A DNA stretch of 64,000 nt from Prosopocoilus inquinatus (lineage: Eukaryota; Arthropoda; Insecta; Coleoptera; Lucanidae): assembly GCA_036172665.1 (NCBI GenBank), contig CM069878.1:20656501-20720500 (forward strand), given 5' to 3'. A program made the translations under genes and the position numbers. How positions within the stretch are numbered: the stretch's first letter is position 1; every line of letters starts with the position of its first letter. The notes below the pieces were generated by a model. It had not been told where the DNA came from, did not search any database, and worked only from the letters and a program-made list of their open reading frames with translations. Below are positions 1-64,000 of this stretch, piece after piece.

Positions 1-53
1 TCCTAATGCAATGTCAGTCAGGTCAAAAAGCAGTCGTAGGATGTCGCTGTTTT
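1..53 (+). mobile_element. Retrozyme remnant, cut by window edge
   Basis: This segment matches the last ~50 nt of the 312-bp hammerhead repeat unit found at 9.2-10.85 kb. It shares the CAATGTCAG and AAAAGC blocks and the GATGTCGCT block, and stops at the same terminal position (called end X here) as the copies at 10847 and 27406. It is plus-oriented and diverged by several substitutions. Its ribozyme part would lie to the left of the window. Confidence 0.7.
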
Positions 54-627
54 AACCGTTCGATATTTTTATTAAACATAATTTCAATCAAAAACTGAAT
101 CTCAGAAGCTCTTGCATTTTTATAATGGTCAAATCAATTGCGAATGAGCTCCACTAATATGCCTTTAAAGGAATACGTCGACTTACCAGTCACCTGTGTA
201 TACTTTATTAAGTAAAAATAATGAGTTACAGCTTGGGGCCTTTATAATCAAATAGACGGTTTATTTGAATTCAGTTTCAGTGAATTCCCGTTTAAAGAAG
301 GAATTTGTTTTTGCCCACCCTGTATATAGAAAACGCTATTGCTGAACTGTTAGGATGAATAAAATATTCATAAAAATCTATGCAAGACCATTTTTTTTAG
401 TTTCTTGTGTTCGTTAATAATTAAAATAATAAATGAGGGTTCTGATTAATAAAACTAACCCTGTACCTGTGTATTATACTGAATCAATGACAAATATTCT
501 TTTTCCAATAAACACGGTCGTTCCTTATTTTATTTATGTATATTATTGTTCGATGAAGACAAATGTCTTCTGAATAGTTTCTTTTTTATTTCGTCTTTTG
601 AAACGTTTGGTGATTGTTGATTTGCTT
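54..627. other. AT-rich noncoding stretch, no gene seen
   Basis: No coding frame of note. An ACCCTGTATA string at 317-326 resembles the termini of the TA-flanked elements found elsewhere in the window, so part of this stretch may be an eroded element end. No matching partner end was found. Confidence 0.4.
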
Positions 628-776
628 ACCCACGCTGCTTCAATAGTTTCATTTAATTTAACGTTTTTAACACGTATGTCGGCCGACTCAAGTTTGCAGA
701 AATGAAACTATTAACTAAACCGTGGGTTCTTGCGCACAGGGAGCGAGAATATGAAAATGTGCAGCTATTTAAAAAC

Positions 777-1152
777 TAAGGCCGTCGAGCACCAACCAGG
801 AGAAATTCAAACTAACTTATGCGCGGTTTCTAAAATGATACTTAACTTTATGTAGAGATAAATTCAAGATAAATTCACCATAAATTCTAGAAACCGTTTC
901 TCAAAATTTTATCCGTCAATAAAGAGTATGCCTAGCAACGTAAACAGTTTATACTTTTCATAAAGTTATCTCAATAAAAATATATCTTTACATAAAGTTA
1001 ATTATCGTTTCAGAATATTACTAAAAGAGTAGAGATTCAGTGGTTTCAATAATGTATTACATTATTGTTAACTGGAAGTCACTAATTTTCTACTCTTTTA
1101 GTAATATACTACATTAGTTTGAATTTCTCCTTGTTGGTGCTCGCCGGCCTAA
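777..1152. mobile_element. Inverted-repeat (MITE-like) element in R1
   Basis: The two ends are near-perfect inverted repeats of about 40 bp (GGCCG, GAGCACCAAC and AGGAGAAATTCAAACTAA blocks). The insertion interrupts repeat R1, whose flanking halves are contiguous in the second R1 copy near 21.5 kb. It contains a smaller element (824-1016) and another hairpin (about 1016-1107, arms around ACTAAAAGAGTAGA). It has no coding capacity and was probably mobilised in trans. Superfamily unknown. Confidence 0.6.
824..1016. mobile_element. MITE family M1, copy 1
   Basis: Inverted ends resembling CGGTTTCTAAAATGATA and TATCGTTTCAG enclose subterminal blocks on ACTTTATGTAGAGATAAA and ATAAAGTTAT. The same consensus appears twice near 59.1-59.5 kb, which shows that it is a dispersed family. 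Non-coding. Confidence 0.6.
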
Positions 1153-1340
1153 ATGAATTAAAAAGAAACTAACTGAAATTGAAAGTAACCTCCCAACTGT
1201 CTTTTAACGCTTTTTAAAATCTTGTTCTCTACTCCAAATGATTCCTCAAGCCAAATAAGTTTTCTTTTTGTTAGTTACCTAAATTGCAAAATGACGTATT
1301 TCAAGTAGCAATAATTATTATTGATTTTGTCATTACAAGG

Positions 1341-4300
1341 AGTCTGTGACATTTTAATTTAGCAATTCTGTCTGTATCACTATTGATGAATGAAATGAAA
1401 TATAAAATATTCCAAATTTAATTTAACCAAATTCCTGAAAATATTCTATTTAAGTTACAACCAGTTAAGTAATTTATCAATGAAAAAGTTATTATATTAT
1501 AAGATGTGCAAAATCGTTTAATTATCTTTAATGAAACTTGTCCAGAGTGCTGAGTGGCGTGCGTTAAATATGAAATATTCATAGACAACGCTCTAAAACA
1601 TACGTTCTAATAATTGTTGATCCAATTTACAGTTTAGCATTTCACTTTTAACTCTGATATTTCAATTCGTTAATTTAATTTAATTCCAATTCCAAAGTTT
1701 ATTAAGGTTAACGAATATTTTATGTTTAAATGAAGTTAACGGGCGGTTTATGCAGTAGGACGTAAAGAAAGTCCTCGCGAACTTCAATCGTGAAAAGAGA
1801 GGAGGTTTCAGATAGCACGGAGTGCAGTTTGATCTTCAAGGGTTCGGGTCGTCTGAGCGGTAGTTTGGTGATTGTGGCGTGTTGGAGATGAACTCTTATT
1901 GTAAAGTAAACACCGCCAATGGCCCTCTTTAGAATGCAAATGTGCATTAATAACAGAGCCGCAGGGATTCAACTTGAATATTCAAGAGCTGAAATCCTTA
2001 CGTTCTCTAATGGATCTCGATGTTGTTTTAAAACTGTATTGCCTCATGTTGCATGCCGAACGATTAATAAAGTTTTAATTACTTTAGAATAGAGTCTGCG
2101 CTCAATAAAATTTGCGTCGGCAGTCAAACAAATTTATGATTATTATTAACATTATTATTTGTTTCAGGTAAGTCACCGTGTGTTTTTGGACAACTCTGGT
2201 TTAGATTTCATCTTAATTAACCTAAAAACCTTAAACTTCGACGTTGGCAAGGATTTTTGTCCCTCGGGGCGAGCAGACATTAGCCAAACTGGGTATGTAC
2301 ACAGACTCGCCGAAATCACTCGTAAACCTCCCTTGACCTATTTCCCTTGGAAAATTGCATTAATTAATTAACAGTATTAAAGTGCGATTATTTTGCAAGC
2401 AAGGATGACCTTGATCAAGCTCAGGCTTAATTCACAGGCTGGCATAAATCTGGGCTTTCAATTAACAAATCTGTAAATAGTTTTTTTTCTATTACGCGTA
2501 GTTTTTTTTAAATCTGAAAAAAAATTAAATTTATGAAATTTTTCTTTTGCCATTGGAATTGTATTTGATGAAACATTAATCTTTTTGGTGTTCTGATGAA
2601 ATAATATTCGCGACAAGCTAAGAAAATAGATGGCGCTGGAAACAGATAAAAAGTGTAATTTTGCCGGCTTGTGTTATTTTATACGAAGTTTCGAATTGTT
2701 TTAAAAACAGTTAAAATTATCCGAATCCGGCTTTTGGAATATATAAGAAAATGAAAATGAAGAATTTCAATGGAAAAATATTTTAATTAAAAAATGACTT
2801 TCTAGAAATTAGATTTAAAAACTTCTTGAAATACATATGCAACAAGAAATACAACTCTCGACTATTTCGGGCATTTAAAGACACAAATTAAAATATCTGA
2901 TTTTACCATTAGATGTATTTTTACGTGATCTTACCGATTATGCATGTGTTTTTTTCTTAACATTGCAGAAAAAAAAATAAAAACAACGTTTTATTTTGAA
3001 CCTCGATTTTGGGAAAAAATGAAAGAGATGGGAAAAAGTGAGGCAAGCTTCAGTAACTTCTAAATTATACGAGATAATGACACTTGCGAAGCAAAAATGA
3101 AATAAGCAGAGAAAATTGTATAGAAAACATGTGCCGCATGTTTTTACTTTTGAAATTAACTTCAAAACGCAGCTGAAGGAGATAAAAATTTCAGTAATAC
3201 TTTATTAAGCTCGAAAGAAGTTTATTATGTTCTTATAAATAATAAACGCACATAAAAACTATCATAATAAACCAAAAGTACGGTCAACAAAACACTATAC
3301 AGAAAAGGATTTATAACAGGAAGTAAAATTGACATGGAAAGTCCCAATAAACAGTGTGTCCACGGATTATCTGCAATGGTAGATGATATGTGATTTAGAT
3401 TTTGAAACATTCTTCATTGTTTTAATTGTTTTAGGTGTTTTCTTATTTAAAAAATTTAAACCGCAATTAACCTGGCCTTGCATTTTTGAATACGAGAAAT
3501 GTAATTTGAACTGACACACATTTTTGAGAGTAAGTAAGCGTGTTCTCTGAATTCAAAGCCATAAACGAGGTAGTTCATGAATTTTTCTATCATTTATGTA
3601 CGTTTTAATGCAATCAAATTTTTTATAAAGAATTGCCTTTTGTCATAAAACGTAAAAAAAACTGTTTTTCCTCTATTGCAGAAAATCTGTTGACACAGTG
3701 TATAGAAGAATGATACATTCTAATAAAAGAGTCTGCAAAACTCTGTTAATCTCTTTGAAAGGATTTTATCCAATACTTTTGAAAGGATTTTATTCAAAAT
3801 TCCGAGAAATATTCACAAATCCAAGTTATATATTTTTTTTTAACTGAAAAGAAGGCTAGAAATTTGGCAACGAAAAATACTTAATTTATTCTCAGAGTTG
3901 AGGTGGTTTTGACATACTGCGGCACAAGTGAGTTTAGAGGGCTTTCACAGGTAAGGAGATAAAAGAAAGAGGATTACGTCGAAAAGGTAGATTGGAGGAG
4001 AATCGTACCAGTCAGAGCACAAGCACGCCAAAGGGTCACTACAAACGTAAAGGGAAGAGAAATAGGACGTACGTGGAAATTAGCATTAGGAGTTGAAGAT
4101 CCTTATCTTTAGGCAACTAATGGTTACTATTCTAGCGTTCACGCGAAAACCACTGAGAGCATATTTTGGGCTTAAGTTGTCAAACCCAACTATGGAATAA
4201 GAAAATCGTCTTCCAAGGGTGGCTCGTTCATTTAAAAGAGTAGGTTGGATTATCAGTAATCGGGGGGTGGTTAATAGGTTTAAATTATTACATAAGTAAC

Positions 4301-4359
4301 CTGTATAATAGAGAAAAATAAGAATTTGTCTCCCGAAAAAATCCAACATTATAAATAAC
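1341..4359. other. Noncoding stretch; slightly GC-richer block at 1.73-2.37 kb
   Basis: No gene is recognised. Between 1726 and 1960 the composition is less AT-rich and a 73-codon minus-strand frame exists. A 70-codon plus-strand frame lies at 2159-2371. Neither resembles a known family, and neither has convincing splice context. They could be conserved noncoding sequence or chance. The remainder is AT-rich with homopolymer runs. Confidence 0.4.
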
Positions 4360-5086
4360 ACCCTAAAAGTTCCCATCGATATCATATCGGCTTTACGTGC
4401 TATTCAAGCTCAAGAGAAATGGTTTTTCGCGATTATCTCGCTTCCTACTAGTATGGCAACAATTTTGGTTATTATAAATAAGAATTGTAGATTAGACAAT
4501 TCCCCACAAAAAGAACTTTTTCCTGCCTCCGCCTAAAATTACTGGTATACCATTCGTTCGAATTGTCCTGAAAACAGTCATTTGCATGCCCAGGCAGGAA
4601 AATAAAAACAGGGATTTTGCATGAAAGATTTTTAGATTGATAGCGCTGAGTGATATTGAAATGGCAAATTAAACCTTACAAATTGAAGAAAAATTATTAT
4701 TTCGGTGTTTTCAAACTATTCTATAGCTAAAATTTTCTATTCAGCCACAGATTCTGCGTTGAATTGTACCGCTAACATAAGAAAGATAAATTTCCTAAGG
4801 GAATTACGACTATTATGACATTAATTAATTGTTTTAATTTAAAAATTTTGTCGTCCGAAAAAATTTTGTGTATCACACGTCCAGGAACTTTTTTGCGAGT
4901 ATTCGCACTTGTGGAGTCTCGTCTTTACGTCGGTCCCACAAACCGTGCTCATACCCGAAGAATTACAGTTTCTGGCTCAGTGATTCCCCACAAAGAAGTT
5001 AGCGATGTAATCTCGAGAAACCATTTCTCTTGACCTTGAATATAGCACGTGAAGCCGGCATGATATCGATGGGGACTTTTAGTACC
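4360..5086. mobile_element. Foldback/TIR element
   Basis: Inverted ends of about 85 bp pair across the element: CTAAAAGT, CCCATCGATATCAT, TACGTGCTAT, AAGAGAAATGGTTT and ATCTCGCT blocks on the left have reverse complements in order on the right. The interior of about 550 bp has no recognisable protein; a 72-codon plus frame at 4815-5033 overlaps the right arm and is probably fortuitous. Target duplication not identified. Confidence 0.65.
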
Positions 5087-6970
5087 TTTTAGTAGTCAGT
5101 CAGGTTGAATTTTTTTCGGAAGCTACCGCATTTTTTAAACTTATTTTACTCGACTATGTTGTTGTTACAAGTAATTTCCAGGATTTTTTGAAAAAATATC
5201 CATGTTGTTAAATTAAATTCTTTGTGTAAGTTGTCGATATTTTTTACTGCTATCGAGCAATCTGCATTTAATTCTACCAACCTTCTAAAAGACTTTTAGG
5301 ATATTGTAAGTCCCGTACAATTCTGAGCAAAATAGTCTCTCAGAACAAGAAAGTCATACCCTTTTAAATGTGTGAGAACTAATTTATCATCTAGATTCCG
5401 GGTCCATAATCTATTAATTTTAGTATCTCTTGTATCTAATATTAACATTTTAAGATGTAAATATCCTCTTTGCGACTGCAAAATTTTAAATGGCCAGTAA
5501 AACCGTATTTTGTCTTAAGGATATAAAATTCAGCAGATTTCGAAATTTCTTTGCGCCGCACGGCATTATAGGTTCTGTATTTATCTTAGTTATCTTTCTT
5601 TTGTGCACAGTGTTATATGTAGATCGGTGACTCAAGTGCAATCGGTTGTTTAACTATAGGTTTGAATTTTATAATCGTGATGTTATCGTTCGTGTAGTAA
5701 ATGTTCATTCTCCAACACGACCAGTTTATGAACACAGTTTTAATTAGAAATAGCATTAAAGGTTAATAAACTAAATTAGAAGTGTTTATGTGCAAGCAGT
5801 TCCGACTACCGTTTAAACTGTATTTATTACTTGCGTTTAGTTTAATCATACTTTCGTATGTTTCGCCCTCTTGAAATAGGGCAAGCCCAAGTAGTTATTT
5901 ATCGCCGATAATTATTCAACTATGGCGAAGGTATATCTGATGTCTGCAGTATATTTAATCCCCATAGAGAGTGTTTTTGCACGTAGAAGTCTGAAACTTT
6001 AGCAACATGAGTTATACTGCCATTATATAAAACAGACTTTATTAAGTATAGTAATATTCTCGCGGACGTTAAAAAATTGTACGAGCTGGGAGGCGTCAAA
6101 TAAAGCCATCTACTTCATGAAACGAGTTTAATGTCAATAAGCTGAGTGTAATGTTTCCGCACTCGGTATTTTATGAACCAGAGCACCAGCAGCTATCGGA
6201 AACTCCAAATTAATGTCTTCTGTGTAATCTCTTGTTCGAAACTCGTACCTAATAAAGAACACGGGCCCGGATAATTTATAATTTAGCACCTACTTTATAT
6301 CGGGCGCCGACGGTGGAATCTATTTTGCTTCTTAATTTTCGACCTTCCGTTACATGCGCTTTATTTATTCGAATCTGCAAGGCAACGACTTTATGTGAAA
6401 GGAACTCTCTTTAGATTTCTTTTTCGTTTTACGAAACCGTTCAAAGTTTCATTAGCTGTTGCGTTTATGCCATAAATACCTACCTTTAAATTCAGAGCGA
6501 TCGTAACATCACTTTAGATTATCCTGAGCAGGAGGAGGAGAGGACTGAACAACTCAAACACAAACCGCCCGTAGCAATTTACCCACGTAATAGAGTCGGG
6601 AGCTGCTTACTAAAAATTAAATTAAGATTTTCTAATAAAGTAAATCTTCTTTGTTCGTTTCGTAAACTTCGCAGCTACAACATAACAGGCTCGGGAAAAA
6701 TGAAAAATATTTTAATAAACGGAGAAACTTGAAAGAATCGCAACCCAGTTTAGCATGTGATTATTGTGATTAGTATAATCACATTTTATCTCCTACCTGG
6801 CTTACCTTATAAATCCTGCCCGGCTGGTAACACCAGAAGATAGCAAAATACATCCCCTTCATTTGCTAGCCAATGGAATGGGAGTGGGTTATACTTTAAT
6901 TAGTGGCAAGCTTGAATATAGTGTGTCCGTTTTAAACATCAAGGTTCATTTACCAAATGATAAAAAAGAA
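5087..6970. other. Noncoding stretch, no gene seen
   Basis: No coding frame, RNA gene or clear repeat was found. The 6080-6500 part is relatively balanced in composition and could be conserved noncoding DNA, but nothing specific supports a function. Confidence 0.4.
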
Positions 6971-6974
6971 GTAG

Positions 6975-7110
6975 ACTTTGGAAGGTAATATTTTAAAGAC
7001 AGGAGGACCCTGAAACTTTTCTAATGTAAGTTACTTCGTAAAAATTCAACTAAGTTGGCTATTATCACTGCTTTCCGTGAGCACCATGTATACATGTTTA
7101 TATGAACTTT
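6975..7110. repeat. Fragment of dispersed family D
   Basis: The blocks CCTGAAACTTTT, AAGTTACTTCGTAAAAATTCAA and a following short segment match the right part of the element at 37537-38189 and parts of 55395-56350. No ends are visible. Confidence 0.55.
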
Positions 7111-7591
7111 TTCCTTTGATCTGTAGGTTACGTCCCTCATGTAGCGCATGTATTTTTGTTACACCCTGTATGTTTCACATGCTAAATGCTCATCGCGAGA
7201 GTATAATGCAGTTGTTGGAATGAAATTTAGGAAATATTCTATCATGGTTAGAGGACTGAAAATGTTGTCCAAAATATACCAAATTTTACATAGATATTTC
7301 TGATATCGGTACATAACTTTTTAGTGGTATTAGAGTTCGATTAAATATTTTTTATTTTTTCTCTCCCCTCTATTGCACATAAGGGTGTACATAGTGACTA
7401 ATGAGACAACTGTAAAATAAAAATCATTAGAGACAACCAACTTATAATTAGTTTTTTAACTTATGAACTGATTGCTCAACTATACAAGAAACTATCAGCA
7501 CCTAAATCTGTTACTTTTCCGATTTTAGTTTTAACTCTAGTCATGAAATATATTCTGAATTTGCGAAGTTTCAATTTGATTCTAATCAATT

Positions 7592-7975
7592 CTATAGTTG
7601 ATTCAGCTTCTCGTTCTCCTGTGTATACTTCACATTCGAGATTCGCCAAAATTTTTCAATTGGACGAACTTGAGGCACATTTGGCACATTTCTTATTTTG
7701 CTAATATAAGGAATTCTAGGACTCTCAAAACAAATCGCAATTGCAGCGTAGTGCTGAAGCCATATCTGGTCAGAAGATGTGTTCGCCAATTTGGTAATGC
7801 TTTTAACAAACGTTAAAAGGCGCCGTTTAATACGCTTATATGTTTGCGTCGATTCAAAAATATCCGTCCGACCCTTTGTCGCAACAGCTACCCAAACAAG
7901 CACTTTCTTTTGAAACTTAATTTTCCGGCAACATTGACCATTGTCCAGACGTTTCATCGATTCACCGTTTCTCAA
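7592..7975 (-). pseudogene. Tc1/mariner-type transposase relic (DDE domain)
   Basis: The minus-strand frame of 127 codons reads like the C-terminal DDE part of an insect Tc1/mariner-type transposase. A VLVWVAVATKG segment (family form: VLVW, small residues, KG) is followed by an IKRRLLTFVKSI block. A degraded aspartate region follows (QIWLQHYAA where the family has FWPDLASSHY), and then NVPNVPQVRPIEKFW, the conserved block holding the last catalytic acid. The second catalytic Asp is lost, and no N-terminal DNA-binding domain is found upstream. Terminal inverted repeats were not identified. It is a dead fragment of an old insertion; family assignment is from motif recognition only. Confidence 0.75.
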
Positions 7976-9201
7976 GTGTCTAGAGGTACGGTCTATCTTC
8001 AGCGACTATTCGTTGCAAATAAACGCAGCAGTTAATCACATTAGTTGGTCAAATGCATTGCATATGTGGTTGGTCTGTATTCAGCTACAAGTCGCTGAAA
8101 GATATAGTCGAATTTTTTTTTTAAGGTAACTTAGACGCATGCGTTTTATCAATCGCAGGTTATACGGTACCAAGTTTTACATATTAACGAAAGTTTCTTT
8201 CGTATTTTATTATGCTTTCTGCGAAAAGGGCTAAAACTGATAGAAGAAACAGTAATAATAATGGAAAAAAAACAGACAAAGATTTTTAAAGGAAGAAAAT
8301 GAAAAACCGCTAAACGAAGTTTCTACACATTCAGCACTATGTTCTGTGATTAAACGAACCGACTGCAGGTGTTGCACTACCAAAAGATATACTCCTATTA
8401 GCTGTTCACTTTCTTTTTAGATTCAGACCAGGCCCTGTTAGGGTGACATTTTTGTTAGTATCACAATGAAACATAGACGTCAGAAAATTGATTGACGATC
8501 ATTTTTAATTTTATAGTTATATTTTTGGAAACTACCACTGCCACTGTTCCCAGCTCGACTAAAGCAAGACTGATCATTCCGTTAAAACAAGAAGTATCGT
8601 CCCCAGCAGACAGTTGATAATTATTTATTTCTTCATCTTCTTGCTGTTGGTGATGAGTTATCAACTTTTTCCATGGTCTTTCACCACCTCCTCCAACGCG
8701 CATACCTTTAGATGCTTCTGCTAACACGGTAGTTCTTCAAATTCATTTGGTTTCTTAAATTTGGGTGATCTTTGATACAATAACTAAACGCCTTCACTAT
8801 AGCACATTTAGTTCCGCCACTTATAACTTTTGGCATTTTGACGAGATTATAATAAAAAATATATTTGTTTTAACTTACTTTTTAGTTTAGTTATGCCACC
8901 GTAGTCCACATTGTCTACGTATCAGCAACACAGTTAGTACTGATGAAGTGACACTGTCATTATTTCTTTCATGTCAGATTTAGACTTCCTTCAAAATACC
9001 TGCACGTAACTTAACGAAAACAAAAAAAAACATAGCCCTCTAGAATCTAAAAAGAATGTGAACAGCTAATATATTAAAAGCGATATGATATTATTTGATG
9101 TTTTGTGACAAATGGCTTTGACGCATTGTATCGTACATTTCATTTTTAATTAGAAATTGTCTTGTGGCCGTGTGTTTTAAATATTCTATCTTTATATCAC
9201 C
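7976..9201. other. Noncoding stretch with weak ORF at 8.46-8.73 kb
   Basis: A minus-strand frame of 88 codons (8461-8727) has a glycine patch and a glutamine-rich stretch. A second minus frame starting near 8840 (MPKVISGGTKC) lies upstream in another phase. Together they could be a frameshifted relic of a transposase N-terminus, but no motif settles this. Confidence 0.3.
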
Positions 9202-9267
9202 TTTATGTTTTGTTATTAGAAAAATTTTGTGCAAATCGTTTTTGATTGCAGTGAAAACCTCGAGCAG

Positions 9268-9314
9268 CCTCTGGACAGCTGTTTCAGCCCTACTTTGGGC
9301 TTCTTCAGCAGAGA
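9268..9314 (-). ncRNA. Type I hammerhead ribozyme, unit 1
   Basis: On the minus strand: 6-bp stem I (9309-9314 with 9268-9273), core CUGAAGA (9302-9308), stem II AGCCC/GGGCU with a 6-nt loop, GAAAC (9281-9285), a 2-bp stem III closed by AGCU, and GUC with cleavage after 9274. All invariant core positions are present, with A at variable position 7. Confidence 0.85.
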
Positions 9315-9578
9315 TGTAGCTCGACATTCCCACTGCAGACCAAAAACGACTTGCCCAATTTATTCGCAATTGCGATGTAAGAATGATGAACAGATAAAAT
9401 AGCGACATCTTACGATCGCTTTTTGACCTGACATTGCAGTAGGATAGACAAATTGAAGCGGGATTTGCTCCTAATAAGTCCCCCATGCAAGGCGGCCATG
9501 CTTGCTGTCAAAGCATAATGAAAGTTTTTAGAAAATTTTTGTGCAAATCGTTTTTGATTGCAGTGAAAACCTCGAGCA

Positions 9579-9627
9579 GCCTCTGGACAGCTGTTTCAGC
9601 CCTGCTTGGGGCTTCTTCAGCAGAGAC
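9579..9627 (-). ncRNA. Type I hammerhead ribozyme, unit 2
   Basis: Same fold as unit 1 with a 7-bp stem I (GUCUCUG at 9621-9627 pairing with CAGAGGC at 9579-9585), core CUGAAGA at 9614-9620, 5-bp stem II, GAAAC, minimal stem III and GUC cleavage after 9586. Confidence 0.87.
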
Positions 9628-9890
9628 GTAGCTCGACATTCCCACTGCAGACCAAAAACGACTTGCCTAATTTATTTGCAATTGCCATGTAAGAATGATG
9701 AACAGATAAAATAGCGACATCTTACGATCGCTTTTTGACCTGACATTGCAGTAGGATAGACAAATTGAAGCGGGATTTGCTCCTAATGAGTCCCCCATGC
9801 AAGGCGGCCATGCTTGCTGTCAAAGCATAATGAAAGATTTTAGAAAAATTTTGTGCAAATCGTTTTTGATTGCAGTGAGAACCTCGAGCA

Positions 9891-9939
9891 GCCTCTGGAC
9901 AGCTGTTTCAGCCCTGCTTGGGGCTTCTTCAGCAGAAAC
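9891..9939 (-). ncRNA. Type I hammerhead ribozyme, unit 3
   Basis: Core, stem II and stem III are identical to unit 2. Stem I reads GUUUCUG, so two pairs become G-U wobbles, and the helix still forms over 7 positions. Predicted cleavage after 9898. Confidence 0.83.
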
Positions 9940-10202
9940 GTAGCTCGACATTCCCACTGCAGACCAAAAACGACTTGCCCAATTTATTCGCAAATGCGAT
10001 GTAAGAATGATGAACATATAAAATAGCGACATCTTACTATCGCTTTTTGACCTAACATTGCAGTAGGATAGACAAATTGAAGCGGGATTTGCTCCTAATG
10101 AGTCCCCCATGCAAGGCGGCCATGCTTGCTGTCAAAGCATAATGAAAGATTTTAGAAAAATTTTGTGCAAATCGTTTTTGATTGCAGTGAAAACCTCGAG
10201 CA

Positions 10203-10251
10203 GCCTCTGGACAGCTGTTTCAGCCCTGCTTAGGGCTTCTTCAGCAGAGAC
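10203..10251 (-). ncRNA. Type I hammerhead ribozyme, unit 4
   Basis: Core CUGAAGA at 10238-10244, stem I 10245-10251 with 10203-10209, stem II AGCCC/GGGCU, GAAAC, GUC. Only the stem II loop differs from unit 2. Predicted cleavage after 10210. Confidence 0.86.
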
Positions 10252-10611
10252 GTAGCTCGACATTCCCACTGCAGACCAAAAACGACTTGCCCAATTTATT
10301 CGCAATTGCGATGTAAGAATGATGAACAGATAACAGCTGTCCAGAGGCTGCTCGAGGTTTTCACTGTAATCAAAAACGATTTGCACAAAATTTTTCTAAA
10401 AACTTTCATTATGCTTTGACAGCAAACATGGCCGCCTTACATGGGGGACTTATTAGGAGCAAATCCCGCTTCAATTTGTCTATCCTACTGCAATGTCAGG
10501 TAAAAAAGCGATCGTAAGATGTCGCTATTTTATCTGTTCATCATTCTTACATCGCAATTGCGAATAAATTGGGCAAGTCGTTTTTGGTCTGCAGTGGGAA
10601 TGTCGAACTAC

Positions 10612-10660
10612 GTCTCTGCTGAAGAAGCCCCAAGCAGGGCTGAAGCAGCTGTCCAGAGGC
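10612..10660 (+). ncRNA. Type I hammerhead ribozyme, inverted unit 6
   Basis: Plus-strand copy in the inverted part: GUCUCUG (10612-10618), CUGAAGA (10619-10625), AGCCC/GGGCU, then GAAG instead of GAAA, AGCU loop, GUC ending at 10653, CAGAGGC. The change at position 15.1 replaces an A-U with a G-U at the base of stem III next to the scissile site, which probably weakens cleavage. The preceding inverted unit 5 starts inside this motif (about 10334) and lacks the CUGAAGA half. Confidence 0.78.
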
Positions 10661-10920
10661 TGCTCGAGGTTTTCACTGCAATCAAAAACGATTTGGACAA
10701 AATTTTTCTAAACACTTTCATTATGCTTTGACAGCAAGCATGGCCGCCTTGCATGGGGGACTTATTAGGAGCAAATCCCGCTTCAATTTGTCTATCCTAC
10801 TGCAATGTCAGGTCAAAAAGCGATCGTAAGATGTCGCTATTTTATCTTTTATGTTTTGTAGTGATTGTAATATCTGGCTCTTCTTGGTAAACAGGGTCCT
10901 ACTGGGCCATTTATTCACAT

Positions 10921-11616
10921 AACTTGTACACAGTAAGAAATTAGAGTGAATATTTTACACTAAACCCTATGCCATGTAGGTCCAATTGTTTTAATGTAAA
11001 ATATTTACACTGCAAAATTATTAAACTGTAGAGTTCCAGTAACACGAAAGTAGTGTAATATTTACAAATTCTTGTTAAATGCACTGTGTGTAGAGTAAAA
11101 TTTCAATCGAATTTATATAAAATAAGTAATGTAGTCATTGTGAACTATTATATTTCTTACGAGTACAATGTGATTTTTTTGAAATTTCATATCTAATCAG
11201 CTGAGACTATAGCGCGTACTCCATCTAAGTAAAACCATTAAGTGCAGTACCGCAAAAGCATTGGTAATTATACACAAACTACATTGAGTCGCATGAAAAA
11301 TAATATTATTAAGAATCCAGCGCATTTTCAATAATAAAGCGTGGAGCTCAATGCAACTCATGTCAGCCATGTTACAGCTGGAATAATACGTGCTTCGCGA
11401 TGTGTGTACGATTGGTGCACGATGGTTATCGAAGATACAATACTCTAATCAGAGTAAGTAAATGATAAGTGTTGAGTAAAAAGTCATGAATGTAGAGTTG
11501 TTTCGTGTAACTTTTATTCATAGAGTAAAAAGTTTCTGAACATTCTCATTAGAGTTTTTGCTCTAAATATTTTACAAGGCACACACGGAAAAAATTTCTT
11601 ACTGTGTACCCAAGTT
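10921..11616. mobile_element. MITE with CACAGTAAGAAA termini
   Basis: The ends are inverted repeats: AACTTG followed by TACACAGTAAGAAAT on the left, with the reverse complement (two extra bases) on the right. The interior carries many TAGAGTAAAA-type and TTTTACACTAA-type subterminal blocks on both strands. No coding frame. A second element with CACAGTAAAAAA ends lies at 43740-43945, so such termini recur. Confidence 0.65.
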
Positions 11617-13842
11617 CATTTGAAAAATAGTCATCGATTACTGAATCTCCCCATCTGTTTCAAAATTCGTTGCTGTGGAGGTACAGTATACAAGCACATG
11701 GTGATTTTACGAAACACGACGACACTTCTAATTTAATGCTTTCTTTCGTTTCGTTTTTCGTTTCACGTTTGCCGATCTTCGTTCGTGAATTATTATCTTC
11801 TTTTGTTGTTTATCACAGATAAGACGTGATTATTATAATGAGACAATACCGTATGTTTCATTTATAGTTGGAAACATGTTTTGCGGGCACTTTCTTTAAA
11901 TTTTCTGTTTCTGTCCTGCTTGTTTCTTGTTTCATCAGTGAATGAAACAATCAGAATGAAGTTTTGACGTTTTTCTTTGGAATTTTAAATAGAATAAAAC
12001 TTGTGGTAACATAGTTAAGGTAGACATCATGGTTTTAAGCACTGCTAAGGTAGATCTGCTTTTTAACTTTTGTATTAAAACTCTGTCTTTCGTGCTCCAA
12101 TCGCAGCAATTTAAAATTATAATTATGCAGAAAAATCGACAAAATGACGTAATAATTTCATTTACTCCATCAGTTATCATCTAGATTTAGAGTAAAATAT
12201 TTCCCTGAATTATACAGCGATGCACGGAATTCAAATAATAGCTGCATTCCTTGATAGAAAACTGGATTTTTTCTTTCAATTTCTGGCTTAATTCTGCCCC
12301 GTAATTAAAGGGAAGGGCCGCCACCGTTTAACGATTAGTATTTTTCTTTCTTTTTTTCTCGTGAAAATGCGCGCGTTCTAAAGTCGGTAGATTTTCCGGC
12401 AGCTAGGAAATGGAACGAAATACACAATGCTCTAATATAATAATTATCTGAAATATTCCGCCTCATAATGAAATTTGCCTGCACCAATGACGGGTCGACG
12501 AGCACGTAAACTGAATACCGAATCGATCACGTAAAATGAAATTTGTTTGTGCTGTTTCAGTGCACAGCTGAATAACGAACGCGCCTTTTGTCCGAAACTT
12601 TTTAACTTAGCTCGAATTTGAATATTATTGATTGGTAATTTAATTCCGGCGACTTTCGAAGTTTTCAAATATATGCCTTTAGACGAAACGCCCTTCAAAT
12701 TTCTAATCCCGGTCGGCCGAGGAAGGAAACTTTCACAGATTAAAGTGCTTGTATTTAGATCAGATCTCTCAGTTAAGGAAAAGAACTTAAGACGAGCATT
12801 TTATCGAGGATCCAAACAATTATAAACATTAAACATTTTGCATATTCTGTAAGCTAAAGAATTTGACTTTCCCTACCGGCGCAGTAGTCTCCGGAAAGAG
12901 CCAATTTAATTATTTGTGCAGTAATTGTCACGACGTTACCGTTCTTAAGTTTCGCATCCCTTTTTCACGAACTAAATTGAAACCTTTTGAAAATTATGAT
13001 GAGATGAACGTTTTGTCTTATGACGGAGTTTGGTTAAATCGAAAAGATTTGGAGTTGGAACAACCATATGTTCCTTCTCCGTTTTAGTGCCAACACTATT
13101 AAAATCGACTAGGTAAATTGTCTTTTCGATTTAACTAAAACTACATTATGAGTCAAAACGTATTCATTGTCTTTTAGTTTTATTATACCTGTCCAACTTT
13201 CTTTTAACTTTCCAAAATAACATAATTGTTTTCGTTAGCTTTACATTTTAGTGGCGTCAATCACAAAACTCTTCATTTAGATGCTCAACCTTTTATTGGT
13301 TCTTCATTTCTTTTGAAACTAAGATTATTTCCTACGAACAGCTAACAGCTAATCGTTTGACGAAAACAAAACTTAATTTCTTCAAAATTTTAATTATTCG
13401 GTAATCTTACGGTACATCAACGTTAATTCGGCGCGCATACTGCGTCCTGATTTTAACTACATTACTATAAATTAGTATCGAGTTTGCACGTGATCACTAT
13501 GATTGCATGTTCAAATGAACACGCTGGTAACAATTTACATAACAAACACAACGAGCTTCGGGAGTTAATTGTTATCATAAATTTCAGATTTCGCTCGTTG
13601 AAAATATTGATTTTATTCACAGTCAAATGAAATAAACAATACGTATTTGTTCTCTGCGTTGTGTTGTTCTGGTGAAATTAATTGGACGGACTGCTTCAAA
13701 ATAAGCCTTGACGAAATTTCATTAACTTTCAGAATCTTCTAAAACTTTCCAAACCATTAAGCAAAATCAATTTTGTAAGGTTGATGGATATTTGTTAACG
13801 TTTGCGGTAATAATAATTGTAAAATATATTTAAAAATATATC
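11617..13842. other. Noncoding stretch, no gene supported
   Basis: Short frames occur near 12.44-12.70 kb (minus), 12.63-12.83 kb (plus) and 12.86-13.09 kb (plus) in a locally less AT-rich part, but they overlap on opposite strands and match no family I recognise. This part may be conserved noncoding DNA. Confidence 0.4.
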
Positions 13843-13845
13843 TGG

Positions 13846-13876
<31 letters not shown>

Positions 13877-13879
13877 GGT
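13843..13879. repeat. (TGG)n microsatellite
   Basis: About nine tandem TGG triplets followed by an imperfect extension. On the minus strand it would encode a run of prolines, but no surrounding gene is supported. Confidence 0.9.
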
Positions 13880-14377
13880 CTTGCTTCCCTAAAGGTGTTG
13901 ATTTCCTCGTTGCTCTTGCGACATTTGTATTTGTTATCTTTGTTACACAGTAATCTCGGAATGGGAATGTGATGGCATAATCTGAACACGTAAGTGTGTT
14001 GACTTAGTGACCTTACTGAAAATGAAATTGGGGTGCCATCTAGTAGTAGTTTAGGAGTATTTTAAGATACCAAATCGACAAGATGGTAATAATGACTGGA
14101 ATCCGTTGAAATACACTAGAAGATTCACTACACTGGGGAAAAACGGCTTCAGTTCGCGCGCGCCTTGGGAAGAACGAAGAAGTTGAAATGGTAATGTAAT
14201 TTTTTTTAAACTTATTTTCACTTTTCTACGTTTTAATAAATACATAATCCAAAAAACAAATGCTTTTCGAGTATTTTTATCTGGTACCCGAAGCATGTAA
14301 AAGTAGAGAAAATTTAAATTTGATTTTTCTCTAAATGGGTTGGAATGGGCTAAAACCTTTCTTCCCCTGTACCCTTC
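13880..14377. other. Noncoding stretch
   Basis: No gene recognised. It contains a GC-rich patch with CG repeats near 14155. Confidence 0.4.
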
Positions 14378-14530
14378 ACTTGCAATTAAATTTTTATATT
14401 CGCGTCAATAAATATAATACGAAACTCCTGCGGGAATCATTATCCCGCGTTCGCGCATATGATATTCGATATTCGAAACTGCGTTCACGCGGGAGAAATG
14501 TGTTCCCGCACTCGGTTCGTAAATAACTAT
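14378..14530. repeat. Dispersed repeat R2, copy 1
   Basis: This segment recurs in reverse complement at 46095-46228. Shared parts are a GCAATTAAATTTTTATATTCG block, a hairpin GCGGGA..TCCCGC (14430-14448), a GTTCACGCGGGA-type block and the terminal CACTCGGTTCGTAAATAAC. It is probably the end of an unrecognised transposon family. Confidence 0.6.
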
Positions 14531-14730
14531 TAATATCCTAGCAAGTATTTTGTACATCTTACGTTTTCTTACGTAAGTATTCGACGATCACCAACGGATG
14601 TTGTTTCATTTTAGTTGTCAACATGACCCATCTATTATCCTAACGTAACGTCTATCCCTGTGACGTTGTTTGTAGTCTATCATCTGTGATCTTGACGTGC
14701 ACTCGTTTGTCGCCAATTTATGGACAAAAT

Positions 14731-15724
14731 CCTAAAGCCCGAATTACACCTGTCGAATAATGATGGGCCTATCGATAGTCGGAACTATCGATAGCGGTTA
14801 CTATCGATAGTGCTATCGATAGTACTATCTATAAGATTATCAACAGACTATCGATAATTTTCACTATCGATAGTGCTATCGGTATAACTATCGATAGTAC
14901 TATCATAGCATAGTGGGAACTGTCGGTAAGGCTATCGATGGGATTATCGACAGACTATCGATAGTTTTTACTATCGATAGTGCTATCGGTAGAACTATCG
15001 GTAGAACTATCGATAGTGCTATCGGTAGAACTATCGATAGTGCTATCGGTAGAACTATCGATAGTGCTATCGGTAGAACTATCGACAGTGATGTCGGTAG
15101 AACTATCGGTAGTATTATCGATAGTACTATCGAAAGAATTATTCGAATGAACTATGTGAAATTGCATGACTGATATTACTGAAAGATTTGGCTGAAGCTA
15201 ACAATGATAAAAGTGTTTACTGTCAGACATATAATGTCAATTTAACCACATTTGTCAGTATAGTTATTTTTATATTAAACACGCGAACTTTGGTGTTTCC
15301 TGCCTGTAAGAATATCACTTTTTCTAAGAGCAAAACATGCATTAAATTGATTATAATTTTAAAGTGCGATTATGAAAGTAATTTAGAAAATTTAATATAA
15401 AAATTAACTCCTTCAATAACATCAGTCATGCAATTTTACATAATTGATTCGAATAATTCTCTCGATAGTAATATCATAGTGCTATCGATAGTTTTACCGA
15501 TAGCACTAGACTCTCGATAGTTCCGACTATCGATAGGCCCACAACTACTGTCGAGTGCTGAGCCGAGAGAGTGTATTCGACCGAGTGTTCGGCTAATGTA
15601 ATCAGTACAGTCAGTACTCGGCTTATTCCCCGTGCAATCATCTGTTCCAATAACAGTTTCTCGGTTGAGTGACAAAGCAATAGTGACTCGGCCCAGCACT
15701 CGGCAGATGTAATTCGTCTTTAGG
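14731..15724. mobile_element. Foldback element with TATCGATA subterminal repeats
   Basis: The outer ends are inverted (CCTAAAG at 14731 and CTTTAGG at 15718-15724, plus matching GAATTACA blocks). A second inner inverted pair runs from GGGCCTATCGATAG (14766) to its complement ending at 15541, and a third pair at 15127-15173 against 15423-15465. The palindrome TATCGATA occurs 13 times between 14770 and 15123 and twice near 15483-15535. The right end instead carries ACTCGG-type repeats (15550-15700). No transposase is present. Arrays of subterminal motifs normally bind the transposase; TATCGATA is also the Drosophila DREF box. Superfamily and TSD are undetermined. Confidence 0.75.
15008..15079. 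repeat. 24-bp tandem repeat within foldback element
   Basis: Three exact 24-bp periods (15008, 15032, 15056), each built of one TATCGATA and one TATCGGTA box. Because 24 is a multiple of three, long frames open by chance on both strands here (14913-15173 plus, 14955-15167 minus). Confidence 0.9.
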
Positions 15725-16142
15725 TTTTATATTTATTAACCCATTCTACTTATGTAAATATGGTTGCCTGCGAACTGACAAGTCTGTTTAATAGAAATTG
15801 TTGTCTGTTATTAAACACATATATATCTAGACAACCACACCTACATAGTGATGTGTTATTTAATTATTTTGGGTGTACGCACTGTTTATTCAATTACTTT
15901 GCGTTTTAGTAGTAAGTTGCTCTCAGACGCTCGATTTGGTTTAACGGATCGTATTACTTTTAGTTTAACGATCAGTTAGTTTAATGGGCCGATTAAAATT
16001 ACTTTCAGAAAAAAGCGTTACTTCCTGAATACTTGTTTGCAATTACATTGAAACGAGGTTTGCCTTTTTGTGTTACCTGCAATCTAGACGAATTCAACAT
16101 TTACATGTCGTGGTGTTGATATGAATTCTGTTGACATTACTA
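15725..16142. other. Noncoding stretch, nothing seen
   Basis: No gene, RNA gene or repeat recognised. Confidence 0.4.
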
Positions 16143-16520
16143 TAAGTTATTTTTTGCGACTAACCGGTTACTTGTGGTTAGGCGAAATAAGTAATTACTG
16201 TATTTTTACATTTTTGTTACTAGTTTTCTAATCTGGTCAGAGTTTTGGAATATTGCTATCTCTCTTATTCAGTGAATTCTACACAGATCCGTGGTTCTGC
16301 GTGCTAATCTCAATTTTATTCAATCACAACTTTTTTGTAACTGTTAAATACACAAATCATTGTTGGACAGTGTTACATATAAAAATGCAACTGCCATAAA
16401 GCCTGTAACCATAATTGTTTCATTCGCGAATCTTACTAACCGTAACGAATTTTCGTGACCTGACATCGCTACTGTTAACCATGCTTTTCGTAACCGGTTA
16501 GTCGCGAAAAATACCTATAT
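16143..16520. mobile_element. Small TIR element with CTAACCGGTTAC ends
   Basis: The inverted ends contain TTTTTGCGACTAACCGGTTAC on the left (one base differs on the right) and its complement ending near 16520. The interior is non-coding. A TA-containing flank is present on both sides, but the exact TSD is uncertain. Confidence 0.6.
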
Positions 16521-16880
16521 GTGTTTAATAAATCTGTTTAAAAATGTTAGAGTTTCACTTACTGGTTCCACTGATTATTGAACATTTGCACAATTCAATT
16601 CCCAGCACCTTTTTAATTTTGCAGTCAACAATTGGGTCTCATTCATCGTTTGTAGAGACCTTCTAGTTAGAGTCTGGCCGAATCGGCGATCTTTTAGCAA
16701 GAAAAACGCCCATCAGTGTCAAATAACAATATTATCTAACCTTGCTTGCTTATTTTCAGTGTCAAATTCAAGTGCTGGTGCCAAGTTGCACTTCCATTCT
16801 TTCTTATAATTAGCTGAAGTACATTTTGCGGAAATGTGGCAGAACCAATTAAAAATGCACGTCATTCTGTCAGACTCTTA
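16521..16880. other. Noncoding stretch, nothing seen
   Basis: No gene or repeat recognised. Confidence 0.4.
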
Positions 16881-16993
16881 TAGCGTTTTCCACTGGCTGC
16901 ACTAGCATGCATTCCATCTCGGTTCAGCTTTATATAATAAAACGAGATGGAGATACACTCAGTGCACATTGGTGCAACCAGTGGAAGACGCTA
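16881..16993. mobile_element. PIF/Harbinger-like MITE with TTA TSD
   Basis: A 113-bp palindrome-like element begins TAGCG and ends CGCTA, with arms on CCACTGG and CATCTCG. It is flanked by TTA on both sides (16878-16880, 16994-16996). A 3-bp TTA duplication is typical of PIF/Harbinger transposition. Confidence 0.7.
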
Positions 16994-17059
16994 TTACCAG
17001 AGGGTCTTTAATCATTTTTTATGTAAGCGACATCTATCAAATCGTTTTTGCATATAAGC

Positions 17060-17380
17060 CACAGATTACTACACAGGTGCGAAGGCAGTCCCACCATTTC
17101 TCATGCCGCCATTGTTTTGGCGATATACTAATCACATTGTGTGAGGTTACGAAATGGAATACACTGTTAATCAAATGATTTCACGGTATTTTCACTACTA
17201 TCTTTATTCGTTCAATAAAAAATTGATGAACAGTGTATTATGTATTAATACTACAATACGCCGCAGTTTTCAAACGTCGCACTTTATCAAATACCTATAC
17301 AATGGCTGAAGATTACGAAATTTTGCCGCGCAACATCAAAGGTGCCGCACGGAGCCTTCGTATCTGTCTAGTAATCTCTG
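17060..17380. mobile_element. hAT-like MITE, copy 1
   Basis: Ends CACAGATTACTA and TAGTAATCTCTG are inverted and continue into GCGAAGGC-type blocks. The flanks ATATAAGC and ATATAAAC match at 7 of 8 positions, as expected for a hAT 8-bp target duplication. A second copy in opposite orientation is at 61610-61938. Non-coding. Confidence 0.78.
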
Positions 17381-17388
17381 ATATAAAC

Positions 17389-18994
17389 CTCGCCTAGTGC
17401 CGGTAACCTTGAATTTTACAAAATTCAAAGGTCCTAATTTAAAGCTCTACGTGTTTATAACTTCTAAATAAACTACAAGTGGAAATTAGCGTAGATCCGG
17501 CCTAACTCTTCTATTCTGAAACTATTTCAAGATTCCCTCGCCGTTTTAAACCATGAAGAATTTTTATTTATTTTCACGCACAAACAAAATAAAACTGGCG
17601 CACGTGTAATTATTGAGAGAAGCCGATAAAACTGCAATGCGCAACAAATCACTCTTACAAATTCCAGTAAATATACCAATGACAAGCGCCTACTGAATGG
17701 AGCCCAGTAATATCGAGTTGTTCTGGATTGGAAATATATTCAGGATGCTGTGATATTTTACGTCCACAAACATAAATTACGCTGGTCGTATGACTTGCTC
17801 CACAAATTTTGACTCGCTTAATATGTTTTCAGTTTAATCGGCCGAGCTTATTTGGGGCGTCCAAAAATTTCGGATTGCAGTTTAAAATTATTTCGAACTT
17901 AATTGCTATACGTGCACATATCAACAACGTTTAAATTTCTGGGGCAGATTCTTTAGATGTCAGAAATGATGCACTGGCAGCTCCTTGAAGGTATATGAAT
18001 CAAGCAACGACATGAAATTTAGTTTCCATAGCCACCCCTAAATTATCGGGCAAGCGGTCAGTAAAAAACTTATTTTCATGCGTAGCTTTGGCAAACGTTA
18101 TTGTCTTCATCAGAGTAAAAACTACAAATGGAAAGTTATAATTGATTGAATTACATTCACAATAAATTAACTTATGCTTTTAGTTTACAAAATAGTTTAC
18201 AATTACATTCCAAATTATAGATTAACGTTAAAAATTTCAATATATTTGTCGAAGAAAATTATTTCAAAATGTCATTACCCTTGGATTCTGTCAAATTAAG
18301 ATTTTAAATATCTGAACGAAAATTCATAGAATTGCGGTTTTTTTTTATTAAATATTTCTATTCGATAATTGGTTTCTTTTTCTTGTCGAATAAATGATTT
18401 TTTTTTTAAATGTACTAAATCTCTAGAATTTTTATCTTTTTTAATTATCGTGATAGTCGTGATTTAAACCAATGGGAAGTTTTTTCTATGTAAACCTGTT
18501 CACATTCTACAAGGAATACTATAAAAAGTAAAGTAACATATTGATAAGAAAGCGATATTTTATTTTTAGTTTTGCTAAAAATATTATTATAAGTTTTTAA
18601 ATTATATTTAACAATTTTAGCATTAATATTTTTAATTCTTTAGTAATCAAATTTGTATAACGACTACCACAACATAAATCTGATTTTAGATTGACAACAC
18701 AACGCAACAAAAAAATGTTTATTGTATTTGATCATGTGCAAAACGTTGAAAAATAGATTGTGCAAAACGTTGAAAAATAGATAAATCCTGGTTTTTATAA
18801 ACAAACCTATTCGTCTTTCAATTTCAAAGAGTATTCATTGAAAGGAAGATTAAGTACATTTTGAAATTTTTTCCTTTACTGGACATTTTATTGATAATAA
18901 ACAAACATTTATGGTATTATTTCTCTAAGAACTAAAAAAAAAAGAAATTGTTAATACCTTCCTTAAGGGGATGTAATAAGAGTGCATATGATAT
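17389..18994. other. AT-rich noncoding stretch
   Basis: No gene recognised. A 24-bp direct tandem duplication (GTGCAAAACGTTGAAAAATA core) lies at 18736-18783. Confidence 0.4.
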
Positions 18995-19720
18995 TGTCAC
19001 GATATAGGGGCGCGCTCCACCATTTTCTGATCTCCGGGTGAAGATCGGTTTTGCGTCACCACATTACAATGCCGAGCACTCCCTTGAAGGGCAGGACATA
19101 GGCGACGAAAACAATAATAATGCAAAGTTTACATTACCTCATCTCCTGCGCCTGACGCGGTCCAACGTCGCCTCCCTGGAATATTTTCTCCAATAGTCAC
19201 GAACCACAGTTTCACTAAACACCAATTTTATTGCATTATACAATCATAACAAATAAATTCCTACTCTCCTTCCTAAATTTTAATGATCACACAATAATGA
19301 ATCAATCCATTTACTAACTAATTAAAATGCTGACATCCCTAATTTATAAAGTGCTCCCCACACCGTCCGTGCCGGATGCCACAAAGCGCGTGTTCTCAAA
19401 GTTTGGATCAACGGACGAACGTCAAAAAGTCAGCGTCTCGCCAAAACCCCGTTAAAAGCCGCGCTTTAATTGCTTTTTAATGAATCAGAAATTTTGCTGT
19501 TGCAGCGCAAGTAAAGTTTAAAAGGTTTTTTGGATTCTGAAGAATTCCTTTATTATACTTCGTTCGAACGACTTCCGTAACCTGAAGCGCGTCTCGCCGG
19601 TGCGATGAACTTATGTCAACAAACGCAAAACTGCAATTAAAACATAAATTACGCAATTGAATTTTGAATTAAACAAAAAACAAGAAAACTAATTTTGAGT
19701 GTGAATTTCCAAACGTGACA
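18995..19720 (+). mobile_element. Possible solo LTR (TGTCACG...CGTGACA)
   Basis: The segment starts with TGTCACG and ends with its complement CGTGACA, giving the TG...CA boundary of an LTR. It is far less AT-rich than its flanks, has a TATA-like TTTATAAAG near 19345 and GC-rich sequence just downstream. No flanking gag/pol of matching type and no clean target duplication were found, so this remains tentative. A DNA element with 7-8 bp inverted ends is the alternative. Confidence 0.35.
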
Positions 19721-19744
19721 ATGTCTATTTTTGTGTTTATGCAG

Positions 19745-19912
19745 TGTTGTTAAAGATACATTTCTAATGGTATCTAGATACAGACGCAGATACTTTCACA
19801 AATATGTATCTAGATGCAGATACAGATACTTTTTCCGGAAAATATCTAGATACAGATACAGATACAAAAAAAAGTATCTGCAGTTTATCAAGATACTTGC
19901 AAGTGCGACACT
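19745..19912. repeat. Degenerate AGATAC/GTATCT repeat cluster
   Basis: Many copies of AGATAC and its complement, including several palindromic TATCTAGATA sites, on both strands. Such subterminal repeat arrays are common in non-autonomous hAT-like elements. It truncates the 3' end of the Copia pol relic, suggesting an insertion there. Confidence 0.55.
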
Positions 19913-19918
19913 TTTGAA

Positions 19919-21230
19919 TCACAGTGTATATTTATTCTTCTGATGAAACTCAGGATTTTGTAGGAGTTTCACATTACTCAAGTTGTCAACGTTAAGAGTT
20001 GTTTTTAGGTTATCAAACATTGCCAGATTATTAATAAATTTCATGGTTTTACTTGCCGCAAGGTATTCAGCCTCAGTAGTAAATAATGCCACGACTCTCT
20101 GCTTTAGTGAATGCCAAGCAATTATGGAGTCATCCGATTTTAATACGAGGCCAGTGGTCGGTCTTCTTATCTCCACATCTCCAGCATAATCTGCATTGCT
20201 GAATGATTGCAAATGATTAACCTGCTTTGCGGGATAGTAAAGGTCATAATCTAGTGTTCCTTTTAAATACTTCAGTGTCCTTTTAACTGCGTTCCAATAT
20301 ATCTGCATCGGATTTTCAAGATATTGGCTTGCACTGTTTACAGAAAACGTTGTCTGGTGGTGTGCCTATGGAGAAATACATCAGACTACCCGTGACTTGA
20401 CGAGAAAATTTGAAGCGTCTTGTGCCCGTTTTTGTGTACTCTGCACACATCTCATGATGTTGATCAGCTTGAAGTGCAACTGCATTAACATCTTTCATCC
20501 TGAAGCGATGTAGAATTTTCTCTGTATAGGCTTCCTGATGCACGAAAATAGACCCATCAGTAAAATGTTCTATCTGCAGACCTTACGTGATGTAATGTCA
20601 AAATCTTTTCGCAATTTATCTAGAAGATTTACCATAACCTGATTCACTGCTGCTACTGGTCCATCATTAATATGAATTTTCAGAATTGGTTGTTTTTATC
20701 TTGATTTGTGAAAACCCACGGATCAGTATTTGTCGAATGAAATCCAAAATTGCTCAATACACTGGTGAAGTGACGATTCCAGCCTCTTGAAGCTTGCTTC
20801 AAACCATAGAGACTGCGATTTAGTTTAGCACTCAATTGGGTCCATCTTCGGAACCCTTGGCTGCTGCATATAAATCGTTTCGTCGATTTTTCCATACAGA
20901 AATGCAGTCTTGACATCAAACTGCTGAAGATGCATATTCTTGGAAGCTGCAGCAGATAAAATAATTCGAATTGAATTGAAATTTGTCACACGCTACTATT
21001 CTCGCCTTGAAACGCTGCACACTGCCATCGCTGTGTTGCTGGGTTTTGTATGTTCAACGAATGTCAATTATCTGTTGATTTACCGGCGAATTCACCAACT
21101 TCCAAGTTTAATTTTCTATTAATAATCTGAATTTGTCATCCATTGCAACTTTCCCTTTATCTGCTTCACTGCACGTGACTGCTTCCTCGTATGTGTTCTT
21201 AGCTGGTGTTACGGCTTCGCCGCACGCTGT
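19919..21230 (-). pseudogene. Ty1/Copia pol relic: RT and RNase H
   Basis: Read on the minus strand from 21230 leftwards: an integrase/RT linker (YEEAV..EADKGKVAMDD), the RT start (MHLQQFDVKTAFLYGKIDET), a CKLN-like then SLYGLKQASR block, a damaged region where the YVDD box should be, and an EAYTEKIL..VTGSLMYFSIGTPP block. RNase H follows, with WNAVKRTLKYLKGT, FSNADYAGD, RRPTTG and TTEAEYLAA. The order and motifs are diagnostic of Copia. Several frameshifts and stops separate the pieces, and the RNase H end is cut off after a PEFH-like motif by the AGATAC repeat cluster. Integrase is missing between this part and the gag part. Confidence 0.88.
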
Positions 21231-22004
21231 ACGATCACAATTTTTACAATTGCGTCAGTTCAAAACTGTCCTTGAATCAACCGCGAAAACGCGGAAGAAA
21301 GAACAATTTTGAAGACCAAGAGCATCGGACAATATATAAATAAAGTATTTGCTTACGCACAGTGCTTCTGTCATTCCGTTTAATTTACGCGTTTTTAACA
21401 CGTTAGTTGGCCGAGCAAAAACCGAAAACGGAACTACGCATGCAGGTTCTTAGAGGACAGGGAGAGGGAAATTAAATAACCTCCTAAGAAGTATCTAAGA
21501 ACTCCCTGAAGAATTTTTGTGAATTCTAATCTTAACACTGCCCCAACTAACTTGAACTGTTTAAAACCTACTTCCCTACTACTCTTGCCTTCATGATTGC
21601 AAGCCAAATGAATAACGTTTCAGTAGCCTAAATGCAAAATGACCTATTTCAAGCAGCAACAATTATTATTTATGTTGGTACACGATAAAACCTTTCTATC
21701 TTAGAGTACAGATAGCAATACGGAGTGCGCTTCCCTATGCGAATTAGGCTCAATTCTCACGTGGCAGCGCGTCGCGTTGCGTCATTTTGCTGCCTCGAAT
21801 AGTTTCATGGTTTCAAATGTAACAATTCTCACTCGGCAGCCTATCAGGGCAACCCTGTTGGCAACGTCAGTTAGGCAACCAACACGATACCTAAAGGCAA
21901 GTGACCGTCAAGTCTTATAGAAAAATGCATTATAAGGAATCGCCCATCTGCTTTAGAAAACAATCAGAAAGCAACCGGGTACATGTGTTTTCCCGTACTC
22001 TTGC
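21231..22004. other. Insert in Copia relic; contains repeat R1
   Basis: Where the Copia integrase should be, no coding motif is seen. 21365-21680 is an uninterrupted copy of repeat R1 (compare 628-1340). 21690-22004 is less AT-rich and unidentified. Confidence 0.5.
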
Positions 22005-22009
22005 CCTTA

Positions 22010-22137
22010 GGTCCAGTTTTACAAATGGGGTTCAACTTTGAGCTGAGGCTTAAACCCTTAGCAACGATTATTTCAACAATTGTTGTGAAGGATTTAAGCT
22101 TCTGCTCAAAGTTAAACCGTCATTGTAAAACTGGGCC
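22010..22137. mobile_element. PIF/Harbinger-like MITE with TTA TSD
   Basis: 128 bp with inverted ends GGTCCAGTTTTAC and GTAAAACTGGGCC and long complementary arms, flanked by TTA at 22007-22009 and 22138-22140. Non-coding. Confidence 0.75.
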
Positions 22138-22204
22138 TTAGGAGCATATAAATTGCCTACCTTGCGATGCCAACAGACACATTTATCTCGTACGCAAAGC
22201 ACTC

Positions 22205-23453
22205 TTCACAACAAAAGCTCTGATACTGGAAGACAATACCTGAACCTTTTCTTTACCTGACTGATATTCTCATGAGCCATTCTTTAAACCAAGTGAGGAG
22301 TTTTGTTCAGCGACGTTGGCTTGAGATTGGCCTCTATCTGCCACGACTTTAAATTTCATCTGATAAAGTCTGTTTTGCCTTTCTCCCACTGCAATGATAC
22401 TCTCATTTTTCATCAGCTTACAAACTCTGTTATCGGATAGGTGCGTCATTCCTTTTTCAAGGGCAGCACCTAAACAAAAGAGATTATAAGTTAAATCGGG
22501 AACAAATAAAACATTGCTGAGATGTTTTCTCTTCCATTTCTTTACATCGATAGCTTCAATAATAATTTCTCCAGATCCAACAGCATCTATTATCTATCTC
22601 CAATTCTAACTTCGTTGACGGTTGCTCCAGTACTTTATGTTATGGACAGTGCTTCTCCGACGAGAGCTTCTCCTTTATCTGATTTCATTTCATTTCAGTA
22701 ATGACAAATATCTGATTTTTCAAATTTCTTAACTTCCAATCTTGTTTCTTCTATGGTGAGTCTGGATATTAAATTCGTAAGTGTTCGATTATTAGCTTGC
22801 GTTGATCTCCATGCACTGACAAAATGTTTATATGAAGGCGGCAATGTCATTAGAATTTTTGTAATTATCGTTTTATCCGGGATTTTCTCATCAAGAATCT
22901 GCAGACAATGTACAAGATCTTCTAGCCGAGCAACATGCCTGACAATATCATCGGCTGAATTTTTCTGAAGACCGAACCACTGTTGTGGTAACACGTACAC
23001 ACTTGTTTGTGATTTCTGCTCGTAGACTTACACTAATCTGTTCCACATAGCTTTTGATGTTTCGAGTTAACAATATGCAATAAAGGGTTTTCTTCAACTG
23101 ATGTAGCAATAATGGGCTTAGCCACACTGTCATTCTTTGTCCATGTAGCAACTGCCTGATTGTATTTTATCTGATTACAGCTTCGTCCTGTTCAGGGTAT
23201 GTGAATCTTCCACTGACAACTTCCCATGTGCCATTAGATTTTAATGTGACGTGAACTTGAAATTTCCAAGCAACCCAATTCTCAATGCCTCTAAGGCCCG
23301 ATTTCTTCACCTACGAATAAATTTATCTGCCAGGTAGCATCCTCGGGAACTATTATCAATGCAATGGTTTCCAAGCATAATACCTGACAGATAAATTTAT
23401 CAGGTGAAGAAATCGGGCATAAGTTTTGTAATTCGGACGATCTCGTTTTCCAT
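22205..23453 (-). pseudogene. Ty1/Copia gag and protease/pre-integrase relic
   Basis: Start codon at 23451-23453 on the minus strand. After 11 codons the frame is split by a MITE (23296-23418) and then resumes with the NWVAWKFQV block typical of Copia gag. 22695-23000 carries the Retrotran_gag_2-like part (LHCLQILDEKIPDKTIITKIL, TLPPSY, LTIEETRLE). 22300-22600 reads as the protease C-terminus and the gag-pre-integrase domain (NVLFVPDLTYNLFCLG, then RQNRLYQMKF), ending with a MAHENISQVKK block near 22230. A zinc knuckle was not seen. The protease DSGAT motif is altered (STGAT). Frameshifts and stops make it inactive. Confidence 0.85.
23296..23418. mobile_element. Short MITE inserted in Copia gag
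   Basis: A 123-bp near-palindrome with ends GCCCGATTTCTTCACCT and its complement, and an inner ATAAATTTATC pair. The duplicated TAAG on each side (23292-23295, 23420-23423) marks the target site: deleting the element and one TAAG rejoins the gag frame exactly. Confidence 0.85.
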
Positions 23454-24085
23454 GTATTGAGATTGTTTCTTTTTCCTTTTTGCTCACGGCGGAAAAATTA
23501 ATCTCACTCAAGTACTCTGTGGCTTAGAGTTATGTCGTTGACGAACGATTGAGTTGTTTCATTCGTGAACGAACGATTCTTTTGGAACAATTTGATTCAG
23601 ATGAACGAAATTAACGAATCCTTATGCTCCACCATTGCATCCAGTTTTATTCGTGCATTTTCACCTCTAGTTTTCATGTCTTTTAATAAATAACATATAG
23701 TATATAAATCATCCTGTATATTTTTACATTTTTGAAGAAATAACTAAATTACGATTTAATTAAGATTTTTAAACAATTTTAATTTTCTGTTAAATCTCAG
23801 TCATACTTTTTGGCACTTAAATATATCTGAGCGTGAAAGAAGTATTTGTTGGAAATACTTTAGTGTTTCTGATATAAATAAAAGAAAACGTTATCACTGT
23901 TTGAACGAAGTGAGTACGGGGGGAATCGATATAACATGTACGGCGAACGACCCGCTCTGTTCTTTCGTTCATCTCGTTCATATCGTTCATCTCGTTCGTT
24001 TAGTTCATATCGTTCACCGACTCAAAGATTCGTTCGTTTGTTTCTCTTTAAGAAGGAATCTTTTGAATTGTTCGTACTAATAATA

Positions 24086-25359
24086 AGGGGTGTCCCAGAG
24101 AAAATCCGACCACTATAAAAAATTTCGAGAAAATTCAGTTATTTTTATTTAAATCTTTATTTTAGGAAAGAGTGAACATTTTTCTATAAACTAAACAATA
24201 AATAAAATCGAAAAACTCATTTCCTGTAAAAATTAATAACTTTAGATTTTAAGTGTAACATCACTGCTTTTACTTCACTTTGTCCTATACCACTGGAAAC
24301 CGTTTTGTATTTTTTCTCGAAATTTTTTGTCGGTCGTTTCAGTTTTCTTCGTCTTCTTTAGTTTTCTTTTCACTTGGGCGTTCAAATCAGGGCAATTCGG
24401 TGGATTTGCATTTTTCGGTACAATATTAACATTGTTCTGTTTATAAAAATCTAAAGCCGTTTTGCTGTTGTGGCAGGAAGCTAAATCAGGCCAAAACAAT
24501 ACTAGTATATAATGCTTTTCAATTAATGGAAGTAATCTTTTTCTTAAACATTCTTCGATATAAATGTTGCTGTTTATGTTACCATTAGTGACGAAACTGT
24601 CACTCTTTAATCCGTATGAATATATTGCTTGCCAAATTAAATATTTGGTTGGAAATTTGGTCACACAGCGGGTCTTAGATTGTGCAGAGACCTTTCTCTT
24701 CGATATTCAGCAACGTAAAATTCTTGACCAGGTAATTGCCTAAAATCTCCCTTACAATAAGTTTCGTCATCCATGACGCAGCACCCAAATTTCGATAAAT
24801 GTTGTTCGTAAAGTTTTCGAGCTAGCGATTTGCAGATAATTTCCTTTTCTTCAGATCGATCTGGTGCATTTTGAACTTTAAAGCTGTAAATTTAACCTTT
24901 TCTTCATTCTTTGAACTGTAGGTTTCGATACATTTGGTTTATCAACCACACCTCTCATTGATATGCTGGGATTCGTTTGAAACAATCTTTTAACTTTTAT
25001 CTCTGCTTTTTTATCACATGACCCTTATTTTCTTCCCGACCCAGTTTTTCTCTGTACACTAGACCTCTTCTTAAATTCACTAATAACATTTTGAATTATA
25101 GTTTTCGGAATATTAAGAACTTTTGATAATTGTCTTTGTGACATATTCGGATTTTCAGTAAATTTGGAAATTATTAATTTTCGCCTTTCTTCTTGATTTG
25201 TTTGTATTTTCTTATTATCGTAAATGATAGATACTAATATATAGATACAACTTGATCTATCTGTCAGCACACCGGGTATTCAAAAATAAGTAAAATTCGA
25301 CACTTGCATTTTGTTTCATAGCCGTCTATCAGTGGTCGGATTTTTTCCGGTACACGCCT
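24086..25359 (-). mobile_element. Tc1/mariner-superfamily element with TA TSD
   Basis: 28-bp inverted ends (AGGGGTGTCCC...AAAATCCGACCACT against the complement at the right) are flanked by TA at 24084-24085 and 25360-25361. The transposase relic runs on the minus strand inside. Length (1274 bp) and layout are normal for Tc1-like elements. Confidence 0.9.
24275..25270 (-). pseudogene. Tc1/mariner transposase, frameshifted
   Basis: The N-terminal part (25025-25270) has a helix-turn-helix-like region (EERRKLIISKF, then MSQRQLSKVLNIPKTIIQNV). A second DNA-binding segment (NPSISMRGVVDK) follows in another phase. The DDE domain has its first aspartate in CCVMDDETYCK (near 24770), then LPGQEFYVAEYR. 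The C-terminal frame (24275-24664) includes WQAIYSYGLKS, the second aspartate in FWPDLASCH, and NPPNCPDLNAQ. The position usually occupied by the third catalytic acid (RPIE in relatives) is not conserved. With at least two frameshifts it is inactive. Confidence 0.9.
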
Positions 25360-25393
25360 TATGAATGATTCGTTCGTGAACGACACAACTCTA

Positions 25394-25597
25394 TGTAGAT
25401 CGATGGTTGGTTTACTGACCTGATTCTGTTACAGCTACTAATTTGTACTAATTCCTGGGCTCATAACCTGATGAGACTTTTCTGACTGTAGTAATAAAAT
25501 ACACAAGATATTAAACTGTTATATTAAACGTGAAAGTACAATAGTAATTATACACCAATGGTGCGAAGATATAAAATTTTCGGACCAGTGGTTTATA
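25394..25597. other. Short noncoding spacer
   Basis: Nothing recognised between the hAT-like element and the start of the 10.6-kb nest. Confidence 0.4.
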
Positions 25598-26185
25598 CAG
25601 TGACCGGCAGAAAGTTGGCTACATATTGGAAAATTCTTTATTATTGACAGTGGCTGCTCGTAACTAATGGTCCAGGGTAGGCGACACAATGAAGAAGAAA
25701 TAGTTAGGCGTACATTTAAGCCTTAAATATTTAAGTGATTTTGATAATGGGAACATATGTCCAAACGATTTTTTTCTTAAAATTCCATAAACTCTCATAT
25801 AGCAAAGCTTGTCGGAGCTATAATAAACAACCCTGTATATTTAATTTAAGAGATTAATGTAGTATTAGTTAACGCGTCTTTATAATTAAGAAATTATTCT
25901 TCTCAATACGTTTTAAATTTAAACAGTTATTTATATGCTTTTTAGACATTCATGTAGCAACAGTTGGCAATTTTTTTTAAATCAACTTTAACCTGACATA
26001 CCCAAACGTTTTGTACATTTTTAAAATTGTTGTCATACCAAGTTAAACAAACAATGAAGTAACTGCCCTTTTGTTTTATCGTTAATTAAAATGTGCAATT
26101 TTGGCAGTGGTCTGCCCAAAGATATTTCTACTCGATCGTGTTCACTTCGTCGTGAGAATGGCATTTCTAATAAAGTACTTACACA

Positions 26186-27356
26186 CAGGGAAGGGCAAAT
26201 GTATGGAACCGGCTTAATATTTGGAAAACTGTTTGACGTTTGAAATTTAGTGGGTGATTTAAAATCAATAAGACCGACCTAAATTAGCAATTTGTTTCAA
26301 TTGTTTATCTGCTCTTGTTTCTAAAATCAACGCCTCTGATTTTTTTTAAATGACAATCTGCTGATTTTTTTCACTTATTTAATAGTACGTTTAAATCTCT
26401 AAATGACCACATAAAAATATTTATATATTACCTAAGAAAATTTTGGAGAAAGTATCCTTTTAATGAGAAAGTTAGGAAAAATGGTTTACGTTGATATTCA
26501 GTGTTTGTTTTCCTGTTTTTAAAGGAATTTTTATTAAAGTTTACTTTGGCTCTATCTTAAAAACAGTCCATTATCTTGTGGCCTTCTAGTTTTTTGTTGA
26601 AACTAGTATTTTTGTCGAATAGCAACCAATAAACCATTTTTCCTAATTTTTTCATTCAAACGTTATTTTCTCGAAAATTTTCTTATGTAATTGATAAATA
26701 TTTTTATGTGGTCGTTTCGAGAATTAAACGAACTCTTAAATAAAGGGAAAAAATCAGCAGTTAGTCATTTAAAAAAAATCAAGCTGGCGTTAAGTCCCAA
26801 AAACAAAAGCAGATAAACAAATGAAACAAATTGGTAATGAATGTCTTATTGACAATAATTCATACATCAAATTTGAAACAAATACATCAAACAGCTTTCG
26901 AAATATTAATTGCCTTCCTCGTATTTGTTTTCATGTTTTTAAGCAACATTTATTAAGTTTCCTTTATTTCTGTTTTAAAAACAAACCATAACCTTGTGGC
27001 CTTCTAATTCTTTTCGTTTAAACTGGTATTTTTGTCGAATATCATCCTAAAGCCATTTTTCAGAACTTTTTCATTCAAACGCTATTTTCTCCAAAATTCT
27101 CTGATGTAATGGATAAAAAAAAATTATGTGATTGTACAGAGTATTAAACAACCTACTAAATAAAACAAAAACTTGAACGGGATGTCATTTAAAAAAAAAA
27201 CAAGTTGGCGTTGTATCTCAAAAACAGGAACAGATAAACAATTGAGACAAATTAATAATGTAGGTTTTATTGACTAAATCACACACCAAATTTCAAGTAG
27301 ATACGTCAAACGGTTTTTGAAATATTCACCCGGTTCCATACTTTTGTCCTTCCCTG
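26186..27356. mobile_element. Long-TIR element, CAGGGAAGG family, copy 1
   Basis: The left end CAGGGAAGGGCAAATGTATG and the right end form inverted arms that stay alignable for more than 150 bp, including TGTTTGACGT and TTGTTTATCTGCTC-type blocks. The right flank is TA; the left flank has CA. Internally there are further direct and inverted copies of TTTTTATGTGGTCGT-like blocks. Non-coding. Relatives at 33939-35042. Confidence 0.75.
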
Positions 27357-27405
27357 TATAAAACATCCATAGCGATAATATGATAACAATAATAATACCT
27401 ACAAC

Positions 27406-27755
27406 AGATGAAACAGCGACATCCTACGATCGCTTTTTGACCTGACATTTCAGTAGGAAAGACAAATTGACGCGGATTTGCTACCTCATAAGTCCCCCAC
27501 GCAAGGCGGCCATGCTTGCTGTCAAAGCATAATGAAAGTTTTAAAAACTTTGTGCAAATCGTTTTTGATTGCAGTGAAAACCTCGAGCAGCCTCTGTACA
27601 GCTGTTTCAGCCCTGTTTGGGGCTTCGTCAGCAGAGACGTGCTACCTAATAAGTCGGGACTTATTCGGTAGCACGGCCCTATTTGTCCCCAAACAGGGCC
27701 GAAACAGCTTCTTGAGGTTTTCACTGCAATCAAAAACGATTTGCAACAAAATTTT
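27406..27755. mobile_element. Retrozyme copy 2 with 13-bp TSD
   Basis: A 350-bp insertion made of a minus-oriented piece (27406 to about 27642) and a plus-oriented piece (to 27755) of the 312-bp unit. It is flanked by the identical 13-bp direct repeat TAATACCTACAAC (27393-27405, 27756-27768). The left outward end falls on exactly the same unit position as the right end of the 10.8-kb array, and the right outward end lies within a few bases of that array's left end. Confidence 0.88.
27590..27638 (-). ncRNA. Type I hammerhead ribozyme, retrozyme copy 2
   Basis: GUCUCUG/CAGAGGC stem I, core CUGACGA (C at variable position 7), AGCCC/GGGCU stem II, GAAAC, AGCU, then GUA in place of GUC. A at position 17 is allowed in hammerheads. 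All required core residues are intact. Confidence 0.8.
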
Positions 27756-27768
27756 TAATACCTACAAC

Positions 27769-28130
27769 GTTCAAATTTATTATGGAATGACTACGGAATG
27801 ACCAAGCTGTTATACGTATCTATAAATACGAAATTTAAAATAACATCCAGTCTCAGAAGTTTCTTGAACAAATAGTTCCGACTAACCCGAGGCGACATGA
27901 TTAGTCGCCTATTATCGTGCTTATTAATTTTGCAGTCTAGCGTCGGGATAGAAAAAGATAAATATACTAGACGTGTTGTACTTTCATGAAGAATCAAGGC
28001 GAGAAATTACCTCGCCTATGGCCACGTCGTACGCTATCAACGTGCAACGTAGGATCCGTTCAGAAATACAGCTTAGGATCCGTTCAAAAATGTAACGCTA
28101 TTATCTGTTTAGCAAAAATATCAACATAAA
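27769..28130. other. Noncoding stretch, interior of the outer element
   Basis: No coding motif. A GGATCCGTTCA block occurs twice (about 28053 and 28077). Confidence 0.4.
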
Positions 28131-28200
28131 ATAACCAAGATTTCTCAGAAAAATTTATTCTATATGAAAGCTCCTGCATCTTTCAAAACGTAAGATCCGT

Positions 28201-29776
28201 GTGTCAAACTTTGAATATCTCCTGTCATATACCGAGGAAATAAAAATATTTGAAATCGACAAGAACTTCATTAGAAATGCTTGCAAAATACAACTTCAGA
28301 GCAATTTAAATAATTCAATAAAAACTGTACATCATAATGAATATTATAAAATCATTGAAGGGTTAAGAAAGAAAAACTGTTTCTACTTAAAAGCTGATAA
28401 AGGTAATAAGATTGTGATTTTAGATAAACCTGATTGTTATGAAAGGGTAAACAACTTATTAAATAATGGTCCCTATAAGAAACTCCCCCGAAACCCGTTG
28501 CCAAAGTTAATTAAAGCTGTCAAATACACGATTAAAGAATGTCCCAATCTTATTACTAAACAAGATAAATTGAAGATTGATGTATCTAACCCCACTGTAC
28601 CCAAATTGTATGTCCTTCCCAAAATATACAAGGCAGGTAAATCGGTGAGACCAATCGTGTCCGGTATAAACTTACCCATTTACTCTCTTTCCAAATGGTT
28701 GAACATCGAGCTCAGTGCGCTTCTCAATCGTCAAGATAAATTTTCGGTAAAAAACTCAATGAAGTTTATAAATAAGATTAAAAATATTCCTTTACAAGAA
28801 GGGTAAATTATGGTCTCCTTTGATGTTCAAGGGAAAATTATGGTCTCCTTTGATGTTCAATCCTTATTTCTTAGTGTGCCCATACCTGAAGCACTAACTT
28901 ATTTGCGGGAACTACGGACAGTTAATAATGTAGATAAAGATATATTGGAGGAATACGCCATGCTCACATCTCTTTGCATGTCTCAGAATTGTATTCAAAT
29001 AGATGGTGAGTATGTTGAATAAGTTCAAGGGACCGCAATGGGAAACTGTTTGTCACCGTTTTTGACCAATTTATTTATGAATAACTTCGAAAATGATGTA
29101 AGAGCTAATGATCAGTATTTTCCAAGAATTTGGTTACGTTATGTGGATGAAATTTTTGCTATTTTTGATACTAAGAAGGTGATTTGGAGGTTTTTATAGG
29201 AAAACTAAATTCAAAATTTGATAGTATTAAATTTACATACGAAAAGGAAGAAAACAGCTCGGTTTCCTTTTTACACACTCATATAATTAGAAACAGCAAA
29301 AATGAATTAGAAATCGACATTTATCGTAAAGTTACAAATACAAGCCGGTTTATAATTACTGAATCGCAACATTCGGTACAACACATATTCGCGGCTCTAT
29401 TTTTTTTTAGTAAATAGATTACTCTATTTTCCACTTACTAAACCCCGATATGATAAAGAACTTAAATATATTAAAAATGTTGCGGTTCATAATGGTTATG
29501 CCCCCCAAATAGTAGATAATGTAATTAGGAAGATTAGCTATAGGAAGCAAGTCCAAAATTCTAGCACTTTAACGGAAACTTCATCCCTAGAAAAATTTGT
29601 TAAAATGCCTTTCGATCCGTTTTGCACCAAAGGTTTAAAACATATTTTAAAAACCCAAAACTTACGATTAGGTTTTTCAACTAACATTACCATAAAGCAT
29701 TTATTGGGAAACCCGGAAGATAAAGTTGATATTGAACAGAAATCTGAAATTTATGAAATTAAGTGTAACGGATGGA
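28201..29776 (+). pseudogene. PLE1 reverse transcriptase relic
   Basis: The first 201-codon frame (28201-28806) holds Penelope RT N-terminal motifs: KKNCFYLKADKGNKIVILDK and KLYVLPKIYK...VRPIVSG. The next frames carry VSFDVQSLF, then GTAMGNCLSPFLTNLFMNNF after a stop at 29020-29022, WLRYVDEIFAIF (catalytic YxDD changed to YVDE), and a thumb-like VSFLHTHII..DIYRKVTNTSRFI. The last piece (29605-29776) ends in IYEIKCN, the start of the GIY-YIG nuclease, where PLE2 is inserted. A 30-bp duplication at 28806-28860 repeats the VSFDVQ motif. Stops and frameshifts make it inactive. A close relative (PLE3) is at 40.9-42.7 kb. Confidence 0.9.
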
Positions 29777-29911
29777 CGAAATCCTCCATGAATAAGTTGG
29801 CGATTACAGGAGATAATGCTGATCCCATGGGTGATCCTTCTACTTGTTTATAACGTTGGTTCTTGAAGATGAAGTAGGTGTTCTTCAAGCAGTGCTTCAC
29901 CAGGTCCAGGT

Positions 29912-31177
29912 TATAAACAAGTAGAAGGATCACCCATGGGATCAGCATTATCTCCTGTAATCGCCAACTTATTCATGGAGGATTTCGAAGTACGGGCCAT
30001 CAATACCGCAAGTCACAAACCACACCTGTGGCTCAGATATATGGACGACACCTTCATAATATGGAAGCATGGAGAAGAACAACTACTAAGATTTCTGCAA
30101 CACCTGAATGAAATCCATCCGAAGATCAAGTTCACGATGGAAATCGAAGAAAACAACGAACTTCCATTCCTCGATGTACTTATAAAGAAAAAACCAGATG
30201 GAAGCCTTGGACATTCCGTATACCGAAAACCAACCCACACGGAACGGTACCTGAACGCACAATCACATCACCATCCAGCACAATTGCAATCAGTGGTAAG
30301 GACCCTCGTCACCCGGTCCCAAAGATTGGCTGACTCAGAAAACAAGGTAGAAGAAATTAAGAAAATCCGCTCATCTTTAATAAAAAATGGATATCAGGAC
30401 AAACAAATCAGGAAAGCCGAACACCAACGCAAACCCAAGACACAGGAAGAGGAAAAAGATATAGTAGGAACAGCATGCCTACCATTTGTTAAAGGGACAA
30501 CAGAGAAGATCAGCAGAATACTGAAGAAACACAATATCCGGACATCATTCAACACCGACAAGAAAATTGGAAACATCCTGCCAACAGTCAAAACTAAAAT
30601 ACAACTGGAAAGCCAAGGCGTGTACGGAATTCCCTGTCAAGATTGCGACAAGGTCTACATAGGCCAAACAAATAGAAAAATAAGCGTCAGGAGAGAAGAA
30701 CATCGAAAGGCCGTCGAGAAGGACGAGAAAACATCATCATTGGCACAACACGTAAAAGCGACTTCACACAAAATAGATTTCGACAACACCAGAACAATTG
30801 CCAGCGTAGAACACAAGACCAAACGCATCATCCGAGAAGCGATAGAAATCGAGAAACATCAGATGAACTTAAACACCAGAGATGATGCCTTACGACTACC
30901 ACCCACCTGGAGGCCAGTGATCCGAAAATCCACCGACCGTCGAGGACCAGTAACCCGAAGCCAGAAACCAGCGAACCCCGGACCATCAGGATTAGGAGAA
31001 AGCAGTCAACAGGCACGACCCAATCAACCAACAACAAGAAGTCAAGCGGAAAAACCACCAAGCGTAACGACGCGTGACCGCAACACGGTACTTAAACCAT
31101 CACCAGCGCGACCAGAAGCCACTGTGACTCGAGTAACGACGAGGAGCAGAAGCAGGCAAGCAGCAGCGAAGACCTGA
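29912..31177 (+). CDS. PLE2 RT (partial) plus GIY-YIG endonuclease
   Basis: This is the C-terminal part of a Penelope-type polyprotein, open from the inversion junction to a TGA at 31175-31177. The first Met is 29936 (413 codons), but the frame is open upstream through KQVEGSP, so the true start is missing. Counting from that Met, the RT block MGSALSPVIANLF opens the frame, YMDD (both catalytic aspartates intact) is at 35-38, and ELPFLDVLI and SVYRKPTHT lie around 75-102. A linker with CQDC and the nuclease follow: GVYGIPC (228), YIGQT (241), Arg 252, and the catalytic Glu of REAIEIEKHQ near 301. Residues 330-413 form a basic TRSQ-rich tail. RT fingers are absent, so it is not autonomous. Confidence 0.9.
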   Translation, partial: YKQVEGSPMGSALSPVIANLFMEDFEVRAINTASHKPHLWLRYMDDTFIIWKHGEEQLLRFLQHLNEIHPKIKFTMEIEENNELPFLDVLIKKKPDGSLGHSVYRKPTHTERYLNAQSHHHPAQLQSVVRTLVTRSQRLADSENKVEEIKKIRSSLIKNGYQDKQIRKAEHQRKPKTQEEEKDIVGTACLPFVKGTTEKISRILKKHNIRTSFNTDKKIGNILPTVKTKIQLESQGVYGIPCQDCDKVYIGQTNRKISVRREEHRKAVEKDEKTSSLAQHVKATSHKIDFDNTRTIASVEHKTKRIIREAIEIEKHQMNLNTRDDALRLPPTWRPVIRKSTDRRGPVTRSQKPANPGPSGLGESSQQARPNQPTTRSQAEKPPSVTTRDRNTVLKPSPARPEATVTRVTTRSRSRQAAAKT

Positions 31178-31210
31178 AGATGGCAAGTGAGACCTTGCCG
31201 AAACGTTGTC
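31174..31210 (+). ncRNA. Hammerhead-like motif at the PLE2 stop codon
   Basis: CUGAAGA (31174-31180) overlaps the PLE2 stop codon. It is followed by stem II GGCAAG/CUUGCC (31182-31187, 31194-31199), GAAAC and GUC with a minimal stem III (cleavage after 31210). One unpaired U lies between the core and stem II, and stem I does not pair, so activity is doubtful. Confidence 0.5.
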
Positions 31211-31320
31211 AGAAGACAAATAGTTCTTTAGAGAACTCAACGCGGAGGACTACCCGGAAGAATACTACAGCATTCAACACCCGCGGAAGCCTACGGATTA
31301 ACATATATATATATAATATA

Positions 31321-31884
31321 CATCCCAGTATCACTGAAAGCTCCTTTCATAACTGTTCTATGTAGCGTCCAACATGGTGGGCCTGGTGTATATTACTACT
31401 GCACTATCATCTGTAACTCCTTCATTGGTCCTATACATAGGGCGTCCGCTGATATACACCTCCCTCCGATTAAACGATTAAACATCAATAAGGCGACCTT
31501 TTTGTGTATACGCTTCCATATGATAAGCAATGCAAGCTCCAGCAGTGTTGTCAATTTTACTACTAAGTTCTTAAATGATAGGGGGGTACTTCAAGGTATC
31601 TCGTCGAGATTCCGTCATGAAATTCTTTCAAAATTTCTAAAAGTTTTCTTGAAACTTAAAACTCATTTCTCCGTTTCATGATGTTTAAACATGAAACTGA
31701 CTTTTCGTTTCGTGAAATTTAAACACGAAACTGACTTTTTTATATCCAAAAGTACTGCGTTACTCCAGAGTTCTTAGAAAATAACGTTCGTAATCAATAG
31801 AAAGGCAACTAATATTTTCAGTTTCTCAGTGGATCGCTAATGAGAAACACATGTTCGTCAGGACACAAATATTACGGTAATTAG
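31321..31884. other. Noncoding stretch inside the nest
   Basis: No coding motif. It may include PLE1-type terminal sequence (a GAAAGCTCC string near 31333) and two GTTTCATGA-type repeats near 31670-31730. Confidence 0.4.
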
Positions 31885-32349
31885 CTACTTTAACTTGAAG
31901 GCCGTCGTCCACTGTTGAATTCCTGGCTTCCGCTTGGAATCGCGTTTCTTGCCGGATTTCGTTTTCCATTGCAGAAGAACTTCCTCAAGGCTGCTGCTGC
32001 TACTGCTGCTGGTAGTCTTGCTGCTGCTTCTTGTAAGTCGTTGAGACTGAGTTGGTACGTCTGCAGTCGTAGTATTTATAGTGGTCGATGGCGGCAGCGG
32101 GGTGAAACGGTGGGCAGGGATTGGTCTGTTGATGCGTGACGAACCGTTAATGAGATGTTTCCATGTATTGTAAAGGTAGAATCCATTATCACGGTTCAGG
32201 TTATTGGAGTGTTTGAAAATTTCTATAGATTCATGGATTTTCCGGTTAAACAAATGAGACGAGCGGGCTAGGAGTTTTGTGTCGGAAAATTGGATCTGGT
32301 GGCCGGTTTCTAGTTTGTGTTCAATTGAACCCGTTGCGCCCATCGACAA
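31885..32349 (-). pseudogene. PLE4 GIY-YIG C-terminal fragment
   Basis: The minus frame of 154 codons reads as the end of a Penelope nuclease: EHKLETGHQIQF, DTKLLARSS, then the catalytic-Glu region KIHESIEIFKHSNNLNRDNG and WKHLI. It is followed by a serine-rich, basic tail. The upstream half of the nuclease and all of RT are absent. The 3' part of the same sequence is duplicated head-to-head at 32342-32527. Confidence 0.82.
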
Positions 32350-32527
32350 CTATAAATACGACGACAGCGGACATACCAACTCAATATCAACGACTTACAA
32401 GAAACAGCAGCAAGACCAGTTGCAGCAGCAGCCCTGAGGAAGTTCTTCTGCTATGGAGAACGAAACGTCGGCAGTAGAAGAAATCCGAGAAGCGGTTCCA
32501 ACCGGAAGCCAGGAATTCAACGGTAAG
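32342..32527 (+). repeat. Inverted partner of the PLE4 fragment
   Basis: This segment is an inverted copy of about 31905-32100 (blocks ACTATAAATACGACGAC, CAACGACTTACAAGAA, GAGGAAGTTCTTCTGC, GGAAGCCAGGAATTCAAC). The two halves meet head-to-head at about 32341, with PLE-sense 3' ends facing outward. A CUGAGGA...GAAAC hammerhead-like trace lies at about 32434-32468. Confidence 0.75.
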
Positions 32528-32644
32528 TAGCTAGTTATAGATTAAGCTCGGGATTTCAAGTTTTCTAATGACAGTCGCTTTCTGGAAATAAATGATCACC
32601 CTAAAGACAACTGTATTATTAGAGACAACTTCAATTATAAGATT

Positions 32645-32785
32645 ACAAAATTTTGTTGCAAATCATTTTTTATTACAGAGGATCTCTCGAACATCCTCTA
32701 TAGCTGTTTCAGTCCTATTTGGGTCCTCGCTAGCGGAAGCAATGTCAGGTTAGAAAACTATCACAGGATGTCGCTAATATTAAGT
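32645..32785. mobile_element. Retrozyme copy 3, decayed
   Basis: The left part (32645-32738) is a minus-oriented piece with TTGCAAATC, a degraded ribozyme (core CUAGCGA, GAAAC kept) and an AGCT loop. The right part (32739-32785) is plus-oriented, GCAATGTCAGGT through GGATGTCGCT. The outward ends correspond to the same two unit positions as in copies 1 and 2. The ribozyme is inactive by sequence. Confidence 0.7.
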
Positions 32786-33274
32786 TGATAATATTCCCAG
32801 AAAAACTATCTTTTTTATTCACATTATTTACCCGATATTTTGCCTTAATGTAAAGCGAATAATCTGAATGAATCTGTTTAGTTATTTCTTTTTATTCTGA
32901 ATGGCTTTCTTATAGAAATACTGAAAAATAGTGAGAGCATTTTACTCCACTAGAATGAAAAATGTATTTGTCACAATACTTATGTACAAGTGTTTATTTT
33001 GCAAAATTGCCAAAAGAAAGTCATTCATTATAAAATTATATAACTAAATAAAAATTCAAGTAGACAAAAAATCACTTTTTATTGTGAAAATTGTTTTATT
33101 CGCGTTATATTACCGTAAGATAAATTCATCTAAACAATGTGAACAAAGAAGATAATTTCGTTTACTGCTTCTTTAAGCGGAGTTACTCTAGCAATATTTT
33201 CCAGCAATAAATTGTAGGGATTGGTGTATGTGTGTTTATAGTGAACTTTACCGTTAACCACTTAGGGTACCAAC

Positions 33275-33495
33275 AAGCCGAAGAGCCCTCGCTGTTCACC
33301 CTTGATATTTAGGTCGTGCTCGATACCGCAATATCATCTCGATGTAAAACAAATGAATAGTTTTAAATGGAATCGTGCACGTCGAAGATATGGACTGCTA
33401 TTCGTCTTCGAAATGCAAAGTTCCATTTGTTTTATATCGAGGTATCAAGCGCGACCTAAATATCGAGGATGAACAATGCGGCTTCTTCGGCATAT
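33275..33495. repeat. Inverted repeat of ~85-bp arms
   Basis: Arms at 33275-33360 and 33410-33495 pair through GCCGAAGA, TTGTTCA/TGTTCAC, GATATTTAGGTCG and GATATAAAACAAATG-type blocks. Probably a small MITE; flanks are not resolved. Confidence 0.6.
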
Positions 33496-33654
33496 TTGCA
33501 CCTTTACACATTATAAATATTGTGTAAAGGGACCACATAAAAAGGCAAAACGGACTACGTAACTTTTTTATTAGAGACTCTGCCACTTCAATACTTTGCA
33601 GGTAACTTTTAGGAAGCAACTGAAAAGACATTCCGAGCAAAAAATTGTTTTAAA

Positions 33655-33935
33655 AAGTAGTTTTGTAGGGGTAGCTGTAATACTTTAGACCTAACTTTTC
33701 AGTTTACACATTTCGTCAAAAATTTTTGAAAGAAATATTCTTTAGATTATTTGGCACAAAAAAGGTTCAGATTCAACTCAATTTTGGAGTAATTGAGGTT
33801 TAAAAGTTCGCATGCACATAATGTTAAAACATAAAATTTATCAATTTCTTATTGTTCACTTTGTATAAAAAGGTGACCTTATTTTTTGATGTTCTATCAC
33901 CCTGAAAATATCGGGAGATATTTCTAAACGACCGT
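33655..33935. repeat. Dispersed repeat R3, copy 1
   Basis: Colinear with 49012-49330: blocks TAGTTTTGTAGGGGTAGCT, TTCTTTAGATTATTTGGCAC, TTTTGGAGTAATTGA, AAAAAGGTGACCTTATTTTT and GGGAGA.ATTTCT. Non-coding. Confidence 0.7.
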
Positions 33936-33938
33936 ATA

Positions 33939-35042
33939 CAGGGAAAGGCAAAAGTATGGTACCGGCTTAATATTTGGAAAAATGTTTGACGTATCTACTT
34001 GAAATTTGGTATGTGATTTAGAGTCAATAAAACCTATATTATCAATTTGTTTCAATTTATCTGCTCTTGTTTCTGAGATCCAACGCTTACTTGATTTTTT
34101 TTAAATGACAACCTGCTGATTTCTTTCCTGTATTTAATAGCTCGTTTAATTCTCTAAACGACTGCATAAAAATATAAATATCATCTATTACATAAGAATA
34201 TTTTCGAGAAAATAACGTTTAATGAAAAAGTTAAGAAAAATGGTTTATTGTTTGATATTCGACAAGATATTAGTTTTAACAAAAAAACTAGAAGACCACA
34301 AGATTATGGGTTGTTCTTAAGATACAACTAAAGCAAACTTCAATAAAAGTTAATTTAAAAACATACGGGGAAGGACAAAAGTATGGAACCGGCTAATTAT
34401 TTCGAAAACTGTTTGACGTATCTGTTTAAAACTTGGTGTGTGATTCAGGGTCACTAAGACTTCAGACATCATCAATTTATTTCAATTGGCTATCGGCTCT
34501 TGTTTCTGAGATCCAACGCCTACTTGATTTTTTTTTAATGACAACCTGCTTATTTTTTTCCTTTATTTAATAGTTCGTTTAATTTTCTAAACGACCATAT
34601 AAAAATAATTATCAATTACATAAGAAAATATTCGTTTTAACAAAAAAACTGTAAAACCACAAGATTATGGGCTGTTTTTAAGATAGAACTAAAGAAAATT
34701 TAATAAAAATTGCCTTAAAAACAAGAAAACAAATACTAAATATCAGCGTAAACCATCTTTTCTAACTTTTTCATTCAAACATTATTTTCTAGAAACTTTC
34801 TTATGCAATTGATAAATATTTTTATGTGGTCGTGTAAAGAATTAAACGAACTATTAAATAGAGAAAAAAAATCAGCAGGTTGTTATTTAAGAAAAACCAA
34901 GTAGGCGTTGGATCTCAGAAACAAGAGCAGATAAACAATTGAAACAAATTGGTAATGTAGGTCCTATTGACTCTGAATCACATACCAAATTTCAAATAGA
35001 TACGTCAAACAGTTTTCGGTTCCATACTTTTGCCCTACCCTG
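33939..35042. mobile_element. CAGGGAAGG-family element, tandem/compound copy
   Basis: Left end CAGGGAAAGGC at 33939 and right end ...CCTACCCTG at 35042 are both next to TA. A second left end (CGGGGAAGGACAAAAGTATG) lies inside at 34366, also after TA, so 34366-35042 is a complete 677-bp copy preceded by a truncated copy. Arms match those of 26186-27356. Confidence 0.72.
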
Positions 35043-35700
35043 TATAAATCTATACAGTGTCAATTAACCTAAAGCAATTATTATTCCTAGTTTAAAAACA
35101 TGCTATTGATACTATAAACCAATAAACATACTTCATTTTTCTCGTTTTCATTACACTTGTAATGTCGGTGATAACGGACGATTGCACCATCACCTCTCAT
35201 TCTTTTGAGCGGAATTTGCGACTGTAAAAGCATACTAAAAAATGTTACGTAGCATGTACAGTTATAACGTAACATATTTTATAAAAAGTAAATTTTACTT
35301 ACGTGTTCTTCAGGAAAATAATGACCACTCTCGTCTATGTTGTCTATCAAACCCAACCGACTACGAATTTTTTTCGAGCGGGAATCACAGAAGCATGTTT
35401 AAATAGGATTACAGTGTTGACAAATTTACTGGAGTCTATTGCACTTAAGTGAAAGTTGTATATCTGCAGTTCTATATACGAAAATGATACTAGCGCCACC
35501 AGTGGATATACGCTGGAACTAAAAGTATACGACTGCTTTCATTTGATCATCATTCGGCCGTCCAGAAAAATTTTGCCAAATGACAGGTAGAGGTCCTAGG
35601 AGTCCCCAAAAATTTTTTTGCATGGGATACAATCGAGCGTCCGTATACGGACGCTCAATTACGGGGGACGCCCAAGTGAACATACATAGTTTATTTCCAG
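35043..35700. other. Noncoding stretch with a 22-nt perfect palindrome
   Basis: 35635-35656 is a perfect palindrome centred on GTATAC with arms GAGCGTCC. No gene recognised. 35530-35660 is locally less AT-rich. Confidence 0.5.
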
Positions 35701-36001
35701 GATTTTTAGGTATCAAGTAACAGGAAATTTATACTTATTTATTCATTTATTCGTTAGAATAAGAACTTTTTTCGGGTCTTTGGACTATTTATTTCCGTAT
35801 TTCCGTGTTGTTTGGTTAGAACTTATTTGTAAGGCTTTTCTGACAGTTCATTTTATATCTTTACATATTAATTTATATATACTTACATTTAGACATATAT
35901 ATCTTTTAAAATGATTAGATTGTTGCTAGTTTTCATATTTTTATGCTTTTATTTGGATGATTAGGTTGTTTTTAGATCTTTTTAGTGCTTTTAAGTTGAT
36001 A

Positions 36002-36046
36002 GCGTACTGAAGATGGCAGCTTAGCTGCCGAAATACTTATCTACGT
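36002..36046 (+). ncRNA. Hammerhead ribozyme in PLE1 3' noncoding region
   Basis: Stem I GCGUA/UACGU (36002-36006 with 36042-36046, one wobble), CUGAAGA (36007-36013), one extra U, stem II GGCAGC/GCUGCC, GAAA, stem III AU/AU around a 4-nt loop, and AUC with cleavage after 36041. The copy at 40.8 kb keeps every helix despite substitutions, one of them in stem I as a wobble. Confidence 0.72.
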
Positions 36047-36218
36047 ATATAAAATTATTATGGGCGGAGATTAATTGATGATAAGAGATTTTCAAATTCA
36101 CATACGTAAATTCTGAGTTTGGGAAGATGCAGGAGCTTTCATAAAGAATAAATTTTTCTGAGAAATCAATATATTAAGAATTTTCCCATATCTAGCCAAC
36201 TTTCTGCCGGTCACTGTA

Positions 36219-37536
36219 TATTATTTTTTTCACTACTACCACTTATACATATTTAATATAATTTTCCTAACCGTTTTATATGTACTTAAGTTAAATGGAA
36301 TTTTGTTAAAAAATACTGTTTAAAAACAGTCTGTGAAAACAAATGAATAGCGCCTAATTGGAGTTTGCATTTCTTGAATGAAGACATAACTTGACCTCTA
36401 CATCTTGGAGTGTAGCGCTGTTCACTTTCGCTAGCCAGGCACATATGCCCGCGAAATTTGATATCTCTCAAGAGTTGTAATTAATTCTCTGCTGAAAGTT
36501 TACTTATTTCGTTTTAACAGTGCATTATTTTGAAGTTAAGTTTGTTGTCGTCAGTGTTAAAGTGATAGATTGATCGACTGTTTTCATTATTAACTAGTAG
36601 GAGAGGAAAAAATATTATTAGCCAAAAGTCTGAAAATCAAGTTCTCCGGTCGAAAACAATGTACATAAGCTGCGTTCGGTTATTATTTTTGGTGCCGATG
36701 TGGTGTAACTAGGTCTAACACGGTAAAATTTAAAGTGCAGCTAGTGCTGAAAGTGCAAATTGGAATATCCGATCGCGCGGGTGCTGTGAGTAGATAAACT
36801 TTATTGAAATTTTGTTGAAACTATTGATGTAACCTCAAGAAACTAAAATTATATTATTCAAGGCGATTGCTAAGATATTAACGTATAAATTATCTTACTC
36901 AGGATATAATTATTAGTTATTATGGTAATTACACACATGTGCTACTTTTATTTATAAATGATTCAATGCACTGAGTACGTGAGTACGTGAATAATCACGT
37001 ACTCACGTATAAACCCATATCAATGGCCTTTATGCATTTCGTACCTAAACCGCGCAGTTTAACTTTTATTTTCATTCAATTTTCCCGTTCTAATTCAAAA
37101 TCACACCGTTAACTCCGTTAAATAACCTGGAACTTATGGTGTAAGCACTAAGTACTCCAACTCACACCAAACCGAATATAATCGAACCGTGCGGTGTTCC
37201 CACTTTTAACCACCGAGAGTATAAACGAACGACAAGGTGAGCTTGGTGCAAACAGTGTGAAAAGTGTAATATATCCGAACGCAGCACATAGGGGTAACGA
37301 ACCCAAAAAGTTGGCCAAAATTATTTTTTCGTGTTTTCGCATTTATTCGGTGACAGTAAAGTATTTTAGACTGAAATTTATTATCAGTTACCCTGTGCCG
37401 GGCGCACAATTTAATTATGCACCATATGAATTTCTTTTAATTCCTACCCCCCATTTTAGTTACTGTTGAAAAAGCAACATATCGAATATGATCTATCCGT
37501 TCGCCGCAAGACGTCTCCTTAATTTTCGACTCTGTA
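36219..37536. other. Noncoding stretch
   Basis: No gene supported. 36480-36800 is less AT-rich and followed by a GTGAGTAG donor-like string at 36786; an untranslated exon could hide here but nothing confirms it. Confidence 0.3.
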
Positions 37537-38189
37537 CAGGATGTTCATGGGAAGCCGGTACAGTAGCAAACTTTATTATTTGCATTTTTATGAAGTAACT
37601 TAAATTAGAAGTTTCAGGACGTTCCTGCTCGTATTTAGGGTACCATTAGAAAATCAAATGACGAATCAGGTTTACGAGATTTTCTATTCTTTTCAATTTT
37701 TTTAAAGAGAACATTGTATTTTTTATCATCGTTTCATTTAAAAAAAATCGAAAGTAATCGAAAATCTCGTAAACCTGATATTTATTCATTTATTTCTGCG
37801 CAGGTACCATTAATTCGAGCAAGAAAGTCCTGAAATTTCTCTAATTTCAGGTACCTGCTGAAATTTCAAATAAAAAAGCTAACTATAGTAGCCATTTTCT
37901 GTGAACACCAAAATTTATTTACTAAATATAAATTAAATTATAGGAGTAAAATGGCAAGCTTTTAGAGATTATATTTTAAGGACATAATTAATTTAATATC
38001 CTGAACCTAACATTCCATTTAAAAAAGTTGAAAACAATTGAAAATCTCGAAAACTTCATAGTCATTTGTTTTTCCGAGAGCACCATAAAATCGAGGAGGA
38101 AAGATCCTGAAACTTTTGTAATTTAAATTACTTCGTAAAAATTCAAATAAGATAGTTAGCTATAGTAGCGGATTTTCATGAACACTCTG
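37537..38189. mobile_element. TA-flanked element of family D
   Basis: CAGGATGTTCATGGGAAG at the left has an inverted counterpart ending CACTCTG at 38189. TA lies on both sides (37535-37536, 38190-38191). Inner arms repeat CGTAAACCTGAT and CCTGAAACTT blocks in both orientations. Related pieces are at 6975-7110 and 55395-56350. Non-coding. Confidence 0.7.
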
Positions 38190-38191
38190 TA

Positions 38192-40759
38192 CAGGACAGT
38201 TTGAATATGAATTCTTTCTTTTGTTCTTCAGGACATGTAGAATTCTTAACTATCGTTTTGTATAAAGTCTAGTTTTTTGCCTTCTATTGCAAATCACAGC
38301 AATAGGAAAATAATTGTTATAAATTTATAAGCAAACCAACTATTTAAAAATTAATGGTTGATATGAACAGTGCTTATATGACTCAACGTCTTCCGTTACA
38401 GAAATCACAGCATATAGCTTCAAAGAAGAATTACAAACAGTTTGAATTTAATTATTTTTTGAGTCAGACATATACGTTTAACACAATCGACTATCAAGGT
38501 GCTTTGATCCCTTTGATGGTATTTTGTTCATCTACCCGAGGAAAAAAAAAGAAGAGTACCATCTATATCCCTAAGTATTGTTCTATCTTAGGTAAGAGTT
38601 ATTGTAGTCAAATTCACGATTTTTCTACTTTTGGCAAGCTTTTCGGTGCAAATACCCGTATGTGCACACCTAAAATGGTGTGTTCTACAGCTAGTAACGG
38701 AAAAAATATTTTTTTTTACATTTAACAGAAACAACTAAACTTTTAACGTTGCTATATTTAAATACACCTTGTTTACTGTTCATTGTACGCCGACATACGC
38801 ACTTTGAGTAATTTTAGTATTTCTTACTTATTTCAACAATTTTTAAAGTTAAAGCTTCTTCGTGGAAAACGATTTGTTTGTTTTGTATGTAGCAATTAGT
38901 TCAGTTTCATTGGGTTTTACACGTATTTAATGCTGCTTCAAGTTATTGCAAGAGAGGATTTTCTTTTTTGACCGCCGCCACGCAAGCTTGCGTGTTCTGG
39001 TCCGCAACAACTAATTTGAATACCATCTCAATTTATCAGAGCTGTCGTTCAGTTCACAATAAATCCATATCTCAGGTGTGTGAATTTTTTTAAAGGTGTC
39101 TTTTGCCCGTGAAAATCCGCTGCTCTTCTTTCAAAATTAAAAGAAACGCGATGCTACTGTGTTTAGAACAGAAAATTTAAGTGCAATTTCCAAGGCAGGA
39201 TGAAAATTTACTGTAAATCGAGTATTTTTATGACGAAAATGGATGGAAAAAGTATCTGTTTTCCGGAAGAAAGCTTTTGTTTAGGTAATCAGCAGAGTGA
39301 AGATATTTTTAAGATATAAGGTAAACAAACAAGAGAAGTGAAAAAGTAGGTCCACGCGGTCTAGTGTGTCGTATAAATCCATTAGCGCACACTAAAAAGA
39401 ATTCTTTAAACTGAGTTCGACATTTAGAGTTTAGTGCTCAGCGAGCGTGCGACTCTTATACCTAGCACACTCATGCAGATGATGTTGCCTTATTTTGTTC
39501 CGTCATTAGTAATTAGTGAATAGTAATCTCTTCTTTTACATTTGTTTTAACTTAATTTTATTATATTAATTCACTTTAATTAAATTGAAAAACAAAATGG
39601 ATTTTGTTTTTAATTATGCACTGTGGTGAACGTCATTGTGAACGGAAATAAATGTGTCTTGTGGATTATAGTACATAACTAGTGGAGAAGGTTTATTAAC
39701 AGCAACGGGCGAATTGTTCACTCTGTTAGTAGGGAAGACTCATTAAGTACAAAAGTTTTTTCGTCTCTAATGCTCGTATTTTCTGATTCAATGGCGTTTT
39801 AGTGAGAAATTTCATACTAACATCGGTAGCAGAAGTGTATCTGGTCGGTTCCAACAGAAGTTCCATCACGGATCGGTCAACGGGGCTTGACCTAACGACC
39901 TGCTAGGGCGCCAGAACGGGACATTAGCCACTTATTTATCCCCCGGAACCGATCGAGCGACGCCTGGGAGGGATTTGTTCGCTATTTATGATGTCGCAAA
40001 TAAAACAAACTGCAAATGCTGGATTAAAACGCTTAAAGAGATTTTTCACTTTAATATACGTTTGTTTTTCACGTCCGCTTAACGGACTGTGTAAACGATG
40101 CCCGGCTTTCTATGCCAAGAGCGAAATTATTTTTGTCAATTTTTAAATTGAAAACTAAATTTACCCAGACGGCTTACCGTTAGTTAGTCACGTTTCAAAT
40201 TGTCGACGCCTGCCAACATGTTCCCGTTATTTTACTGACGAGGCTTTTAACCCTTCCACCACTGGAACACTTGATCTAACAATAATACTTCGAAATTTCG
40301 GTGAGTGGCGGAGATTAAGCCCGCCGAAAGGGAGTTAAATTAAATCTCTAATTGAAAAACAATTGATGGTAAAAGGATCACACGTCATTTTACAAATATT
40401 CGGACTAGGACAATATCTGATTATGAACAGGCCATATACCATGTGTTAATTAATTACAAATTACAAATAATAGGACTAAGAAAATCTCTTATTATGATCA
40501 GGTAATTATGACATTTCATTTACTACAAGAAAAATTTGCCAATTTGATTTTAAGAGAAGCAGAATCGTCCTGCATCAATAAACTTTTATATAAATCGATA
40601 ATAAAAAAAATCACATTTGCAGCACACTTTTTGACAAACAAATCAACAAATCTTGATGAAACAGATTTTATAAAAATTTGGAATGAATTCATTTTGAGGA
40701 AATTTTAGGTTTGTGGGGAAATTTTTAGTAGTTCGCAGAGAAAACGATTTGGACCAATC
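38192..40759. other. Noncoding stretch with an unidentified ORF
   Basis: A 123-codon plus frame at 38354-38725 (Met start, Lys- and Cys-containing, no recognised domain) is the longest frame and could be chance. 39840-40000 is markedly less AT-rich. 40385-40425 and 40455-40500 are similar blocks on GGACTA.GA.AAT.TCT.ATTATGA, and a third copy is at 45351. Confidence 0.35.
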
Positions 40760-40871
40760 TAATTGAAATTAACCTTCGCCCACAATAATTTTTATATCCA
40801 TAGATGCGTATTTCGGCAGCTACGCTGCCATCTTCAGTACGCTACCAAGTTAAAAGCACTAAAAAGATCTA
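40760..40871 (-). repeat. Inverted terminal piece of PLE3
   Basis: On the minus strand this is the PLE1/PLE3-type 3' noncoding sequence (AGATCTTTTTAGTGCTTTTAA, then the hammerhead, then AAAATTATTGTGGGCG). It directly precedes the plus-strand PLE3 coding remnant, giving a head-to-head arrangement. Confidence 0.75.
40798..40843 (-). ncRNA. Hammerhead ribozyme in PLE3 terminal piece
   Basis: Minus strand: stem I 40838-40841 with 40799-40802 (4 bp, one G-U), CUGAAGA (40831-40837), extra U, GGCAGC/GCUGCC with loop GUA, GAAA, AU/AU stem III and AUC (cleavage after 40803). Compared with 36002-36046, loops and one stem I base changed while pairing was kept. Confidence 0.7.
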
Positions 40872-40879
40872 AGATCTAA

Positions 40880-42650
40880 AAAAGATCTAAAGAACTTAAA
40901 TATATTAAAAATGTTGCGGTTCATAACTGTTATACCCCCCAAATAGTAGATAACGTAATTAGGAAGATTAGCTATAGGAAACAGGTCCAAAATTCTAGCA
41001 CTTTAACGGAAACCTCATCTCTAGGAAAATTTGTTAAAATGCCTTTCGATCCGTTTTGCATCATCGAGGGGTGCGTCATTAAAATTCTTAAGAGAAGTAG
41101 TCGACTTACACTTCCACTACAAAGACATATTTTTAAAACCCAAAACTTACGATTAGGTTTTTCAACTAACAATACCGTAAAGCATTTATTGGGAAAACCG
41201 AAAGATAAAGTTGATGTTCAACAGAAATCTGGAATTTATGAAATTAAGTGTAACGAATGTACTAGTAAATACAGGGTGTAATCAAATTAGTTTCACATAT
41301 TAATATCGCAAGTTCCTCATCATGTAAGAGAATTAATGCTGCAACTACCAAAAGTCTGGCTCAAAAATAAAAAAATTATCTAGTGGAGGAGTATTGACTC
41401 TTTTGTTTGAGAACTTTTGGTCGGCCGTGCACAAAAACAACGTTATAAAACAAAATTCGAGCAAGATTCAAGGTCAATTGCTTGATTGCATTTTAAAAGC
41501 TTTATGGGAATACTATAAAATAGAATCACCAACCCATTAAAGACGACAATTCAAATTGACAACCTCTTGGTCGTGGCCCGCGTGTGCATTAGAATTAAAG
41601 GAGAACAATTTAAATCTGCTTGCATTGATCAGAATTAAATCTGTTTCATTAGATAATCAACAATAACTAGATATTGACATCCTGGTCTTTGTAAACCAAT
41701 AGTACACATAATTTACAGTGCTAATTTCGCGTATTAAAGTAATTAAAAAAAATTATTAGTCGCTCTGATTGATTATCGCTTTTTTAATTATTTCCACTAA
41801 CGAATACGTTTCTTCGTAGTTCGAGTTCGATGACGCTTTATTGTTTTGGTTCCACAGAATAATAAAAGCGATGACTGCATTCAATAATGATTTTCCGAAA
41901 TGCAGAAAGAAAAGACATTCTTAACCATTTTGCGCAGTAAAGAAATACCAATGCAGTTTATTGACCAGCAAATAAAAGTACACGATGAATACGTATGAAT
42001 TAGTAAAATAATTTTAGAAAATGGAATTTTTAATTTTTATTTATTTTTACAGTTTTGTGAACAGAAAACTATTAACAATTACGTGAAAATTGAGAAAATT
42101 GATTGATTTAATAAGCAACGCGATAGATATTTATAATTCTTTTTCGTTATGGAATTACATAAGCGAAGATTTTAACCCAGTCTCCTTCAGTTCGATGACG
42201 CTTTATTTTTTTACGACGTTTTATGATGCGCTTGTAGAAACTGATACACGGCCAGTCAGAGGTTTTCAAACAAAAAGTCTCCGGGCTCTGGGGGGGTTTT
42301 AATTTCTTTAATTTTTCACCAATAAAATTCATATTTGCAGAAATCACTTTCTTAAGTGAGAAAGAACTTACAGTTTTAATATGTGAAACTTATTTGATTA
42401 CAGGCTGTATATTGGACAAACAAAAAGAAATATATTAACACGTTTTAAAGAACATTTAAGTCACTACAGATACAGTAAGTTTGAGCAATGAAATGTTGCA
42501 CATCATATTTACAATACAGGACACAGTGTTATTAAGGATAATTTAAAACTCATTAAGGAAGTTTCAAATAATAGGGAATTAAATGCTTACGAAAGTATTT
42601 TTATTCGGAAAAATAAAAATAATTTCATGAATTCAGACAACGGAACAATA
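40880..42650 (+). pseudogene. PLE3 RT end and GIY-YIG endonuclease relic
   Basis: 40900-41270 is nearly identical to the end of PLE1 (MPFDPFC, KTQNLRLGFSTN, KHLLGKP, then GIYEIKCNECTSKY). A TA-flanked element (41272-42407) splits the nuclease just before YIG. From 42410 the frame continues with IGQTKRNILTRFKEHLSHY, a stop at 42488, HHIYNTGHSVI, and the catalytic-Glu region ELNAYESIFI and NKNNFMNSDNG. GIY, YIG, Arg, Glu and Asn positions of the family are all present, but the stop and missing RT make it dead. Confidence 0.9.
41272..42407. mobile_element. TA-flanked TIR element inserted in PLE3
   Basis: CAGGGTGTAATCAAATTAG and its complement ending ...TTACAGGCTG form inverted ends, flanked by TA (41270-41271, 42408-42409). 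Removing it with one TA rejoins the codons of the YIG motif in PLE3, which fixes the boundaries. A related end is at 61318-61608. Non-coding. Confidence 0.9.
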
Positions 42651-43632
42651 CCTAGTTCCGTATTATTTGATTTGATTATTTCTAATTTTAGGTTGTTATT
42701 TGACGGTTTATATTTAGATATACAGGCTGGACCAATAGTGCGTATTCGGTGGATTGCGCCTACATTAATGCAGATTTTGAACATTTGTTTTCGCTATTAC
42801 TTACCTGTGGTATAGATGCATGATTTAAAATTAGTTACAATTATACAGGGGGTTCTATGTGGCTGTGACAGACCAAACTTGTGTTTTTTTTTAATAGAAC
42901 GTACTGTGTGTTATGGTTTATTTCGATTCATCTTTAAGAGTAGATAAATTTATTATGAGGATATTATGCACCTTTAAAATTCGTCATTTAAATTTTATAG
43001 TAACATTACATAACCTCTATGCAACAGAAAACAATTTCGATCTCGAACATATTCCTATTATTTTACACAGGGTGATTCATAACTCCGATGTTTATTGTAC
43101 TCGGTTAGTTTAAATGGAACAGCCTATATTTTATGACTGAATTTAGTAGATCTTTGATTAAGCTTTACAATGACATAAGGTTCAGTACGTGTTACACAAC
43201 AAGCCTACACACAGTAAGATGTCAAATTTGTAAATTCATAAAACTTGCCTGATTACTTTAAGTAAGATTAAGTAACGCTAAGGAACGCAACAAACCACAA
43301 TAACAATAGCAATGAAAATTTCTGTAAAATTATAACCATAATAATAATAATAACAATTTATTTAACTTTAATAACAATATAGAAAATTTTCAAAATGATA
43401 ACCATGGTCCTTTTCACATAATTATTTTCTGTGACAAAGAGATTGATTCTCATTTAAATCATATGTTATAGTTATTTGTATTATTACTGTTATTGTTATT
43501 GGTATTTTTATTGGTATCTTTATTTATTTTGTTGTTTTATTTAAAATAATCAGAGTGTTGATAAAATTAAAATTTTAGTAGTTAAGCATTAGTTTCGCAG
43601 GCAACGGATCTGACACCTGACACTGGTTGGGA

Positions 43633-43644
43633 GGGGGGGGGGGG
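43633..43644 (+). repeat. Poly-G run of 12
   Basis: Twelve consecutive G residues preceded by GGGA, unusual in this AT-rich window. Confidence 0.9.
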
Positions 43645-43739
43645 ATCTTCAGGCGTGGATTCGGTCCCCACTGCCAGTGCATATTCTATGTGAAAGATGG
43701 AATTTTTGTCGGTTATTGTTTGGTAGAATTTTCTTCGAA

Positions 43740-43945
43740 CTACACAGTAAAAAAAAATTGTAGTAAAATACGGGATAGCTACAATTGCAGCAAATTTTGT
43801 TACAAATTGTAGGGCATTTTACTACACACACATTTTAAATTCGTGAAATTTACTACAATTACGTGAAAGATTTCTACAAGTTTCAATTATCCCCTATTTT
43901 ACTACAAACTGTAGTAATTTTTACTACACAGTTTTTTCTGTGTGG
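43740..43945. mobile_element. Short MITE with CTACACAG ends and TTGTAGTAAAAT boxes
   Basis: Inverted ends CTACACAGTAAAAAA / complement of CCACACAGAAAAAAC enclose several TGTAGTAAAAT boxes on both strands. About 206 bp, non-coding. Confidence 0.65.
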
Positions 43946-44372
43946 TGTTTCTGTATTTCCCTTGTTTGTAAGGGAGAGAAGGTAAAGATGTAGTAAGACG
44001 GTCGCAGTCACAGTTAATGATCATAATTACCAACCATTACAATTCAACACAACAACACAACAAACCAGAAAGCTTGGAGCCTTGGGTGGTATTAAATAAA
44101 AGTATGCATACAGTTTTTTTTTTATGTTACAGATGAAATAAATATAAATTTTGAACAGACTAAAAGTACAAACAGTCTCAATACAGATTTTTTAATTAAA
44201 ATTAACTAAATTATAGACAAAATATTCCTTTGGAAGATGGAATAATTGCTGATTTACGAATCTACGAATTTGAAATCTTACTGTGTGTAGGTTTATTGGC
44301 GTCCTGTTTATTAAATTTTGAAAACGTGGTAGTTGATCGGGTTTTTAGGACAAAAAATATTCTAAGTCATTC

Positions 44373-44414
44373 AGCTGACCAGTTTCGATTTTATTCTAAA
44401 CCTTCATCAGAGCC
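44373..44414 (-). ncRNA. Hammerhead motif, canonical CUGAUGA core (copy a)
   Basis: Minus strand: stem I 44411-44414 with 44373-44376 (4 bp), CUGAUGA (44404-44410), one extra A, stem II GGUUU/AAAUC region with a G-U, GAAAC (44382-44386), UG loop, GUC with cleavage after 44377. Confidence 0.65.
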
Positions 44415-44650
44415 TCTGATTAAAACAAAAATGGATAAACTACAAACTATCAAAGATTTGGGGTAAATTTACATAATAACAGCCGGGTTCAATTAAAACA
44501 TGTTTGAAGCAAAGTTCATCAATAATGGAATGATTTTTAACAATTAACAATAACTGATTAAAGATAAAACAAAGTTAAAAGTAACCTTACAAAACGTACG
44601 CTAGATGACAAAAGATGGTTTGTAGTTTATCCGTTTTTGTTTTACTCAGA

Positions 44651-44692
44651 GGCTCTGATGAAGGTTTAAAATAAAACCGAAACTGGTCAGCT
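44651..44692 (+). ncRNA. Hammerhead motif, canonical CUGAUGA core (copy b)
   Basis: Stem I GGCU/AGCU (44651-44654 with 44689-44692), CUGAUGA (44655-44661), one extra A, stem II GGUUU/AAACC (44663-44667 with 44674-44678), GAAAC, UG, GUC ending 44688. It is the inverted sibling of copy a; the C-to-U difference in stem II keeps pairing as a wobble. Confidence 0.7.
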
Positions 44693-45121
44693 GAATGATT
44701 TAGTATCTTTTTTGTCCTAAAAACCCGTTCAACTACCACGTTTTCAACATAGAGGTTATGTAACGTTACTGTAAAATTTAAATGCCGAATTTTTATAAAC
44801 GTCTAATCTGTAAAACATCAAATAATAGCATTTTTTTACGTTGAAATGTCAATATCTCAAAAACTATTAGGTTTAGGTACATAACATCCTTATAATAAAT
44901 TTATGTACTCTTAAAGACGAATCGATATAAACCATAATATACAGTACGTTCCATTAAAAAAAAATACACACACATACGCACAGCCACACGGAACACTCTG
45001 TATAATTGTAACTAATTTTAAATCATCTATATCACCGGTAAGTAGTAGCGAAAACAGATTTTCAAAATCTGCATTAATACAGGCGCTATCCACCGAATAC
45101 GCACTATTGACCCTTCCTGTA

Positions 45122-46094
45122 TATGATTATTATAATTATTATTTTTAGATCTTAAGTCAAAAATTGACCGCTAGATGTTGTACTTGCTATCTCAAAAATC
45201 ATCCACAAGATGTCGCTACCTAAATCATATATAAAGGGGTGTTAGAGACAGTTAAGCGCATTTGCACTGGATATTTGATAAGAAGAGAATTATTCGAGAT
45301 AAAATTTTCCTAAACTGCTCTTAACATGTGGTGTGTGGGTGTGATTTCATTTTACAAATATTAGGACTAGGACAATCTCTTATTACGGTGATTCACCATG
45401 TAACTATCCGACAGATATGAGGATTTATGCCCTGCACCTCCACCACAAATATTACATTATCCGTGCTTTAAACTTTTAATGTTACGTAGTAGATTTTAGT
45501 ATATTAAAGTGCGAAATCTATTCAGTGTTTCACTCTAAATTATATCAACCAGAGAAGAATTGTTCCGCTTTGTCGGGAGCAATTAAACCCCAATCAGAAA
45601 TGTTGAGTGCTTATCCAATTTTAATTCTGTTCGGTTAGAGTTTCAAAACCATTTACTTAAAATGTTTTCTTATTTATATCATCTGTTTATTATTAATTTT
45701 TTTTCCAATTTTCTATTTGATTATTATACTCAAACCTCTTCGTTTACTTCTGAAAATGGTTGCCTGAGCTTTTCAATTTTTAGTCATGTGATATCGTCAC
45801 AGACGAGAGGCAATTCATCACCTGAGAATTATAGAGTTCTATCTGCATTTTTATAATACGTGGAAATGTAAATACAAATAAAAGGTGAGCAAATATAAAT
45901 CAGATTAGGGTAGACGATATAAGGAAAATGTATGTTTGTGATTAACACGGCATCATGTTGATCTGACAGGTAAATATTAATGTCATCATCGTGGATGGAT
46001 TGTGACAAACCACTGTAAAAATTGCAACCGTTTTTCATAATCGGGGGATGAAGTTCTTAAACAGTAAGCATGCATTTGCAAACGCTTGTTAAAG
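45122..46094. other. PLE3 3' trace, then noncoding; TATA-like site
   Basis: 45122-45165 continues PLE3-type noncoding sequence (TTTTTAGATCTT). TATATAAAGG at 45228-45237 is a good TATA-box match, but no transcript start or gene is identified. 45351-45390 repeats the block seen at 40385 and 40455. Confidence 0.35.
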
Positions 46095-46228
46095 TTATTT
46101 ACGAACCGAGTGCAGGAACACATTTTTCTCGCGTGAGCGCAGTTTTGAAGCGGGATAATGATTCCCGCAAAAGTTTCATATTATATTTTTTGAAACGAAT
46201 ATAAAAATTTAATTGCAAATATTTTCAT
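46095..46228. repeat. Dispersed repeat R2, copy 2
   Basis: Reverse-complement relative of 14378-14530, with the GTTATTTACGAACCGAGTGC end, the GCGGGATAATGATTCCCGC hairpin and the AATTTAATTGCAA end. Confidence 0.6.
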
Positions 46229-46547
46229 ATATCATGCAACCGAAAATGTAAAATTAAGCAAGTCATGATTCAGTGCTGACGTTGCGTCAAATGACAAATT
46301 TTCTTGACGATTTCTTCCTTTTCTGGGCCTGTTAATGAATAAAAGTTGTTGTAAAATGATATTTCATAAACTAGATTTTATTATTATCAACACCGATTTA
46401 TTCAAGAATGCTCCAAAGGGTCAGTGTTTTTGACGTTGTTTCCTGGTCTACTCGACCGGGAAGCAGTGTTTCCCGGTTGGCTATTTCGTGCGTAAAACAT
46501 CAACTAGAGGGCGATGAGTTCAAAAACGTTTTTACATATGCATTGTA

Positions 46548-47089
46548 CTATGCCCGCCAAAAAAATCTGAGACAAGTCTTTACACGCATTTTGAGTTATT
46601 TTATTAGTTTGGAAGATCTTCCAGTTTGTCGAAACATCTGTACCTATCAATGCAGATTGTCTACAAATATTTTATAGTCAACAATACAGCGGCAAATTGA
46701 GTTCTAAACTCTCCAAGCAGTTTCGGTACTCCCGTGACTTTTGAACCGTTACGAAAATTAATTTTCAATCATAAATCTGCTTCAATGTAAACATCAAACA
46801 TCATTTTGTAATGCAGCATAAAGCTGCAAATAATATCGTAAATGAGTCCTGAAAAAAAATTATTTTTGTAATGAAACCAATAAATAACGTAAATAAAACG
46901 AACACCTTACTTGACGAGTGACGGAAGACATGACACTAGTGACAGTACTGTTCACAGTAAAGTCAAGCTTTGACATGAGTTTAAAAAAAACATTTGTTTA
47001 AAACGCCAATGCTACCGGAAATCGAAATGAACACTTGTTATTTACAATAAGACATATTACGTGTCCCAGATTTTTTTTGGCGGGCATAG
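46548..47089. mobile_element. TA-flanked MITE with CTATGCCCGCC ends
   Basis: CTATGCCCGCCAAAAAAATC and its complement ending GGCGGGCATAG, flanked by TA (46546-46547, 47090-47091). 542 bp, no coding capacity. Confidence 0.82.
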
Positions 47090-47138
47090 TATATATAATT
47101 AAATAAGAAGCTTACACAATTTACTTACAAGAAATATA

Positions 47139-48124
47139 CCGGGTGGAAAATTTCAAATCCGAACATAGCAAAGTTCCGTTGAGAACTAGGTTTCAGTAGA
47201 TTACTGCTCGGCCTTTAAAGATACAAAAATGGTAATGGTATTAAATGAAAAATAAAGTTAAGACCAATGTTATCCTGTTAAAATTAATCCTGTTGTGTTA
47301 ATACTTTGAAATAGAAATCATTTTTTTAAATTTCAAATGAAAAATGTAGTCGCCTTAGTATGTCAGATTTGAAGTTTGCAATTCAATAACCGAAATTTTG
47401 TACAATATGCTTCTTACTCAAAATAAAATTCCATTCATCTGTGTAGCATACTGACTGTTAGGATTTATTTCTTTGCTCCTGTATTGATTCACAAAATACT
47501 TTCCCACTATTCTTATTAATTTCAGTACAATGTTGATGGCAACTGGATTTGCGGAATTGTTTTTTTTTTTTTAATATTCTTTACAGTTGTGTGTACTTAT
47601 TCTTGAAGAGTGTGAAACTTATGTACTTCTTAATACAATTGAATTTAAAACTGATTTAATATCGACATGTGTCGGTATTCATTGCCCATGGCATCATTTC
47701 AAGTTTATTGATAGTATCAGAAACAACAGTATTTTTGTATTCAATGATGTAGAATTCAATTATTCTAATAAAGAAAGAATTGTTGTAACTTAAATGACAA
47801 GAGTGCCTACCTATTATTTGCTCTATGCAATAATTTATAATACTTTTTCACTAACGTACAAATTATTTTCCATTAATTGAAACAACTTAAAGTTTAAAAC
47901 CTAACATAGGTGACTAAATTTTTCGTTTAAAATTTGAAAATTGTATTTATATTCCGAAAGTATTAATATTTAGGAATAATTTTAACACCATAATATTGTC
48001 CATAATTTTTTCTTTTCTTTAATACCATTGCCATTTTTGTATCTTCAAATGGCAAGCAGCAATTCACAGAAACATAGTTTTCAACACAAGTTTGCTATAT
48101 TCGGATTTGAAACTTTCCACTCGG
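47139..48124. mobile_element. TA-flanked element with CCGGGTGGAAA ends
   Basis: The ends CCGGGTGGAAAATTTCAAAT and the inverted counterpart ending ACTCGG are followed by inner complementary blocks (CGAACATAGCAAA, AAAAATGGTAATGGTATTAAA). TA lies on both sides (47137-47138, 48125-48126). A 68-codon plus frame at 47587-47793 sits in the centre without a recognised domain. Confidence 0.82.
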
Positions 48125-48126
48125 TA

Positions 48127-49011
48127 TATTTAAAAGTAATTACAAATTGCGTACAAAAGTGAGTGAGCTGCTTTAACTAGCGTTAATGAAGAACTGAGGA
48201 ATGATATCTGAAACAGTTAACTTATAACACAGAAACAAACATAGATTAAAAAATCAAATAACTCTAGCGCTCGAGCTGGTCGGAAACACATAAATAACAC
48301 CTAATTCTATACAGATGAAATTTAAGAAACCACAGACATAAATTAATTCATGGGACTGGCGACAAATAAGGGCTGTTTGTTGTGTTAGGACTCCTACATA
48401 ACTATATGTCCCATAAGACATTTTTGCTTGCAACATTAATCTGCGGACTGAAGTGATAGGTGCGGTAGTAATTATTTCTTCAAGATTTCCAATATGTTCA
48501 GTAGCTCTCTTTTTAAGGTGGCTGCTTTCCTTCTTTCTACTTCCAGTTTCTCTAAATATTTGTACGAAGTATTAACAAATTGTCTAGTACTTCTGAAAAA
48601 TTTTCTTGAAATACCTAAACAATCGATTTTAAGTGAAAATTGCTTCTTACCATAAACTTTTCACCTTTATAAAAATAAATATGATACTATAAACGCTTTT
48701 TGAATTGCTGTATGTGTATACCATTTTTAATAATATAAATAGTCGTTAAATTTGACAATTCACGAACATACGACATTAATTCATTCAGTTAATCAGGGAC
48801 ATATCAGAATATTAAGAAATAAAGTCTCCTTTTTATATAATATTTTTTCCAGAACTGAATAATAAGGGAGTTATAGCCCCTGAAAAGGGTTGAACATTTT
48901 TGTTTTTTGGCAATATCTTCTGGATCCTTTAACTTATCAAACTAATATTTTAAACACTCATAAAAGGCACCTAACTGCACATTAACAACATATTTCTCAG
49001 ATCCTATATCC
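48127..49011. other. Noncoding stretch, nothing seen
   Basis: No gene, RNA gene or clear repeat. Confidence 0.4.
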
Positions 49012-49330
49012 TTTTTAAAGGGTAGTTTTGTAGGGGTAGCTTTCAGTATTTTGTCCCTAGCTTTCTATTTTTTACACATCTCGTCAAAAATTTATGAAAG
49101 AAACATTCTTTAGATTATTTGGCACAAAAAAGGTTCTCTTATTGCATTTCGATAAACTCAACCATTTTGGAGTAATTGACGTTTAGAATATCAAAAAAAA
49201 AGGTCACCTTTTTATATGAATTATTAACATTACGTATAATGTTAATAATTTATATAAAAAGGTGACCTTATTTTTTGATATTCTATTCGCCCTGAAATTA
49301 ACGGGAGACATTTCTGAATCACGGTGTATA
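49012..49330. repeat. Dispersed repeat R3, copy 2, with long hairpin
   Basis: Colinear with 33655-33935. In this copy 49186-49283 is a ~49-bp-arm inverted repeat built on AAAAGGTCACCTTTTTATAT and ATTATTAACATTA, with almost no loop. Confidence 0.75.
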
Positions 49331-49335
49331 ATACA

Positions 49336-49843
49336 TATGGAGTCAAAAACTAAACTTTCTTTTGAAAACACACACAAATGACCAACTAATAGAACATCAG
49401 AAGTATTTAAGAAGTATCTTTCAATAGAAAATACTTTTTTCTTGTCTTGAAGGTATCATGTAGCATTTTTTAATTACTTCCCCCATTTCAAGAACCTTGA
49501 TGTCTGAATGCATGATTTATTCTTGTAAGCGTCAAAGCTACATAAAGTTAGAAAACATAAATCTCCTCGTGGATTTTACCATCCCTTAGGCCTTAGGTCT
49601 CGGCAGGTCGCAGTATAAATGGTCTGAATACGTACGCAAACATGTAACCGCAACGCATAGCATTTCCTGCCATTGTTGGTAAGTTTAAATCACCGCAATA
49701 TATGCAATTAATTGTAGCCGTTCACAGCTGCAGCTGCAGCTGCTGTAGAGGACATACCCTATAGTGTCTGTAACTTTGAGGCACTCGTTCAGAATTAATT
49801 AATAGGTGTACATATTTAGATTTACTCAATTTATTTACACGTA
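49336..49843. other. Noncoding stretch with CAGCTG cluster
   Basis: Three to four overlapping CAGCTG (E-box) hexamers at about 49726-49744; otherwise nothing recognised. Confidence 0.4.
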
Positions 49844-52800
49844 CAGGCTGTCTCAAACCTCTGAATAAGTCCAAAAATGGCCCTTGAAGTTCATTTTATC
49901 AAGAAAAAGTCTTAACAAAAGTTGTGTAGGTTTTCATTCCGCATAATTTAAAATATTTTTTCAAATATACAGGTTGTTCATTTAATAAGTTACAAACCTA
50001 ACTTATTATTTTTTAAAAGGAACGCTATATATTTTATTGCAGTTTCGATTAGCCCCTGAAGAGGCGATAAAAATGATATAATATTATACCAAGTTATTTT
50101 TAGTATTTATCGAGTTATTTTTAATTTTATTCAAAAAATGGGTTATGTCTGTCAAATTTTCAATTTTAATGATACGACAGCCTTAGACCAAAATATTTCT
50201 AAATGTCTCTATTTTTACAATATTCAACATTTTTGAAAATCCAGCAACTATCAACAACAGTACGATTCAGTTCGCATACCGGCTGTCCCGCGCCATGTGC
50301 TCACCCTTCTAGAATCTTTATTTATTAATCGATTAACCTTCATTTTGGAGACGATAAACTAAACAAAAAATGGAATTTTCCGACATACTGATAGTCGTCA
50401 TAGGACTTCCGGTTTCGCCGGAAGTGATATCAACTTTCTTATTTTAAATAGAACACCCTATATATTTTTACATATTTGAAATCTACGGAGCATTACGAGT
50501 CCGAATACGTACCAATTGTTAATTTTGATTTCCATGACAACGAAAAAAAAACTTTTTATTTTTCAATCTAGAAAGCTATGAATCGCAGTTTTTCGATCTA
50601 ATGCGATCAAGTGTTTCGAAAAAATCACTCCTTTGATGGTATTTTGATTTTTAACATTTTTACAGTACTTGAAATTTTCATTAGCTCTTAACTCATTTCT
50701 TTCGATAGATATATGTTTCTTAGCTTAGTTCAACAGAACATTTTTTTCTGAGTACGCTAATACCAAATACGTCATATTTTCTTTGAAAGTCATTTGAAAT
50801 AAAGGGAGTGGAAAATTTCAATAAGACATGCTTTATTTTAAATTATTTCCAAAGAAAATATGACGTATTTGGTATCAGCGTACTCAGAAACAAATGTTCA
50901 GTTGAACTAAGCTAAGAAACATATGAGGTTCTATCGAAAAAAAATGAGTTAAGAGCTAATGAAAATTTCAAATACTGTAAAAATGTTAAAAATTAAAATA
51001 CCTTCGAAGGAGTGATTTTTTCGAAACACTTGATCGCATTAGATCGAAAAACTGCGATTCATAGCTTTCTAGATTGAAAAATAAAAAGGTTTTTTTTTCG
51101 TTGTCATGGAAAATTTAGATTTCAAATATGTAAAAATATATAGGGTGTTCTATTTAAAATAAGAAAGTTGATATCACTTCCGGCGAAACCGGAAGTCCTA
51201 TGACGACTATCAGTATGTCGGAAAATTCCATTTTTTGTTTAGTTTATCGTCTCCAAAATCCAGGTTAATCGATTAATAAATAAAGGTTCTAGAAGGGTGA
51301 GCACATGGCGCGGGACAGCCGGTATATATTTTATGGTCTTAAGATTGATAACTTGTGAGTTATAATCATTTGTCTATAATCAACTTAAGAAACGTGCTCT
51401 AAAATATTTTCATTCGTCTCAGAAAGATTTTATCTGCAGTATTATTCAAGACATTTATCCAAACACTTTATTTTTGTTCAAATTAACAATTTCTTTATCA
51501 TTGTTTTAGCAGTTGCAATAAAAATATGAAATAAGTACAGGAACTGAACGATTTTCACTAAATAATTCCAATTATATTATGACGAATTGAAAAATTTATT
51601 TACATTGTAAAAAGTTCTATTATCTTGAAGGTACAGATCAGAAAAACAAATTGAATCTTAACCTTTTTTACATATTAACTAAAAAATAAAATAAAAATGT
51701 TTCCAGTCACAAATAGGTCTTAAAAATCATAAAAATTTAGAATATTAAAAAGAAATAAAAAAAAAACTTTGCCATTTTGTTAAACACGCATCTTCTCCTT
51801 GCATCTGGCGAATGCATCTTTATACCCTTGTTTCTTTACATATCACCATACACTAAGAATAGTAAAGCAGTTTAGTGATATTTCATAATAATATTAGATT
51901 ATATTTTCTATGCGTATTTCTATAGGTACGCTGCCATTTTCAGTCATCTACACACGCACACTCTTTGGTTGGTATGAGCCAGGGGATATTCTCATTGAAT
52001 CTCCAATAGAATTGAAGATAGTAGCGCGGCTGTCAAAACACGTATCTACGATTATAAACAAATTGTGATTAGAGAACATCTTTTTTCATTTGTTTACTCA
52101 TATCCCCATAAAAGAAGTCGAGAAAGAAATCTGGTAGCCACTTCAAAGCATTACCACGTTCTATCTAGCGATTATCCAACCGATTCTTAATATATTCTTG
52201 CATAACAGGAATTACCTGAAAAAATTGTTCAGTTCCTGAATTTGTTTCATACTTTATTTAAATCATTAAAACTGCGGTAAATTGTACGGATAAATATCTT
52301 AAATGATTCTGAGACGAATGAAAATATTTTAGAGCACGTTTCTTAAGTTGATTATAGAGAAATGATTTTAACTCTCAAGTTATCAATCTTAAGACCATAA
52401 AATACGTTAAAATATGGTTGAAAAGCTCGTAGAAAGAACTATCCAAATATACTATTATATACAGGCTGTTCCATTTGAAAAAAATGACTAATTTTACTAT
52501 ATGCGAACTGAATCGTACTGTTGTTGATAGTCGCTGGATTTTTAAAAATGTTGAATATTGTAAAAGTAGAGATATTTAGAAATATTTTAGTCTAAAACTG
52601 ATTGTCGTATCAATTGGTATAATATTATATCATTTTTATCGTCTCTTCAAGGGCTAACTGAAACTGCAATAAAATATATAAAAATATAAAAAATAGGAAG
52701 TTAGGTTTATAACTTATTAAATGAACAACCTGTATATTTGAAAATAATTTTAAATTATGCGAAATGAGAACCTATACAACTTTTGCTAAGACATTTTCTT

Positions 52801-52851
52801 AATAAAATTAATTTTAATTTAAATTACTTTCCAGAGGTTTGGGACATCCTG
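49844..52851. mobile_element. Foldback element A, 3 kb, with nested element B
   Basis: CAGGCTGTCTCAAACCTCT at the left pairs with the inverted end ...TTGGGACATCCTG at 52851. TA lies on both sides (49842-49843, 52852-52853). Arms of several hundred bp match in inverted orientation (49844-50276 and 51325-51450 against 52290-52851). The left arm is split by element B. The central 51.5-52.3 kb is AT-rich, non-coding, and includes a decayed PLE terminal piece near 51910-51945 (a CUGAAAAUGGCAGC trace on the minus strand). Confidence 0.8.
50279..51322. mobile_element. Palindromic element B inserted in A
   Basis: A 1044-bp near-perfect palindrome (arms ~520 bp, centre near 50800) begins CCGGCTGTCCCGCGCCATG and ends with its complement, flanked by TA (50277-50278, 51323-51324). 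Copies of the host arm elsewhere lack it. No coding frame. A single-arm relative is at 54499-55025. Confidence 0.9.
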
Positions 52852-52857
52852 TATATA

Positions 52858-53830
52858 CAGGTGTCCCAAACCTCTAAAAAAGTGTGCGAAAATTCCGCTT
52901 TAAATTCATTATATTGTAACATTGCCTTTTTGGTAATCTGGTTTTTACCAAGAAATAACGTATTAGGGGTTGCGTAGCTGAATTAATATAGGACAAAAAA
53001 CATCAAGTATATTTATTAAAAGTACAAGATACACTTACATGTCAGAAGCACTATTACGGACGACATACATAATTCTCGCACTATAATCAGATATCGATGA
53101 CTTCTCTCCTGCTATCGGAAAATCTCTCGGTATATATGCCTTGAGTTGACCTACTTTCTGCTGCGTGGGCGATTGACGTGTAGCTCTGTGTTCTTGAAGC
53201 TTTCGATGATTCATTTTTCTCTATTGCCGGATTATTATGTAATTACGTGCAAAGTTATCGATCAAGGTTTTTGTTTACACTGTATGGATCTCAAATAATT
53301 ATTTAGATAATTATTTCTCCTGTTACAATATCAAGAACATGTATTAACAAAAGTTATGTAGGTTTTCATTCTGCGTAATTCAAGATTATTATTTAATAAC
53401 CTACAAACCTAACTTGTAATTTTTGAAATGGAATACTATGTATTTTGTTACGGTTTCGGTTAGCCCTTGAAGTTATTTTTAATTTTATGTAAAACAACAA
53501 GCTTTACGATTCAGTTCGTATTTGTAAAATTAGTGTTTTTTCCAAATGGAACACACAGTATAACATATATGTATAGCCCCTTCTGCGAGCTTTCCAACCA
53601 TACCATATTTTATGATCTTAAGATTAAGTTATTAGTGAGTTATTATCACTCCTGTGTAATAAATTTAGGAAATGTGCTGTAAAATATTTTCATTCGTCTC
53701 AGAAACACTTTATTGTTGTTTAAATTAATAATATCTGTATCATTGTTTTAGCGGTTGCAATAAAGGTAAGAAATAATTACAGGAACTGAACGTTTTCCAG
53801 TGAACAATTCCAATTACACTATGAAAACAA
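52858..53830. mobile_element. Partial copy of element A, with insert
   Basis: The end CAGGTGTCCCAAACCTCT follows TA right next to element A. 53340-53830 is colinear with the A left arm (AACAAAAGTTATGTAGGTTTTC, CAGTTCGTATTTGTAAAATTAG, TTTTCATTCGTCTCAGAAA) and shows the unoccupied site of B. 52905-53335 is unrelated and slightly GC-richer. The right end was not found. Confidence 0.65.
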
Positions 53831-54498
53831 AGAGTATTTTTTGAAAAATATGTAATATGTTGGTATTATTTTCGAAAATAGCCGAGCTGTAAGCAAATTA
53901 ATCTATTTGTTACTTTTATACGATTTATAGTAGTCCTTGATTCATGTAAGACAATAAAATATTCATTAAACTGTAGTCTTTTAATAAATGATAAATTAGT
54001 ACTCCGACAGAATTAGTATTCCATTACTGAAGAGCTAGAAACAATTTCATTTCTTCTATTTCTGGACAGTACGTTTGTGGACAGATTAATTGTGCAATGT
54101 GATCACGGCAACAACCTATCGTCTAAACTTCGTTGGATAATCTTCTTCGATGACACCTGCTGCAACGTTTTTAGAATTTTTCAGTGCAATTCCGATCTTG
54201 GTCCTATGCAGGTAGTTAATTTTTATATCGATGTTAAAAATTTCTTTTGCCTCTTGCCGAGATTAAGTAATTATATGCGCTTCGTAAATCGTAGCCAGCT
54301 GCTTTTGTTCATCCTTTCATAAGTGTAAATGAGTTAGCTGTAGCTTTTATAAATTTTAATTTCTGTCGTGGGCGTGTTCGTTTGCAATTATAAATAGAAA
54401 AAAAAATAATCGTAGAGATAGAAAAAAGAAAAAAAAAAAATGAAGAAACTTACGAGATAAAGTTATATTTGTGCAACTGCAAATTTTACGTCTTTATA
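53831..54498. other. Noncoding stretch, nothing seen
   Basis: A short plus frame (54077-54322) has no recognisable motif. Confidence 0.4.
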
Positions 54499-55025
54499 CC
54501 GGGTGTCCCGCGCCATGTGCTCACCCTTCTAGAATCTTTATTTATTAATCGATTAACCTGAATTTTGGAGATAATAAAGTAAACAAAAAATGGTATTTTT
54601 CGACATACTGCTGGTCGTCATAGGACATTCGGTTTCGTCGGAAGTGATATCAACTTTCTTATTTTAAATAGAACACCCTATATATTTTTACATATTTAAA
54701 ATCTACGGGTCACTACGAGTCCGAATAAGTATTAATTGATAATTTTGGTTTCCATGACAACGAAAATAAAACTTTTTTATTTGTCAATCTAGAAAGCTAT
54801 GAATCGCATCAAGTGTTTCGAGAAAATCACTCCTTTGATTGTATTATGCTTTTTAACATTTTTACAGCATTTGAAATTTTCATTAGGTCTTAACTCATTT
54901 TTTTCTATAGAACCACATATGTTTCTTAGCTTAGTTCAATAGAAAATTTTTTTCTAAGTACGTTGATACCAAGTACGTCATATTTTCTTTGAAAGTCATT
55001 TGAAAGACATGCTCTATTTTAAATT
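54499..55025. mobile_element. Single-arm copy of element B
   Basis: Starts CCGGGTGTCCCGCGCCATG after TA (54497-54498) and follows the left arm of 50279-51322 closely to about 55025, where the palindrome centre should be. The second arm is missing. Confidence 0.82.
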
Positions 55026-55394
55026 AATTGTGTGTTTCCCATTATAAAAATTATCCTTATAAACTGTAACGTTGTTGTTATGGAAAATTATTCCGTATAA
55101 CTAATTTTCGAACGCTATTTTTTAAAATAAGGGAGCCAACCAGGAAATAATCTTTACGGAATTTGTAGGCGTGCACAGCCGATTTTAGTCGATGTAGTTG
55201 CCGAACATTTTTAGGTTATAAAAATATATAAAAATATATTAAAATATAACGTAACGGAAAAGGGTTGCCGCAAACTCACTAATATTCTGTAACTTGTTAT
55301 AGTTAAAATGAAAATACATAAGAAGCTAGTGTTTTAGAATAAATATTTTATCTTAAGACTGAGAATTTTACAATAGCTAACATTTTCATTTTTT

Positions 55395-56350
55395 AATTTC
55401 GCGAGGTAGCTTAAATTGCAAAAATTTCAGGACTTTTCCTGCTCAATTTTATGGCGACATTCGAAAACAAGCAGGGTTCGGAAATGCTATTATTTAATAT
55501 TATAAAAAGGCTTATTTTGCTAATAAAATTAATGATTAATGATAATTGTGTATTATTCATTGGTTTAAATTTGGGAAGCGAGCGGCACCGTATGAAATTG
55601 TCGAGGATTTTTAAGGACTTGTCTGCACACTGCACGTAAAATTTCGCTCGTGCATATACAACTATCCTATGCGCAATTCGTCATTTTCTAGTGTGCGGTT
55701 GCTATCCGCCCTCTCATGAGTCATGAGCTCTTATGGAATGAGTTTTATCTATTCGTTCATGTGCGTACACGAAATGATAACGTTCATTCTCACAAACACG
55801 AGCATTTTCTTTCGAGCACATTTTTCAATACTCATTCGCGAGTGGTTCATGAGTGAGCGTTTCCGAACCTTGAAAATAAATTCGAATGTTTTCAACTTTT
55901 TTCAATGAAACGTTATGTTTTTTAAACTAAACGTTATGTTGTTTATCATCGTAACGCATTTAGGATACCAAATTAATCATGTCTGTAAAATAATGTAAAT
56001 TATTATTAAAAAAAAATTGAGAAATAATCTTTTACTGACGTAATTAATTTAACATCCTGAACGAGACATGATGATAAATAACAATGTTCCATTTAAAAAA
56101 ATTGAATATCTGGAAAACCTGACAGTTATTTGTTTTTCAGGTGTCCTGAAACTTTTTTAATTTAAACTACCTCGCGGAATTTCAGTTTCAAAATTAATTT
56201 GACATCCTGAATACGATGCGAAGATAAAGAACCTAAACATTAAAAAAAAATTGAAAACAATTGAAAATCTCGTAAATTTGAAAGTCATTCATTTTTCTGA
56301 TGGTACGTGGGCTGCTGGAAAATTTCCTGGAATCTAGTAGGTCTAGAATT
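55395..56350. repeat. Family D repeat, broken copy
   Basis: Blocks CCTGAAATTT/CAGGACTTTTCCTGCTC, TTGAAAATCTCGTAAA and CCTGAAACTTTTTTAATTTAAACTAC match 37537-38189 in more than one orientation. It is split by a hAT-like MITE. Outer ends are not resolved. Confidence 0.55.
55472..55872. mobile_element. hAT-like MITE inside family D
   Basis: Inverted ends CAGGGTTCGGAAATGCT and complement of CAAGGTTCGGAAACGCT, with TTCATGAG/CTCATGAG boxes at the right. The flanks AAAACAAG and AAAATAAA match at 6 of 8 positions, a plausible decayed 8-bp TSD. Frames inside are not conserved. Confidence 0.65.
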
Positions 56351-56454
56351 GTTAGCGTTTATCAACTGCCATATTTGAAAAATTTGACGTTTTTCGCATA
56401 TAATTCTATTGACAGTTCATATCCAAGTGAACTAGTTTTGTTTGTACAGCATTT

Positions 56455-57090
56455 GAGAAAAAGTAATTTTGTGTAAACATGGAAATCTCGCGTGAAAATT
56501 CATTTATTTGTTTTGTGCGACTGGTGTTTATCAAAGGCAGCCATCTTGAATTTTTTTTAGTGGCAACATAGGTTTAGGTTGGTGTTATTTGGCAGGGTAT
56601 TGGCGGACAGTATAAAGACACTTGTTTTCACAGAAACCAAACCGTAACTGTACATGAGAGAAACAAGGTTGTAATAATATCATTTACTGTCGGTTTGAAT
56701 TAGAAAAGCGATAAAAGTAATAGAATTTGCTAAAATTTATAACAATCAATAGATGGCACTGAAATGTTATATTTGAATTAAATTTTAAATTAATAATTAA
56801 GTTTTATTTTAATATTTATTTACAATTCCGTCTACAAAGGTAATCTGGTTTTGTAATTGTCTTCGTTACTTTAGAATAAAGAAGCTTATGATATACAGTA
56901 CTGTATTTCTAAATCAGTTACCTGCCAAATGATATCAAACTAAACCTAGGTTGCCATTAAAAAAATTCTAAATGGCTGCCTCTGATAATCACCAGTTGCA
57001 CAAAACAAATGAAAGTCTTATCAAAATATAGGTATTTATGAATATCTTAACCTCTCCAAACGTCAAATCTAAATGTAAAACCGTTTCTAC
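56455..57090. repeat. Inverted repeat, ~100-bp arms
   Basis: The arms at about 56497-56600 and 56915-57015 pair through TTTGTTTTGTGC, GGCAGCCAT, GGCAACATAGG and TTTGGCAGG-type blocks. Probably a foldback transposon; boundaries uncertain. Confidence 0.55.
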
Positions 57091-59142
57091 ATAATCACAT
57101 TTGGTGCAATACTTTTAAGCAGCCTGTATAATGCGGCTACCTGTGTCTATTCAAATAAATGAATTTTTCTAAAAATAAATAGAATCTACCCTGTATTAGC
57201 TAATCATTCAGATAAACAAACACAACTCATTCATCCGAAAACTTAACTTATGAAAAAAGATGGCATATTCCACCTGCATTAAATCATGCACATAAACAGT
57301 AAGAACACAGTAATATTATATTCATGATATATAAAGCCTGATAGCTTAATTAAAATATGCAAAACAAAGAAAACAACTTTATAATAATTGTAGAACTAAT
57401 TATGAACAACCGACATTATAAAACGAATCGAGTTCTTTTAAAAACTTCGTTATCGTCGCGACAAATTCCAATGCATAATTTTTGATCATCGGATATCCTG
57501 CTGACCTACGTGATGACTTTAAAAGTTGCATAACCCAGATTAAGGGCCATCACAAGTGGCTGGTTCTTTAAAATTGCTGCACACCTCGCCGCCGGGTTTA
57601 TCTATAGCAGCATCCGTAGCGTCCCGGAGTCACGGACTCTCCGGTCTGTAGTGGGTTGTGTCGCGCCTGGATTTACTGCAATGCGGACCTCGGCCCGGAA
57701 ACTGGTCTTTTTGCTGTTCGTTCGTTCTGCTGCAGCTGCACGTGCTGCTGCGACTGCTTCATTTATTCTATGGTTCGCTAATGCCATCGCCAGATGAGAA
57801 TCTATATGGACGATCGTGCATGCAGTCCACTTGTGCCGAATATTTAGCAGTTAACTGTTATTCGTAATTAACCTTGCTGTAGAATGAAACTTGAGTGTTG
57901 TAATGTGTTACGCCACTTTTGTTTGCTTTTAATCAGAAATAACCGCGCTAGTTTCGTTTGTTTAGGAAGGATATATTCCATTTCTAAAACCATTTATATC
58001 ACTACAAAATTCCGTAAAAAATATTAACCAGATTCTAACGCAATTCATTTAAATATATTAAAATACTCTTAAAAAATTGGCTATCGCAATTCTAAACAAT
58101 GAAATCGTTTTGTCGTTACTCGGAGATGTAAATAGACCAGTTTGAAGTTACGTCAGTGCTCAATACACCGAAAATATATCAATCTATAACTAAACCAACA
58201 GGAATTTAACGAAGCTAACCAACTGAACCAATACGTATTTAGAGTTTTGTAACTAATCGGGCCGTAGTCAAAACGAGCCAATTAAAGTGTTAATGAAGTT
58301 GTTCTGTTTTACACCAAATGGGCTGGGAACTTGTACTTAAACATTACTAAAAATTTGTTAACCTCTCTGGTGAGAGTACTTTAGCGTTTACTTCATGATG
58401 TGGATGAAATGTTGGGAATGATGTTTTCGATTTGAGACCACGAAAAAGAAAAACACCGATCATCTCGCAAATAAAAGAAATCATTTTTTGTGACTTTACA
58501 TCAGAAAGAGTTTCTTTTGACGCGCACAAGCTAGTCTGAAAGCGACCAATATCCTCAAAATATATAAAGATTGATTCAAATAAATATAAGACGTTCGATT
58601 TTTTTCTTCCTTGCACAGAGAAGAGGAAATACACGGCCCGCACACGCAGATAAATTTCTCCAAGCTCCTCGTCCTCTGCTCCTGAAGTTTCCTTTCTTTT
58701 ACAAACGCGCACGTAAAGAACGAACGTAGGTGTCCACTAGCAGATTGGAAGATGGTATCGTGTGGTCGAGATCGGGCGAACCGAGGGCCTAAGCGGCGGT
58801 CCGTGTGACTTGTGATCGGATTGTGGTAGCGAGGCGCTCGTTATTTAAGATAAACTGACACGAGGTTATTGCAAACCGTCCTAAATCCTCCATCGATTCA
58901 GATTGTCTCCCTAAATTTTGCAAGCGCAATTTCTTTCCCAATTGTGGTTACCAGTTATAAATTAATTTTATTACGGTCTTGCTTCTAATATAAAATTAGT
59001 GGAGCACCTCTTGATTTATCGTTGCGATCCTGTTCATATATTAAATTGCATTTTTATCTATTCTAGAAATTGTTTTTACAAAAGTAGATATACCCGTTCG
59101 TAGACTTTTTGCGTATCGTGCAAATGATCTTGTGTCACTCAT
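57091..59142. other. Noncoding stretch with two GC-richer islands
   Basis: 57540-57800 is GC-richer and has a CAG/CTG-rich stretch containing a CACGTG E-box at about 57738. 58730-58860 is CpG-containing and GC-richer. Either could be promoter or untranslated exon of an unseen host gene. A 121-codon minus frame (58347-58712) has no recognised domain. Confidence 0.35.
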
Positions 59143-59490
59143 GCTCGGTTTCTGAAACGATAAATAACTTTAGGTAAACATAAATTTTTCTTGACAGATA
59201 ACTTTATAAAAAGTATAAATTGTTTACATTGCTATCTATACACTTTACCTACAGATAAAATTTTGAGAAACGTTATGTATCGTTTCAGAAACCGGGCATC
59301 AGATGACTAACTGAAGCCCGGTTTCTGTAATGATACATAGCTTTATGTAGAGATAAACTCAATATAGACTCACAATAGCTTCTAAAAACCGTTTCTCAAA
59401 ATTTTATCCGTAAGCAGTTTATGCTTTTCATAAAGTTATCCGTCAATAAAAATTTATCTTTACAAAAAGTTATTTATAGTTTTAGAAATC
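59143..59490. mobile_element. MITE family M1, two adjacent copies
   Basis: Copy a is about 59143-59309 (TGCTCGGTTTCTGAAACGATA to complement) and copy b about 59326-59487 (AGCCCGGTTTCTGTAATGATA to complement). Both share ATAACTTTATG and GATAAA blocks with 824-1016. Confidence 0.7.
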
Positions 59491-61317
59491 GGACATGAGT
59501 GACTTAAGATCTTTCTTACGCGATACGTCAAATTAACGTATTTACTGGTTCGATTAAAAGAATAATAGGTTGTGTTTACAAATCTCCGAATGGTTTATCA
59601 CTTAGCGACGGAAGGCAGTTAGTAATTAAATATGAAAGTTTACCTATAATCTCCAGGTAACTGAGAGTATTTTATCATTTTCGATAGTGGGATTTTGCGA
59701 TTTTTAATCCTTGTTAGTTGTCGCAAAATTGTCACTTTGACACTGAACCAATTTAAACTCATTTAATTTGGTAGTTACATAAATCGTGCAAAGAACGTAA
59801 TAAGCATCACAAGCTTTAAGGACTACCGGTATCAGGCAATATTGCCTTCGACCAGTACCCTTACCGCTTTTAATGCTTAAGCACAGAGAAAAAATTATTG
59901 TTGATCTAACCACAATAATTGTGATTCTTGTGCCAAGAATTGGGTGTCACATATACGCACAGTTGTTAGATCAACGCATTTCTTGTGGAAATTTGCAAGC
60001 GTTGTTTTGATTACTAATTAAAAGAAACTGACATAATTTGTTAGCATTTCTCCATTGTGGACAGTAACCCAATATTATTCTTGTTGTTTTCATACCATTT
60101 TATGCGTTCACTTACACAAAAGGAAAATTTATTCATATTACATCAACAATAATGTGTTAACGTGGAAGTAACGTATTGAACATAAAATTATGAATACTAT
60201 GTCTCTCATTTTTAATCATAAACAGTTGTTTGTTGTCTAACTAGTTTTTGGGTACAAAATTTAAATAGAAGTTTTCTTTAAGATTTTTATAACTGCACCT
60301 AAATTTTGTTTTCGCACAACACAATATTTGTGTATTGATGAACACCAATATTATAACAATTCTACTTGCGATTAAATTAACATGATTTTTCTCCGCGAAT
60401 ATTTAACTATTGCACTTTGTAGCCAGGGCTATTTTAGTTTTGACGATACAAGAAACGTGAAATTGAGTTTTGTATCATACGACTTATTGCAATCACCTCG
60501 ACGATATGTCAACATACATGTCTACTCTGGGCTTGTTCTCTTGGAAAACAAAACTTTTGTCAGTTGTCAAAGCGGAAGATCGCACAAAACCATGTATGGT
60601 CCTGGGTCGACTGTCCGTAAATGAACGACAAAAGTAACAGAAATATACACCGTTTAAGGTAAACAGAATTGCCTAAAAATGAACGAACAATCGCCTGAGT
60701 TTGCGTACCAAAAAAGATGAGTAAAGCTGATTTAGCCCACAAACCGTACAAATTATACAGGCTGTTTCAAATTCGACTCTCACTTGAAGATCTCGCTTAT
60801 TTGAAAAGACAGACGGTAGACTTAAATTTGGCAAAGTTGCTAAATTGAGCATTAATAATCCGAGAAAAAAATTCTGTGTGTCAATTCTGATTAGAAATAA
60901 TTGTAAAAAAAGAAAAATTATCATTTTCTGATATTGCCTCTATCTTCTTTATTTAAAGAGTTATCAAAAAAATAAAAATACTTTCTTAAGGCACTTTTCC
61001 ATTCTCTATACAGTGGTAAACACTGTTTTTGTATAACACGTTTCGTCAAATTGATACGATCATCAAGTTCATTTTCTCTTATGACGCCCGTATTAAAATT
61101 TAGTGGTAAAAGAATCACAGCACATGTTATAAAAATTCTTTAAAAGAAGGCTAATATAAAAATATTTAATGTAAGATAAGAACAATTCTAATTAAGAGAA
61201 GATAGTTTTGGATTTAAATTGAAAGTAATGTGTTCATTAGACCCTGATTTACTGATTTTTTTTTATTTGCACAACAGAAACATAAAAACAAGAAGAAACG
61301 GTAACAGTTGCGGAAAT
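59491..61317. other. Noncoding stretch
   Basis: 59885-59985 contains a small inverted repeat (TTGATCTAAC and GTTAGATCAA). Short frames near 60.4-61.1 kb show no motif. Confidence 0.4.
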
Positions 61318-61608
61318 AGAAAGGGTTAAAATCTTCGCTTATGTAATTCCATAACGGAAAAGAATTATAAATATCCATTGCGTTGCTTATTAAAGTAATT
61401 AATTTTTCTCAATGTTCAGGTAATTGTTAACAGTTTTCTGCTCACAAAACTGTAAAAATAAATAAAAATTAGAAATTCAGTCAGTACTCCTCCACTAGGT
61501 ATTTTTTTATTTTTGAGCTAGACTTTTGTAGTTGCAGCATTAATTCTCTTACATAATGATGAACTTGCGGTATTAATATGTGAAACTAATTTGATTACAC
61601 CCTGTATA
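61318..61608. repeat. Partial copy of the 41272-42407 element
   Basis: In reverse orientation it shares the CAGGGTGTAATCAAA end, the TGCAACTAC, AGTGGAGGAGTA and TTTTTACAGTTTTGTGA blocks and the CATAAGCGAAGATTTTAACCC stretch with the element inserted in PLE3, but lacks the ~600 bp present at 41400-42010 and the other end. Confidence 0.75.
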
Positions 61609-61609
61609 T

Positions 61610-61938
61610 CACAGATTACTAAACAGATGCAGCTTCGGGCGACACCTTTGATGTTGCGCGGCAAAGTTCCGTAACCTTCAGCCATTGTTTAGGTATTTGA
61701 TAATGTGCTAAGTTGGAAAACTGCGACGTAAAATTAATTTAATGGATTAATGCACCTTTCATCAATTTGCTATTTTGATCAACAAATAAAGGTAATAATG
61801 AAAATACCGTGAAATCATTTGACTAACAGTGCACTGTATGTCGTAATCTCACACTTATCTGATTAATATATCATCAAAAAGATGGCGGCATGAAAAATGG
61901 CGGGAATGCCAGCCTTCGCATATGTGTAGTAATCTGTG
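61610..61938. mobile_element. hAT-like MITE, copy 2
   Basis: Reverse-complement relative of 17060-17380, with CACAGATTACTA ends and the shared centre (ACAATGGCTGAAG-type and CGCGGCAAA blocks). It abuts the end of the previous element. An 8-bp TSD is not evident. Confidence 0.75.
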
Positions 61939-62064
61939 TTTATGTCAAATAAGGAAAAAATAAAAAGAACTGCGATAATCAAGATTTGTCAAATGTAAAT
62001 CTGACACAAAATTTGATATTTTGCCTTCAATCAAATTTGGGTTTGAGTTATTAATTAGATAATT

Positions 62065-62283
62065 TTGTTCGAGAAAATGCCAGGGAAACATTTAAATTCA
62101 CAAGCACAGAAGATTATTTTAAATGTTTTAGACTATTTTGAAAAAGACGGTGGCCCTTTAATATCTACAAACGCTGTACACGAAGTATATTTAAAAAAAT
62201 ACATATTTCACAGAGATTTCAGAGCTTTTCAAATTTCCCTTCAGATAATCTACAACATTAAGCGTCGTAGAACTCAAGTTTAA
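62065..62283 (+). CDS. Short ORF, possible transposase N-terminal remnant
   Basis: 72 codons; the second Met starts MPGKHLNSQAQKIILNVLDY, followed by FEKDGGPL. I associate this kind of opening (KxLNSQA, NVxxYF) with N-termini of TE-derived proteins common in insects, but the rest of the frame (a lysine/phenylalanine-rich tail ending KRRRTQV) does not confirm it. No catalytic domain follows within 1.7 kb. A degraded first exon or chance frame is possible. Confidence 0.35.
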   Translation: MFEKMPGKHLNSQAQKIILNVLDYFEKDGGPLISTNAVHEVYLKKYIFHRDFRAFQISLQIIYNIKRRRTQV

Positions 62284-64000
62284 AATTTTGACCATGTTGA
62301 GTAGTTTGTAAAAATTCGCTAGATGGCAGAACCGTATCGCGGACTGTCATTTTTATCAAATTCCGTAGCCGGTTCTTGTGGGGCTCTTGTTCTATACAGG
62401 CTCTTGTAGTAAACACAAAAACACATTAGCAGAGATAAATAGAGGTAAACAGTACGCAACAAACTGCTTTGAGGTTAGATACTGTATTTTAAATTTTAAT
62501 TATGAATTTAAAACGAAGTTGTCAGCCGTCAAAATTTTAATTTAAAGAGGGTATGTATTGGCGAATAATTTAATTCGTTTCCTAATTTAGTTACATTGCA
62601 GTCAAAATAGAAAGACTTCTCAGAGTTAATTTGTATTGAAGCAAGGAGATTTTAACATAAACATGTCATCGTAAAATTGGTAGCTAACCTGGAATATCCA
62701 CCAATCTAACTGGTATTAAACTGACCGACGTACTGATTAAAATGTACTCAATATAACGAGTAGATATAAACTCACAAACGTACCTATCTAGCAACATCAG
62801 TTATGCATGCAAGTGACACCAAAAGTGCATAAAGTTAAAACACGTAAACGTTACGGCAGCTTGTTTCCTTCAAGTTTGATGACCTTACAAATTAATTCCA
62901 TCGAAGCTGAAAATATCAAGTGTTATGTGAGAGGCACATAACCTTCTGTATATTATTTCTAATTTAATAAACATATTGTTTAATCTGATTACATCCCTTA
63001 TTCCAAGATTACCCTAAGAGAAGCACTTGTCTTCATTTGCATCACAAGTTTGAAAAAGCTGATGATGATGACCAACGCAATGAAAGTTTATTCTACGTTT
63101 CACTCTGGCTCTTTCAAAAAATAAAATGATTTATTAATCTTGAAGAAATTGACAATGAATAGTGAAGCAAATAACGTCTTCGATTCATTTGCACTGGTTG
63201 CAGTCAGAGTATTTGCATCTTGTAATAACACAAGATGAAGATACTCATTGTGCGATCAGTGCAAGAGAACGAAAACATTAGTAGATATTTAAAGTATCAT
63301 TAAATTTTCAGTTAACCAGAATAAACTGCTGTCAAACCGTTCAGTAAATTTGGGTTACAGATGTAGACTTACGATACATACCGTCAATTATGAAATATTG
63401 TTAATTATAGATTTCGGAAAGGCTTCAAGAATGAACCAAAATGCAGGTGTCACAATATTGAAGTAACATTTTGTGTGCTTGATACATTTCCAAGAAAAAT
63501 TTGTAGAAAAATCGTTATTAAGTCAGTGGAAATGAAATCATTCGAAGAACACTGACAGATGATGCTATTCCTCAACTAAATGTATGCTCCTACTAATGCT
63601 AATCTCACATCTGCCCTTTCTTCCACCACTACCAAGCAGATACAAGAAACAAATAATACCAATAGCCTCTGAAAGGTTTGTAAAAATCACAGTAAAACGT
63701 ACTTGCTCGCTATATTAGTAAATATCTTTCTACATCTGTTTGATTGCTTGCTAAATTTGAGAGTCGCTATTTATTCTTTATTTCATATACACCAACCAAA
63801 GTTTGCCATTAATACACACGTAAATACTGAACATACGTCGCCTACAACCGTACCAACAATACGTAATATAACCTACAGGAGTACATTAATGACGTTTAGT
63901 GACAGTCCTTCATACATTGGTGTCATCTAGCGGTAAAATTTAAATCATGTAACTAGGCACTACATTTGACTTCCTCGTTTTGTATGGGGAAGATAGGCAA
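62284..64000. other. Noncoding stretch to window end
   Basis: No gene, RNA gene or clear repeat. A TATACAGGCTC string at 62393-62403 looks like a TA-element end without partner. A 75-codon frame at 63703-63930 has no recognised motif. Confidence 0.4.

What the first reader, a model, noticed from the sequence alone, without database searches (positions are those of the whole stretch)
9202..10859. Retrozyme-like array: 312-bp hammerhead repeats bracketed by a 12-bp TSD
Five complete type I hammerheads with 5-bp stem II and (6-)7-bp stem I recur at an exact 312-bp spacing, and the whole multi-unit, partly inverted array is one insertion because TTTATGTTTTGT flanks both sides. Seen: repeats, motifs, TSD. 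Known: metazoan retrozymes are small hammerhead-bearing tandem repeats yielding circular RNAs. Inference: this is such an element and is or was mobile.
Basis: partly seen in the sequence, partly recalled or inferred. Interest (0 to 1): 0.95.

Follow-up and report, generated by a model that had tools for sequence, protein, structure and literature searches.

The report
Hammerhead retrozyme inserted as mirrored arrays
A 312-letter animal genetic parasite that carries a self-cutting RNA motif lies here as a mirrored tandem insertion, and dozens of relatives in the same genome share the same two outer ends, which suggests how such RNAs are copied back into DNA.

Summary
The array at 9214-10847 is one insertion between exact 12-bp duplications, made of 312-bp units in two opposite arms, with four intact type I hammerheads and a fifth with a core change. 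No Rfam family reaches its threshold. The genome (650 Mb, unnamed) gave 516 loose candidates, 40 scored. In 42 stretches I found 50 blocks. 36 non-duplicate insertions have two arms with both ends recognised. All 36 run <- ->, with one outer end at site X (194-199 in the 19 best-defined cases) and the other at site Y (54-61); none is X/X or Y/Y. 28 of 36 have an exact 12-bp target duplication, in sites enriched for AC|N12|GT. Arms of one insertion are on average more alike than shuffled arms. This is a metazoan-type retrozyme. The likeliest mechanism is copying of a circular RNA from two fixed start sites, one primed by each target strand, by Penelope-like machinery, which shows the same mirrored layout in this genome. 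Self-cleavage, circular RNA and the helper are not shown.

The parts
9202..9213 (.). left 12-bp target site duplication TTTATGTTTTGT
10848..10859 (.). right 12-bp target site duplication, exact copy
9214..10333 (-). left arm, 3.6 units of 312 bp; outer end is start site Y (unit position about 60)
10334..10847 (+). right arm, 1.65 units; outer end is start site X (unit position about 194)
9268..9314 (-). type I hammerhead, stem I 6 bp, cleavage expected after 9274
9579..9627 (-). type I hammerhead, stems 7/5/3 bp, cleavage expected after 9586
9891..9939 (-). type I hammerhead, cleavage expected after 9898
10203..10251 (-). type I hammerhead, cleavage expected after 10210
10612..10660 (+). fifth hammerhead with core change GAAAC to GAAGC, probably impaired
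   Evidence: not matched by the strict scan
27406..27756 (.). second insertion, 351 bp, also <- ->; left end X, right end Y; hammerhead at 27631-27597 (GUA site)
27394..27405 (.). 12-bp target duplication AATACCTACAAC of the second insertion (left)
27757..27768 (.). 12-bp target duplication of the second insertion (right)
32647..32785 (.). third, old and decayed insertion, <- ->, Y left and X right; no clean target duplication (3 mismatches)
1..61 (+). right end (X) of a fourth, old copy that starts left of the window
   Evidence: L059
29873..31302 (+). Penelope-like element B: reverse transcriptase frame 29873-31174 and its 3' end; example of the kind of machinery proposed, not shown to be the helper

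Best explanation
It is a metazoan-type, non-autonomous retrozyme. Tandem units are transcribed; the hammerheads cut the RNA into 312-nt pieces, which a host ligase closes into circles (inferred from the literature, not shown here). A Penelope-like reverse transcriptase/endonuclease cuts both strands of an AT-rich target 12 bp apart, preferring an AC|N12|GT context. Each freed 3' end then primes copying of the circle at its own fixed site, one strand at Y (about unit position 60), the other at X (about 197). The enzyme runs round the circle for a variable distance, which gives tandem units, and the two cDNAs are joined at a variable inner point, often at 2-4 bp of microhomology. The result is a <- -> array between 12-bp duplications. 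Shown: architecture, fixed ends, duplication length, target preference, likeness of the arms. Inferred: the circle, priming by both strands, the Penelope-like enzyme.
For: The rule was written down from the window's copies before the genome stretches were fetched. 36 of 36 non-duplicate two-armed insertions with both ends recognised pair one X and one Y end (20 XY, 16 YX, 0 XX, 0 YY). In the sites with an unambiguous 12-bp duplication and a clear end match, X lies at 194-199 (19 of 19) and Y at 54-61 (19 of 19). 28 of 36 have an exact 12-bp duplication, 4 one mismatch, 4 worse; control 5 of 400. Target: A at -2 in 16, C at -1 in 14, G at +1 in 13, T at +2 in 16 of 20 unambiguous sites (p 2e-5 to 4e-7, not corrected, motif found in the same data); 16 of 20 have at least one half (AC or GT), 7 of 20 both. 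Opposite arms differ by 0.0188 on average against 0.0300 for shuffled pairings, 0 of 20000 shuffles as low, 33 insertions. One insertion (L048) has a variant seen in no other insertion analysed, in 5 of 5 units of both arms. Inner junctions have >=2 bp overlap in 17 of 34 against 16% in simulated joins (p 5e-6). One unit folds better than shuffles (z -6.5). In the circular fold of the majority sequence Y and X are 0.63 and 0.68 unpaired against 0.34 overall. Penelope-like element B of the same genome: listed neighbouring matches under 8 kb apart are 20 -+, 2 --, 2 ++, 0 +-, tandem spacing 2687 bp in 3 pairs, two alternative outer ends about 30 nt apart. A lizard Penelope-like protein in vitro cuts and extends both strands and starts at two adjacent internal RNA sites (PMC11167929, parts 1-3 of 4 read).
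Against: No RNA data. The thermodynamic fold of the isolated hammerhead region does not show the three-way core; part of the core pairs with helix III instead. X and Y are not the most open places of the predicted circle (12% and 8% of 9-nt windows are as open), and in one window unit X is hardly more open than average (0.44 against 0.38). The helper is not identified: element B inserts in (AT)n repeats, unlike the retrozyme. An apparent shared target signature with Penelope-like element C fell when tested (6 of 6 other copies carry the same sequence there). One element B insertion (L054) has the long end on both sides. The window array's own site has CC before and AG after its duplication, so it lacks both halves of the target motif. 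In 6 of 33 insertions, the window array among them, the own arms are less alike than the median foreign pair, and the own partner is closest for only 6 of 33; several arrays mix haplotypes. Private variants shared by all covering units number 6, against 135 confined to one unit, as later mutation would also give. 13 of 50 blocks are single-armed, composite, truncated or duplicates. The lizard study saw no strand difference in start site and no need for the hammerhead in vitro.
Confidence: 0.74

Rival explanations
1. Hammerhead satellite DNA: units spread by recombination and gene conversion, without retrotransposition.
For: Tandem 312-bp units; mixed haplotypes inside the window's array.
Against: The arrays examined are short, dispersed and bounded by 12-bp duplications (28 of 36 exact, control 5 of 400) with fixed ends.
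Confidence: 0.03
2. A DNA transposon or MITE whose transposase moves a pre-made element with ends X and Y.
For: Fixed ends, constant duplication length, mirrored arms.
Against: The two ends are not inverted repeats of each other by eye; end positions wander over 6-8 nt; unit number and inner junction differ between insertions.
Confidence: 0.04
3. Self-primed (snap-back) reverse transcription makes the inversion, as proposed for rotifer Penelope elements (PMC3846280, passages seen).
For: 9 of 34 junctions join unit positions within 25 nt of each other, a little above the 5.6 expected (p 0.09), e.g. 72/72, 46/34, 299/304; filler hairpin at the inner junction of the second window copy.
Against: 25 of 34 junctions join positions further apart, and snap-back does not predict two different fixed outer ends used once each.
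Confidence: 0.1
4. Two-strand priming, but by a LINE-type enzyme (twin priming).
For: Twin priming gives <- -> insertions with duplications (recalled).
Against: Twin priming in LINEs is expected to have one fixed and one variable end (recalled), not two fixed ends; no poly(A) at the ends.
Confidence: 0.09

Closest known systems
Metazoan non-LTR retrozymes (Cervera and de la Pena 2020, PMC7229834; parts 1-4 of 6 read; supplement not seen)
   Same: type I hammerhead, units of about 170-400 bp in short tandem arrays, low GC, highly self-paired predicted circle, larger target duplications, coexistence with Penelope-like elements
   Different: the parts read describe tandem copies, not mirrored arms, two fixed outer ends, a constant 12-bp duplication or a target motif
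Penelope-like elements: PAc of Anolis (PMC11167929, parts 1-3 of 4) and Adineta Penelope (PMC3846280, passages)
   Same: head-to-head inverted copies, partial tandems, two alternative ends differing by a tail, AT-rich targets, target duplications; in PAc a hammerhead, and both strands cut and extended in vitro
   Different: they encode their own enzyme; tail is about 30-40 nt, here X and Y are about 137 nt apart; duplications of 8-10 bp in the Adineta passages
Axolotl and newt hammerhead repeats (as described in PMC7229834)
   Same: weak helix III with a tetraloop, units of about 330-350 bp, expressed as circles
   Different: other sequence; one axolotl type has a single pair in helix III, here 2-3 bp
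Schistosoma hammerhead W-elements (PMC8490949, passages)
   Same: satellite-like repeats suspected of mobility, one reported target duplication
   Different: no two-ended mirrored rule in the passages seen

Membership tests
metazoan non-LTR retrozyme | type I hammerhead in the units | tested here: met
   4 intact in the array; 126 motifs; 12 core bases unchanged in 113 of 119 unit pieces that cover them
metazoan non-LTR retrozyme | tandem units of about 170-400 bp, low GC | tested here: met
   312 bp; majority unit 43% GC
metazoan non-LTR retrozyme | dispersed copies with target duplications | tested here: met
metazoan non-LTR retrozyme | no protein coded | tested here: inconclusive
   one 138-aa stop-to-stop frame overlaps the array (9094-9507 minus); Pfam finds nothing above cut-off in it (best E 0.059); other frames not searched
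metazoan non-LTR retrozyme | self-cleavage in vitro and circular RNA in tissue | not testable with these tools
   no RNA data or bench work
Rfam hammerhead families | score above the curated threshold | tested here: not met
Penelope-like mobilisation | mirrored insertions with two alternative fixed ends | tested here: met
   retrozyme: (36 of 36); element B: 10 of 20 mirrored pairs fetched, 9 readable, 9 mixed; L054, long end on both sides
Penelope-like mobilisation | same target preference as a resident Penelope-like element | tested here: not met
   element B in (AT)n; element C signature withdrawn; other families not examined

The most novel reading that the evidence does not exclude
Each insertion is the fossil of one particle in which a Penelope-like enzyme dimer holds a single hammerhead-made RNA circle at two fixed sites and primes one copy from each strand of the cut target, so that both DNA strands start as reverse transcripts; the same rule (one long and one short end) would hold for Penelope-like elements in general and explain their inverted repeats, partial tandems and optional tail.
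Probability: 0.5. Interest if true: 0.87.

Novelty: new variant of a known kind. Interest (0 to 1): 0.76.

Why it matters
How animal retrozymes get back into DNA, and with whose enzyme, is put as 'LINEs or PLEs' in the texts seen (PMC7229834; PMC11722881, passages). The one-X-one-Y rule, the 12-bp spacing and the target preference give precise predictions that an assay like the published lizard one (PMC11167929) can test. They also offer one explanation for the inverted, tailed, partly tandem copies of Penelope-like elements.

Tried and rejected
Shared target signature of Penelope-like element C (31888-32524): it looked like AC|12 bp|GTT, but the left 'duplication' is present in 6 of 6 other copies fetched, so it is part of the element; withdrawn. 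A common hairpin before X and Y: seen by eye, little covariation in the old copies by eye; not used as evidence. Chimera of retrozyme and Penelope element at L039: its right side is 100% identical to L038 over 221 bp, so I take it as a truncated duplicate. Snap-back as the general cause of the inversion: set aside because 25 of 34 junctions join distant positions; it may explain a few. Rows dropped as duplicates before the counts: L032 (of L031), L041 (of L025), L039 (of L038); searches also left out L025, and one search kept L039. Collections of viral and of bacterial/archaeal contigs: 0 exact hits with one pattern; the tool says records near the window's genome may be left out. Naming the host by its COX1 gene: search did not complete. 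Search for older subfamilies with the second copy: not completed.

Bias: the 38 genome stretches beyond the window came from the best-scoring matches to the window's own unit (40 of 516 candidates scored), so young copies are over-represented.

Full report
What was checked. All of this is in the sequence. Tandem Repeats Finder gives period 312, 3.6 copies, 97% matches. The direct repeat TTTATGTTTTGT is exact at 9202-9213 and 10848-10859. The hammerhead sense strand is minus for 9214-10333 and plus for 10334-10847. A strict pattern for type I hammerheads finds four in the array and none in 60 random sequences of the same neighbour-base make-up. The fifth has a changed core. Rfam does not call it at its thresholds, and the sub-threshold hit is weak.

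More copies in the window. A blastn of the unit against the window finds a second insertion at 27406-27756 with its own 12-bp duplication AATACCTACAAC, an old one at 32647-32785, and the end of another at 1-61. The two bounded ones are also mirrored, and their outer ends fall at the same two unit positions as those of the array. I wrote this down as a rule to test.

Genome-wide test. The window lies in an unnamed 650-Mb genome of 173 contigs. A search with one unit gave 516 first-look candidates, of which 40 were scored. I fetched 38 stretches round the scored places plus one over the window's left edge and mapped unit segments in these 39 and in three window pieces. There are 50 blocks of 120 bp or more. 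With Y called at unit positions 47-72 and X at 186-211, and three duplicate loci dropped, 36 insertions are two-armed <- -> with both ends recognised: 20 X/Y, 16 Y/X, no X/X, no Y/Y. One further such block is the duplicate L032. If each end were chosen freely and equally the chance would be about 2 to the power -36 (my arithmetic). The other 13 blocks are single-armed, truncated, composite or duplicates; each has one outer end at X or Y.

Target sites. Of the 36, 28 have an exact 12-bp duplication, 4 one mismatch, 2 two, 2 three; random boundaries gave an exact one in 5 of 400 trials. Of the 28, 20 are exactly 12 bp; the other eight run to 13-15 bp, as chance matches next to the duplication could give. 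Seen with Y on the left, the flanks are enriched for AC before and GT after the 12 bp: 16 of 20 unambiguous sites have at least one half, 7 have both; the window's array has neither. The motif was found and scored on the same sites. It is palindromic, as expected if an enzyme pair cuts both strands at equivalent places (inference).

Template. Mean difference between units is 0.0125 within an arm (92 pairs), 0.0122 between arms of one insertion (97 pairs) and 0.0233 between insertions (7590 pairs). A shuffle of arm partners never reached the observed mean in 20000 trials (33 insertions). Single insertions are less clear: the own partner is the closest or tied for 6 of 33, and in 6 of 33 it ranks in the worse half, partly because most copies are nearly identical. 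Six private variants are shared by all covering units of an insertion, one of them (L048) by 5 units of both arms; 135 are in a single unit. On average, then, one template seems to have served both arms, which a circle explains. The window's own array does not fit simply: its units at 10209-9898 and part of 9897-9586 carry the genome's common haplotype, the rest an older one. Template switching or later gene conversion could both do this.

Junctions and ends. Of 34 inner junctions, 17 show 2 bp or more of overlap (15 of them 2-4 bp), 5 show 0-1, and 12 have unmatched or extra bases; simulated joins reach 2 bp in 16%. Nine join unit positions within 25 nt of each other (5.6 expected). Outer ends scatter over 6 nt at X and 8 nt at Y in the 19 scoreable sites each. 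Matches of 1-4 nt between target and template at the start sites occur in 12 of 19 (X) and 10 of 19 (Y) and are absent in the rest, so homology seems helpful at most.

Ribozyme and RNA. The commonest hammerhead (93 of 126 motifs, duplicates included) has stem I of 7 bp, stem II of 5 bp and a helix III of 2-3 bp with the palindromic loop AGCU. The 49 ribozyme positions vary less than the rest of the unit (60 of 6588 against 492 of 34850 base calls), with the caution that the copies are related. One unit folds far better than shuffles (z -6.5). In the circular fold of the majority sequence X and Y lie in two weakly paired stretches on either side of a hairpin domain, though about a tenth of all 9-nt windows are as open. 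The isolated hammerhead stretch folds with part of its core paired to helix III, so activity cannot be taken for granted.

Penelope-like elements. The frame 29873-31174 is a Penelope-type reverse transcriptase: Pfam sees RVT_1, the GIY-YIG part I recognise by eye only, and 531 relatives were found, 120 listed, the named ones mostly insects with some reptiles and a lamprey. In the genome it has 5632 first-look candidates; only the best 97 were scored and listed, all 98-100% identical, one with a stop inside. Where two listed matches lie within 8 kb, 20 of 24 pairs are -+ and none +-: the same mirrored layout. Ten of the 20 mirrored pairs were fetched at both ends. Nine can be read, and all nine join a long end (..GGATTAAC) to a short one (..CAT, read at the very edge of the fetched stretch), inside (AT)n repeats (L076 read by eye). 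The tenth (L068) runs on past the long site. One further copy (L054) has the long end on both sides, and the window copy has an irregular left arm. So the one-of-each rule has no exception among the 36 retrozyme insertions and is usual for this element.

Comparison with print. PMC7229834 (parts 1-4 of 6) proposes that metazoan retrozymes move by circles and favours Penelope-like elements as helpers; it reports larger target duplications but, in those parts, no mirrored arms. PMC11167929 (parts 1-3 of 4) shows a lizard Penelope-like protein that cuts and extends both strands and starts at two adjacent internal sites, which explains the tail. PMC3846280 (passages) describes inverted pseudo-LTRs with a tail on one of them. 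Searches for a paper that joins these for retrozymes: hammerhead + head-to-head + retrotransposon + Penelope, 0 papers; retrozyme + inverted + Penelope, 5 papers, of which passages of two were seen (PMC11722881; PMC7761336) and the rest only as listing; Penelope + twin priming + inverted, 2 papers, listing only. None seen describes the rule, but the library lacks most subscription papers, among them the 2014 paper on hammerheads in Penelope-like elements.

Verdict. A real, abundant and apparently young retrozyme family. The helper enzyme, the circle and the cleavage still need the bench.

Noticed in passing
window 29873-31302 and L062-L081: Penelope-like element B: 5632 first-look candidates, the 97 scored ones 98-100% identical, several open frames of 922 aa, inserted in (AT)n repeats at the ends examined, tandem period 2687 bp in 3 pairs.
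   Followed up: partly
window 27641-27686: The inner junction of the second retrozyme copy holds a filler hairpin that by eye looks copied from the retrozyme itself in both directions.
   Followed up: partly
window 31888-32524: Penelope-like element C with inverted arms; a minimal hammerhead-like core near 32430 seen by eye only, not found by the pattern scan; 3457 first-look candidates in the genome.
   Followed up: partly
window 28168-29850 and 40880-41278: Broken Penelope-like element A, two pieces 81% identical over 375 bp; element B appears to sit inside the first.
   Followed up: partly
window 14799-15133: Array of about 28 copies of the palindromic 12-mer TACTATCGATAG, 67% matches.
   Followed up: no
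window 26181-27362 and 33935-35048: Complex fold-back repeats shared between the two places; the second retrozyme copy lies beside the first.
   Followed up: no
window 22698-23027 (-): Copia-type gag fragment (Pfam Retrotran_gag_2).
   Followed up: no
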